Below, piece by piece: positions 1 through 45,101 of a DNA stretch of 45,101 bases. Below the pieces are notes generated by a model. The model saw only the letters and a program-made list of their open reading frames with translations. It ran no database searches and was not told the origin of the DNA. Source of the DNA: Planctomycetes bacterium HGW-Planctomycetes-1. GTDB taxonomy: Bacteria; Planctomycetota; Phycisphaerae; Sedimentisphaerales; UBA12454. Location of the stretch: contig PGYD01000006.1 of the NCBI GenBank assembly GCA_002839495.1, positions 1 through 45,101 of the forward strand, written 5' to 3'. The stretch's first letter is position 1. Every line of letters starts with the position of its first letter. The translations under genes were made by a program, and so were the position numbers.

Positions 1-127
1 ATCTGCGAGTGCTGACCTACGACCTGATGATCCTTTATTTACTTTTCAAAAAGAGCTTTTTTACATATTATTATTAATGTTTTCTACAGAGCAATTTTAT
101 ATTTTAAATTTTCAATTTGAAGTGCCG

Positions 128-427
128 ATGGCTAAAATTACCGAAAAAAGCGGTAAAACAGGCGAAAAGAAACGCAAAAACGCAATCGCGGATTTCGTCA
201 AAGGTCTTTCAGCCGAGCACAAAATGCTGATAGTTCTCAAGAGTCAGCTTTACGGCGGCAAGTGGGAACCGATGTATCAGGATTTGAAGAACCGGCTGGA
301 AGGCAAGCCGTATATTTTTAAACTGGCAAACCGCATTAACGACGACATTGAACGAATTGAACAGATGAGACAGTTCGAGCAGCAATACAGCGTGAACCTT
401 GCTGATTATGTCAATTCTGTAGAATAG
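128..427 (+). CDS. Small hypothetical protein (99 aa)
   Basis: Not recognised. The ATG at 128 opens a lysine-rich N-terminus (MAKITEKSG, then GEKKRKN) followed by a compact, mostly helical, soluble domain with no signal peptide or membrane segment. The reading frame is open further upstream (ATG at 77, and without a stop to the left edge), but the residues before 128 are low-complexity aromatic/aliphatic and look like translated AT-rich leader, so I prefer 128. The charged, helix-rich composition would fit a small structural or nucleic-acid-associated protein, but no function is assigned. It lies 41 bp before the beta-propeller gene on the same strand, with no obvious terminator between them. 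Confidence 0.6.
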   Translation: MAKITEKSGKTGEKKRKNAIADFVKGLSAEHKMLIVLKSQLYGGKWEPMYQDLKNRLEGKPYIFKLANRINDDIERIEQMRQFEQQYSVNLADYVNSVE

Positions 428-468
428 ATTTTTCAATATTATTTTTTTAACTTTCAGGGAGAAAGACA

Positions 469-1542
469 TTGAGAACGTTTTGTTTAAACCTGCTGTTAGT
501 CTTCGTTTTTCTAACCGTTTTACCATCCGAATCCAAAGCCATCGTCGGCGAAAAACTGCTCAATCAGGCAGGTCTTAAAACCGCCTGGCAGAACGCAATC
601 GCGCTGAACCCGAAAGAAAAGGTTCAGAGAGTAACCGTCCTCGGCGACCATCTGTATATTTTAACTGATGGCAATTATTTGTTCTGTTTAGACAGGTACA
701 CAGGCCGGTTGAATTTTGCTTTCTCTGCTGCAACGATGGGGCTTCCAGTTCTTGAACCGACGGTTTACAACAATATTGCTTATCTGGTAGCAGCTAATTA
801 TCTGATTGCGATTAATCTTGAACAGGGCATGGAAATCTATCGAAACAAAATTCCTTTTCCGGTCTCTACCGCTATTGCTGTAAATGCCTCCTATATATAT
901 ATACCTGCCAGGGATAAACGTCTGCACGTTATGGACCCTAACGGCAGACAGCGTATCTTCGAGGTAAGCACCGACAACGCCTCAGCTATAACAAGTGTTC
1001 TTGCGACCGATAGCTTCACAATTTTTACAACTGATGGCGGTAATGTGATATGTATGAATCCGTCCAAGCCAAAACGAATTTGGGAGTTTAAGGCAGTCGG
1101 GGCAATTGAGGCAACGCCAGTTATTGTCCAAAATCAGCTTTATGTCAGCAGCAAAGGCACAAACCTTTATAAACTTAACGTCGAAAACGGCAGCCTGGCG
1201 TGGAAGTTTCCAACAGGCTCTATCCTTACCACCTCTGCAAGGGCTACCGAAAAAACTGTTTATCAATATGCCGTAAACAAGGGACTTTACGCGATTGACG
1301 CCGAAAGCGGCGAACAAATTTGGCTCTTGCCGGACGGTATCGACTTGCTCGCACAGGACGGCGAGACAGCTTATGTCTTCGACAAGAATAATACCTGCCT
1401 CGTGATGGACAACAAACAGGCCAAGAACACTCATCAAATCAATTTTGCTCCGGTAACAAATTTCGCAGCCAATCCTTATGACTCGAGCATATACATTATG
1501 AAAAACAAAGACATTTCCTGTATCAAACCTATCAAAAAATAG
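469..1542 (+). CDS. Exported PQQ-like beta-propeller repeat protein
   Basis: A 357-residue protein with an N-terminal signal peptide (hydrophobic core in residues 5-18, probable cleavage after SKA near 24). The body is a run of PQQ/pyrrolo-quinoline-quinone-type blades. Visible blade cores include LFCLDRYTGRLNFAF, YIPARDKRLHVMDPNG, LYKLNVENGSLAWKF and LYAIDAESGEQIWLL, each with the strand - D/N-x-x-x-G - W/F pattern of this fold. Family knowledge: such propellers act as extracytoplasmic scaffolds (for example BamB-like) or dehydrogenase-like domains. No catalytic dehydrogenase partner is visible, so a scaffold role is only inferred. The start is TTG at 469 with a good upstream ribosome site (GGGAGAAAG at 457-465). 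purH follows 31 bp downstream and may be co-transcribed. Confidence 0.75.
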   Translation: MRTFCLNLLLVFVFLTVLPSESKAIVGEKLLNQAGLKTAWQNAIALNPKEKVQRVTVLGDHLYILTDGNYLFCLDRYTGRLNFAFSAATMGLPVLEPTVYNNIAYLVAANYLIAINLEQGMEIYRNKIPFPVSTAIAVNASYIYIPARDKRLHVMDPNGRQRIFEVSTDNASAITSVLATDSFTIFTTDGGNVICMNPSKPKRIWEFKAVGAIEATPVIVQNQLYVSSKGTNLYKLNVENGSLAWKFPTGSILTTSARATEKTVYQYAVNKGLYAIDAESGEQIWLLPDGIDLLAQDGETAYVFDKNNTCLVMDNKQAKNTHQINFAPVTNFAANPYDSSIYIMKNKDISCIKPIKK

Positions 1543-1573
1543 AACCGTAATCTTAAGGAGAAGGACGAATCAA

Positions 1574-3184
1574 ATGGATGTGAAGATTAAGACGGCACTA
1601 ATCAGTGTATCGGACAAAACAGGCGTCGCGGAGTTTGCAAAAAATCTGGCGGCGATGGGCGTTAAAATCATCAGTACCGGTGGAACGGCAAAGGCCCTCG
1701 CACAGGCCGGCGTTAACGTCGTCAGCATAGATTCCGTTACCGGTTTTCCGGAAATAATGGACGGCAGAGTAAAAACTCTGCACCCGAAAATTCACGGCGG
1801 GTTGCTCGGCATCCGCAACAACGCCGAACATCAGGCGGCAATGAAAACCCACAATATTGAGCCGATTGATATGGTCTGCATTAATCTTTATCCGTTCGAG
1901 CAAACGGTCGCAAAGCCGGACTGCAAATTTGAAGACGCCATAGAAAATATCGACATCGGCGGGCCGAGTATGGTCCGCTCGGCGGCGAAAAATCATAAAT
2001 TTGTTACGGTAGTTACAAACCCGGAACAATACGAAAAAGTTATCGCCGAGATGAAGGCAAATAACGTTGCCGTAAGCGAAAAGACAAGAAACGACTTTGC
2101 GAGAATCGCTTTTGGCCTGACCGCAAGCTACGATGCGGCAATATCGAAATATCTCAATCAGCAGGCAGGCGTAAGATTTCCGGAACGAATCAGCGTTTCG
2201 CTGGCCAAGGCGATGGAGCTTCGCTACGGCGAGAATCCGCATCAAAAAGGAGCATTTTATAAATTGGCCGCGAATAACGAGGTGAACGTATCTTCCGCCG
2301 AGATTATGGAAGATGAAACGCAAATCAGCTTTAATAACCTGCTCGACGTCAATGCGGCCTTCGAGCTTGTTAAGGAATTTTCCGAACCCGCCGCCGTTGT
2401 GGTCAAGCATTTGAATCCCTGCGGCTGTGCAATCGATAACGATATTCATAAGGCATATCAAAAGGCTTATGAAGCCGATGTCGTCAGCGCTTTCGGCGGA
2501 ATAGTCGCCCTGAACAGAAAGGTCGATAAGACGCTTGCGACAACGATTATGGAATCGTATGCGAGATTCGGCAAGGCTAAAGGCGCAGGCGGATTTTTCG
2601 CAGAGGTCATAATCTCGCCCGGCTTTGACAGCGACGCCATCGAGACTATCAGAACATTAAAACCATGGGGTAAAAGAGTAAGGCTGATGTCAACGCCCTC
2701 TATCGACAGAACGAAAATTGTTTGCGGCGAATTCGATATCCGCTGCATTGTCGGCGGAATGCTTTTGCAGGACAGAGACCTCATCGGCTGGGAACCGGCA
2801 TTGCTTACCTATCCAACGAAGGTAAAGCCGAATAAAGAGCAGCTCGAAGATTTGCGAATCGCCTGGATTTGCGCAAAGCACGTTAAGAGCAATACGATTA
2901 CGCTCGTTAAGGATAGACGTCTTATCGGCGTCGGTGCAGGACAAATGAACCGTGTCGAATCGGGACAGTTAGCCTTTAAGCACGCAGGCGACGAGACAAA
3001 AGGCGCTGTTATGGGTTCGGACGCGTTTTTCCCGTTCCCGGACAATGTCGATAACGCCGCGAAAGTGGGCGTATCCTGCATAATCCAGCCCGGCGGCTCG
3101 AAAAAGGACGATGAAGTTATTGCCGCGGCGAATAAATACGGCATCGCTATGGTCTTTACAGGAAAAAGACACTTCAAACATTAA
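1574..3184 (+). CDS. purH: PurH: AICAR formyltransferase / IMP cyclohydrolase
   Basis: Bifunctional enzyme for the last two steps of IMP synthesis: transfer of the formyl group of 10-formyl-THF to AICAR, then ring closure of FAICAR. The N-terminal MGS-like IMP cyclohydrolase domain starts ALISVSDKTGVAEFA and contains STGGTAKAL, the GRVKTLHPKIHGG loop and INLYPFEQTV. The AICAR transformylase domain carries ELRYGENPHQKGAFY, SFNNLLDVNAAFELV, VVKHLNPCGCA and SDAFFPFPDNVD, and ends in TGKRHFKH, the usual C-terminus. At 536 aa it is full length. An AAGGAG ribosome site precedes the ATG. The C1 donor can be supplied by fhs/folD at the right end of this window. Its convergent neighbour lspA begins 47 bp downstream with no strong terminator visible between them. 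Confidence 0.97.
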   Translation: MDVKIKTALISVSDKTGVAEFAKNLAAMGVKIISTGGTAKALAQAGVNVVSIDSVTGFPEIMDGRVKTLHPKIHGGLLGIRNNAEHQAAMKTHNIEPIDMVCINLYPFEQTVAKPDCKFEDAIENIDIGGPSMVRSAAKNHKFVTVVTNPEQYEKVIAEMKANNVAVSEKTRNDFARIAFGLTASYDAAISKYLNQQAGVRFPERISVSLAKAMELRYGENPHQKGAFYKLAANNEVNVSSAEIMEDETQISFNNLLDVNAAFELVKEFSEPAAVVVKHLNPCGCAIDNDIHKAYQKAYEADVVSAFGGIVALNRKVDKTLATTIMESYARFGKAKGAGGFFAEVIISPGFDSDAIETIRTLKPWGKRVRLMSTPSIDRTKIVCGEFDIRCIVGGMLLQDRDLIGWEPALLTYPTKVKPNKEQLEDLRIAWICAKHVKSNTITLVKDRRLIGVGAGQMNRVESGQLAFKHAGDETKGAVMGSDAFFPFPDNVDNAAKVGVSCIIQPGGSKKDDEVIAAANKYGIAMVFTGKRHFKH

Positions 3185-3231
3185 AATCCGAAACACTCTT
3201 TCAAATGTGCAGTTGTTGTGTTTTGAATTTT

Positions 3232-3768
3232 TTATTCCTGTTGCGATTTGGGGCAGAAGATTGTCATCAAAATCAAAATAAAGACTGCGACAGTCAGCAT
3301 CGAATCGGCGATATTAAAAGCAGGAAAGTGCCACTCCTTATAATAAAAATCCAAAAAGTCGCGGACTTTGCCGTCGTTGAACAATCTGTCATATAAATTG
3401 CCGCAAATGCCGGCTGCAAACAAGGCAAGGGCAAGGACAACGGCCATCTGCAATTTTCTGCCGAACAGGAACATCGAAAAAATTACAATAAAAGCCAAAA
3501 TCGAAATCACTACCAGCGTTATCGTCTTGTCGGCGGCAATGCCCCAGGCTGCGCCGCGATTTTCAACAATAACAAGCTGAAAAAAACCATCGATGATACT
3601 ATAACGCTGAGGAGACTGCGAGCTGAGCCAATTAAAGACGGCGGACTTGCTCCATAAATCGGCGACGAGGCCAATTAAAAAAACCGGCCAAAAGAGCAAA
3701 TGAGCCGAGGGAAGATTAAGCTGTCTGGTTAAGCAGCAGCAACAGGATTTGTCAGGAGTTTGAGACAA
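3232..3768 (-). CDS. lspA: LspA: lipoprotein signal peptidase II
   Basis: Inner-membrane aspartyl peptidase that removes signal peptides from prolipoproteins after diacylglyceryl modification. The 178-residue protein has four predicted membrane spans. Family motifs are clear: VENRGAAWG (residues 68-76), GNLYDRLFNDGKVRDFLDF (123-141) and FNIADSMLTV (151-160). The likely catalytic aspartates are D137 and D155. The cytoplasmic N-terminus holds four consecutive cysteines (residues 9-12), which is unusual for LspA. The gene lies 9 bp downstream of a TPR lipoprotein gene on the same strand, so enzyme and substrate class are probably co-expressed from the consensus promoter at 4860-4887. Confidence 0.95.
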   Translation of the reverse strand: MSQTPDKSCCCCLTRQLNLPSAHLLFWPVFLIGLVADLWSKSAVFNWLSSQSPQRYSIIDGFFQLVIVENRGAAWGIAADKTITLVVISILAFIVIFSMFLFGRKLQMAVVLALALFAAGICGNLYDRLFNDGKVRDFLDFYYKEWHFPAFNIADSMLTVAVFILILMTIFCPKSQQE

Positions 3769-3777
3769 ACAGTACTC

Positions 3778-4803
3778 CTACTGTTCGCCTTTAGGCGAAA
3801 TCTCGCCGGAGGCGGACGAATATTTACGATATAATTTGAGGAGATTGTCCTGCGAAGGATTCAAATCGAGCGATTTGCTCCAGTGCGTAATAGCCTGTTT
3901 TCTGTAAGTTTCCGCCTCGGGATTGTCGAAACTCTGGAGGATACGGTACTTCATCATATAAGCGACGCCGATACCCTTGTGCGCCCGCCAATCATCGGGA
4001 CTTAACTGGACGGCCTTGAGATATTTCATCGTGGCCATATCGACTTCGCGCATCTTAAGGCATACAAATCCCAAATACCGCCAGGCTTCTGCGTTTTGGG
4101 GCTCGATTGAGACAACCATATCGAGCAGTTCCTTTGCGGCCTCGAATTTTTCCTCCTGCAGATACGCAGAGGCGAGGGCAAACATAGTCTTCGGATTGCT
4201 GCTGTCGAGCTTCATCGCCCTTTCGTAGGCTTCGACGGCCATTTCAGTGTCTTTACGTGCGGTGTATATATCGCCTAAGAGTTTTTCGACTTCGCTGTCG
4301 GCGGGGTCAAGTTCTTTTGCGGACTGGCCGAACTGGAGAGCCGATTCGTAATCGCCGAGCTTATAATACGAGCCTGCCGCTCCGCACCAGACTTCGGTGC
4401 TCTGCGGGTCGAGCTTGCAGGCAGCAGCATACACCTCGGCCGCGGAGTTGTAATCGTTCATAAGCCAATACGCTGTGCCGAGCTGGCGAAAATCCTCGAA
4501 CGACCACGGATTAATTTGGGTTGCCTTTTTGTAAGCCTCGGCACTTTCGGCAAATTTGTTCTGCTGAAGATAGATATTGCCCATCATCGAATATGCGAGA
4601 GCAAAATCGGGATTTAATTTAACCGCCTGCTGCAGACGAGCAATGGCCTGGTTCGGGTCGTTGGCCTGACTGAACGAGATGGCATCGACATAAAGCGATA
4701 CTGCCTCGTCTTTTTTCTGGGACTGCTGGCAACCTGACAGACAAACGGCAAACAACCCCAGTAAAACCACCCTCAAAACGGTACATCTGAACTTTTTCGG
4801 CAT
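3778..4803 (-). CDS. TPR-repeat lipoprotein
   Basis: A 341-residue protein with a type II signal peptide. The basic N-terminus, hydrophobic core and lipobox LSGC put the lipidated cysteine at residue 25. The mature part is an array of about seven tetratricopeptide repeats with the usual A-x-x-x-Y/L-x-x-A spacing, e.g. AYSMMGNIYLQQNKFAESAE and AWRYLGFVCLKMREVD. TPR proteins are protein-protein scaffolds, and membrane anchoring suggests an envelope assembly or secretion-related role (inference). A ribosome site (AAAGGAA) precedes the ATG, and a consensus promoter lies about 60 bp upstream. The gene is the first of a two-gene unit with lspA. Confidence 0.85.
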   Translation of the reverse strand: MPKKFRCTVLRVVLLGLFAVCLSGCQQSQKKDEAVSLYVDAISFSQANDPNQAIARLQQAVKLNPDFALAYSMMGNIYLQQNKFAESAEAYKKATQINPWSFEDFRQLGTAYWLMNDYNSAAEVYAAACKLDPQSTEVWCGAAGSYYKLGDYESALQFGQSAKELDPADSEVEKLLGDIYTARKDTEMAVEAYERAMKLDSSNPKTMFALASAYLQEEKFEAAKELLDMVVSIEPQNAEAWRYLGFVCLKMREVDMATMKYLKAVQLSPDDWRAHKGIGVAYMMKYRILQSFDNPEAETYRKQAITHWSKSLDLNPSQDNLLKLYRKYSSASGEISPKGEQ

Positions 4804-4859
4804 GAACTATTCCTTTCCTGGCAGCTAATATTCGGTCCAGCCTTCAATCCTTTAGTGAA

Positions 4860-4887
4860 ATTATACCAGACTAAGAGACGCTGTCAA
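4860..4887 (-). promoter_or_regulatory. Consensus sigma70-type promoter of the TPR-lipoprotein/lspA unit
   Basis: On the minus strand there is a perfect TTGACA (4887-4882), a 16-bp spacer and a perfect TATAAT (4865-4860), followed by about 50 nt to the start codon at 4803. Both hexamers match consensus exactly, which makes this the strongest housekeeping promoter seen in the window. Confidence 0.8.
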
Positions 4888-4922
4888 AAGGTTTTAAGAA
4901 AACTTATCCGGCAAAGTTTATC

Positions 4923-4951
4923 TTGCAAATAAATGGCTTAGACGATATAAA
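4923..4951 (+). promoter_or_regulatory. Candidate promoter for proS
   Basis: TTGCAA at 4923-4928, a 17-bp spacer and TATAAA at 4946-4951 lie 58 bp before the preferred proS start at 5009. It is divergent from the consensus promoter at 4860-4887. The match is moderate and has not been tested. Confidence 0.45.
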
Positions 4952-5008
4952 TGCGGTACGAAATCGACATTTGTGAAAACAGGCAAACTTGCGAAAATAG
5001 GAAAAAAT

Positions 5009-6742
5009 ATGCGATACAGCAAGGCGTTAATTCCAACCGTCAAGGAAGTACCCTCGGATGCGGAGATTCCAAGTCATCAATTAATGCTTCGCGCCGGGCT
5101 GATGCGCAAAGTTGCCAGCGGAACTTATACATATTTGCCGCTGGGCTGGCGGACATTGCTGAAGGTTATGAATATTGTCCGCGATGAGATGAACAAAAGC
5201 GGAGCACAGGAAATTCTTATGCCTTCCGTTCAGCCGATGGAGCTTTGGCAGCAGACAGGACGCAATGTCGATTACGGGCCGACGATGGCGCATTTTACCG
5301 ACCGGCACGGCAGAGAAAATGTCCTTGCCCCCACTGCTGAAGAAGTTGTTACGAGCATAGCGGCGGGAGAGATAAATTCATACAAACAATTACCCATCAA
5401 TCTGTATCAGATAAGTTTTAAATTCAGAGATGAATTTCGGCCTCGGTTCGGCGTTTTGCGCAGCCGGGAATTTATAATGAAAGACGCGTACAGTTTTCAC
5501 GCCGATGGAGCAAGCCTCGACGAGACATATAAAGTGATGTACGAAACATATAAAAGGATTTTCAGCAGGTGCGGTTTGAAATACGCAATCGTCGAGGCTG
5601 AATCGGGCGAGATGGGCGGCAGCGGTTCGCATCAGTTCACCGTGCCGTGCGAATCCGGCGAGGATATTATCGTACAGACCGAAGACGGCAGCTATGCGGC
5701 AAATATCGAAAAGGCCCCTGTCGATGCCCTGCCGGCCGTAAAAACAAATAAGACGCACAAGCCCGTCGAAGAGGTTCATACGCCTAATCGCAAAACCATC
5801 GATGAAATTTGCGAATTCTTAAAGGTGGACGCGAAAGAGCTGATTAAGACCCTTGTTTACAAATCCGGAAGCGATTTAATTCTTGCTCTTGTGCGCGGGG
5901 ATTTTGAAATCAATCCGGAGAAACTGCGATGCACCGTCGGCAAAAGCATCGAACTTGCCGATGAAGATACGATTAAGACGCTGACCGGAGCCGAAGTCGG
6001 TTTCGCAGGGCCAGTCGGAATTACATCGAAAGTAAATAAACTCGTTATCGACCATTCTGTTCTTACAATCGAGGCGGGAATAACGGGAGCGAATAAAACG
6101 GATTATCATATCAAAAACGTCGTGCCGGGACGGGATTTTCCGCTCGAAGGCAAGAATGTCATAGTCGCCGATATACGAAACGCTGTCGAAGGCGATATGT
6201 ATCAAGGCAAAAAACTAATCTTCAAAAGAGGCATCGAGGTCGGACAGGTATTCAAGCTCGGCACAAAATACAGTGCAAAGCTCGGCGCGAAATTTCTCGA
6301 CAAAGACAGCACAGAAAAACCGTGCATAATGGGCTGCTACGGTATCGGCATAAACCGGATTGCGGCCTCAGCCATTGAAATATCCCGCGACGATGACGGG
6401 ATTATTTGGCCGATAAGCATAGCGCCGTTTGAAGTTATAATTACGCCGGCGGGCAATGGGGAAGATATAACCTCTGCTGCTGAAAGGATTTATAAGGAAT
6501 TGACGGACGGTGGCACTGAGGTTTTACTTGACGATAGAGACGTGCGCGGCGGAGTGAAATTTAAGGATGCCGATTTGCTCGGGATTCCGATTCGCATTAC
6601 AATCGGGGCAAAATCAATCGCAGAAAACTGCGCTGAAATCAAGCTGCGGGGCGAAAAAGAAATAACGAAAGTTCCGCTTGCACAGATAAAAGAAAAAACA
6701 TTACAATTAATCGAGAAACTTAAATCCGCCTGCAGCGGATAA
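5009..6742 (+). CDS. proS: ProS: prolyl-tRNA synthetase (bacterial type with editing insert)
   Basis: Class II synthetase that charges tRNA-Pro. The catalytic core shows SHQLMLRAGLMRKVASGTY and YLPLGWR near the N-terminus, motif 2 at FKFRDEFRPRFGVLRSREF with MKDAYSFH, and motif 3 as GCYGIGINRIAASA. Between them, from about residue 225 to 390, sits the INS/YbaK-like domain that hydrolyses Ala-tRNA-Pro. The C-terminal anticodon-binding domain contains LLDDRDVRGGVKFKDADLLGIPIRI. I choose the ATG at 5009 (MRYSKALIP) rather than the GTG at 4973, because family members begin at this motif and an AGGA ribosome site (4998-5001) is correctly spaced. That gives 577 aa, a normal length. Confidence 0.97.
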   Translation: MRYSKALIPTVKEVPSDAEIPSHQLMLRAGLMRKVASGTYTYLPLGWRTLLKVMNIVRDEMNKSGAQEILMPSVQPMELWQQTGRNVDYGPTMAHFTDRHGRENVLAPTAEEVVTSIAAGEINSYKQLPINLYQISFKFRDEFRPRFGVLRSREFIMKDAYSFHADGASLDETYKVMYETYKRIFSRCGLKYAIVEAESGEMGGSGSHQFTVPCESGEDIIVQTEDGSYAANIEKAPVDALPAVKTNKTHKPVEEVHTPNRKTIDEICEFLKVDAKELIKTLVYKSGSDLILALVRGDFEINPEKLRCTVGKSIELADEDTIKTLTGAEVGFAGPVGITSKVNKLVIDHSVLTIEAGITGANKTDYHIKNVVPGRDFPLEGKNVIVADIRNAVEGDMYQGKKLIFKRGIEVGQVFKLGTKYSAKLGAKFLDKDSTEKPCIMGCYGIGINRIAASAIEISRDDDGIIWPISIAPFEVIITPAGNGEDITSAAERIYKELTDGGTEVLLDDRDVRGGVKFKDADLLGIPIRITIGAKSIAENCAEIKLRGEKEITKVPLAQIKEKTLQLIEKLKSACSG

Positions 6743-6753
6743 AGCCGAATTAA

Positions 6754-7290
6754 ATGTGGACGCTTAAAAAACCAGAGCCGGTAAAACTGATTATCGGAAT
6801 ACTCGGCTGCGACGCCTACGCAGTAGATATGGCGGTCGATATGATTAAGGTTAAATTCGGCAAGTGCGACTTCGAAAGCGAAGCCTGGCCGTTCAGGCAT
6901 ACGGAATATTACGCCCAAGAGAGCGGCACCGAGATTTTGAAAAAATTTGTAACGATTGAAAAACTAATCGCGCCCGACAAGCTGGCGGCGATTAAACATA
7001 AAACGAATAAAATGGAAATGAAACTCGCCGATATGCTGGACGGAGATTTGAGCAGGCCGGTCAATCTCGACCCCGGCTATATCGAACCGTCAAAACTGGT
7101 GCTGGCAAGTACGAAGAATTTTTCGCACCGGATTTATATCGGCAAAAAAATATGGGCAGAAGTAACGCTTATTTACAATAAGGGCAAATGGACGACTTTT
7201 GATTATACTTTTCCCGACCATAAGGAAGAAAGGTATCATACCTTCTTTAATCAGGTCAGGGACAGGCTCGTTCGGCAATTAAAGGAGTAA
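6754..7290 (+). CDS. DUF4416 family protein
   Basis: A 178-residue soluble protein matching the DUF4416 pattern. It has an N-terminal KLIIGILGCD segment, a central FEYT-like stretch (WPFRHTEYYAQESG) and the diagnostic NLDPGYIEPSKLVLASTKNFSHRIYIG followed by AEVTLIYNKGKWTTFDYTFPDH (read as two motifs). The family occurs in planctomycetes, deltaproteobacteria and related lineages and has no established biochemical function. The gene starts 11 bp after proS and ends 4 bp before the WecA-like gene, so it is very probably co-transcribed with both. Nothing in it indicates catalytic chemistry, so I assign none. Confidence 0.85.
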   Translation: MWTLKKPEPVKLIIGILGCDAYAVDMAVDMIKVKFGKCDFESEAWPFRHTEYYAQESGTEILKKFVTIEKLIAPDKLAAIKHKTNKMEMKLADMLDGDLSRPVNLDPGYIEPSKLVLASTKNFSHRIYIGKKIWAEVTLIYNKGKWTTFDYTFPDHKEERYHTFFNQVRDRLVRQLKE

Positions 7291-7294
7291 TTAT

Positions 7295-8398
7295 ATGGCA
7301 GAGGCATTCGGCGTATTTTCGGCGCTCGGTTTTCTGGCAGCATTTGTTGCATCCATACTGCTGATGATGGTATCGAAAAAGGTTGCGGCCCGATTCAGGC
7401 TGGTCGCTCATCCGCGAAACGACCGTTTTCATAAAAAAATCGTTCCGCTCGGGGGCGGCATCGGTATTTTCCTGACTATTCTGCTTGCCTGCCTCGGCAT
7501 TATCGCTGTTTTCAAATTGCTTGCCATCAACAATATGACAAAACTTTGCGGCCGGGATTTTCAGGGATATATCGAGGGATTCCTGCACAACATAAGACAT
7601 TTGTGGGTAATAATAGGCTGTTTAACCGTATTATTCCTGCTCGGATTGTGGGACGATATTAAAAATCTGAAACCTTTGCCGAAACTGATTGTGCAGTTCG
7701 CGGTCGCTTTCGCAGCGGCATACTGGGGCGATGTCAGAGTTGAACTCTTTATCGAAAGCAGGTTCATCACATCAATTTTGAGCTCCTTTTGGGTCGTACT
7801 TGTCATAAATATTTTCAATTTTCTCGACAATATGGACGGCGCCAGTGCCGGGATTGCCATAATTATCTCTTTGGTTCTGTTTGTTATCGCAACTTTTTCC
7901 GGACAAGTGTTTGTCTCCGGCTTTACGATGATCTTCGCAGGCACATTAGCAGGATTTCTTATATTCAATTTTCATCCCGCCTCGATATTTATGGGCGATG
8001 CAGGCTCTTTTGTTATCGGTTTTTTAGTCGCTATGTTCACACTGCGAACGACCTATCACCAGGCAGAGATAAATCACGGATATGCCATTCTTGCACCCCT
8101 TGTTATAATGGCGATTCCGCTATACGATTTTATCAGCGTAACATTTCTGCGAATCAAACAGCGTAAAAGTCCGTTTATCGGCGACACACAGCATTTCTCC
8201 CACAGGCTCAAGAAACTCGGACTGACGGAGTTTCAGACAGTTCTGACGCTTTATTTGGCCACAATCGCCACGGGTTTGGGCGCTGTGGCGCTGACAAGAG
8301 CGGTTTGGCCCTACGGTTTTCTAATTTTTCTTCAGACAATTATGATACTCGAAATTATAGTTCTCCTCGAATCTGCCGGTAAAAATAGTGGAAAATAA
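7295..8398 (+). CDS. WecA/MraY-family polyprenyl-phosphate sugar-1-phosphate transferase
   Basis: A polytopic membrane enzyme (367 aa, about ten spans) of the family that moves a sugar-1-phosphate from a UDP-sugar onto undecaprenyl phosphate, starting envelope glycan synthesis. Signature motifs are AHPRNDRFHKKIVPLGGGIG near residue 40, LGLWDDIKNLKPLPKL, the catalytic NIFNFLDNMDGASAG, and HPASIFMGDAGSFVIGF with the magnesium-binding aspartates. The long periplasmic loop at about 75-100 is atypical of MraY, and the gene lies outside a dcw cluster, so a WecA/TagO-like role is more likely than lipid I synthesis. The sugar specificity cannot be read from sequence. AAGGAG precedes the ATG. The 3' end overlaps the next gene by 11 bp. 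Confidence 0.88.
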   Translation: MAEAFGVFSALGFLAAFVASILLMMVSKKVAARFRLVAHPRNDRFHKKIVPLGGGIGIFLTILLACLGIIAVFKLLAINNMTKLCGRDFQGYIEGFLHNIRHLWVIIGCLTVLFLLGLWDDIKNLKPLPKLIVQFAVAFAAAYWGDVRVELFIESRFITSILSSFWVVLVINIFNFLDNMDGASAGIAIIISLVLFVIATFSGQVFVSGFTMIFAGTLAGFLIFNFHPASIFMGDAGSFVIGFLVAMFTLRTTYHQAEINHGYAILAPLVIMAIPLYDFISVTFLRIKQRKSPFIGDTQHFSHRLKKLGLTEFQTVLTLYLATIATGLGAVALTRAVWPYGFLIFLQTIMILEIIVLLESAGKNSGK

Positions 8399-10643
8399 TC
8401 AAATCACAAAAAACCGCGGCACAAAGGTATTTTTTGTACTTTTTGTATGCATAATTTCACTCAGGCTGAGCTTTGCTGAGAATTTTGCCATAGAATCATT
8501 CAGTATTGAAGGCGTATTTTACGACAATTTTATAAGTATCTTCCTCTCGGCAATTTTGCTTCTGTCCGCCGTTATCTGGTTTGCCGCGGCTGCCGGCAGT
8601 CATAATGGCCGTTATAAATATACAGGTATCGAGCCCGGTCTGTTTTTATTCGTTATCGCCGCCGTCATAAGCACATATTTCGCCTCCAACCAAAGAGCCG
8701 CGATGAACGATGCTCTGACAATTACCGCTATTATTTGCGGGGCAATAGTTCTCTGTCAGGTACTCGATTCGGAAACAAAAAGAAAAGTGCTGCTTTTGGC
8801 CATTATCGCCGTCGGCATCGCAAACGTTTATCAGTGCATCGAGCAGTTTGCCGGCAGCAATACGATGCTGATAGAACAATACGAAGCCGAGCCGGAATTG
8901 CAGCTTCAGGCTCTCGGCATAGAACCCGGCTCATTTAAGCATATGCTTTACGAACACAGGCTCTACTCGAAAGATATCAAAGGTTTTTTTACGACCGGCA
9001 ACAGTGCGGGCTGCTTTTTCAATCTGGCTATATTTTCGGCTATCGCTGTTTTCGGGCGAGGCTTTCAAAATTTCAGAAAAAGGCCTTTGAAAACATTTAT
9101 TTTGCCGACGATTATACTGCTGATTTTATTTTCAGGGCTTTTACTTACCGCCAGCAAAGGAGCTTTAATTTCGTTTGTTTTGGCTCTTTTTATTTTGCTG
9201 ATTTCGTCTGGTTTCGCGAATCATCTCAAAGCTCACAAGAAATTTATTTTCTCTGCTGCGGCCGTGATTTTTTCAGCGGGGATTTTTCTTATGGTCTTTT
9301 ACGGCCTTAAACACGACAAGCTGCCCGGCGGAAATTCGATGCTCGTAAGATGGCAATACTGGGTCGCATCGGCGGCAATGATAACCGACCATTTCTTTAC
9401 CGGCGTGGGAGGCGGAAATTTCGGCACGTTTTATACACAGTATAAAATTCCTGAAGGGCTGGAAACTGTTCGAGACCCGCATTGTTTTGTATTAAATATT
9501 CTGAGCAGCTATGGAATAATCGGTCTGGCCGGTTTCTGCTGCGGACTGTTTGTGCCGATTATCAGGGCATTCAAATACCACAAACCTGCGCGAAGCGAGG
9601 ATAAAAATGATTTCGCCGCCGTCGTAAAAATCTGCGGCATATCCGCGATTTTGGTTCTCCTTTTTCTGCGGCCCCTCGCCGTTAGGACAGAACTTACAAG
9701 AGATATTTTCGTAGCGTTTTATATTTTCGCCGTTATGTACGCGGCGCCCGCATTTCTTTTCGGCACAACTTTATGGTTATGCGCAAGAAACAAAAAAAGC
9801 TGCGATGAACCCTGCGTTTGGACTGCAGCCTTGATTTGCGGCATATTCGCGGTGCTTTTACACAATCTTATCGACTTCGCGATTTTCGAGCCTGGCATTA
9901 TGACCGCCCTGTGGGCAATTATCGCTTTAATCGCCTCTCAGACGATAAATTACGATTCCGCTGAGAAAACGGGGTTTTCTCCGTTTAGGGCAATGGCCGC
10001 TGCGGGAATTGCCGCAGGCCTTGCCGTTTTGCTGCTGACGCAGTACATAATTCCCACCGGCAAAATTGCCGTAAAAATCGAGGCCGCAAAATGGTTCTCA
10101 GTTTACGGAAATCTTCAGGAAGCCTCGGAATCGCTTTCTTCGGCAACTGATGATGACAAGTTTAATCCTACTCCGCCGGCGATAAACGGCATTACTTTAC
10201 TCCACAGTTTCAAGACATATATGCCGGAAAATCAGGACATACTCCTGCAGGCAGAAAAAGCTTTTCTCGCCGCGATACAAAGGAATCCCGCAGACTTCAC
10301 GAATTATGAAAGACTTGCGGAAGTGTATCAGTCGCTTGCCGAAACACAGCCGCAGGAACACCTTTTATGGTCTCAAAAAGCTTTCGAGGCCCTCGAACAG
10401 GCGGTAAAATTATATCCCGGCTCGGCAGATATTCATCTTGCCCTCGCCTCGGCCGCTCACCGGCTCGACAAAATCAATTACGCAGTCGAGCACTACCGGC
10501 AGGCGGTAGCAATCGAGGACGCTTACCGCGAGCAGTTTAAAATTATGTATCCCGGCAGAGAAGTCTTCAGCAGGCTCGGCGAAATAAAATATAAATTCGC
10601 TAAAGACAGACTCGAACAACTGACCCAGAAAAAAGAACAATAA
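8388..10643 (+). CDS. O-antigen ligase-like membrane protein with C-terminal TPRs
   Basis: A 751-residue protein with about a dozen transmembrane helices followed by a soluble C-terminal region. The central Wzy_C/O-antigen-ligase section includes GNSAGCFFNLAIF, LLTASKGALISF, RWQYWVASAAMITDHFFTGVGGGNFG and DPHCFVLNILSSYGIIGL, the conserved arginine/histidine pattern of this fold. The last about 170 residues contain TPR units (FTNYERLAEVYQSLAE, DIHLALASAAHRLDKINYAVEHYRQAV). Such proteins join polyprenyl-linked glycans to an acceptor, either lipid A or protein. The TPR tail resembles the planctomycete/Gram-negative branch sometimes linked to glycoprotein or exopolysaccharide ligation, but the acceptor is unknown. 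The GTG start at 8388 overlaps the WecA-like gene, implying translational coupling and one pathway. Confidence 0.82.
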   Translation: MENNQITKNRGTKVFFVLFVCIISLRLSFAENFAIESFSIEGVFYDNFISIFLSAILLLSAVIWFAAAAGSHNGRYKYTGIEPGLFLFVIAAVISTYFASNQRAAMNDALTITAIICGAIVLCQVLDSETKRKVLLLAIIAVGIANVYQCIEQFAGSNTMLIEQYEAEPELQLQALGIEPGSFKHMLYEHRLYSKDIKGFFTTGNSAGCFFNLAIFSAIAVFGRGFQNFRKRPLKTFILPTIILLILFSGLLLTASKGALISFVLALFILLISSGFANHLKAHKKFIFSAAAVIFSAGIFLMVFYGLKHDKLPGGNSMLVRWQYWVASAAMITDHFFTGVGGGNFGTFYTQYKIPEGLETVRDPHCFVLNILSSYGIIGLAGFCCGLFVPIIRAFKYHKPARSEDKNDFAAVVKICGISAILVLLFLRPLAVRTELTRDIFVAFYIFAVMYAAPAFLFGTTLWLCARNKKSCDEPCVWTAALICGIFAVLLHNLIDFAIFEPGIMTALWAIIALIASQTINYDSAEKTGFSPFRAMAAAGIAAGLAVLLLTQYIIPTGKIAVKIEAAKWFSVYGNLQEASESLSSATDDDKFNPTPPAINGITLLHSFKTYMPENQDILLQAEKAFLAAIQRNPADFTNYERLAEVYQSLAETQPQEHLLWSQKAFEALEQAVKLYPGSADIHLALASAAHRLDKINYAVEHYRQAVAIEDAYREQFKIMYPGREVFSRLGEIKYKFAKDRLEQLTQKKEQ

Positions 10644-10660
10644 AAAACACGGAGCAAAAT

Positions 10661-12124
10661 ATGAAAATAGCCGCGATTATCTCCATAATTCTGATTTCGG
10701 CAGTCGTTTGCGCTGCCGAAGCCGATATGACAAAATCGGTAGTTATGATTCAGGTCGTCAAACAGCCTTTCGACTATTCGACTCCGTGGAAACAGTCTTC
10801 GTTTTCACAGGGCATCGGCTCAGGCTTTATTATCGAAGGCAATCGCATCTTAACCAACGCTCACAACGTTTCGGACAACCGGTATATCATTATCAAGAAA
10901 GAAAACGTCGCGAAAAAATATCCTGCCGCTGTCGAGTTTATCGGCCACGACTGCGACCTTGCTCTGCTAAAAGTATTAGATGAATCATTTTTTGACGATA
11001 CAGAGCCTTTGGCTCTCGGCGGCCTGCCGGAGGTTGACAGCACTGTTACAACTTACGGCTTTCCGATGGGCGGCACCCATATCAGCGTTACCAAAGGGGT
11101 GATTTCACGCGTTCAGACCGACATATACGTCCACAGCGGCGCCGATGCCCATCTGGTTATTCAGACCGACGCTGCGATTAATCCCGGCAATAGCGGCGGG
11201 CCTGTCGTTTTCGACGGCAACGTGGTCGGCGTGGCGTTTCAGGGATTAAGACAGGCTGACAACATCGGCTATATGATTCCGACGACTGTTATTAAACATT
11301 TTCTGCTCGATATAAACGACGGCAAATACGACGGTTTCGGCTCGCTTGGCGTAAATATCTTTCCGGCCCTGCATAACGAAAGCTATAAAGAGTATCTGAA
11401 ACTTCCGCCCGATACTCAGGGAGTTATCGTTACTTCGGTGCTTCTAAACAGCTCGGCTGAAAAAATTCTGCAGCGGAACGACTGCCTGAGTCAGATTGAC
11501 AATTACGATATCGACGATGACGGTATGATTATGATTTACGGCAAAAAATACCATCTTTCCGAACAGGTCGAAACAAAGCAAATCGGCGAGACTGTCGAGC
11601 TGGTTTTCTGGCGGGACGGGGAAAAACAAACCGCACAACTGACCGTTCAGCTTAACCGTCCTGTTTTCGAGATAGCACGGCTTTATGACAATCAGCCGCC
11701 TTATGTCTGTTTCGCGGGGCTTACATTCGTCTCTGCCAACAGGAACTATCTCGAATCGTGGGACAGGGACTGGCTCAATAACATTCCGCACAATTTACGG
11801 TATCTTCTCAATAATTCCACGCAGCTTAATACCGACCCGCTTCGCAGGGAATATGTAATACTTTCCGAAATTCTGCCGGACAGAATAAACACTTATCACA
11901 GCGAGTTTATAAGCAAACCCATCGAGAGCATCAACGATTTGCCTGTCCGCAGTCTCGACGACCTGCGAAAAGCCTTCGCGAATAAAGACAGCGAGTTTTA
12001 TATCCTGAAATTTATGAACTATCCCAAGCCCCTGCTGCTTGAGGCGAGTCAGGCTCATCGGCAGAACGCCGCGATTCTGAAAAAATATAACGTTCCGTCG
12101 TGGACATATCCGGAGGTACAATGA
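10661..12124 (+). CDS. HtrA/Deg-like serine protease with PDZ domain (active-site intact)
   Basis: Exported S1C-type trypsin-fold protease (487 aa). The signal peptide spans about residues 1-19. The triad is complete: H68 in ILTNAHNVS, D99 in HDCDLALLKV and S178 in NPGNSGGPVV, with YGFPMGG between. A PDZ-like domain follows (about 225-325: YLKLPPDTQGVIVTSV and LLNSSAEKILQRND), then a C-terminal domain with SEFISKPIESINDLPVRSLDDL that resembles the second PDZ-like module of Deg9-type proteases. Role: periplasmic quality control or regulated processing. It sits in an envelope-glycan operon and overlaps the paralog by ATGA, so both are made together. Confidence 0.88.
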   Translation: MKIAAIISIILISAVVCAAEADMTKSVVMIQVVKQPFDYSTPWKQSSFSQGIGSGFIIEGNRILTNAHNVSDNRYIIIKKENVAKKYPAAVEFIGHDCDLALLKVLDESFFDDTEPLALGGLPEVDSTVTTYGFPMGGTHISVTKGVISRVQTDIYVHSGADAHLVIQTDAAINPGNSGGPVVFDGNVVGVAFQGLRQADNIGYMIPTTVIKHFLLDINDGKYDGFGSLGVNIFPALHNESYKEYLKLPPDTQGVIVTSVLLNSSAEKILQRNDCLSQIDNYDIDDDGMIMIYGKKYHLSEQVETKQIGETVELVFWRDGEKQTAQLTVQLNRPVFEIARLYDNQPPYVCFAGLTFVSANRNYLESWDRDWLNNIPHNLRYLLNNSTQLNTDPLRREYVILSEILPDRINTYHSEFISKPIESINDLPVRSLDDLRKAFANKDSEFYILKFMNYPKPLLLEASQAHRQNAAILKKYNVPSWTYPEVQ

Positions 12125-13593
12125 TGAATAAAACAGTCATCGCCGTTTTGATTTGCCTTTCGCCGTTTTCAGCTTTCGGCAGAGATATTTCCGACAAACT
12201 GAAGGATTCCGTAGTTTATCTCCAGATATCGTATCACGGCTATGAACAGTATCAGCCTTGGAAGAACAAAAGTCTGAGCGAAAGTTCCGCGGTCGGCAGC
12301 GCCGTCGCGGATAATATGGTTATAACAACCGCTCATAACATCGCCGATGCGGCATTTATCCGCGCCAAGAAGGCCGATGGCGGCGAATATATACCCGCGA
12401 AAATAAAAATTGTCGATTACGAGAGTAATCTGGCGATGATTGAGCTGGACGAAAATTCGCTCGGCAGGCCGCTCAAGCCGCTCGTGTTCGCGGAAAAATA
12501 CAAGAAAGGCGCCGCTGTCGATTTCTTCTGGCTCTCAGCTACTGAACAGATTTACAATGGTAGAGCGTTTCTGGACCGAGTTACCGTCGGCACATCCGCA
12601 TTTTCATCGGCCTCGATACTGACTTTTGTCGCAGCCGGCACGTCTGACTCCACCGCTTCGGGGCACTTATACTGCCTCGACGGCAAACCAATCGGCATCG
12701 CCTGCTGGTCAAATACCAACAAAGAAGCGGGAATAATACCGGCTAAAGTCATTAACCGGTTTCTTGCCGACGCCAAAGGCGACAAATACGACGGAATCGG
12801 TATGATAGGTTTTCAGCCTTCCGAGCTGCTCGAACCTGCGATGAGAAAATATCTTAAAATGCCCGACAGCCTGACAAACGGCGTTTATATCTCGTCGGTT
12901 TATACAATCGGAACAGGCAGCGATGTCCTCGAACAAGGCGATGTACTGCTTTCAATTGATGGTTTCGTACTCAACCATTACGGCAAATTCAGGGAGCCTC
13001 AATTCGACACACTTCCTTTCGATTATCTGATTACAGATAAAACGGCAGGTGAAAAAATTACTTTCGATATCTGGCGCGACGGCAAAAAACAAAAACTCGA
13101 AACTGCCGTTAAAAATTTCAGTATTTCCAATATGCTCGTCCCGCTTTACGAGCTCGGCCGTCAGCCGGAGTATATAATTATCGGCGGATGTATCTTCCAG
13201 AGGCTCACCAAAACCTATCTGACGGCAAGGGGCGAAAACTGGCAGGGAATGGTAGAGCCGCACATCTACGATTATATGCTTAACCGGGCATTTAAGCCGA
13301 CAGAGCAGAGAAAAGAAATTGTGATTTTAAGCTATGTTCTGCCTGCGAATATCAACCTCGGTTATCACAGCTTGAGTCAGTGCGTCGTCGAAAGCATTAA
13401 CGGTATGAAAATAAGCTCGATGAAAGATATTCCGCAGGCGCTTGCGCTTAATCCGCAGGAAAAATATCACGTCATAAAATTCGAAATAGACAGGCCCGAT
13501 ATTGTTCTCGACAGAAGTCAGTTAGAATCGGCCGATTTCGCGATAGCGCAAAACTACGGCATAGATAAACTTTTCAATATCAACTCTGAATGA
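12121..13593 (+). CDS. Degenerate HtrA/Deg paralog (probable pseudoprotease)
   Basis: A 490-residue exported paralog of the preceding gene, alignable over its whole length (e.g. GDKYDGIGMIG against GKYDGFGSLG, and QCVVESINGMKISSMKDIP against the C-terminal module). The histidine is kept (H72 in TTAHNIA), but the catalytic aspartate aligns with N103 (YESNLAMIEL). The GNSGGP motif is replaced by TASGHL, in which S180 may still align with the nucleophile while the oxyanion-hole glycines are lost. Activity is therefore doubtful. A regulatory or chaperone-like partner of the intact protease is a reasonable inference. The start is ATG at 12121, overlapping the upstream stop with GGAGG at 12112-12116. 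The earlier in-frame GTG at 12100 lies inside the upstream gene. Confidence 0.85.
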   Translation: MMNKTVIAVLICLSPFSAFGRDISDKLKDSVVYLQISYHGYEQYQPWKNKSLSESSAVGSAVADNMVITTAHNIADAAFIRAKKADGGEYIPAKIKIVDYESNLAMIELDENSLGRPLKPLVFAEKYKKGAAVDFFWLSATEQIYNGRAFLDRVTVGTSAFSSASILTFVAAGTSDSTASGHLYCLDGKPIGIACWSNTNKEAGIIPAKVINRFLADAKGDKYDGIGMIGFQPSELLEPAMRKYLKMPDSLTNGVYISSVYTIGTGSDVLEQGDVLLSIDGFVLNHYGKFREPQFDTLPFDYLITDKTAGEKITFDIWRDGKKQKLETAVKNFSISNMLVPLYELGRQPEYIIIGGCIFQRLTKTYLTARGENWQGMVEPHIYDYMLNRAFKPTEQRKEIVILSYVLPANINLGYHSLSQCVVESINGMKISSMKDIPQALALNPQEKYHVIKFEIDRPDIVLDRSQLESADFAIAQNYGIDKLFNINSE

Positions 13594-14906
13594 AAATTAT
13601 GAACATAGAAGTTTTATACGGCGGCGGAAAAATCGGGTTTGACATTCCTGAAAAAAATCTTGCCGGAATAATTCGACCGAGAAAGACAGCAGTATCTTTC
13701 ACGCAAACCCAAATTGAAACGGTAATTTCGGCTAATCGAGATTTCGCTGATTCTTTAAAAGATAAAAAACTTTGTATTCTCGTGCCGGACGGCACGCGCG
13801 ACCTGCCGACAGATAAAATCCTAATCGCACTTGCCCCGCTTTTGAGCCGTCCTGCAGGCATCCTTTTTATAATCTGCACAGGCACACACAACGCAAAAAC
13901 CGAAAGAAACAGTTTTTTAATCGGCCGCATCGAATCTGTAATGAGAAAAAGCGGCGTCAAAAACTTCGGCATTATCGTGCACGACTGCGAAAAAGCAGAT
14001 TTCATCGATGCCGGCACTACCAGCCGTCAAACGCCGGTATTATATAATGCTGCAATTAAAGATGCGGATATTTTCCTGGCAATCAGCGATGTAAAACATC
14101 ATTACTTCGCGGGTTATTCGAATCCTGTTAAGAATTTCGTACCCGGAATATGCGCCTACAAAACCGCTCAGTATAATCACAGTTTCGCACTTGACCCTTA
14201 TTCGAGGTTCGGCGCTCATCCCTGGCATACAAGAAAAGATTTGCGGGATAATCCCCTCGCTGCCGACCAGGTCGAAGCGATGGAAAAAATTATCGGCCAA
14301 CGTCCTTTCTGGGCTGTCGGAATGATAAGCTCACAAAATCAAATTCAGTGGCTTGGCTTCGGAAAAGCAAGGGATATTTCCGCTCAGGCTTTCGAACAAG
14401 CCGATGAGCGGAATATTTACGAAGTCGAGCCTGTCGAAAAAATGGTCGTATCCTGCGGAGGCTCGCCTAATGACATCGACCTTTACATCGCTCAGCGGGC
14501 TTTGGAACTTACAAAGCAGGCCGTTCTCGACGGCGGCGAAATACTCTTTGCCGCAGAGTGCGAAAAAGGCATCGGGGCGCAAAGAACGATGGAGCATTTC
14601 TGGAATCTTTTGACCCAGCCGTTCGATACTATCTTCGAGACTGTTAAAAAACAACCCTATAAGCTCTTCAGCCACAAGCCGTTGCGGTTTGCCGAGCTTA
14701 TCTGCCGTCTTCGAAATCTATGGGTTTATTCGAAACTGCCCGGTGAAATGATAAAAGCCGCCCATATGAATCCGGCTGTGAACATACAGGATATTATTAA
14801 CAAATGGATTGCCGGAAATCCCGCTGTCAAAATCCTCGTCGTCGATGAAGCAAACAAATTAGCGATTCGCGCTCGAACCGACAACCGGCAAGACTTATCA
14901 AACTAA
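13590..14906 (+). CDS. LarA-type nickel-pincer racemase/epimerase (DUF2088)
   Basis: A 438-residue cytoplasmic enzyme of the LarA family, which uses the nickel-pincer nucleotide to racemise or epimerise 2-hydroxy acids. The residues known from Lactobacillus plantarum LarA recur with nearly the same spacing: D67 and R70 (PDGTRDLP, for D72/R75), H100 (CTGTH, for H108), H171 (KHHYFAGY, for H174), K181 (NPVKNFVPG, for the pincer-carrying K184) and H197 (for the nickel ligand H200). The K-to-H spacing of 16 is identical. Substrates differ widely in this family, so lactate is not assumed. The cofactor genes larB, larC and larE are not in this window. The start overlaps the upstream stop (ATGA). Confidence 0.87.
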   Translation: MKIMNIEVLYGGGKIGFDIPEKNLAGIIRPRKTAVSFTQTQIETVISANRDFADSLKDKKLCILVPDGTRDLPTDKILIALAPLLSRPAGILFIICTGTHNAKTERNSFLIGRIESVMRKSGVKNFGIIVHDCEKADFIDAGTTSRQTPVLYNAAIKDADIFLAISDVKHHYFAGYSNPVKNFVPGICAYKTAQYNHSFALDPYSRFGAHPWHTRKDLRDNPLAADQVEAMEKIIGQRPFWAVGMISSQNQIQWLGFGKARDISAQAFEQADERNIYEVEPVEKMVVSCGGSPNDIDLYIAQRALELTKQAVLDGGEILFAAECEKGIGAQRTMEHFWNLLTQPFDTIFETVKKQPYKLFSHKPLRFAELICRLRNLWVYSKLPGEMIKAAHMNPAVNIQDIINKWIAGNPAVKILVVDEANKLAIRARTDNRQDLSN

Positions 14907-15104
14907 TCGACCCGTTCGCCTATAAATATCCAATCGTCTTCTTTCGAAAGGGAAAAAAGGGGACATTAATTTATGCCTTAGGTATTTATGCCATAGGTAC
15001 GAGCAGCGCACTTGTCCTGCGTAGCTTTAGCGGAGTAGGAACCGCAACCGTTTAACGGTCATTGGATGTTCACCTGTTCGACTGTCAGCTATGCTAATCT
15101 CCGG
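14907..15104. other. Repeat-containing intergenic region between convergent genes
   Basis: A 198-bp gap with no convincing gene. It contains a near-perfect 14-bp direct repeat (TTATGCCTTAGGTA at 14971-14984 and TTATGCCATAGGTA at 14986-14999). It also holds an imperfect palindrome at about 15017-15042 (TCCTGCGTAGC ... GGAGTAGGA) and a short ACCGTT-T-AACGGT palindrome just after it. The composition looks like decayed mobile or repetitive sequence rather than a regulatory region. It separates the + operon ending with the LarA gene from the - block. Confidence 0.5.
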
Positions 15105-15416
15105 CTATGTATCGAGAAAATCCCACTCATCTCCCATTACCCATCGCAGTGCCGACAGTTTGCCGTTAATCATTCCCCAGTCGAAGTCGGAATGCGGCCC
15201 CAGTTCTTCCGGCGGGTATTTCGCCTCTATTTTCGCGGCCGCTTTCAGCGCCTGCTTCCATATTCCGGGGTCCACTGTTTCTATTTCGTCTTCGACGTCT
15301 TGTTTTAGCTGCTGATGTCGGTCGTACCAGACCTTATCGAAGAATTCTTCGATTGCGTCTCTGATTTCGTCGTCGCTTCGACGACCCGGCAGCATTTCCT
15401 CGTCCGAGTATTCCAT
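15105..15416 (-). CDS. Small acidic hypothetical protein (103 aa)
   Basis: Not recognised. An acidic, soluble protein starting MEYSDEEMLPGRRSDDEIRD, followed by helices (AIEEFFDKVWYDRHQQLKQ) and a tryptophan-rich C-terminal part (GMINGKLSALRWVMGDEWDFLDT). CCGGAG at 15423-15428 (minus strand) is a good ribosome site, and the gene lies 71 bp downstream of the DUF4954 gene on the same strand, so co-transcription is likely. The well-spaced ribosome site and consistent codon use support a real gene. The pattern of a short acidic protein next to a larger one could be an accessory or adaptor, but no function is proposed. Confidence 0.65.
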   Translation of the reverse strand: MEYSDEEMLPGRRSDDEIRDAIEEFFDKVWYDRHQQLKQDVEDEIETVDPGIWKQALKAAAKIEAKYPPEELGPHSDFDWGMINGKLSALRWVMGDEWDFLDT

Positions 15417-15460
15417 TTTTATCTCCGGTTAAATTTAATAATATCGAATATTTTTTCATT

Positions 15461-15486
15461 ATTCATCCGCGTAATCCGTGGTTTTC
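15461..15486 (-). repeat. Dispersed repeat directly after the DUF4954 stop codon
   Basis: On the minus strand the sequence begins GAAAACCACGGATTACGCGG two bases after the stop codon. A related copy (GAAACCACGAATAAACACG) follows the SDR gene at 21403-21372 in the same orientation relative to its gene. The shared core CCACGRAT, with an echo of the ACGxAT unit, suggests a dispersed repeat family that inserts at gene 3' ends. Confidence 0.5.
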
Positions 15487-15487
15487 T

Positions 15488-17482
15488 TTATGCAGAAAGG
15501 AATTTAATCTTATTTTTCCATTCTTCTGCTGTTTGGTCTGCTATTTCCTGTTGTTTTTTAATTTGTTTAACGAAGCTGTTTCTTTCGTATGTGCCTCTGA
15601 CTTCGTCGAAGTCTGCGTCTCTTGTTTTTGTGTCGCCGTCCACGCCGAATCCTATTCTCGGTATATCTCCGAATTCTTTTTCGGCGTCGGCCAGGATTAG
15701 TGTCGTCAGTTTTGAGCTTGCCGCCGTCCAGCCTTCTATCATTTTTAGTACTTTTTCCGCATCGGTAAGGTTTGCGTATTTTTTCATCATATTATTGATT
15801 TTATCGCACGCCCATTGCCATTTATATTCGTTGTAGTTTGAGTGGAGTTCTTTTAGTTTTTCGGCAATTGCCCCGATTGTAGGCAGTTTGTCGTTTTCTA
15901 TATCGTCTAATAGGGAGTTTATATATTTTTCCGGCGTCAGCAGTCCTGCGATATCGAGCCATTTTCCTGTTGCGTCAGGGTTTGTCGGCTGGAGGATTTT
16001 TTGCAGGTCTGTTTTTGATTTTATTGTTGATGATTTGAGTTTATCTATTAGGCAGTCGCCGAGGAATTTATTGATAGCTATGCTGTAGTATTCTATTCCT
16101 TTATGGAGTGCTGATGCGTTGAAGTGCAGGTTATTGCATACTACTTCTTTTGAGGTATTTGTTTGGGCTGGTTGGAGGTTGAGGAGTAGGTCGAGTCCTT
16201 TGATGATTTTCTGTACGGTATAAGGACTTAGTACATCGAAAATGATTAAATCTGATTTTTCGGGAGCTTTTCGTTCGTCTCTTTTTGGCCATTTATCTCC
16301 GTCTCGTACGGTTCCTACTGTTCGCAGGTTTATGCCGGGTACTATATATGTTTTATCGTTTTCTTCGAACAGGTATGAAAACGGCAAGTCGCCGGTATCC
16401 GGATGAGCGTAATGTCTGCCCATCACCACGCAAAACGCCCCAATCCTCGCCGGGTAAGAAATATAACCATCACTCGTTATTTTTGCGCCGCGCTCAAAAA
16501 TGCCCTGATGAACAGAACCAACCTTGTACATATGATTACTCTGATTAGTACCACTGCCGGCATTAAAAAAACTAAACAAACCAGCTATTAAAAGTGTAGA
16601 TTTGTGATGACTAACCGTATACGGGCCGGCAAAAATAGAACAAATCTCTCCATGATGAAAACCACAATTGGCAAAACAAGTCGAATTCTCAGCCGAAAAC
16701 TGCTTGGTCATCTTAGTGGCCTGGCCAATAAAACAATCAGAAATAATCGAACCCTCACTAATCTTAACCCCCTCAGCAATAATAAAATCCTTGGCAACAA
16801 CACCAGCGCCAACCTCAGTAGGGTCATCGGGACAGCTCTTAATCGTACCATTCTCAAGACGCTTTATATTGCCAATTACAGCCGCAGAACCAATCCTGAC
16901 ATTCTTAATCGTGCCGCAATTCGATAAATGAGAACCCTTGCCCACCACACCAATATCGGATTTGACCGCCTCCGTATATTCAGCGATTAAATTCTCAATC
17001 CTGGCGCGAACCTTCGTGCGGTGCCTGTGCAAAGCAATAATATATCCAATCTGAGCAGTCAAACCGTCAAATATGACGATTTCCCTTCCGCCGCCTTCAT
17101 TGATGACAACAGCCTTTATGCCATTGCCAAACGTCGTATGCCCCTCAACAGCAAGCAAATCTATGTGGTCAATTATACAGTCATCCTCTATTACATAATT
17201 GGCAATATGATTAGTTACATTCGAAATGTAAACATTATCGCCGATAATACAGTTGTGAAGATAAGCGTTGTAAATGCCGGCAGGCTTTTTGACGCCGCCG
17301 TAAAATGTGATGATTTTATCAAATTTGCCGAGCAGGATTTTGCCCGAAAAGGTCGTATTCTTAATATGGTCAGCCCTAAAGCCGGAGGCAACAAGAACAT
17401 CCTTCCAATCAGCACAAATACAATCCTGCTTTTCAAGCTGATTAATCTGCTCTTTAGTCAAAGAAATGTGTTTATCAGTCAT
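15488..17482 (-). CDS. DUF4954 family left-handed beta-helix protein
   Basis: A 664-residue protein matching DUF4954. N-terminal LTKEQINQLEKQDCICADW leads into a long hexapeptide-repeat region with the I/V-G-x-x-x-x rhythm: IYNAYLHNCIIGDNVYISNV, VIEDDCIIDHIDLL, TIKNVRIGSAAVIGNI, GVKISEGSIISDCFIG. GGFHHGEICSIFAGPYTVSHHKSTLLIAG (residues about 275-303, read as consecutive motifs) and GRHYAHPDTGDLPFSY are characteristic. Family knowledge: common in Bacteroidetes and related lineages, with folds resembling sugar-nucleotide acyl- and nucleotidyltransferases, but no proven reaction. The C-terminal about 250 residues are alpha-helical. The gene is separated from the next minus-strand gene by 193 bp. 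Confidence 0.85.
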   Translation of the reverse strand: MTDKHISLTKEQINQLEKQDCICADWKDVLVASGFRADHIKNTTFSGKILLGKFDKIITFYGGVKKPAGIYNAYLHNCIIGDNVYISNVTNHIANYVIEDDCIIDHIDLLAVEGHTTFGNGIKAVVINEGGGREIVIFDGLTAQIGYIIALHRHRTKVRARIENLIAEYTEAVKSDIGVVGKGSHLSNCGTIKNVRIGSAAVIGNIKRLENGTIKSCPDDPTEVGAGVVAKDFIIAEGVKISEGSIISDCFIGQATKMTKQFSAENSTCFANCGFHHGEICSIFAGPYTVSHHKSTLLIAGLFSFFNAGSGTNQSNHMYKVGSVHQGIFERGAKITSDGYISYPARIGAFCVVMGRHYAHPDTGDLPFSYLFEENDKTYIVPGINLRTVGTVRDGDKWPKRDERKAPEKSDLIIFDVLSPYTVQKIIKGLDLLLNLQPAQTNTSKEVVCNNLHFNASALHKGIEYYSIAINKFLGDCLIDKLKSSTIKSKTDLQKILQPTNPDATGKWLDIAGLLTPEKYINSLLDDIENDKLPTIGAIAEKLKELHSNYNEYKWQWACDKINNMMKKYANLTDAEKVLKMIEGWTAASSKLTTLILADAEKEFGDIPRIGFGVDGDTKTRDADFDEVRGTYERNSFVKQIKKQQEIADQTAEEWKNKIKFLSA

Positions 17483-17675
17483 CCTTGTCTTTCCTTAAAC
17501 AATCCGACTATTATACAAATCGCAGTTAAAAATGCCATAAGGAAATTTCTCATAGTCAAGCAATCCTCTGCCTTGAGCGGTGTTTTCCACGAGGGTCGTT
17601 ATTTTTACTTTATGAGTCATAATGGTTTATCAAGGTTATACCGCAGAAGTGTATTTATTTCAAGAATTTACAGGC
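17483..17675. other. Intergenic region, upstream of the DUF4954 gene
   Basis: 193 bp without a supported gene. The AT-rich part next to 17483-17530 probably contains the promoter of the DUF4954 gene, but I see no convincing hexamer pair. An AAGGAAA ribosome-site-like stretch (minus strand of 17491-17497) is close to its start codon. Otherwise nothing is recognised. Confidence 0.4.
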
Positions 17676-18575
17676 TTACCATTTAAAATAGCAGGCAAAG
17701 TGCCTGTAAAAGAGTCCTGTCGTCCTCATTGTGAAAATGGCGAGGATCTGTATGCCCAACACCGCCGCCAAATGCAGGGCAATTGCCGAATCGGGCCGAG
17801 CCGCAACGTCTTCATAATTGAGGCTGATATACTGCAGATGCCAGGTCAGGACGAAAAGCCCGACCAGAAAAATATAATGCCGAAAGGCCTTTCTTATCGG
17901 CGTAAAAAAATAATCAAACCTGAAAAGCATTAACAGGTCCCCGCTGATACTCATCATCATCACCGCCATCGGAAACAGAAACAATCCAAGTATAACAAAA
18001 GGAAAGACTGCCCTGCCCCGGAAATCAAAGACTTTTGCGGCAACGATAGCCGGCAGCATCACTATTAAAAGAGCTATCGTAAAAGAGTAAAAAGACTTTA
18101 AAACCAGCCAAATATAACCGAATCCGCCGCCAAAAGTAATTTGCGGCAGCGGCTCGACATCGAACGCAGTCGAATAAACTATCTCCGCATAACACCAGAA
18201 AAGCCCGCCCCATACAAGTACGCTTATAATCAGACCTATCGGCAAACAAAACGTAATCATTCCGATAGGAATATAAACATTAAAATGAATGGTAAAGAAT
18301 TTCAGCGCGGTTATGACAAGTATAAATAAAAGAGTGGCCAAGCCTCGTATATTGAAGATTGCAGGCAGTGAATATATGAAAACCGCCTTGTAGAAACCCG
18401 GCAGCGGCTCACCTAACTCTTCGGGCTGTTCTACTTTTTGAACCTTTTCATTTTCAGATACCGGAATAATAAAGATTTGATTGCAGTTTAAACATCTGGC
18501 CCTGCGGCCGGCATAAATGTTTTTGAATGCGCATAAATATTTGCATTTCGGGCAGTGAAATGTGATTGCAGTCAT
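17676..18575 (-). CDS. Zinc-ribbon polytopic membrane protein
   Basis: A 299-residue protein. Residues 8-41 form a zinc ribbon of the MJ0042 type (CPKCKYLCAF ... CLNCNQIFIIP), common at the N-terminus of planctomycete proteins. The rest contains about six to seven hydrophobic segments, starting near ATLLFILVITALKFF and VYIPIGMITFCLPIGLIISV and ending at VGLFVLTWHLQYISL, with a short DFRGRAVFPF loop. No enzymatic motif is visible. The layout resembles DUF4013-like or Yip1-like membrane proteins. The gene starts 5 bp after pilT on the same strand, so it is probably the second gene of that unit, which hints at an envelope- or pilus-linked role (inference). Confidence 0.7.
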   Translation of the reverse strand: MTAITFHCPKCKYLCAFKNIYAGRRARCLNCNQIFIIPVSENEKVQKVEQPEELGEPLPGFYKAVFIYSLPAIFNIRGLATLLFILVITALKFFTIHFNVYIPIGMITFCLPIGLIISVLVWGGLFWCYAEIVYSTAFDVEPLPQITFGGGFGYIWLVLKSFYSFTIALLIVMLPAIVAAKVFDFRGRAVFPFVILGLFLFPMAVMMMSISGDLLMLFRFDYFFTPIRKAFRHYIFLVGLFVLTWHLQYISLNYEDVAARPDSAIALHLAAVLGIQILAIFTMRTTGLFYRHFACYFKW

Positions 18576-18580
18576 CGGCC

Positions 18581-19726
18581 TTATACCGTCATAGCGTTCA
18601 TCGCGTCAATAAAGCACTGAGTATCGTTTGCCCATTTTTTGGCTTCGAGCAGGTCAAGTTTGCCGGTTTTTACCAGCCTGGCGAGATGTATTTCGAAGGT
18701 TATCATTTTTTCGTCCGGCTTGTCCCGCGTCTTTGTCTGAAGCTGAGTATAAAGCTGCTCTATCTTGCCTATTCTGATTATGTTCGCAGATGCGTAATTA
18801 TTATTGTTAAGGATTTCCATACAGACAAGCCTTCCCGTGCCGTCTTTTTTAGGAATCAGCTTTTGGCTGATTACATACGCAAGTCCGAGCGAAAGCTGAT
18901 TGCTGACCTCGTCCTGTCTCGTAGATGGGAAATAGTCGAGGATTCTCGTTATAGACCCTGTAACATCGCGGGTATGCAGCGTTGAAAAAACCAGATGCCC
19001 CGTCTCGGCGGCCATCAGCGTCATTGAAATCGTCTCGGCATCCCTCATTTCGCCGACGAAAATTACGTCAGGGTCTTCGCGAAGCATAGCCTTTAAGCCC
19101 GCCGCAAACGACGGCACATCCCTGCCGACCTCACGCTGAGAAATCACGGCGCCTTTCTGCTTAAGAATATACTCTATCGGGTCTTCGATGGAAATTATCC
19201 TGCAGGCCCTTGTCTGGCTTATTCTGTTTATAAACGACGCGATTGTTGTCGATTTACCTGCGCCGGTGATGCCTGTCATAAGGACAAGGCCGCTCTGGAG
19301 CTTTACAATATCTTTATAAACGTCATTCGGAAATCCAATCTCCTCCAGCTCCGGCACATCGCTTCCCAGCGCCCTGATAGCGGCGGCAGGCCCATCGTTA
19401 TCCATAAAAACGTTGATTCTGAACTGCAAATCGTCGTAATGATAAGAGCAGTCCACGTTGTTATTGGCTTTGAATTCCGCCAGATGCTTTTCGCCGAGCA
19501 GCGGGAAAATAAGCTTCTCGGCTATTTCTTTGGTTACAGTCTCGCCTCGGAGTTTCATAAGATCGCCGTCGAACCGATATGCAGGCTGAACCCCGACCTT
19601 TAGGTGCAGGTCGGAAACCCTCATTACGCCGTGCCTCTTAAAATAGGCCAGCATATCCTCCATACTCCAGTTGCCAAACTCTGCGTTCTTATAAACCTTC
19701 GCGCTGATGGAATAGTTTTCAGCCAT
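18581..19726 (-). CDS. pilT: PilT-family type IV pilus retraction ATPase
   Basis: Hexameric secretion ATPase that powers pilus retraction. From the ATG at 19726 it is 381 aa. Walker A is GITGAGKST (residues 152-160). The Asp box includes ISIEDPIEYIL. Walker B is DPDVIFVGEMRDAET, and the His box is TGHLVFSTLHTRD. An N-terminal PAS-like region contains SDLHLKVGVQPAYRFDGDL, as in PilT/PilU. The C-terminal AIRNLIR motif typical of canonical PilT is not recognisable. This, and the absence of pilin or PilB genes here, leaves PilU-like or other retraction roles open. I prefer 19726 over the TTG at 19741 because GAAAGGG lies 5-11 bp upstream of the ATG. Confidence 0.9.
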   Translation of the reverse strand: MAENYSISAKVYKNAEFGNWSMEDMLAYFKRHGVMRVSDLHLKVGVQPAYRFDGDLMKLRGETVTKEIAEKLIFPLLGEKHLAEFKANNNVDCSYHYDDLQFRINVFMDNDGPAAAIRALGSDVPELEEIGFPNDVYKDIVKLQSGLVLMTGITGAGKSTTIASFINRISQTRACRIISIEDPIEYILKQKGAVISQREVGRDVPSFAAGLKAMLREDPDVIFVGEMRDAETISMTLMAAETGHLVFSTLHTRDVTGSITRILDYFPSTRQDEVSNQLSLGLAYVISQKLIPKKDGTGRLVCMEILNNNNYASANIIRIGKIEQLYTQLQTKTRDKPDEKMITFEIHLARLVKTGKLDLLEAKKWANDTQCFIDAMNAMTV

Positions 19727-19755
19727 AACACGCCCTTTCAAAGCAAGATATAACC

Positions 19756-19784
19756 ATTTTAAGCATTTGAGCGGTTAAAATCAA
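19756..19784 (-). promoter_or_regulatory. Candidate pilT promoter
   Basis: On the minus strand TTGATT (19784-19779), a 17-bp spacer and TAAAAT (19761-19756) precede the pilT start by 30 bp. A reasonable but not perfect match. Confidence 0.45.
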
Positions 19785-19885
19785 ATACAAAGCTCATAAA
19801 CTCCGCCGGTATGTAAATCTTTGCAATATATATAGAGTACTGGTATGATACTTCGCTGATTTTATGACTGAAAAAGAGCTGAAAT

Positions 19886-20071
19886 TTACGGAAATGTCCC
19901 TCGGCGACCACCTTCAGGAGCTTCGCCGATAATTTCAAGATTGCGTATGACAGCATGCTGTGTTTTCTTGTCGGCCTCGAAGGAAGCAAAAGTCATCCCG
20001 GCAGTATATTCCCTGATGCAATTTATTGCTTCCAAAATATCGTCTATGTGCTGCTTATAATCCCTCGGCAT
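19886..20071 (-). pseudogene. Truncated HepT-like (DUF86) toxin remnant
   Basis: The 61-residue frame begins MPRDYKQHIDDILEAINCI and reads FASFEADKKTQHAVIRNLEIIGEA, the typical first half of HepT/DUF86 HEPN-domain proteins (usually about 110-140 aa). After IIGEA it runs into PEGGRRGTFP and stops. I checked the other two frames of the next about 120 bp and saw no HepT continuation, so the second half, including the catalytic Rx4-6H region, is deleted or replaced rather than merely frameshifted. It overlaps the nucleotidyltransferase gene by 17 bp, the usual mntA-hepT arrangement. Confidence 0.75.
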
Positions 20072-20354
20072 AAATTACTTCCCGTTCAATGATAGGTTTG
20101 ATTCGCGGCTTGATTGTGTCTGCCATCACAAGATCAATCGGACAGTTAAAAAGTTTTTCGAGATAAAACTTCAAATCCATATAATGGTCAAAAGTAGGCT
20201 CTGAAAAATCAACCAGAATATCGATATCGCTTTGCGCGGTTGCTTCATTGCGGACCGCAGAACCGAATAGCCCTATCTTGCAAACAGTGAAATCCTGTTT
20301 TAGCTTAAGCGCTTTTTGGTTTAATTGAGATAATATCGCTTCTTGTGCAGTCAT
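20055..20354 (-). CDS. MntA-like minimal nucleotidyltransferase (antitoxin of HepT/MntA)
   Basis: A 99-residue protein with the minimal nucleotidyltransferase signature: GLFGSAVRNEA (G31-S32) then QSDIDILVDF with the metal-binding D43 and D45, and a later IDLV containing the third acidic position. Family knowledge: MntA antitoxins AMPylate the HEPN ribonuclease HepT and neutralise it. Here all visible catalytic residues are present, but the partner toxin is truncated. The C-terminus (REVIYAEGL) overlaps the hepT remnant. A promoter-like pair lies 30 bp upstream at 20384-20413. Confidence 0.85.
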   Translation of the reverse strand: MTAQEAILSQLNQKALKLKQDFTVCKIGLFGSAVRNEATAQSDIDILVDFSEPTFDHYMDLKFYLEKLFNCPIDLVMADTIKPRIKPIIEREVIYAEGL

Positions 20355-20383
20355 ATTCTGCCTTTTAATTAAAATTCGATATT

Positions 20384-20413
20384 ATTATACCTAAATTGTA
20401 CTGATATTGTCCA
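20384..20413 (-). promoter_or_regulatory. Candidate promoter of the mntA-hepT pair
   Basis: On the minus strand TGGACA (20413-20408), an 18-bp spacer and a perfect TATAAT (20389-20384) precede the mntA start at 20354. AAAGG lies between, close to the ATG. Confidence 0.55.
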
Positions 20414-20421
20414 GATTATTC

Positions 20422-21327
20422 TTATTGTCCAAAGGCGGCTTCGATTAACTCGTCGAAATCCGGCGCATAACCTTCCCATGCCTGCAGAACCGCCCCGTCG
20501 AGCAAAATCACTACGACAGGAGTCTGGACGAACCATTTCTTCGCATCGCTTAACCTGCCGCGGGTAACATCGCCGCTTATTTCTATCAGATGCTCTTCAC
20601 CGCTGACAGAAGGCATCTCGATAAACGCAAGATTAATATTATTGCCTTTAAGATTATGATGCATTTTTTCATATTCCGGTATCGCAATCCTGCAGTCGGG
20701 ACAGTCGTAATGATACATAAGTACAACCCATTCGCCTGTTTGCAGGCTGTCTTTAATATCTATATATTCGAGTAAAGGCCAAACATCCTGATTCGCCCAT
20801 TGTTTCACATCGAGAACTTCGTACTTTTCGCTCACCATGGGCGGTTTATTCGTAATAAGAACATATTCAACAGCCGGCAGCAGGATAAAAGTCGGTATCG
20901 CAATCGCGAAAAAATGAACGGCCTTAGGCCATGGCGGCGGCAGCAATTTCTCCCCTTTAGGTCTAAAAATCGCAAGCAGTACGAACAGAGGCACATCCAT
21001 AACAAAAAGCGTAATCCACGGATTGACTGTAACCGTCCCGAAACAACCGCAGGACTCGGCCCCGATTAACCCCTTATGTAATGTAACGACGATAAAACCG
21101 GCAAAGGAAATTAACGCGAGCAGCCAACCTGCCTTTCTGAACAAACCGCTTATAAGCCAGATGCCCAATCCCAACTCGAGCGGTATTTGAATCAGGAAAA
21201 ACTCCCACGATTCCCAAAAGCCCTTGCTGATTATCGGCTCCGTCAAAAGCTGATGAATTTTCATCGCCGTGGCGAACAGTAAAACTAATCCGGTAATCCA
21301 CATCACTATAATATTCGCTTTTTTCAT
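20422..21327 (-). CDS. MauE-like membrane protein fused to a thioredoxin-like domain
   Basis: A 301-residue protein starting MKKANIIVMWITGLVLLFA. The first half has four membrane helices and the CGCFG motif (GLIGAESCGCFGTVTVNPW), typical of MauE/DoxX-like redox membrane proteins. A fifth helix leads to an extracytoplasmic thioredoxin-like domain with a CPDC active site (VVLMYHYDCPDCRIAIPEYE) and a cis-proline-like TPVVVILLDG. Likely role: moving reducing equivalents or oxidising cysteines in the envelope (inference). A longer frame reaches 21366 but begins with MDSRFRGND, the translation of a palindromic repeat, so I start at the ATG at 21327. Confidence 0.82.
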   Translation of the reverse strand: MKKANIIVMWITGLVLLFATAMKIHQLLTEPIISKGFWESWEFFLIQIPLELGLGIWLISGLFRKAGWLLALISFAGFIVVTLHKGLIGAESCGCFGTVTVNPWITLFVMDVPLFVLLAIFRPKGEKLLPPPWPKAVHFFAIAIPTFILLPAVEYVLITNKPPMVSEKYEVLDVKQWANQDVWPLLEYIDIKDSLQTGEWVVLMYHYDCPDCRIAIPEYEKMHHNLKGNNINLAFIEMPSVSGEEHLIEISGDVTRGRLSDAKKWFVQTPVVVILLDGAVLQAWEGYAPDFDELIEAAFGQ

Positions 21328-21342
21328 AATTTCACATTTGTC

Positions 21343-21362
21343 ATTCCCGCGAAAGCGGGAAT
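21343..21362. repeat. Short palindromic repeat (GAAA tetraloop hairpin)
   Basis: ATTCCCGC-GAAA-GCGGGAAT forms an 8-bp perfect stem with a four-base loop. On the minus strand the flanking sequence reads TGGATTCCCGC ... GGGAATGACA, a widely dispersed palindromic repeat that translates as DSRFRGND. It lies between the SDR gene and the MauE-thioredoxin gene and artificially extends the latter's open frame. Confidence 0.8.
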
Positions 21363-21371
21363 CCATTTTTA

Positions 21372-21403
21372 ATTAGTGTCTATTCGTGTTTATTCGTGGT
21401 TTC
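21372..21403 (-). repeat. Dispersed repeat after the SDR stop codon
   Basis: Minus-strand sequence GAAACCACGAATAAACACG, then AATAGACACTAAT, begins four bases after the SDR stop. It contains an internal near-repeat of CACGAATA. It is related to the copy after the DUF4954 gene (15486-15461) and abuts the palindromic repeat at 21343-21362. Confidence 0.5.
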
Positions 21404-21406
21404 TTT

Positions 21407-22168
21407 TTACGCTCTCATATAAAGTCCGCCGTTGACGGCTATGTATTCGCCCGTGATAAAGCCTGCCGCATCGCTTGCGAGAAACAGTATCGCTTTTGCG
21501 ACATCTTCTGCCCTGCCGTTTCGGCCCAGCGGCGTCTCTTTGGCGACCGCTGCTCTTCGTTCAGCAGTGCTGAACTGCTCGTGAAAACGAGTCTCTATCA
21601 GACCGGGCATTACGGAATTAACCCTGATTCCGAATGGTGCGAATTCCTTCGCCATCGCGATTGTCATCGTCGCCACCGCCGCTTTTGCAGAGGCGTAAAT
21701 TCCGCCGCCGCCCGCCCCGCCGTTATGACCCGCAATAGAACCGATATTTACTATACAGCCTTTTGTCTTCTTTAGTTCTTCTAACGCCGCCTGCGATACG
21801 AGAAATGCGTTTTTTACATTTGTCGCAAAGGCGTCATCGAAATATTCTTCCGTTGCATCGGCAAAAAACTGTCTCGCTATTAATGAACCGGCGTTATTTA
21901 CAAGTACGTCGATACCGCCCGCCTGTTTGACAAAATCTTCGAGTAGTTTTACCACTTGTTTTTTATCTCTCATATCGGCTTTGAGCAGACAGCCGTCGGA
22001 GATTTTATTTACTTCATCGAAAGTCTCTTTGCCTCCCGATTCTGTCCTGAAGTAATGAACGCCGACGAAACAGCCCTGCAGAGCGAACATCTTCGCCGTC
22101 GCAGCCCCGATTCCGCTGGACGAGCCGGTAACCAAAACCTTTTTGCCTTTTAAATCTTCATAAATCAT
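21407..22168 (-). CDS. Short-chain dehydrogenase/reductase (FabG-like)
   Basis: A 253-residue classical SDR. The dinucleotide-binding motif is VTGSSSGIGAATAKMF (TGxxxGxG). NNAG is present in VLVNNAGSL. The catalytic serine lies in IVNIGSIAGHNG, and the YxxxK motif is IYASAKAAVATM. The C-terminus SDAAGFITGEYIAVNGGLYMRA is typical of FabG-like enzymes. It reduces or oxidises a keto/hydroxy group with NAD(P)(H). The substrate is unknown, and membership of the fatty-acid cycle is not supported by neighbours, since there are no acp, fabF or fabD genes. The sequence upstream is the REPIN at 22188-22237, only 20 bp from the start codon. Confidence 0.9.
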   Translation of the reverse strand: MIYEDLKGKKVLVTGSSSGIGAATAKMFALQGCFVGVHYFRTESGGKETFDEVNKISDGCLLKADMRDKKQVVKLLEDFVKQAGGIDVLVNNAGSLIARQFFADATEEYFDDAFATNVKNAFLVSQAALEELKKTKGCIVNIGSIAGHNGGAGGGGIYASAKAAVATMTIAMAKEFAPFGIRVNSVMPGLIETRFHEQFSTAERRAAVAKETPLGRNGRAEDVAKAILFLASDAAGFITGEYIAVNGGLYMRA

Positions 22169-22187
22169 TATTCTTTTTCCTTTATAT

Positions 22188-22237
22188 TTAGCCCGCCGTT
22201 TTACGGCGGGTTAACCCCCGGTAAAACCGGGGGCTAA
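22188..22237. repeat. REPIN-like inverted pair of REP palindromes
   Basis: Two 27-bp palindromic units in inverted orientation share a central TTAA (22211-22214). Unit A (22188-22214) is TTAGCCC-GCCG-TTTTA-CGGC-GGGTTAA. Unit B, read on the minus strand (22237-22211), is TTAGCCC-CCGG-TTTTA-CCGG-GGGTTAA. Flanks and loop are identical, while the inner four stem bases differ on both sides so that pairing is kept. The pair lies beside the RAYT gene, as expected for REPs mobilised by such transposases. Confidence 0.85.
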
Positions 22238-22253
22238 TTATTTAACTACTAAA

Positions 22254-22703
22254 TCATAAAAAGAATTGTGCTATCAAGCTGATGAAACTTAATAGAATGG
22301 ATATAACTGCAAAAATAATTGCAAGTTGAAAATATCGGTCTGGATGCCAGTAAATAGAAAACAATCTGAACAGGCAACAATTATGTCCATAATCAATTTC
22401 AAAATCATAATTCTCACCGGATTTTAAGTTGCCAAGTTTTTTTCGATAATATTCAGAAATAATAATTGCTTTATTTTGTTCTCGAATCTTATTTGTATGG
22501 TGCCTGTCATTATAATAGTTAATGTAATTATCATCTAATACCCTGCACTCACAGTAAACCTTTTTTTGGGTTGATGTGCATTGCACCTTAATACAATCTC
22601 CAGAGTTTACCTTGTCGTCATTTGGTATCCAAATGCAGGGGTCTCTTGCTTCCTCGTGTAGAGCCACAAAAACTTTATATTTATTTGTTGTGGTTTTGCA
22701 CAT
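22254..22703 (-). CDS. Hypothetical C-terminally membrane-anchored protein in the RAYT unit
   Basis: Not recognised. 149 aa, AT-rich compared with its neighbours. Residues 1-110 look like a mixed beta domain with several cysteines and histidines (KVFVALHEEARDPCIWIP, QCTSTQKKVYCECRVLDD, EYYRKKLGNLKSGENYDFEI). Residues about 127-149 form one hydrophobic helix (LAIIFAVISILLSFISLIAQFFL, split here as LAIIFAVISILLS and FISLIAQFFL), giving a tail-anchored topology. The ATG lies 22 bp inside the 3' end of the RAYT gene, and the stop lies 16 bp from the REPIN. It could be a cargo or resident gene caught between REP elements. The different composition suggests recent acquisition (inference). Confidence 0.6.
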   Translation of the reverse strand: MCKTTTNKYKVFVALHEEARDPCIWIPNDDKVNSGDCIKVQCTSTQKKVYCECRVLDDNYINYYNDRHHTNKIREQNKAIIISEYYRKKLGNLKSGENYDFEIDYGHNCCLFRLFSIYWHPDRYFQLAIIFAVISILLSFISLIAQFFL

Positions 22704-23130
22704 ATCTTATTCTTCGCTCTAAAGTTTCTTTATCAAAACAAAATCTTTTGTCGCAACCTGCCGTCCATACTTTACCATCGCAACCAACGGTTTTCAAGGC
22801 AAGACGAGCGGCACTTTTATAATAGGCCACAATTTTGGCAATCGGCTGAGGGACATACTCGGCAACAACGTGAATATGATTGGATTTCACCGCTAAAGCA
22901 TATATTTGCTGCTTAAGCAGTTCCGCTTGTTTCGTTATCGCCTGCCGGACAATTTCTCGTTGAGGTTTCGACAGTTTGACCATATCTTGTACCTGTAATT
23001 TTTGATTTGCCTGCAATAGTGCTTCATTGGCAGGAAGAATTTTCCCGTCTTTTACATAACGGCGTTCATCCCCCTGCAGCCACGTGCCGTAAGTTGTCCA
23101 CGTTATATGATAACCCAACGTCTTCGCCAT
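22681..23130 (-). CDS. REP-associated tyrosine transposase (RAYT, IS200-like Y1 HUH family)
   Basis: A 149-residue single-domain transposase. N-terminal LGYHITWTTYGTWLQGDERRYV is the classic RAYT opening. The HUH metal site is HIHVV in VKSNHIHVVAEYVPQ. The candidate nucleophilic tyrosine is in IVAYYKSAARLALKTVG. The C-terminus WTAGCDKRFCFDKETLERRIRYVQNH is also typical. RAYTs nick and join single-stranded REP hairpins and are normally single-copy domesticated genes that disperse REPs. Both flanks here carry REP palindromes of one family (22188-22237 and 23136-23181), and its start codon is 5 bp from the right-hand block. It appears intact. Confidence 0.93.
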   Translation of the reverse strand: MAKTLGYHITWTTYGTWLQGDERRYVKDGKILPANEALLQANQKLQVQDMVKLSKPQREIVRQAITKQAELLKQQIYALAVKSNHIHVVAEYVPQPIAKIVAYYKSAARLALKTVGCDGKVWTAGCDKRFCFDKETLERRIRYVQNHNK

Positions 23131-23135
23131 AATAT

Positions 23136-23181
23136 TTAGCCCGCCGTTTTATATTTAGCCCCCAGTTTTACTGGGGGTTAT
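23136..23181 (+). repeat. Truncated plus complete REP palindrome upstream of RAYT
   Basis: A half unit (23136-23151: TTAGCCC-GCCG-TTTTA, lacking its right arm) is followed by a complete unit (23155-23181: TTAGCCC-CCAG-TTTTA-CTGG-GGGTTAT). Both are preceded by the same ATAT. The complete unit has the same loop and outer arms as the REPIN at 22188 but a third, self-complementary stem variant (CCAG/CTGG). Its loop TTTTA supplies the rmuC stop codon (TAA on the minus strand). Confidence 0.85.
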
Positions 23182-24100
23182 CCTTATCCTGTATTTGTTC
23201 TAATTGCATTACAAGTTTATCAAGTTTTTTCTGGCCTTCCTCGTGTTTGGAATGTGCATTTCGCAGATGTCCGCCAAGGGTATCCCATAATGAAACAAAA
23301 TCTGCGAATGAAACATTGAGAGTTTTAAGATTTTTGCGTATTTCGGCGGCCTGTTTTTCGATTTGCATACCGTGAAGACCCATTACGATTGTCATAAGAT
23401 AAATATAAAGCAGGTTCGGCGAAACAGGAAAGACCTTTTTCCCGAACGCGTAATCCTGAATGCTGATGGTATCTTCCGCTGTTTTTACCATTGCCTCATA
23501 ATAAACATTTTCGGCCGGAATATACATAATCGCAAAATCCAGCGTCCCCTCGTCAGGCTTGATATAGCTTTCAGCTATTTTATCTATATGTTTTTGTACG
23601 TCTCTTAGAAATTCCTTATGGAGTTTTTGCTTCTCGGCGTCGCTTTGCGACTGTTGGAGCTTTTCAAAATTGCTCAATGGAAATTTTGCGTCAATCGGAA
23701 CTGAATACTGCGGCATCTTTACCAGCGCATCGACTTTTTTGCCGTCGCGGAAACCATATTGCAAAACGAAACTGTCCGCAGGAAGCACCGCTGACAAAAT
23801 CTTCTCGAGCGACCATTCGCCAAGTCCGCCCCGCAGTTTCGGACTGGCAAGGATTTGCTGAAGACTTTTTAAATCCGAACTCAAGTCCACTATCCTCTTG
23901 CCGGTCTCCTGAAGCCTGACAAGCTCGGCATTTACCTCTTTTAATGTCTGGGCTTGAGACTGAAGATTTTTATCGATGGTATTTTGCAGACCGGCGGACA
24001 AATCTTCCTGTGCCTTCTGTGAACGAATAGTCAGCCACAAAAGGAACGCTATCACCCCCAAAACCGCTACTATTAGAATTACTATAAGTGCCTCTGTCAT
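23168..24100 (-). CDS. rmuC: RmuC family DNA recombination protein
   Basis: A 310-residue protein with an N-terminal membrane helix (residues 4-24), a coiled-coil segment (QKAQEDLSAGLQNTIDKNLQ to about residue 80) and the RmuC nuclease-like domain: LASPKLRGGLGEWSLEKILS, VLQYGFRDGKKVDALVKMPQ, VPIDAKFPLSNFEKL and FAIMYIPAENVYYEAM. Family knowledge: RmuC limits inversion at short inverted repeats in E. coli and is thought to be a PD-(D/E)XK-like nuclease. The last four codons and stop (DNPQ-stop) are formed by a REP palindrome, so the original C-terminus was probably altered by REP insertion. Confidence 0.92.
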   Translation of the reverse strand: MTEALIVILIVAVLGVIAFLLWLTIRSQKAQEDLSAGLQNTIDKNLQSQAQTLKEVNAELVRLQETGKRIVDLSSDLKSLQQILASPKLRGGLGEWSLEKILSAVLPADSFVLQYGFRDGKKVDALVKMPQYSVPIDAKFPLSNFEKLQQSQSDAEKQKLHKEFLRDVQKHIDKIAESYIKPDEGTLDFAIMYIPAENVYYEAMVKTAEDTISIQDYAFGKKVFPVSPNLLYIYLMTIVMGLHGMQIEKQAAEIRKNLKTLNVSFADFVSLWDTLGGHLRNAHSKHEEGQKKLDKLVMQLEQIQDKDNPQ

Positions 24101-24132
24101 AAAACATTCCCAAAAAGTCTGTATTTCGGGAA

Positions 24133-24161
24133 ATTATAACTTTTCTGCCCCAAATCGTCAA
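24133..24161 (-). promoter_or_regulatory. Strong candidate rmuC promoter
   Basis: On the minus strand TTGACG (24161-24156), a 17-bp spacer and a perfect TATAAT (24138-24133) lie about 33 bp before the rmuC start codon at 24100. Confidence 0.7.
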
Positions 24162-24272
24162 AAACTATAAAAAAACAAATTAAAGATTTAAAAAGTCCTG
24201 TTTTTTGGGTCCTAAAAAACTGTCAAAATAGGTAAAATTTCCTAAAAAATCCTTTTTCCTACCGATTATAAG

Positions 24273-24281
24273 TGTTATAAT
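24273..24281 (+). promoter_or_regulatory. Extended -10 promoter of the DUF11 lipoprotein gene
   Basis: TGT-TATAAT is a perfect extended -10 element. The -35 position (about 24253-24258) is only a T-run, consistent with extended -10 promoters that need little -35 contact. It predicts transcription from about 24288 and a leader of about 124 nt. Confidence 0.6.
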
Positions 24282-24287
24282 ATCGTC

Positions 24288-24411
24288 TTGTGAGGATATA
24301 GAGCTCTCACAGCGAAGGATTGCCTGTTATTGTGGTGAAAATTATCAATACAGGGAAGATGTAAGCTCATAGGTAAAACGAAAACCAAAAATCCTTTGAA
24401 GGAGGAAGGTT
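24288..24411 (+). promoter_or_regulatory. Structured 5' leader (candidate cis-regulatory RNA)
   Basis: Three helices can be drawn by eye: GTGAG (24290-24294) with CTCAC (24306-24310), CCTGTTATTG (24323-24332) with CAATACAGG (24346-24354, one bulge), and an enclosing AAGGATT (24315-24321) with AATCCTT (24390-24396). The enclosing helix ends four bases before the strong ribosome site GGAGG (24401-24405), so its state could control access. An alternative pairing, GAGCT (24301) with AGCTC (24364), is also possible. It does not match a riboswitch consensus that I recognise. Confidence 0.5.
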
Positions 24412-26013
24412 ATGAAAAAGGCTTTATTATTTTTATTATTAACATCGTTAATTCTCATTTCCGGCTGTTATAGCTGTCACACGTGGATGGCAATGCAGGA
24501 TAAAACGCCGGCAGACCCTTCAGCAAAATTTATGTGGGATAATAACTGCCGTCCCGAACCTATGCCATTGCCCGAAAGGTGTGAACCGCTTCCGCAGCCG
24601 AAACCTCTGCCCCCGCCCCCGCCGCCTATGCCAAATTGCGCCGAGAGAATGTATCCCTGCGGAGGCTGCGGCGTCGTCAAGCTCGAAAAGTGTATGCCGA
24701 AGCAGGTGCAGACAGGCGGTGAATTCGAATACACCATAAAGGTTACGAACCTTACGGACGGCGATTTGACCGAGGTAGTCGTAACGGACACATTAGATGC
24801 GAATATTCAGCATAAATCCTCGACTCCGCCGGCGAATATCCGCGGCGACAAGTTCGTTTGGGCGTTCTCCGGCCTTGGACCGAAACAGGCTGTAGAAATC
24901 AAGGGCATTGCTATTGCCGTCGTAAGCGGCGTTCTTAAAAACTGTGCCGATGTTACATACAAAATGCCTGTTTGCGTTCAGTCCGTCAGCGTTCAGCCGA
25001 ATATCGTTGTTACGAAAACCGCTCCTGCCGAAGTTTCCATCTGCGACCCGATTAATGTGGTATTCAAGGTTGAAAACTCCGGTACAGGCCCGGCAAATAA
25101 CGCAAGAATTATCGACGAACTGCCCGAGGGCCTCGTAACCGCCCAAGGCTCAACGAAAATCGAAATCCCGATGGGTTCTCTGCTTGCCGGAACAGCAAGA
25201 AGCGTTGCAGTTTCTCTCATGGCTCAAAGGCCAGGCACTTTTGTAAATAAAGCTGTCGTTATTGCCGACGGCATAAATGTCGAATCTCCGACAGTTACGA
25301 CTACGGTCAAAAAACCGGTTCTTAAAATTACCAAAACCGGCCCCGATGAACAATATCTCGACAGAGAGCTTACCTATGAAATCACCGTAACCAATATCGG
25401 CGATTGGCCCGCCATCGATACTGTCATTGAAGAGTCAGCATCCGGCGGCCTGCGTTTCGTTAAGGCAAGTCAGGGCGGCACTCTCGTAAAGGACAAGGTT
25501 CTGTGGAAAATCGCAAAGCTGAATCCCGGCGCCACCGCAAAAACCTTTGTTATATATATGCCTGACGGTTTCGGCAAAATAGTAAATACCGCTACCGCCT
25601 CGGCCGTTTGTGCCGATGCTGTTAAGGCAACCGCTCAGACCGAGATTAAAGGCGTACCTGCGATTCTGCTTGAGGTTGTCGATATTACCGACCCGATAAA
25701 AGTCGGCAATGATGTTACCTACAGAATTACGGTAACGAATCAGGGTTCTGCGGTTGGCACAAACATCGTAATCAAAGCAATCCTCGAATCCGAGATGGAA
25801 TATGTAAGAAACGCCGGTGCAACGCAGGGCTCATTCGCAGGCGATACGGTCACCTTTACTCCGCTGCCTTCACTCAATCCGAGAACAAGAGCAAGCTGGG
25901 AAGTTACTGTAAAGGCCAAAGCGGTCGGCGATGTTCGGTTCAAAGCCACAATGAGAAGCGACCAACTTACAAGAGACGTCGAGGAAACCGAAGCAACCAC
26001 TTTCTACGAATAA
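24412..26013 (+). CDS. DUF11-repeat, Cys/Pro-rich lipoprotein (OmcB-like)
   Basis: A 533-residue lipoprotein: signal peptide with lipobox LISGC, lipidated C19. Next come a cysteine-rich section (CYSC, NNCRPEP, PERCEP), a proline run, and CAERMYPCGGCGVVKLEKCMP. The body contains four DUF11/OmcB-type Ig-like repeats with the repeated motif Y-T/E-I-x-V-T-N-x-G (GEFEYTIKVTNLTDGDL, INVVFKVENSGTGPA, LTYEITVTNIGDWPA, VTYRITVTNQGSAVG). The architecture resembles the chlamydial cysteine-rich outer membrane protein OmcB and its planctomycete relatives, pointing to a structural envelope role with disulfide cross-linking (inference). It has a strong Shine-Dalgarno site, a structured leader and its own terminator, suggesting high and regulated expression. 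Confidence 0.88.
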   Translation: MKKALLFLLLTSLILISGCYSCHTWMAMQDKTPADPSAKFMWDNNCRPEPMPLPERCEPLPQPKPLPPPPPPMPNCAERMYPCGGCGVVKLEKCMPKQVQTGGEFEYTIKVTNLTDGDLTEVVVTDTLDANIQHKSSTPPANIRGDKFVWAFSGLGPKQAVEIKGIAIAVVSGVLKNCADVTYKMPVCVQSVSVQPNIVVTKTAPAEVSICDPINVVFKVENSGTGPANNARIIDELPEGLVTAQGSTKIEIPMGSLLAGTARSVAVSLMAQRPGTFVNKAVVIADGINVESPTVTTTVKKPVLKITKTGPDEQYLDRELTYEITVTNIGDWPAIDTVIEESASGGLRFVKASQGGTLVKDKVLWKIAKLNPGATAKTFVIYMPDGFGKIVNTATASAVCADAVKATAQTEIKGVPAILLEVVDITDPIKVGNDVTYRITVTNQGSAVGTNIVIKAILESEMEYVRNAGATQGSFAGDTVTFTPLPSLNPRTRASWEVTVKAKAVGDVRFKATMRSDQLTRDVEETEATTFYE

Positions 26014-26042
26014 GCATAACTGCTTTATATAGAACAACTTAC

Positions 26043-26074
26043 AAGCCCCCAGTTGAAAAACTGGGGGCTTTTTT
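26043..26074 (+). terminator. Rho-independent terminator of the DUF11 lipoprotein gene
   Basis: A perfect 12-bp stem (AAGCCCCCAGTT / AACTGGGGGCTT) with GAAA loop, followed by a T-run (26069-26074), begins 29 bp after the stop codon. The CCCCCAGT stem core is the same as that of the REP at 23155-23181, so a REP-derived origin is possible. Confidence 0.92.
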
Positions 26075-26152
26075 AATAAATTGATAGTGGACTGTCGGCG
26101 GCAAATCTGTTAGTTTCAATGTGAATGGTATTTTTTAACAAGGAGGTATTTT

Positions 26153-26518
26153 ATGCAGTGGCTGCCTAAAATTATCGCCGTTCTTATCGTAATTGACGGA
26201 ATTGTAGTTCTCTTCAGACCAGACCTTTTGAAAAAATACTGTCAGCTTTTCTCCGAGGGGGCGACAATTTACATCGCTGCGATTATCAAGGCCCTTATCG
26301 GCGCCGGATTTCTTTTCGGCGTCTCGGAAAAATGTCATCTCCAATCGGTAATAATCGCCTTCGGAATTTTAGCTATTGTCGGCGCGGTTTTCATTATCGC
26401 TGCCCCGCAAAAGGCAAGAGCTATAACCGGCTGGCTCGCAAACAAAAACACCACAACACTGCGGCTGCTTGCGATAATCTATTTACTTATCGGCGCTCTG
26501 CTCGTTTACTCATCTTAA
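26153..26518 (+). CDS. Small four-helix membrane protein
   Basis: A 121-residue protein of unknown function with about four hydrophobic helices: LPKIIAVLIVIDGIVVLF, IYIAAIIKALIGAGFLFGV, SVIIAFGILAIVGAVFIIAA and LRLLAIIYLLIGALLVY. The FRPDLLKKY segment after helix 1 recalls small DUF2065-like membrane proteins, but the match is too weak to name. AAGGAGG lies 8 bp before the ATG. The gene is convergent with the porin gene, and their 3' ends overlap by four bases. Confidence 0.7.
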   Translation: MQWLPKIIAVLIVIDGIVVLFRPDLLKKYCQLFSEGATIYIAAIIKALIGAGFLFGVSEKCHLQSVIIAFGILAIVGAVFIIAAPQKARAITGWLANKNTTTLRLLAIIYLLIGALLVYSS

Positions 26519-27741
26519 AAAGCTAAATGCACCCGAACTGCCATCACCGTCGCATTATCCGTATTAACCGCTCCGGGATGCATAATATATTGCAGTGAAG
26601 GCGTAATATTAACATTGGGCATAATTTGAGCGTTATAATAAACTTCATAAACCGTTTCAGCGTCTTCGGTATATGTAACCTTTGCCTTGTCGCTCATAAA
26701 TCCTTTCGCGAAGCCGAATCCGAGTACATCTTCATCTCTGCCAGCGAAAAGCCCCTGATATTGAACGCCTGCACTTACGAAATTAGTTAAATCGTTTGTC
26801 TTGCTCGGAGCATAACCGTATCTAAAAAACGCTCCGAGTCCCTGTTCGTCATCGGCATTTTCTTTAAACAATACCTGGTCGAAAGACAGATAAAAACCCT
26901 TATCGTCGCGATAGAGCTTTTCGCTGTCGGAATGGCTTTTCGGCTGCGGGTCGTACCAAACACCAACCCTGTAAGCGCCTTTCATAGGCCCTTTAGCAGA
27001 AGCAATTTCGGTAACGATTCCCGTTTCTGCGATGCTGAAGAAATAATCCCCATCGTGGAAAGTTGTTTGAAATCCGGTTTCTCTTACATCGGACTGAGCG
27101 TCTGCTATTGCCGCCGAAATATACCACCATTCGACCGGCTTATAAAAACCAGCCGCGCCGAGACCTTCATTGGGAAAAGGAATTGTCGGATTATTTACCA
27201 AAGCGCCGTTCATAAATTGTGTCGTCTCGTCGTTGGCAAAGCTGCTGCAGTCGAAACTGACCGGACATCCGCTGCACTCGAATCCGCCGGTAAGGTCGAT
27301 TTTACCGATTCGTAAAAGAAATTTATTATCTGCAAAGCCCTGCTGATACCAAAATTCGACGATATCCAAAGACCTGTGTCCATAGGCATTCGTATTTACA
27401 CCAAAAAAACTCCCGACAGAATAAGAATCTATTCCGCCGGCATCGTGCCATGCCCCTCGGCCATGTATATAAAACATAGAATCTTCGAGATTGAACAGCT
27501 TCTTATTGTCCAAAGTAAGCTCGATGTCGTACCTGCCGACATACCGGCCCCGCTTTCGATGCGTACTCAGCCCGCCCTTGACATTGCCTTGAAAAATATG
27601 CGTAGTGGAAATACCAAGCTCTATACCTTTGTCTTCCAAATAACCGCTTAATGAGTTTTCGCCATTATCGGATGAATATGCCTCGGCGGAAAAAAGAATT
27701 GATAACAGCAAAACCGTCCAAACCAAACGCCTCTTAACCAT
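26515..27741 (-). CDS. OprB-like carbohydrate-selective porin
   Basis: A 408-residue outer-membrane beta-barrel: signal peptide (residues 1-21, cleavage near SAEA), then alternating amphipathic strands and a terminal phenylalanine (VRVHLAF), the usual barrel-assembly signal. OprB features include GIELGISTTHIFQGNVKGGL, SLDIVEFWYQQGFADNKFLLRIGKID and NEGLGAAGFYKPVEWWYISAAI. A four-cysteine patch (FECSGCPVSFDCSSF) is unusual. Family knowledge: OprB takes up sugars. Here it starts only 20 bp after feoB and looks like the last gene of the dtxR-feoA-feoB operon, so transport related to iron is possible (inference). Confidence 0.85.
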   Translation of the reverse strand: MVKRRLVWTVLLLSILFSAEAYSSDNGENSLSGYLEDKGIELGISTTHIFQGNVKGGLSTHRKRGRYVGRYDIELTLDNKKLFNLEDSMFYIHGRGAWHDAGGIDSYSVGSFFGVNTNAYGHRSLDIVEFWYQQGFADNKFLLRIGKIDLTGGFECSGCPVSFDCSSFANDETTQFMNGALVNNPTIPFPNEGLGAAGFYKPVEWWYISAAIADAQSDVRETGFQTTFHDGDYFFSIAETGIVTEIASAKGPMKGAYRVGVWYDPQPKSHSDSEKLYRDDKGFYLSFDQVLFKENADDEQGLGAFFRYGYAPSKTNDLTNFVSAGVQYQGLFAGRDEDVLGFGFAKGFMSDKAKVTYTEDAETVYEVYYNAQIMPNVNITPSLQYIMHPGAVNTDNATVMAVRVHLAF

Positions 27742-27761
27742 TTGAAATCCCTTTCAAAATT

Positions 27762-29822
27762 CTAAAATATCAGCATTCCGACCTGATATACTACAAACGT
27801 AACCATATACGCCAGTGTTGTAAGTCCTGCCCATTGAAATATCGCCCAGCCGATTCTGCCAGTCTCGCTGCGCGTAATAGCAATAGTGGCGATACAGGGC
27901 GCGCTTATAAGACAAAACAGCATAACACAAAATCCCTGCAAAGGCGTATAATCGCTCCTTAATTTTTCCTGCAGGACAGAAGCATCATCGTGTTCGGAAA
28001 CAGCATAAACAATCCCCATCTGCGCAACGAAAACTTCTTTCGCCGCCATAGAGCCTATCAGGGCAGTGGCGATTTTATAATCAAATCCGAGCGGTTTTAA
28101 TGCAGGCTCAAGAGTGCTGCCGGCCCTGCCGATTACGCTGTATTTCAGCATAGCCGTCTGCGCCTCGGCATCATTCAGGCCCGCAAGTTTTTCAGCGTTC
28201 ATTCGCGGATACCTCGCAGCAGCCCACAAAATTATCGAAAGAAGCAGGATAATCGTGCCGGCCTTTTTCAGATACAGCCAGCCCCGTTCCCACATATGCA
28301 GCAGAACAGATTTTGCCGTCGGCATCCTGTACGGAGGCAATTCCATTACATAAGGAATCGTCTCGCCCTTTAATAAGGTAATTCTCAAAATTTTTGCTGC
28401 GATAACGGCAAGAGCAATCCCGATAAAATAAATCAGCCACATTACAGGCCCCCGCCACTGCTCGGCGAAAAACGCGGGAATTATAAGAGCATAAATAGTT
28501 AACTTTGCTCCGCAGCTAAACAGCGGCATTACAAGAATTGTGGTAATTCTGTTGCGTCTATTTTCGAGTATTCTGCACGCCATTATCGCAGGCACGGAAC
28601 AGCCGAAGCCGATAAGCATAGGAATAAAACTTTTGCCGTGCAGTCCGATTTTGTGCATCAGTCTGTCGGTAACGAAAGCCGCCCTTGCCATATAGCCGCT
28701 GTCTTCCAATATCGCAATCGCCGCAAACAGAAGCATTATATTCGGCAGAAATACTACTACGCCGCCTACCCCACCGATTATGCCGTCAACTAAAAGCGAT
28801 TTCAGTATATTATCGCTTCCGGCAGACCAAAAACCGGAAATGCCTCTGCCAAGCCAGCCAAAAAACATCTCAAGCCAGCCCATCGGCCATTCGCTGAATC
28901 GGAATGTCAAATCGAAAACTATATACATCATCGCTATAAAAATCGGCAGTCCGAAAATCTTATGCGTCATTACCGTGTCTATCATATCGCTGCGATTGTG
29001 TCGGATTTCAACCGTATTTTTCACCGTTTCCTGACAGGCGCCGGATATAAAACCGTATCGTCTGTCGGCAATTATTATCTCAGGCTCTTCGCCGAAAATA
29101 TTCTTCAAACGAAGAATGCTTTCCATAACAGAAATGACAATTTCCTCATTATGAATATGCCCCAAAACATCCGCATCCTGTTCGAGCAGTTTTATCACTG
29201 TCCATCGGTCATTTCGCAGTTCATCGAATTTCTGCTGCAGTTTTTCGATTTCTTTTTCTATTTCACTGCCGTATTTAATCAGCGAAGCCGGATTCTTCGG
29301 CTGCTGCTGAGCCGTTTGAATAATACCGTCAAGAAGTTCGTCGATGCCCTGCTTTTTATTGCCTACCGTCTGAACGATTCTAACTTCGAGCAGTGCGGAA
29401 AGTTTTTCGATATCGAAGACAAGCCCTTTCTGCCGGGCGATATCGCTCATATTGAACGCCAGAACCAGCGGAACATTAAGCTCCATAAGCTGAACGGCAA
29501 GATAAAGATTTCTTTCGATATTCGAGGCATCGACCACATCAACCACAACATCCGGCTTTTGCTCGATAATGAAATTTCTCGAAACGACTTCCTCTGTCGA
29601 GTAAGCGGTAAGGCTGTAAGTGCCGGGCAGGTCGATAATATCGAGTTCATAATCCTGATAACGGCAGAAGCCCTCTTTTTTCTCGACGGTAACGCCGGGA
29701 TAATTGCCGACATGCTGGCGCATACCGGTTAGAGAATTGAAAATTGTGGTTTTGCCGCTGTTGGGATTGCCCGCCAGAGCTACTGTAATTTTTTTAATCT
29801 TCTCGGCCATTGGTGGTATCAT
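27762..29822 (-). CDS. feoB: FeoB: ferrous iron transporter
   Basis: Inner-membrane Fe(II) permease with an N-terminal GTPase domain. G1 is AGNPNSGKTTIFNSLTG (residues 17-33), the switch I region is GNYPGVTVEKKEG, G3 is DLPGTYSL and G4 is NMSD. The membrane part shows two Gate repeats with the conserved cysteines in GFGCSVPAIMACR and PLFSCGAKLTIYAL, plus MAAKEVFVAQMG. 686 aa is a normal length. The start codon at 29822 overlaps the feoA stop (ATGA), which argues for coupling. An internal ATG at 29810 (MAEKIKK) is a possible alternative start. It lies downstream of a DtxR-type regulator and upstream of a porin gene. Confidence 0.97.
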   Translation of the reverse strand: MIPPMAEKIKKITVALAGNPNSGKTTIFNSLTGMRQHVGNYPGVTVEKKEGFCRYQDYELDIIDLPGTYSLTAYSTEEVVSRNFIIEQKPDVVVDVVDASNIERNLYLAVQLMELNVPLVLAFNMSDIARQKGLVFDIEKLSALLEVRIVQTVGNKKQGIDELLDGIIQTAQQQPKNPASLIKYGSEIEKEIEKLQQKFDELRNDRWTVIKLLEQDADVLGHIHNEEIVISVMESILRLKNIFGEEPEIIIADRRYGFISGACQETVKNTVEIRHNRSDMIDTVMTHKIFGLPIFIAMMYIVFDLTFRFSEWPMGWLEMFFGWLGRGISGFWSAGSDNILKSLLVDGIIGGVGGVVVFLPNIMLLFAAIAILEDSGYMARAAFVTDRLMHKIGLHGKSFIPMLIGFGCSVPAIMACRILENRRNRITTILVMPLFSCGAKLTIYALIIPAFFAEQWRGPVMWLIYFIGIALAVIAAKILRITLLKGETIPYVMELPPYRMPTAKSVLLHMWERGWLYLKKAGTIILLLSIILWAAARYPRMNAEKLAGLNDAEAQTAMLKYSVIGRAGSTLEPALKPLGFDYKIATALIGSMAAKEVFVAQMGIVYAVSEHDDASVLQEKLRSDYTPLQGFCVMLFCLISAPCIATIAITRSETGRIGWAIFQWAGLTTLAYMVTFVVYQVGMLIF

Positions 29823-30064
29823 CTTTCCGATAGTTTAACGATAATTTTCCCGGCCATACCTCTGCCCAGAACCATTCGAGAGCCTTTAAGCTCGATAACA
29901 AACGGGCCGGGATGGCCGTTGTTTATAACCTTAAATTCAGCCCCTGCCAAAAGTCCCATCGCGGCAAGTCTGGCCTTAAGCCCCTGCCCGGCATCGATTT
30001 TTAAGAGCCGAACCTTCGTGCCGTTAGTTATATTCGTCAAAAAAGTCTGTCCCTGAGTTGTCAT
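29819..30064 (-). CDS. feoA: FeoA: ferrous iron transport accessory protein
   Basis: An 81-residue SH3-like protein: KVRLLKIDAGQGLKARLAAMGLLAGAEFKVI (residues about 17-47, read as a run of motifs), GPFVIELKGSRMVLGRGMAGKI and IVKLS at the C-terminus. It assists FeoB. I start at the ATG at 30064, five bases after the regulator's stop. A TTG at 30091 would overlap the regulator gene and add nine atypical residues. It ends in the feoB start codon. Confidence 0.92.
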   Translation of the reverse strand: MTTQGQTFLTNITNGTKVRLLKIDAGQGLKARLAAMGLLAGAEFKVINNGHPGPFVIELKGSRMVLGRGMAGKIIVKLSER

Positions 30065-30069
30065 AAAAG

Positions 30070-30519
30070 TTAAATCCCTTTCGAACGGCAATATTTTTGA
30101 AAATCAGCAATGATGTCCGTTCCTTTCTTGCTGTAACTTGTTGAAAATTCGGTGAAATCCAGCAATTTAGAAATAACCGCTTGCCCAAGTGCGTGTTCGG
30201 CCTTACAGGCCGCCTTTTCTGCAATCTGTTTTTCAACACCAAGAACATTAACAAAAAACGTTTCGAGGACGTTGTGCCGATAGACGACAAATTGAGCCTG
30301 TTGTCGGCCTTTTTCGGTAAGACCTATAAACCCGTAAGGCTGATGATCTACTAACCCCTTACTGTTCAATAGCTTAAGTGCGCCGGTAACCGAAGCCCTT
30401 GATACGCCGAGACTTTCGGCTATATCCTTACTTCTGGCGACTTTATGTCGGCAAATCAGGTTATAAATAGCCTCAAGGTAGTCTTCTAATGAAGCACTCA
30501 ATTTTTTCTTTACAGCCAT
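30070..30519 (-). CDS. DtxR/IdeR-family iron-dependent transcriptional repressor
   Basis: A 149-residue regulator. The N-terminal winged helix is SLEDYLEAIYNLICRHKVAR, DIAESLGVSRASVTGALKLL, GLVDHQPYGFIGLTEKG. The metal-binding dimerisation domain carries H82, E86, C105, E108 and H109 (YRHNVLETFF ... CKAEHAL). These positions match H79/E83/C102/E105/H106 of DtxR with a constant offset of three. The cysteine at 105, rather than the glutamate of MntR, favours iron over manganese sensing. There is no C-terminal SH3 domain fused, and FeoA (SH3-like) is encoded next. The gene heads the Feo operon and faces an operator within its own promoter, so autoregulation is likely. Confidence 0.93.
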   Translation of the reverse strand: MAVKKKLSASLEDYLEAIYNLICRHKVARSKDIAESLGVSRASVTGALKLLNSKGLVDHQPYGFIGLTEKGRQQAQFVVYRHNVLETFFVNVLGVEKQIAEKAACKAEHALGQAVISKLLDFTEFSTSYSKKGTDIIADFQKYCRSKGI

Positions 30520-30531
30520 ATATTGCTCCTT

Positions 30532-30572
30532 TTAGCTATGACTAATATAGTTAGCTGTACCTAACTTTGCAA
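30532..30572 (-). promoter_or_regulatory. DtxR-type operator inside the regulator/feo promoter
   Basis: On the minus strand TTGCAA (30572-30567), a 17-bp spacer and TATATT (30549-30544) form the promoter. The spacer is filled by the palindrome GTTAGGTACAGCTAAC (30565-30550), which resembles DtxR/MntR boxes. A second, weaker palindrome TTAGTCATAGCTAA (30545-30532) covers the start-site region. AAGGAG at 30530-30525 (minus strand) is the ribosome site. Bound regulator would block polymerase directly. Confidence 0.8.
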
Positions 30573-30598
30573 GTAAAAAATCATAAAATTTTTAATTG

Positions 30599-30627
30599 TT
30601 GAAAAAAAGACGTTTTGCGTGTTAAAT
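30599..30627 (+). promoter_or_regulatory. Candidate promoter of the GT39 gene cluster
   Basis: TTGAAA (30599-30604), 17 bp, TTAAAT (30622-30627), 41 bp before the start codon at 30668. Moderate match only. Confidence 0.4.
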
Positions 30628-30667
30628 TCATTGTTTAAATGGTATTAGAATTCAGGGATTTCAAAAA

Positions 30668-32281
30668 ATGACCAAAAAAGAAGAAATTAATAATATCGAG
30701 CGTCAGGATTCCGGAAGTTTCTGGCTTTTTGTAATTTTAATCCTCGTATTTTTAACGATAACTTTGTCCCGCGATATTAACCGGCCTTTTTGCGGTCTGC
30801 ATAGTTGGGCGCAGGCCAGCGGAGCGTGGGCCGCTCGTGCTCACGTCAAATACGGATTAAATTATACGAAGGGTGTTTCGACCTGGGCAGTAGGTATGCC
30901 CCCTGCTGAAAACCCGGCTCGTTATTGGGACCATCCCCAATTAAATGTTCTCGTAGCGGCAGGTTTTATGAAAATATTCGGCATAAATGAATGGGGGCTG
31001 CGAACCGGTGAAATAATCATCTCTATTTTCGCTATGCTCGTCTTTATACTAATGGTTCGGGACATTTCAAACGAACGGGTCGCAATTCTCTCGGCGGCAA
31101 TATACACAATATTTCCCATTACAAGTTATTTCGGTATGGGCAGTTGGCCGGTGCTGCTCGGATATCTATCGATGTGGATATACCTTATAATAACAGGTTA
31201 TATCCCCAAAACCTCCAAAAAATACCATTATGTTATTTTGGCAATAACGTTATTTTTGGGGGTACAATTTAGCTGGGTAGGATTCTTCTTCGCGATGGGC
31301 ATCGGGGTTCATTATGTTTTGGCTTGTCTTATAAAAAGAAAACTGCCGAATTGGCCTCTGCTTATAATACTCGCTGCCGCGCCTTTGTGCAGTATGATTT
31401 TAAATTTCATTGTTATGGCAACGGGCTACGGTTGGAATATAAGTAAAATAACAGAATTGTACAAATGGCGTTCCGCAGAAGGAGAAATGCAGGGTTTCAA
31501 TTGGGGAGAATGGTTCGCAAAAATGTGGGAATTTGCCATTACAAATTTTACAGTTGTCGGCCTTATCGCCGCTATTTTCTATCTGACAATCGGACAGCTT
31601 TTTGTTTTTGCTATACCCAAAGATAAAACCGGAAAAAGGGAATTGCAGTTTCCCTGTTTTTGGCTGTTTTTCCTTATCCCGTTTTTCCAGCTTTTTATAC
31701 TCAAGGGCTGTCTTTGGAGACATCAGACGTGGGAAATGCCTCTGACTCCCTTCTTCGCTATCGCGACAGCCTTGACTATTATCGGTATCGGCCGGATGCT
31801 CGGCAAAAAACTAAACAAATATATCGCTGCCGCCGGTCAGTTAATTTTTGCATCTGTATTTATAATTTCCTGTATCATAGGAACAACTTATTATTACAAC
31901 ATCCGCTGGCAGCCTGAAGCCAAAATAGAGCTTTTCAAAAAACTCGAACAGCAAATCCCGCCCGATAAGGCCTTATTAAGTTTCGAGGATTTTATCGTCA
32001 ATCAGCACGAGTCCAAAGGCGGTTTTATCCGGCCCGAAATCGCCTGGCATCTCGACAGGGATATAACTCCTGCCCGCACTATCGAGGCGATTAAACAATA
32101 CGCATCTACCGGTCGATACCCTTATTATCTTATACCTGCGGTAAACGACTTATCGCCGCTGATAAACCAGCTCAAACAGGATTATCAATACGAATATGTA
32201 CCCGGCGTTTCCGGTGAATCAACAAAAGACGGCAAATTCCTCAAGGCCGGTATGTATCCTTATATGATTTTCAGCCTATAG
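30668..32281 (+). CDS. GT39/ArnT-like membrane glycosyltransferase
   Basis: A 537-residue integral membrane protein with about ten spans. The segment FCGLHSWAQASGAWAARAHV after helix 1, then PPAENPARYWDHPQLNVL, is characteristic of a GT-C (PMT_2/ArnT-like) group common in planctomycetes. These enzymes use a polyprenyl-phosphate sugar and transfer it on the outer face of the membrane. The catalytic acidic residue usually lies in the first periplasmic loop; RDINRPF (residues 35-41) is the visible candidate. Donor supply could come from the DPM-like enzyme at 36691-37647. The next gene starts 15 bp downstream, so it heads a + strand operon of five genes. Confidence 0.82.
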   Translation: MTKKEEINNIERQDSGSFWLFVILILVFLTITLSRDINRPFCGLHSWAQASGAWAARAHVKYGLNYTKGVSTWAVGMPPAENPARYWDHPQLNVLVAAGFMKIFGINEWGLRTGEIIISIFAMLVFILMVRDISNERVAILSAAIYTIFPITSYFGMGSWPVLLGYLSMWIYLIITGYIPKTSKKYHYVILAITLFLGVQFSWVGFFFAMGIGVHYVLACLIKRKLPNWPLLIILAAAPLCSMILNFIVMATGYGWNISKITELYKWRSAEGEMQGFNWGEWFAKMWEFAITNFTVVGLIAAIFYLTIGQLFVFAIPKDKTGKRELQFPCFWLFFLIPFFQLFILKGCLWRHQTWEMPLTPFFAIATALTIIGIGRMLGKKLNKYIAAAGQLIFASVFIISCIIGTTYYYNIRWQPEAKIELFKKLEQQIPPDKALLSFEDFIVNQHESKGGFIRPEIAWHLDRDITPARTIEAIKQYASTGRYPYYLIPAVNDLSPLINQLKQDYQYEYVPGVSGESTKDGKFLKAGMYPYMIFSL

Positions 32282-32296
32282 GCGAAGTAAAATAAT

Positions 32297-32941
32297 ATGC
32301 TTGAAAAAAATAACAGCTACTTTAGCGATATAAGATGGGATATTATAAGCCTTATTCCTGCGGGCAAAAATAAAATACTCGAAATAGGATGCGGTACAGG
32401 AATTACCGGCAAAACTCTGAAAGAAGAAAACAAGGCCGTCGAAGTAACCGGAATAGAAAAAATTGCAAATATAGCTGAACAGGCCGAAAAAAATATCGAT
32501 AAAGTAATTACAGCCGATATAGAAGCCCTTGAGCTGTCATTTGCCGATGAATATTTTGACTATATTATAATGGCCGACATATTAGAGCATCTTTATAATC
32601 CATCGGCGGTTCTGGCCAAACTAAAAAAATATATACAAAAAGACGGTTGCATAATTGCCAGTATTCCGAATATAAGATATTGGAAAATCGTCAGAGACCT
32701 TGTTATCAAAGGTGAATGGACTTATCGCGCCGATGGAATATTAGATGATACTCATTTGAGATTTTTTACCAGAAAAAGTATAACAAAATTATTCCAGTCC
32801 GCAGGGTTTACTGTAGATTCCGTCAAACCAAGATTCAAACTTCAGCCGAAAAAATACGATAACATCCTGAACAACCTTACTCTGGGTATTCTGGAAGAGT
32901 TTTGGACAATGCAATATATCATTATGGCAAAAAATACATAA
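32297..32941 (+). CDS. Class I SAM-dependent methyltransferase
   Basis: 214 aa. The SAM-binding motif I is ILEIGCGTGITGKTL, motif II includes GIEKIANIAEQAEKNI, and the DxxxxL-type acidic loop is DYIIMADILEHLYNPSAVL. The C-terminal GEWTYRADGILDDTHLRFFT is typical of methyltransferases found in surface-glycan clusters. Its substrate is probably a sugar or lipid-linked intermediate made by the neighbours (inference). It is followed 5 bp later by a glycosyltransferase gene. Confidence 0.85.
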   Translation: MLEKNNSYFSDIRWDIISLIPAGKNKILEIGCGTGITGKTLKEENKAVEVTGIEKIANIAEQAEKNIDKVITADIEALELSFADEYFDYIIMADILEHLYNPSAVLAKLKKYIQKDGCIIASIPNIRYWKIVRDLVIKGEWTYRADGILDDTHLRFFTRKSITKLFQSAGFTVDSVKPRFKLQPKKYDNILNNLTLGILEEFWTMQYIIMAKNT

Positions 32942-32946
32942 AAAAG

Positions 32947-33774
32947 ATGATTGATATACTGCTGGCAACTTATAATGGTGAAAAATACTTAAATCAGCAG
33001 ATAGAATCTATCCTTAATCAGACCTGTAGAGACTGGCGGCTTTTGATTCGAGATGACCTCTCAACAGACAATACAATAAATATCATAAAAAATTATACCA
33101 GTAAATATCCCGATAAAATCCGGCTGATAGAGGACGACAAAGGGCATCTGGGTCTTGCCCGTAACTTTGGTGCGTTGCTCGAAGCTGCACAAAGCGAATA
33201 TATTATGTTCTGCGACCAAGATGATGTTTGGCTGCCGAATAAAATCGAGTTGATTATTAATGTAATGAAAGCTGCCCAGCAAAGAAATCCCGGATTGCCT
33301 GTTTTGGTTCATACCGACCTGCGGGTAGTTGATGAAAATTTGAATGTAATTGCCGATTCGTTCTGGAAACTTGTCGGAATTGACCCCCAAACCGCGAACA
33401 ATCTTGATAATCTGATTATCAGAAATGCTGTTACGGGCTGCGCAATGATGATAAATAGAAAAGCAAAAGAGATTTCAACCCCCCTGCCGGCAGAAGTAAA
33501 AATCCACGACTGGTGGATAGCTATGAATGTGGCAAAAGCAGGTAAAATATTGTTCGTTCCCGTACCGAGCAGTCTTTACAGACAGCACGGCGGTAATGTT
33601 ATCAGCGCCGGAAGAAAAAAAACTTTCCGACTGTCCGATTGTAAAAATGGCATTGTCAATCATTATAAAATTGTCAGAAAAGTTGTTCCTGACGCAAATC
33701 CTGTTATACTAACCGCAAGAATTCTCGTTTCGGAAATAACAAGAAAAATAAAACGAACACGGAAAAGAGCCTAA
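32947..33774 (+). CDS. GT2 glycosyltransferase (rhamnosyl/galactosyl type)
   Basis: 275 aa GT-A fold enzyme: MIDILLATYNGEKYLNQQIES, RDWRLLIRDDLSTDNT, and the DxD region FCDQDDVWLPNKIEL. The acceptor-side motif is KIHDWWIAMNVAKAG with YRQHGGNVI. This set is typical of cytoplasmic GT2 enzymes that extend O-antigen-like chains. The longer open frame from 32902 overlaps the upstream methyltransferase gene, so I choose the ATG at 32947, whose product begins at the conserved beta strand. The next gene starts 1 bp after its stop. Confidence 0.87.
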   Translation: MIDILLATYNGEKYLNQQIESILNQTCRDWRLLIRDDLSTDNTINIIKNYTSKYPDKIRLIEDDKGHLGLARNFGALLEAAQSEYIMFCDQDDVWLPNKIELIINVMKAAQQRNPGLPVLVHTDLRVVDENLNVIADSFWKLVGIDPQTANNLDNLIIRNAVTGCAMMINRKAKEISTPLPAEVKIHDWWIAMNVAKAGKILFVPVPSSLYRQHGGNVISAGRKKTFRLSDCKNGIVNHYKIVRKVVPDANPVILTARILVSEITRKIKRTRKRA

Positions 33775-33775
33775 A

Positions 33776-34750
33776 TTGGATAAAATTAAAAAAATATTAA
33801 AACTGGCGATATTTCTCCTGTGCGCAGGCTATATCGTAAAATACTTCTACACCAACTGGGATTCGCTGCAAATAACGTTTAAAATCGATAAAATGACGAT
33901 TTTCTATATAGTAATTTTGTCTTTCACCACTCTATTGACGTATGCTTACAGATTTAAAATTATAATGTTCAAATGCAGTGGCATAAATCCTCCGTTCTGG
34001 AAGTGGTTCAAAATAATAATATTGGCGAGATTTTACAATATGTTCTTCGCGCCGTCCGGAAACATTTACAGGGGAATCGAATTCAAGAAAAAATTCGGAA
34101 TTTCATATACCGATTACGTAAGTGCAGGGGTTTCATTCACCTGGATGGATTTAGGCCTTGACCTGATACTTTCTTTTTTGATTATCGTCGCGGTCGAACC
34201 CGACTTCAAATTAGGAATCTTCAAGGCATATCGCTTGGTCGCCTTAATTACCGCGGGAATTATATGTCTGCCAATACTTGCCGATCTCTTATTAATAAGG
34301 ATACCGGTCAAAGCCCCCGCCCTGGTTTGGACAAAAACAAAATTAACCGCCGTAGTCTCGACAACATTAAACAACATCAAAGACATATCCTATCTTTGCA
34401 AAATCATAGTGTGGGGGCTGCTTGTTACGGTTCAAACACTCGTTGTCTATTATCTCGTATTCACCAGCTTCAACTTTAAATTAAGTATTCCGGTATTAAT
34501 GCTTTTCTATTCACTGCTCAAAATCTCTTACGCATTTATCATAATTCCCGGAAATGTCGGAATACAGGAGATTGCCTTTGGTTTCTTAAGCAGTCAGACA
34601 GGCGCGAGTATGGCCGAAGGAATACTTATTTCCACTGTTATGCGAATAATAGGTACGACATTAATAATTGTCATTGCCGTATTAATCAGCGGCATAGGTT
34701 TATTCCCCAAAAACATAAAAATAGAGGAAATAGGCAATGACAATCCCTGA
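33776..34750 (+). CDS. LPG-synthase transmembrane-domain (flippase-like) protein
   Basis: 324 aa with about eight membrane spans. Diagnostic segments of the UPF0104/AglD-like group are FFAPSGNIYRGIEFKKKFGI, DYVSAGVSFTWMDLGLDL, and FIIIPGNVGIQEIAFGFLSS near the C-terminus. These proteins are proposed flippases or regulators in glycan or lipid export. Location within a glycosyltransferase run supports a role in lipid-linked sugar handling. It starts with TTG at 33776 (GGAAAAGAG upstream) and overlaps the next gene by 14 bp. Confidence 0.8.
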   Translation: MDKIKKILKLAIFLLCAGYIVKYFYTNWDSLQITFKIDKMTIFYIVILSFTTLLTYAYRFKIIMFKCSGINPPFWKWFKIIILARFYNMFFAPSGNIYRGIEFKKKFGISYTDYVSAGVSFTWMDLGLDLILSFLIIVAVEPDFKLGIFKAYRLVALITAGIICLPILADLLLIRIPVKAPALVWTKTKLTAVVSTTLNNIKDISYLCKIIVWGLLVTVQTLVVYYLVFTSFNFKLSIPVLMLFYSLLKISYAFIIIPGNVGIQEIAFGFLSSQTGASMAEGILISTVMRIIGTTLIIVIAVLISGIGLFPKNIKIEEIGNDNP

Positions 34751-35636
34751 TGAGCTGATTACCATCGGAACGGTCAATTGGCATTCCTGTGCCTATTTGG
34801 AGAAATTATTTAATAATTTAATCAATAAGGCACAGAGTCCGGACAGATTATGCTTTGTCATCATTGATAATACCAACGGCGAAGACGACCTTGAAAAACT
34901 CAAAAACGTTTTTCAGAATATTACCATAATCAAAAACAACCCCGGCCGACTTAAAGGTTCTCCGGCACACGCGTCAGGCTTGAACATCGCAATGAAGAAC
35001 ATCAAAACGCCTTATGCCTTAATCCTCGACCCTGATGTTTATATCTTTAAGAAAGACTGGGACAGTTTTCTAATAGATTTATTAAATCAAAACGATATTT
35101 TCACACTTGGCGTCAGCTTTCCACCCTGGCAGCTCGGAATGTATCATAATTTCCCGAATCCCGTCTTTTGTTTTTTTAGAACAAAGCCGTATCTCGAATT
35201 TTCGCCGAACTGGTCGGCCTATGACGTAAATAAATTTGTTCTCTTCTGGGATTTTATCAGAAGAAACTTGCTGAGGCTCGGCATTCTCATCGGCAGAAAA
35301 CGATTTGAAAATTCCGAATTAGTCAGAATACTCTGGACGCGTTTCGAGAAAATCATCGGCCCTTGCAGCAGGGATACCGGCTGGAGAAGAGCGCAAAAAG
35401 CCGAAAAAGCCGGAACGAAAACGATAATATTCCAGCCCCGAATTATTTCTTCAAAAGAGTTTAAACCGGACGACCCCTGTTCGGCTATAGCGAAATATTT
35501 CGAATTATACTGCTATCGGAACGAACCGATGCTTACTCATAAATATTCCACAAATTCTCTGGTCTTCAAAACCGGCAAATCGGATAACAGTGATTTGTGG
35601 AAACAATGTATTGAACAAATCGAAAAACAGCGATAA
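34737..35636 (+). CDS. GT2-like glycosyltransferase
   Basis: 299 aa. The N-terminus LITIGTVNWHSCAYLEKLFN, followed by FVIIDNTNGED, and AMKNIKTPYALILDPDVYIF gives the GT-A nucleotide-binding strand and a DPD (DxD) motif. The C-terminal half is tryptophan- and arginine-rich (DTGWRRAQKAEKAG) and less conserved. It is the last gene of the + glycan operon and ends 2 bp from the convergent DUF354 gene, with no terminator between. The sugar and acceptor are unknown. Confidence 0.8.
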   Translation: MTIPDELITIGTVNWHSCAYLEKLFNNLINKAQSPDRLCFVIIDNTNGEDDLEKLKNVFQNITIIKNNPGRLKGSPAHASGLNIAMKNIKTPYALILDPDVYIFKKDWDSFLIDLLNQNDIFTLGVSFPPWQLGMYHNFPNPVFCFFRTKPYLEFSPNWSAYDVNKFVLFWDFIRRNLLRLGILIGRKRFENSELVRILWTRFEKIIGPCSRDTGWRRAQKAEKAGTKTIIFQPRIISSKEFKPDDPCSAIAKYFELYCYRNEPMLTHKYSTNSLVFKTGKSDNSDLWKQCIEQIEKQR

Positions 35637-35638
35637 TA

Positions 35639-36667
35639 TCAATCCCCGACTATTTGCCGAACTATCTTAAACATAAACTCGTTAATATCTTCGCTTTCAT
35701 CGAGCAGTTTTTGCCGCCTTTGCCGCCACAGCTGTTTAATATTTTTATCGCTCAAAAGTTTTCCGGCAATTTCAAGGCCTGCGGGAAAATTTTTGCAGTT
35801 GTAAAGCAGTTGATAATCCCGTTCCATCGCCATTAAATATCCCAGAGGCAGAGGATTGCAGAATATCGCCGGCGTACCGAGCGCAGCCGCCTCAGCAGCC
35901 ATTGTCCCCCCTTCGCCGATATACAGTGTCGCAAAGGCGAGCAAATGATGCGCCTTTTCCGGTGCGACCGGATTTTCATATTGAGCAATAGACTCCGGCA
36001 AAGCGCTTTCGGAACTAATAATGACCCGCCCGTACTTTGACAGCCTTTCCGCGGCGTCAAGGTATTCTTTTTCACTATAACCGCCAAGACCCGTATCGTG
36101 AGCGGCAGACCACGAAACCATACGCATAACTATAAAAGGTTTATTAACATCTATCCCCGCATCCGTAAGAACCGAAGCGTAAGGTGTAAAATATTCCGGA
36201 TTCAGATATGACTGCACCCAAACGCCTTTGAATTTCCGCTCTCTGCTGCCGTGGCTCTTCAAATAACCCAGGCCGGTCATAATAACCGAAGCGAAAGGCA
36301 GGCCGAGCATCCTTTGCAGTTTAGCGTGTTCCGTATCCTCTTCGACAATTCGCGGTATTCGCAGCAAAGCCCCTATAAGACCTATCGTTACGCCTGTTTC
36401 CGCAATTAAAATATCAGGCTTGAAACGCCTTACAATGCCCCACATCCGAATATAACGCAAAATCAGCTCCAGCCCCATCGCCCAGATAGAACCCTTCTGC
36501 TGACTGATGCAAATATATTTTAAATTAAGACCTTTGAGCAAATCGATTGTTACATCTTTATGGCGTGCCGTTATCACAACCTTATCTTTGTTTCGGCGAA
36601 ACCGTAAAATAAGATTCTTGAAAAAATGAACCTGCGAAGGATGACTGATATCGACTAAAACTCGCAT
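35639..36667 (-). CDS. DUF354 family predicted glycosyltransferase
   Basis: 342 aa with a GT-B-like fold. The N-terminal MRVLVDISHPSQVHFFKNLI is the DUF354 signature, followed by VITARHKDVTIDLL and RFKPDILIAETGVTIGLIGA. The C-terminal donor site includes LYIGEGGTMAAEAAALGTPAIF, the glycine-rich UDP-sugar-binding motif shared with UDP-GlcNAc epimerases and MurG-like enzymes. The family is found in archaeal and bacterial surface-polysaccharide loci, with no defined reaction. It lies 23 bp downstream of a DPM-like gene on the same strand. Confidence 0.82.
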   Translation of the reverse strand: MRVLVDISHPSQVHFFKNLILRFRRNKDKVVITARHKDVTIDLLKGLNLKYICISQQKGSIWAMGLELILRYIRMWGIVRRFKPDILIAETGVTIGLIGALLRIPRIVEEDTEHAKLQRMLGLPFASVIMTGLGYLKSHGSRERKFKGVWVQSYLNPEYFTPYASVLTDAGIDVNKPFIVMRMVSWSAAHDTGLGGYSEKEYLDAAERLSKYGRVIISSESALPESIAQYENPVAPEKAHHLLAFATLYIGEGGTMAAEAAALGTPAIFCNPLPLGYLMAMERDYQLLYNCKNFPAGLEIAGKLLSDKNIKQLWRQRRQKLLDESEDINEFMFKIVRQIVGD

Positions 36668-36690
36668 TCTGTATAGAGTTTCCTCAATTA

Positions 36691-37647
36691 TTATTTTTTA
36701 TCGTATTCTCTTTTGCGGAGCAGAAACAACTGCTCATCCTGTAAAATCCGCAGCCGATTGAGCATCCCCGCCAAAAGAGCCGTTATATAGCAAATCAACG
36801 CGATAAATCCAAATCCGCCAGCGAAAAACGCTACGAACCGATAAGGCGCAAATGCACCTGTCCTGATGTAATGTACGGTTACGAATCCGCCGCAAAGAAT
36901 TGTCAAAATCAAAAACACAATGCTTATTCCGCCGAATACCCACATCGGCCTGTAATCCCTGAATGCCCGCAGCATTATAATCAGGCTCCGGCAGCCGTAA
37001 ACAAACACATTCGATGCGACTTTACTCTGCCCCACTTTCCTGACGCCGAGCACCTTGACCGGCACTTCGACTATTCGCAGGCCTCTGAACGCCATATCGA
37101 GTATTACCTCGTGCGTATATGTATGACCGCCAAGCAGCGTCACCCGCAAAGCGGCGTCTCGCTTATACGCCCGAAATCCGCACGAAACATCTTTCATATC
37201 GAGTCCGCCCAGATTATTGACTATATTCGCCACGCGCCTGTTGCCCCATTTTTTTATCCAAGGCATTTGGGGCTCCAGCGAAGCGTCCGCGAACCTGCTG
37301 GCCGTAACCATATCAGCTTCATCTTTCAGAATAGGCGCAACAAGCAATGGTATATCTTTAGGATTAAACTGCCCGTCCGCGTCGATATTGACTATTATAT
37401 CGGCGCCGAGCGAAAGCCCCATACGAATCCCCTGTGAAAACGCTTCGCCAAGGCCTTTGTTGTTTCCGAGACTATGCACAGTCGCTCCTGCCTGCGATGC
37501 CGCCGCAGCCGTACCGTCGCTGCTCCCGTCGTCGATAACAACTATTTTTATCTCATCTATCCCCTCTATCGCCCTCGGCACATCGGATATTACCTGCCCT
37601 ACCGTAGCCTGCTCATTATATGCCGGTATTGTCACGACAATTTTCAT
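36691..37647 (-). CDS. DPM1-like polyprenyl-phosphate glycosyltransferase (GT2) with two C-terminal helices
   Basis: 318 aa. GT-A motifs are VVTIPAYNEQATVGQVISDV, KIVVIDDGSSDGT and IIVNIDADGQFNPKDIPLL (DAD). Also visible are SRFADASLEP, SCGFRAYKRDAAL and LGVRKVGQSKVAS. Two hydrophobic helices at about 235-260 and 270-295 anchor it in the membrane. Such enzymes load a sugar from a nucleotide onto undecaprenyl/dolichyl phosphate, the donor used by GT39 enzymes, so it may feed the gene at 30668. It precedes the DUF354 gene in one unit. Confidence 0.88.
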   Translation of the reverse strand: MKIVVTIPAYNEQATVGQVISDVPRAIEGIDEIKIVVIDDGSSDGTAAAASQAGATVHSLGNNKGLGEAFSQGIRMGLSLGADIIVNIDADGQFNPKDIPLLVAPILKDEADMVTASRFADASLEPQMPWIKKWGNRRVANIVNNLGGLDMKDVSCGFRAYKRDAALRVTLLGGHTYTHEVILDMAFRGLRIVEVPVKVLGVRKVGQSKVASNVFVYGCRSLIIMLRAFRDYRPMWVFGGISIVFLILTILCGGFVTVHYIRTGAFAPYRFVAFFAGGFGFIALICYITALLAGMLNRLRILQDEQLFLLRKREYDKK

Positions 37648-37695
37648 TTTTCAGTCCTTTTTTTTATCGAAGAATAATTTAATAATAGCATCATA

Positions 37696-38457
37696 TTATC
37701 TTTTCAAAATAAAAGCAATTGCCGGAACAGCTATCTCTCTGATTATCGGGACTTTTGTCAAAAAATGCAGTCTGAAATGCGTATCTTTAGTTGCTAACAC
37801 CTTAAATCCACTTTCTGAAATCATCTTAAACATTCTCTTGTAAGTAATTGGATACAAGCCCGCCTCTTCATAGGAATTCGCCTTAATTTTATCTCTAAAA
37901 ATCAGCTGTCTTAAAAATTTAGCTAACTTAAACGGAAAAATATGAAAAGGCTTCAAATTATGTCCTGCATGCGGATTATACCAGGGCGGGATTAGGATAT
38001 AACAAATTCCCCCTTTTTTAGTGGTTCTATATAATTCATTTACGCTCTTTTGTTGTTTTTCAGTAGGAATATGTTCCAAAACCCCTCTGCAAATTACTAA
38101 ATCGAATTCGTTATCCTCAAAAGAGATATTGTCTGCAAAACCTATCTTTGTATTTTCCCAAATATAATTGCCCGGATTGGGTTCATAGTTTATGGCGTCA
38201 CATTTTCTTTTTTCATTGACAGCCTTGCAGAAAATTCCTCTGCCGCCGCCCACATCAAGAACCTTTTTCTCCCAAAGCGGCATAAATTCCTCAATTTCCC
38301 CAATAAGTATTTGAGAAAAATATTCGCTCATTAATCTTGCATTGTCACCTTTAAGCCTGTTAAAAGTAAAAAATAACAGCGCCCGGTAATGGCTCAATAA
38401 TTTTATTTTATCTGTCTTCATATTTGTCTTACACATTTCCATAAGCAGGCATATCAT
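37696..38457 (-). CDS. Class I SAM-dependent methyltransferase
   Basis: 253 aa. Motif I is KVLDVGGGRGIFCKAV (D-x-G-G-G-x-G) and the acidic loop INYEPNPG. DLVICRGVLEHIPTEKQQKSV (motif IV) and YRTTKKGGICYILIPP follow. It belongs to the Methyltransf_11/23 group common in glycan clusters. The start is uncertain: ATGs at 38457, 38442, 38436 and 38421 are all in frame, and none has a strong ribosome site. It lies 20 bp downstream of rseP on the same strand. Codon use is more AT-rich than rseP/dxr and resembles the glycan cluster. Confidence 0.82.
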   Translation of the reverse strand: MICLLMEMCKTNMKTDKIKLLSHYRALLFFTFNRLKGDNARLMSEYFSQILIGEIEEFMPLWEKKVLDVGGGRGIFCKAVNEKRKCDAINYEPNPGNYIWENTKIGFADNISFEDNEFDLVICRGVLEHIPTEKQQKSVNELYRTTKKGGICYILIPPWYNPHAGHNLKPFHIFPFKLAKFLRQLIFRDKIKANSYEEAGLYPITYKRMFKMISESGFKVLATKDTHFRLHFLTKVPIIREIAVPAIAFILKR

Positions 38458-38477
38458 GTAATTTTCTTATTCTTGAT

Positions 38478-40541
38478 TTATTTACCAAAAAAGACTCTGA
38501 TAATATCGTTATACGTAATCAATACGAACAATAACCCTATGAGTGCAAGGCCGATGTAAGTTAGTCCTTCCTGCACTTTAGCGTGTACAGGCGAGCCTTT
38601 GATTTTCTCGATTATCAAAAGGATTACAAGCCCTCCGTCGAGTATCGGCAGCGGAAGAAAATTCATCACCGCAAGACAGGCGCTGATAATTCCCATAAAG
38701 TGCAGATATCGCGTATAATCCTTCTCGGCTATAATGCTCGAGCTTGCCGCAATCATACCTACCGGCCCCATCAGGCTTTTCGGACTCACCTCGCCTACAA
38801 TCAGCCCCTTGATGGTCATATACGTCTCGGCGACAAATTCGACTGTTTTTCTCGTACCCATTTTAATCGAATCGGCCGGCCCCGCCGCCCTGTAAAGTTT
38901 TGTCATCGGTTTAAACGGTATATCATAGAAAGACAATGCTCTCATAGCGTATAACTCGCCGTCGCTTGGAACAGCCAAACGAATCTCGCCGTCTCGAAGG
39001 ACGCTGCGATAGGCGATTTTTACCGTCTCGCCGCGGTGTTTTTCAAGCGCCGTCGCGATATCGAAATAATTATTAACTTTCTTACCGGCAACGGAAACAA
39101 TTTCGGCGCCTCTCGGCAAATCGCCTAACACCGGCGAATTCGCTTCTGCCGCCGCCGCTGCTGTGCTGTCAACATCAAGACCGACGCCGATTCCGATTAC
39201 AACCCTGCCGTCAGACGCCTTTCGCGGCTTTACTGTAACATTAATAGTTTCATCATTTCGCAAAACTACCATACTGAATTCTTTACCGGCATAAGCTACT
39301 GTCTCCTTGCGTAATTCCTCGTAGGTGGGATTAGCCGTATCGCCCGCCTGAACGATAATATCTCCGATTTGCAGTATCTCGTTCACATCGGATTTTTCAA
39401 TAGTAACGATTTTCAGCCTCGGTATCAGTCCGCAGACCTGTGCCGGCACAAATTCCCCGCCGTCCTCGTATTCGATATAGCCGACATATTCGAGCTTGTT
39501 TGAAAAAACTATCGGCTCGGTTTGACCCGTCCTTTGAAATTCCAGCTCAGCCGTCGAACTAAAAACGCCTTCCATTTTATCGGCGTACTGCCAGAAGTGT
39601 TCTATCTTTTCGCCGTTGACAGCGGCTAATACATCGTCCGCCTGCAAACCGGTTCTTTCAAGCAGCGCCTCCGGATTCGCAACTTTCGCGATTGTAAGCG
39701 TACTTGCGGGCAGTATGCCAAACCCTTTGAATCCGAGTCCGGCCATATCTTTGGTCTTTACAGCGAAATCTTTAATATTGCCGTCTCTTTGTTTTACTTT
39801 CAGATTGACCGCCTCGTCTTTGCCGGAAAAAGCCGCCGCTATCATTAAACCCCTGAAATCGGGGTTTGCTTTTCCGTTGACTTCGATTATCTCATCGCCC
39901 GCTTTCAGACCGGCCTGTGCCGCAGGATAACCCGGCAGACAATCGCCGATAACCGCAGGCAGCATCTTAATCCCCACCGTAAAAACAATGACAAACAGTA
40001 TCGCCGCCATTATGATGTTCATCGTAACCCCTGCCGAGACCGTAATTATCCGCTTCCATATCGGCACATTAACGAATGAACGCGGGTCGTCGCTGAGCTT
40101 GTCCGCTCCTATATCTTCCTGCCCCAAAAGTTTAACAAATCCGCCTATCGGAAAAATCCTGAATTGGTATTCCGTCTCGCCTGCTTTACAGTTAATCGGC
40201 ACTTTAACACAAAGCAAACCCTCTTCATCGGGGTCGTTTTCTTTCAGAAGAATGGTCGGAAATATCCTGAATCTCAGATAATTTTCGCATTTTTTAAAGC
40301 CAACCACGACCGGCCCGAACCCTATCGCGAACGCCTCGACCTTGATGCCCGACAGTTTGCCCGTGATGAAGTGTCCGAATTCGTGTACGAATATCACCAG
40401 ACCCAGCCCGACAAACGACAGAATTATACTGCCGCTCTTGCCCAGGTTCTTAAAGACATAATGAATTATCAGGCCGATTATCAGCGCCAGTACCAGCGTG
40501 TTTATCAGGTTCTTTGCTTTTACGTTGTCCTGTTCTGCCAT
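38478..40541 (-). CDS. rseP: RseP-type site-2 protease with four PDZ domains
   Basis: Membrane metalloprotease that cuts transmembrane segments of regulators such as anti-sigma factors. HEFGH at residues 53-57 gives the zinc ligands. FPIGGFVKLLG (130-140) and NFLPLPILDGG (627-637) are the other S2P motifs. Between them lie four PDZ-like domains: about 195-265 (GYPAAQAGLKAGDEIIEVNG), 285-350 (LLERTGLQADDVLAAVNG), 375-440 (VNEILQIGDIIVQAGD) and 465-525 (LGDLPRGAEIVSVAGKK). At 687 aa it is far longer than E. coli RseP (450 aa, two PDZ domains). It overlaps dxr by 22 bp, the classic dxr-rseP pairing. Confidence 0.93.
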   Translation of the reverse strand: MAEQDNVKAKNLINTLVLALIIGLIIHYVFKNLGKSGSIILSFVGLGLVIFVHEFGHFITGKLSGIKVEAFAIGFGPVVVGFKKCENYLRFRIFPTILLKENDPDEEGLLCVKVPINCKAGETEYQFRIFPIGGFVKLLGQEDIGADKLSDDPRSFVNVPIWKRIITVSAGVTMNIIMAAILFVIVFTVGIKMLPAVIGDCLPGYPAAQAGLKAGDEIIEVNGKANPDFRGLMIAAAFSGKDEAVNLKVKQRDGNIKDFAVKTKDMAGLGFKGFGILPASTLTIAKVANPEALLERTGLQADDVLAAVNGEKIEHFWQYADKMEGVFSSTAELEFQRTGQTEPIVFSNKLEYVGYIEYEDGGEFVPAQVCGLIPRLKIVTIEKSDVNEILQIGDIIVQAGDTANPTYEELRKETVAYAGKEFSMVVLRNDETINVTVKPRKASDGRVVIGIGVGLDVDSTAAAAAEANSPVLGDLPRGAEIVSVAGKKVNNYFDIATALEKHRGETVKIAYRSVLRDGEIRLAVPSDGELYAMRALSFYDIPFKPMTKLYRAAGPADSIKMGTRKTVEFVAETYMTIKGLIVGEVSPKSLMGPVGMIAASSSIIAEKDYTRYLHFMGIISACLAVMNFLPLPILDGGLVILLIIEKIKGSPVHAKVQEGLTYIGLALIGLLFVLITYNDIIRVFFGK

Positions 40542-41671
40542 TTCTTTACCTCATTTCTTGCCCAGTTGTCTGCCGAAAGCAAATCATTGAGCGTTGCGTC
40601 TGTTTTAATTTTATGCTTATCGAGACAATATTCGATAATTTCGACTATATTAACAAATTTTATCTTTCCTTCCAGAAATTCTTTAACCGCCGCCTCGTTT
40701 GCCGCGTTGAACACCGCCGCCGCCGTTCCGCCTGTCTTTGCGACTGCATAGCCGATTTTCAGAGACTTAAAAACCTCCATATCGGGCCTCTCGAACGTCA
40801 GTTTGCCGATTTCTTCCAGTCTCAGGTGTTTGGTTATCCCTTTTACTCTGTGCGGAAACGTCAGCGCGTATTGAATCGGCAGGCACATATCCGGCCCAGA
40901 CATCTGTGCGATTATTGAGCCGTCCACGAACTCTACCATCGAATGAATTATCGACTCCGGATGAACGAGCACCTCTATTTTCTCTACCGGCATACCGAAC
41001 AGCCATTTCGCCTCGATGATTTCAAGTGCCTTGTTCATCATCGTCGCCGAATCTACTGTAATTTTCTTGCCCATATTCCATGTCGGATGAGCAAGTGCCT
41101 GTTCGATTGTCGCGTTTTTAATTTGTTCTTTTGTTGCTCCTCTGAACGGCCCGCCGCTTGCCGTCAGGATTATCCTGTTCACCTCCTTGGCGTCCCCCGC
41201 CTGCATCGCCTGAAATACCGCTGAATGTTCGCTATCGACCGGCAGGATTTTAGCGCCTGTTTCCTTTGCGGTTTTTGTCAATAGCGCCCCTGCTATAACA
41301 AGCGGCTCTTTATTTGCGATTGCAAGAATTTTACCTGCCTTTGCCGCCGCCAGAATTGCTTCAAGTCCCGCCGCCCCGACAATCGCAGCTATAACAATAT
41401 CAATATCGGTTTCCTGTATAGCCTGTTTAGCCGTCGCCGATACGGCGACGCGTTGCCCGTCAATTAGTTTTTTGAATTCCTCAATTTTTTCAGGATTGGT
41501 AACTACTGCTATTTTTGGTTTATATTTTCTTACCTGTTCTGCAAGCAGTTTGACATTATTATGAGCCGTCAGTGCGGCTACTTCGTAATCGTCCCCAAGG
41601 GCATCTATAACGCGCAGTGCGTTTGTCCCTATTGAGCCTGTCGAACCGAGTATTGCTATTCGTTTAGTCAT
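40520..41671 (-). CDS. dxr: Dxr: 1-deoxy-D-xylulose 5-phosphate reductoisomerase
   Basis: NADPH-dependent MEP-pathway enzyme that makes MEP for isoprenoids, including undecaprenyl carriers. 383 aa, full length. The NADPH fold is ILGSTGSIGTNALRV, with ANKEPLVIAG. Metal and substrate sites are ILPVDSEHSAVFQ, ILTASGGPFRG, HPTWNMGKKITVDSATMMNK and the loop VHPESIIHSMVEFVDGS. C-terminal FNAANEAAVKEFL is canonical. The downstream partner rseP overlaps it by 22 bp. The intergenic region to the right holds a divergent promoter for the fhs side. Confidence 0.97.
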   Translation of the reverse strand: MTKRIAILGSTGSIGTNALRVIDALGDDYEVAALTAHNNVKLLAEQVRKYKPKIAVVTNPEKIEEFKKLIDGQRVAVSATAKQAIQETDIDIVIAAIVGAAGLEAILAAAKAGKILAIANKEPLVIAGALLTKTAKETGAKILPVDSEHSAVFQAMQAGDAKEVNRIILTASGGPFRGATKEQIKNATIEQALAHPTWNMGKKITVDSATMMNKALEIIEAKWLFGMPVEKIEVLVHPESIIHSMVEFVDGSIIAQMSGPDMCLPIQYALTFPHRVKGITKHLRLEEIGKLTFERPDMEVFKSLKIGYAVAKTGGTAAAVFNAANEAAVKEFLEGKIKFVNIVEIIEYCLDKHKIKTDATLNDLLSADNWARNEVKKWQNRTT

Positions 41672-41789
41672 ATATAAATTTCGGCCAATTATACATTATC
41701 GAATGAATTTTAGCACTATTTTGCTCAAATTGCCATAATTACTTTAAATACAACGGGTTATCATTATATCTGTGATTTTAAGCTAATGC

Positions 41790-41818
41790 TTGTCAAATTC
41801 TCGTTTCTCCACTATAAA
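41790..41818 (+). promoter_or_regulatory. Candidate promoter for the ATPase remnant/fhs/folD unit
   Basis: TTGTCA (41790-41795), a 17-bp spacer and TATAAA (41813-41818). The expected transcription start falls at about 41825, essentially at the ATG at 41826, so the remnant's mRNA would be leaderless, or it would serve as a leader of about 250 nt for fhs. Confidence 0.55.
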
Positions 41819-41825
41819 TATCGGG

Positions 41826-42080
41826 ATGAAACCGCTTTATATTAGTGCTACCGGACAGGACAGCAGCAAAACCGCCGTTATTTGCGGCTTGATTCAATAT
41901 CTCCGCGCTCACGGCCACGACCCCGGCTATTGCAAGCCTGTCGGCCAGCGATACGTCCTTTACGAAAATCACAGTATCGACGAGGATGTAGTCCTTGCCC
42001 GTAATATACCAGTTTTTGGACTTAAATCAGCGAAAATGCGTAATCCCGCCATCGTTATTTGTCGATTTAAGGGTATATGA
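41826..42080 (+). pseudogene. Truncated BioD/Pta-N-like P-loop ATPase fragment
   Basis: 84 residues from ATG 41826: MKPLYISATGQDSSKTAVIC is a deviant Walker A (GxxxxxKT with GQDSSKT), followed by GLIQYLRAHGHDPGYCKPVG and DEDVVLARN. This is the first quarter of the AAA_26 (BioD-like, Pta N-terminal) family, whose members are usually over 200 aa. After VLARN the homology ends (IPVFGLKSAK and so on), and the frame stops inside the fhs start codon (ATGA overlap). A deletion has probably joined this 5' end to fhs. No good ribosome site precedes it. Confidence 0.65.
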
Positions 42081-43843
42081 CAAAATTCGACCCCAGAAAA
42101 ATGAAGGACTGGCAAATCGCCGAAGCCGCCGAACTAGACGCAAAATCCGTCGCTAACCTCGCCTCACAGCTTGGCTTAAAGAACGATGAAGTTATTCCGA
42201 TGGGCAGACTCATTGCAAAAATCGATGCCAGAAAAGTCCTTGCCCGCCTCGGCGATTCTCAAAGGGCAAAATACATCGACGTTACCGCCATAACTCCCAC
42301 CCCTTTCGGCGAAGGAAAAACGACTACTACTATCGGCCTTATTCAGGGTTTGGCAAAGCTCGGCAAAATATCTTGCGGCGCGATTCGCCAGCCCAGCAGC
42401 GGCCCGACTTTTAACATCAAAGGCTCCGCCGCCGGCGGCGGCCTGAGCCAGTGCATTCCGCTCGTTCCTCTTTCGATAAGATTTACAGGCGACATCGATT
42501 CGATTACAAACGCAAACAATCTCGCTATGGTCGCCCTGACAAGCAGAATGCAGCACGAGAACAATTACGATGACGCAAGACTCGCCAAAAGCGGCTTAAA
42601 ACGTCTTGATATCGACCCCAAAAAAATCCAGATGAAATGGGTTATGGATTTTTGCGCTCAGGCGCTGCGAAACATAATCATCGGCAGAGGCGGAAAAATG
42701 GACGGCTTTGAAATGGACTCAGGCTTCGCGATTTCCGCATCCAGCGAGCTTATGGCTATTCTGGCCGTCTCAAAAGACCTCGCCGATATGCGAAATAGAA
42801 TCGCCAAAATCGTCGTCGCCTATGACAAAAATGGAAACGAAATCACAGCCGCCGATTTGGAAGTGGACGGCGCTATGGCCGCCTGGATGACAGAAGCGAT
42901 TAATCCTAATCTCATTCAGACCATCGAGGGCCAGCCGATTTTCGTCCACGCAGGCCCGTTCGCAAACATCGCTATCGGCCAAAGCTCCATAATCGCCGAT
43001 ATGCTCGGCATAAAACTTGCCGATTATCACATAACCGAAAGCGGCTTCGGCGCAGACATCGGCTACGAAAAATTCTGGAACTTAAAATGCCGTATGTCGG
43101 GTCTTGTGCCCAATGCGGTGGTAATAGTTGCTACAATCAGAGCGTTAAAAATGCACGGCGGAGGCCCTGCCGTCAAGCCCGGCGCTGCACTAAGCGATGA
43201 TTACACAAAAGAAAATCTCAAACTCGTCGAAAAAGGCTGCGAAAATCTTATCGCCCACATCGAAATAGTCAAAAAAAGCGGCATCAAACCCGTCGTATGT
43301 ATAAATAGTTTTAATACCGATACGAAATCCGAAATCGAACTGGCCAAAAAAATCGCCGCTCAAAACGGCACCTTCTGTGCCGTCTCCGACCATTGGCTAA
43401 AAGGCGGAAACGGCGCAATGGAACTTGTTGAGGCTGTCGTAGCCGCTGCTAACGAAAAAAACAATTTCAAATTCCTCTATGAACTCGACGCCCCGCTTCG
43501 CCAAAAAATCGAAATCATCGCAAAGCAAATCTACGGCGCCGATGATGTCGTATATACTCCTCACGCCCTAAAAAAGGTCGTAGCCCTCGAAGCCGACCCG
43601 CAGAGCCGAACCCTCGGAACCTGTATGGCCAAAACTCATCTTTCACTTTCCCACGACCCCCATCTGAAAGGCCGACCAAAAGGCTGGACATTACCCGTCA
43701 AAGATATTATGATTTACAAAGGTGCGGGTTTTATCGTCCCTGTCGTCGGCGATATCAAGCTTATGCCCGGCACAGCCTCGAACCCCGCATTTAGAAGGGT
43801 CGATATCGACCTTGATACGGGCAAAGTCAAAGGACTGTTCTAA
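42077..43843 (+). CDS. fhs: Fhs: formate-tetrahydrofolate ligase
   Basis: ATP-dependent synthesis of 10-formyl-THF from formate. 588 aa. The nucleotide-binding loop is [16 protein letters not shown]. Other signatures are [19 protein letters not shown], the [17 protein letters not shown] region, [35 protein letters not shown] and [16 protein letters not shown]-terminal [19 protein letters not shown] and [10 protein letters not shown] are canonical. It overlaps the upstream truncated frame by 4 bp (ATGA). folD follows, so the two form a C1-folate module. PurH in the same window consumes its product. Confidence 0.97.
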
Positions 43844-43850
43844 ATTTCAG

Positions 43851-43907
43851 AGCCCAAGCGACAGCGCAGAGCCCAAGCGACAGCGCAGGGTGCAAGCGAC
43901 AGCGCAG
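43851..43907. repeat. Three tandem 19-bp repeats between fhs and folD
   Basis: AGCCCAAGCGACAGCGCAG occurs at 43851-43869 and 43870-43888, then a third copy with a changed first four bases (GGTG) at 43889-43907. GGT follows, suggesting the start of a fourth. The array fills most of the 85-bp gap before folD and lies between the fhs stop and the folD ribosome-site region. Confidence 0.9.
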
Positions 43908-43928
43908 GGTAAAAAATCGGAGTATCAA

Positions 43929-44816
43929 ATGTCAGCAAAAATCATTAACGGAAAGCAAATCGCCTCCGACATCAGAGCGGAACTGAAAACCACTGTCGAA
44001 AACCTCAAGGCAAAAGGCATAACCCCCGGCCTTGGCGTAATCCTCGTCGGCGCAGACCCCGCCTCTATCTCTTACGTTACCGCAAAGGAAAAGGCCTGCG
44101 CCGAAATCGGTATCTATTCCGATGACAATCGGCTGCCTGCCGAAACGAGCGAAAAAGATTTGCTCGCTCTCGTCAATAAAATGAACAGCGACCCGAAAAT
44201 CAACGGCATCCTCGTTCAACTGCCTCTGCCGAAACACATAGATGAGCAGAAAGTTTTACTCGCAATCGACCCTGTAAAGGACGTCGATGGCTTTCATCCT
44301 GTCAGTGTCGGCAAAATGGTTACAGGCCAAAAGGCGTTTCTGCCCTGCACGCCTCACGCCGTTTTGCAGCTTCTTCATCGCAGCGGCATAAAAACCGAAG
44401 GAGCGGAGGTCGTCATTGTCGGCCGAAGCAACATCGTCGGCAAACCGCTCGCCGTTATGCTTATGCAGAAATCCCCCACCGCAAACGCCACCGTTACCGT
44501 CTGCCATACGAGAACTAAGGATATTGCTTCGCATACTAAACGTGCCGATATAGTTATAGCCGCCGCCGGCAAACCGAACACTATTACAGCTGATATGATT
44601 AAAGAAGGCGCTGTCGTTATTGACGTTGGTATTAACAGGGTCGATGACGCAACAAAGAAAAGTGGTTATCGTCTCATCGGCGACATCGATTTTGAAAGTG
44701 TCAGCAAAGTAGCATCGCTTATTACTCCGGTGCCTGGAGGGGTTGGGCCAATGACTATCACAATGCTATTATATAATACTGTCGAAAGCGCCAAATCCGC
44801 AAACAACATCATTTAG
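43929..44816 (+). CDS. folD: FolD: methylenetetrahydrofolate dehydrogenase / methenyltetrahydrofolate cyclohydrolase
   Basis: Bifunctional C1-folate enzyme, 295 aa from ATG 43929. Active-site motif [14 protein letters not shown] (Y-x-x-x-K), [37 protein letters not shown]-binding [14 protein letters not shown] and C-terminal [15 protein letters not shown] are all present. A longer frame to 43722 overlaps fhs and translates the tandem repeats, so it is rejected. It interconverts methylene-, methenyl- and 10-formyl-THF, linking Fhs to purine and other C1 use. The stop codon (TAG) lies inside a half REP motif at 44813-44825. Confidence 0.96.
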
Positions 44817-44825
44817 CCCCCGTTA
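44813..44825 (+). repeat. Half REP motif at the folD stop codon
   Basis: TTAGCCCCCGTTA matches the left half of the REP family at 22188 and 23155 (TTAGCCC plus stem bases and part of the loop), but no right arm follows. The folD TAG is positions 44814-44816, inside the conserved head. Short, so the assignment is tentative. Confidence 0.45.
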
Positions 44826-44865
44826 CATTGTGATTCTTCTGCTTTGTTTTTGCTAAAAGCAAAAA

Positions 44866-44950
44866 CGGAAGGGAGAGGATTCGAACCCCTGGTGCGTTGC
44901 CGCACAACGGTTTTCAAGACCGCCACCTTAAGCCGCTCGGTCACCCTTCC
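44866..44950 (-). tRNA. tRNA-Ser (anticodon UGA)
   Basis: On the minus strand the acceptor arm GGAAGGG pairs with CCCTTCC and the discriminator is G. The anticodon loop is CTTGAAA (anticodon TGA, stem GCGGT/ACCGT). A long variable arm (TGTGCGGCAACGCACCA) and TTCGAATC in the T arm are typical of serine tRNAs. 85 nt. CCA is not encoded. It reads UCA codons and, by wobble, some other UCN codons. Confidence 0.96.
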
Positions 44951-45027
44951 GGATTATACGTTTAATTTACAACAAAACCGCGTTTTTTGCAAGGAGATTT
45001 AATTTCAAACTTAGGGGTTTTCCTGTA

Positions 45028-45101
45028 ATGACAGACGCAGTAAATCTTTATGCAGCCAAAAACAGGTATTTACCGCTTCCATCAGGCCCGCCTTCAAACG
45101 A
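45028..45101 (+). CDS. Start of an unidentified gene, cut by the window edge
   Basis: An ATG at 45028 opens a frame (MTDAVNLYAAKNRYLPLPSG) that runs to the edge without a stop. The AGGGG at 45013-45017 could serve as a ribosome site at a long spacing. Too short to identify. A stop-free frame of 24 codons is weak evidence on its own. Confidence 0.35.
   Translation, partial: MTDAVNLYAAKNRYLPLPSGPPSN

Follow-up and report, generated by a model that had tools for sequence, protein, structure and literature searches.

A REPtron-like unit in a planctomycete: a RAYT-like Y1 HUH transposase gene bracketed by its probable substrate hairpins

Introduction

In the genome of Planctomycetes bacterium HGW-Planctomycetes-1, a small transposase gene lies between rmuC and a gene of the SDR family, enclosed by short hairpins that resemble each other. 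The question raised by this locus is whether gene and hairpins form one system, as RAYT transposases and their REP sequences do, or whether the hairpins are the ends of an ordinary insertion sequence or unrelated elements alike by chance. The window analyzed here is the whole 45,101-nucleotide stretch of contig PGYD01000006.1; the genome to which it belongs (G000) is a MAG of 1.83 Mb, 94% complete. We think, with a probability of about 0.8, that the locus is a REPtron-like unit, that is, a gene for a RAYT-like endonuclease of the Y1 HUH type that stands between the hairpins on which its product acts, further copies of these hairpins being dispersed in the genome.

The hairpins around the transposase gene

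The unit comprises the following features.

22188..22213, + strand: REP-like hairpin, stem CCCGCCGT/ACGGCGGG, loop TTT (TTTTA motif); pattern and ssDNA fold
22212..22237, − strand: REP-like hairpin, stem CCCCCGGT/ACCGGGGG, in a tail-to-tail inverted pair with the 22188..22213 copy
22681..23130, − strand: Y1 HUH transposase, RAYT-like, nearest to TnpAY1 "class 3"; intact ORF of 149 aa
23136..23151, + strand: broken half hairpin, TTAGCCCGCCGTTTTA only, 3' arm missing; identified by sequence, without a fold of its own
23155..23180, + strand: REP-like hairpin, stem CCCCCAGT/ACTGGGGG, upstream of the transposase start; pattern and ssDNA fold

An earlier note on this DNA had described an intact Y1 HUH transposase flanked by palindromes of one family, and this description stands: the reading frame is intact and the motif TTAGCCC-N4-TTTTA-N4-GGGTTA is matched exactly three times, at 22188-22213 (+), 22212-22237 (−) and 23155-23180 (+), against a chance expectation of 0.04 in shuffles with three mismatches permitted. 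The inner stems of the three intact hairpins are GCCG/CGGC, CCGG/CCGG and CCAG/CTGG, with complete pairing in all of them, and ssDNA folding of each gives −9 to −12 kcal/mol (z of about −3.7 to −4). The left block is the true inverted pair that the note had seen; its two hairpins have the bases GGGTTAACCC in common and fold separately, not with each other. The flanks and loop, which had been called invariant, are so only in part. Foot and loop are conserved, but the last base varies (the right hairpin ends in TTAT instead of TTAA, and elsewhere in G000 T, C or G is found as well), and the loop is either TTTTA or TTTCA. The rmuC stop codon (23168-23170) falls within the right hairpin, ahead of the start of the transposase gene, where termination of rmuC could be coupled with translation of the transposase.

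The transposase and its family

The key residues of the protein are H85-I-H87, K105, W122, the catalytic Y143 and H147, the latter at position Y+4. In an alignment of 52 homologues H85, H87, K105, W122, G125 and Y143 are invariant, residue 84 is N in 45, V or I stands between the two histidines in 50, and the residue after W122 is T (39), S (8) or A (4). Y+4 is a histidine in 48 of the 52. By their spacing from the catalytic tyrosine, we presume that Q131 of IS608 and N119 of TnpAREP occupy this same position. The two residues compared in this way with Y+4 are taken from published work (PMC6006769). An AlphaFold2 model (pLDDT 87.9) predicts a Y1 fold, the comparison of which gives Z values of about 14 with the IS608, ISDra2 and archaeal IS200 transposases, and 10.9 with TnpAREP 4er8 across residues 2-149. 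Judging from this model and the alignment, the fold and the catalytic residues are those of Y1 HUH transposases. Family models are less clear-cut: PF01797 gives 22.4 bits, slightly below its cut-off of 23, the NCBIfam RAYT model NF047646 gives 23.8 bits for a cut-off of 80, and the curated NCBIfam IS200/IS605 transposase model 22.5 bits for a cut-off of 55, so the protein fails both NCBIfam models. Thus, the RAYT identity proposed in the earlier note holds insofar as this is a Y1 HUH enzyme with cognate dispersed hairpins, but the protein misses the RAYT cut-off and is nearer to class 3 TnpAY1.

The latter class was defined on 24 planctomycete and acidobacterial sequences with atypical hairpins, which were regarded as possible intermediates between IS200 and REPtrons (Quentin et al. 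2018, PMC6006769). It shares with our family the planctomycete hosts, the NH[IV]H and W[TA] motifs, the YV motif and the hairpin-flanked genes. It differs in the tyrosine motif, YV[VI][AENY]EQ there and with H at Y+4 here (48/52), and in the foot of the hairpin, reported as CnGA there and TTAG here. Since NH[IV]H and W[TA] are shared but YVxxH and the TTAG foot are not, the transposase family is likely a sister group of class 3 rather than a member. Three homologues (L048-L050) with 33-36% identity to the transposase carry the YVxxxQ motif, and distant homologues of this YVxxxQ kind in the phylum have hairpins of shared loop and differing paired stems. The genome G000 contains three other homologues of the transposase, at 32-43% identity, and only one close copy.

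A dispersed family of hairpins with paired stems

The motif is not limited to the locus. G000 has more copies of the hairpin on eight other contigs (C14, C65, C72, C85, C90, C93, C116 and C145), and a search of 96 genomes with a pattern that leaves the stem unconstrained, TTAGCC-N5-TTTYA-N5-GGTT, found copies in 31 of them, with a maximum of 45 per genome, whereas the reversed pattern used as control gave near zero matches. As the copies were counted by pattern, decayed ones may be missed. Among 265 copies from 19 genomes the five free stem positions are perfectly paired in 222; when the 3' arms were re-dealt among the copies, a mean of 26 and a maximum of 41 in 1000 trials were perfect. With G-T pairs allowed the number rises to 240, 18 of the 265 depending on G-T. 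The preservation of pairing with changed sequence that the note had proposed is therefore well borne out, and an uncompensated drift of the stems is not what is found. A comparable pattern gave 11 matches in 2.9 million viral contigs, only one of them fully paired, and so pairing is no by-product of the search pattern. Shuffles, the reversed control, the re-dealing of arms and the viral contigs together rule out a chance origin of the family. No plasmid match was found and, with a single paired match in the viral contigs, a phage or plasmid origin was rejected.

The stem itself is less free than it was thought to be. The inner stem does vary, with GCCG, CCGG and CCAG seen at the locus, but the fourth N is almost invariant (a G-C pair in 244/265). 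Nine types of 5' arm make up 83% of the 265 copies and recur across genomes and genera, which does not support a stem "free to drift"; the loop is TTTTA in 161 copies and TTTCA in 104. An origin compatible with the REPtron-like reading is that a few fixed hairpin subtypes have spread and replaced each other by gene conversion or insertion, instead of each stem being counter-mutated in place. To this origin we give an even chance. The nine recurring types speak for it, and so does a REPIN of the same composition in three genomes (G048, G091 and G096), CCTGCGG with CCCCACG, while single-mismatch and G-T intermediates are present (the 18 G-T copies mentioned above) and flanking hairpins at orthologous positions are not the same from genus to genus; both of the latter may, though, reflect decay.

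The doublet is a minor form in these genomes. Counting singlets and inverted pairs, as the note had proposed, gave 11 close inverted pairs among the 265 copies (22 hairpins), with singlets predominating; the count used the strict pattern, by which decayed partners are missed. The definition of a REPIN, two close inverted REPs, describes the block at 22188-22237, but not the main genomic form, and the name "REPIN system" is not supported. Stems are equal in none of the 11 inverted and in 6 of 10 direct close pairs (Fisher p 0.004), although close pairs are not independent and a hand estimate from stem frequencies predicts about 3 equal pairs among the 11; a rule by which inverted pairs avoid equal stems is thus a suggestion. 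The REPIN recurring in G048, G091 and G096 has its tags facing across a 4-bp gap, CTAAATATTTAG. Its layout is that of the transposase unit without the gene, which suggests that these pairs arose from the unit by deletion.

Could the hairpins be ordinary transcription terminators, or RNA elements, with a chance resemblance to each other? Seven of the eight non-local copies checked are intergenic, and one hairpin of the window with its T-rich tail scores as terminator-like. This is, however, the only such site against a shuffle mean of 1.6, so that there is no excess; no Rfam family matches the hairpins; foot, loop and GGTT tail are kept regardless of T tracts; the loop tracks the transposase clade, as described below; and one copy lies in frame within cas1. 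Terminators and Rfam families were accordingly rejected as the identity of the hairpins, and we consider this explanation highly improbable.

The cas1 copy is the hairpin CCGCCGGT-TTT-ACCGGCGG (L013:1500-1526, contig C93 of G000), near the N-terminus, and the alignment of the product to solved Cas1 chains begins 15-16 residues later than in the chains. On contig C145 (L163, 1730-2022), three hairpins of three loop classes stand on one strand in less than 300 bp, which is a cluster of different REP systems.

Loop, stem and transposase lineage

About 60 full-length transposases within the order were collected as a homologue set, and most of them have TTAG hairpins near the gene ends. Among the 31 with hairpins on both sides, the tags face the gene in 29 on the 5' side and in 24 on the 3' side. 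The two loops are the same in 17 of these homologues and in 11 more show transitions as their sole differences, compared with 2.4 and 3.5, respectively, for shuffled hairpin partners, whereas the stems on the two sides match in 7. On the transposase tree, the loop state requires 21 changes, where 500 shuffles require 28-36; for the stem the figures are 35 and 36-41, none of the 500 reaching the observed count. The loop is thus tied to transposase phylogeny more closely than the stem. Stem types also follow the tree somewhat, and so they keep a weak trace of descent and part of their conservation is inheritance. The seven-member clade of the window's transposase (support 98) has TTY loops only, with GT/AC as the closing bases; the loops of the other clades are CCYG, ACCYGTG, TTTAT, CACY or TCY. 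No earlier report of this loop-by-clade correspondence was found in the open-licence literature.

The abundance of the hairpins also goes with the gene. The median number of TTTYA hairpins is 16 in genomes that carry a TTTYA-clade transposase, 1 in those with other clades and 0 in those with none (p 6e-5 and 3e-9, values that are descriptive because the 96 genomes are phylogenetically non-independent). The corresponding figures are 15, 1 and 0 for ACCYGTG hairpins and 13.5, 0 and 0 for CCYG hairpins, for which the association across genomes is weakest. One genome (G011) has 25 CCYG-loop hairpins and no intact transposase of the CCYG clade; it does contain a homologue (L147), which carries a stop codon. 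Overall, the association of motif and transposase is strong, but some genomes without a detected cognate gene carry TTTYA hairpins (20 in G010, 12 in G003 and 10 in G060), which has to be explained by loss of the gene, by gaps in the MAGs or by a different enzyme.

It is tempting to think that in this one order each lineage of a fast-diversifying, class-3-like Y1 nuclease has a private loop code (TTTYA, TTTAT, CCYG, ACCYGTG, CACY or TCY) on a shared TTAG foot, by which several REP systems would coexist in a genome without cross-talk, and that stems differ within inverted pairs so that neighbors do not pair. We put this forward tentatively, with the odds somewhat against it.

The insertion junction

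The unit stands between two genes, in the order rmuC-[unit]-SDR, and contains one more reading frame.

21407..22168, − strand: SDR-family gene (PF13561), one neighbor of the junction
22254..22703, − strand: orphan ORF of 149 aa, hydrophobic over a C-terminal segment; lies between the left hairpin pair and the transposase
23168..24100, − strand: rmuC (PF02646, synteny), upstream neighbor of the insertion junction

The junction is polymorphic. In five genomes (G001, G002, G003, G004 and G012) rmuC abuts the SDR gene without any hairpin, in G010 a solo hairpin is present, and the full unit, with the transposase between hairpins, occupies the junction in G000, G009 and G096, the last of which belongs to another family. 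Either the unit is old and its loss frequent, a solo hairpin having stayed behind in one case, or the junction has been entered repeatedly; a similar spacer follows the final hairpin in G000, G009 and G010, which favors loss in G010. The transposase locus looks long-lived and mostly single-copy per clade, which need not point to present-day activity. In G007, a transposase unit (L196) lies beside rmuC and is itself flanked by a direct repeat of some 30 bp; the SDR gene was not found beside it. The gap between purL and purQ has a single hairpin in G000 that is absent in G001, G002, G004, G005, G010 and G011. The purQ frame of G000 (L007:1551-2426, contig C90) is about 50 residues longer than its relatives, and the additional residues are similar to numerous short segments of G009; probably another repeat family is read through in them.

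A hairpin-bounded unit at a junction that is empty in relatives also fits an ordinary IS200/IS605 element, of which the subterminal hairpins would be the left and right ends and the dispersed ones remnants of decayed whole elements. The fold nearest to the protein is that of IS608 and ISDra2, with which catalytic residues and loop base contacts are also shared, and in some homologues (L025, L108, L116 and L043) the hairpins on the two sides are directly repeated and agree in their stems fully or almost fully, as ends of an IS would. We nevertheless find this explanation improbable. In the 24 of 31 homologues with tags toward the gene on the 3' side, the 3' hairpin is inverted relative to the usual 5' one, and the stems are mostly different; the protein lacks a family-level match to the IS200 model; each genome has one close transposase copy against 11-45 hairpins, without recent copies of the whole unit; and the same rmuC/SDR junction is occupied in two families.

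The orphan ORF lies inside the hairpin-bounded unit and overlaps the 3' end of the transposase by about 20 bases. It is missing from the orthologous unit of G009, and no relatives were found in the 96 genomes, Pfam, PHROGs or viral contigs. With these results and a single sub-threshold match in NCBIfam, it was rejected as a recognized cargo.

Comparison with known REP systems and proposed mechanism

The REPtron-like reading is best appreciated next to the RAYT/TnpAREP class 2 REPtrons of E. coli, Stenotrophomonas and Marinomonas (PMC6006769, PMC8266576). Common to both are the Y1 HUH core with a single tyrosine, hairpins flanking the gene at either end, copies scattered over the genome, the occurrence of inverted pairs, a four-base foot ending in TAG and the presence of several systems in one genome, each using a hairpin of its own. 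The class 2 systems differ in their foot (GT[AG]G there, TTAG in the window and its clade), in the NF047646 score given above, in the motifs W-Q/E and Y-x-x-N-P against W-T and Y-x-x-x-H here, and in that here singlets dominate and the stems of one system span many types. The novelty that the earlier note saw in a system mostly described in gammaproteobacteria does not hold, as both REPs and class 3 TnpAY1 have already been reported in planctomycetes (PMC3733652; PMC6006769). The former source describes, for GTAG REP families, sub-families with paired stem changes, that is, alternative complementary stems, as well as heterodimers and planctomycete occurrence, all of which our family resembles; the foot is GTAG there and, as far as the available text goes, the loop is not tied to transposase phylogeny.

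For group 3 TnpAREP, in vitro work has already shown that specific loop bases and a paired stem are needed while many stem changes are tolerated, which is a precedent for reading loop and foot with a merely paired stem; for the Marinomonas enzyme the loop rule is TTNA, with the third base free, and GTAG guides cleavage (PMC8266576). This rule is mirrored by natural variation in the TTTYA family, in which T-T-Y-A is fixed except for the third base and the stem is paired and variable. By analogy, we infer a similar mode of recognition, with TTAG as guide. The protein would act on one DNA strand while it is single-stranded, reading the TTAG foot and the TTTYA loop; of the stem it would require good pairing over about 8 bp, with little regard to the sequence. 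Binding would be followed by cleavage near the foot, at a predicted CT dinucleotide, since A3G4 of TTAG are the same as in GTAG. The hairpins would then be moved or copied to new sites by the protein, which may be how the transposase made the dispersed copies.

Significance

What is known of how RAYTs choose their hairpins and how REP specificity changes comes from a few proteobacterial enzymes. In this order some 60 enzymes are naturally paired with hairpins whose stems vary widely on a fixed loop and foot, which makes them an evolutionary counterpart of a SELEX experiment. This set predicts which bases matter and gives matched pairs of enzymes for loop swaps. Moreover, it places REPtrons in a group that lies between IS200 transposases and classical RAYTs.
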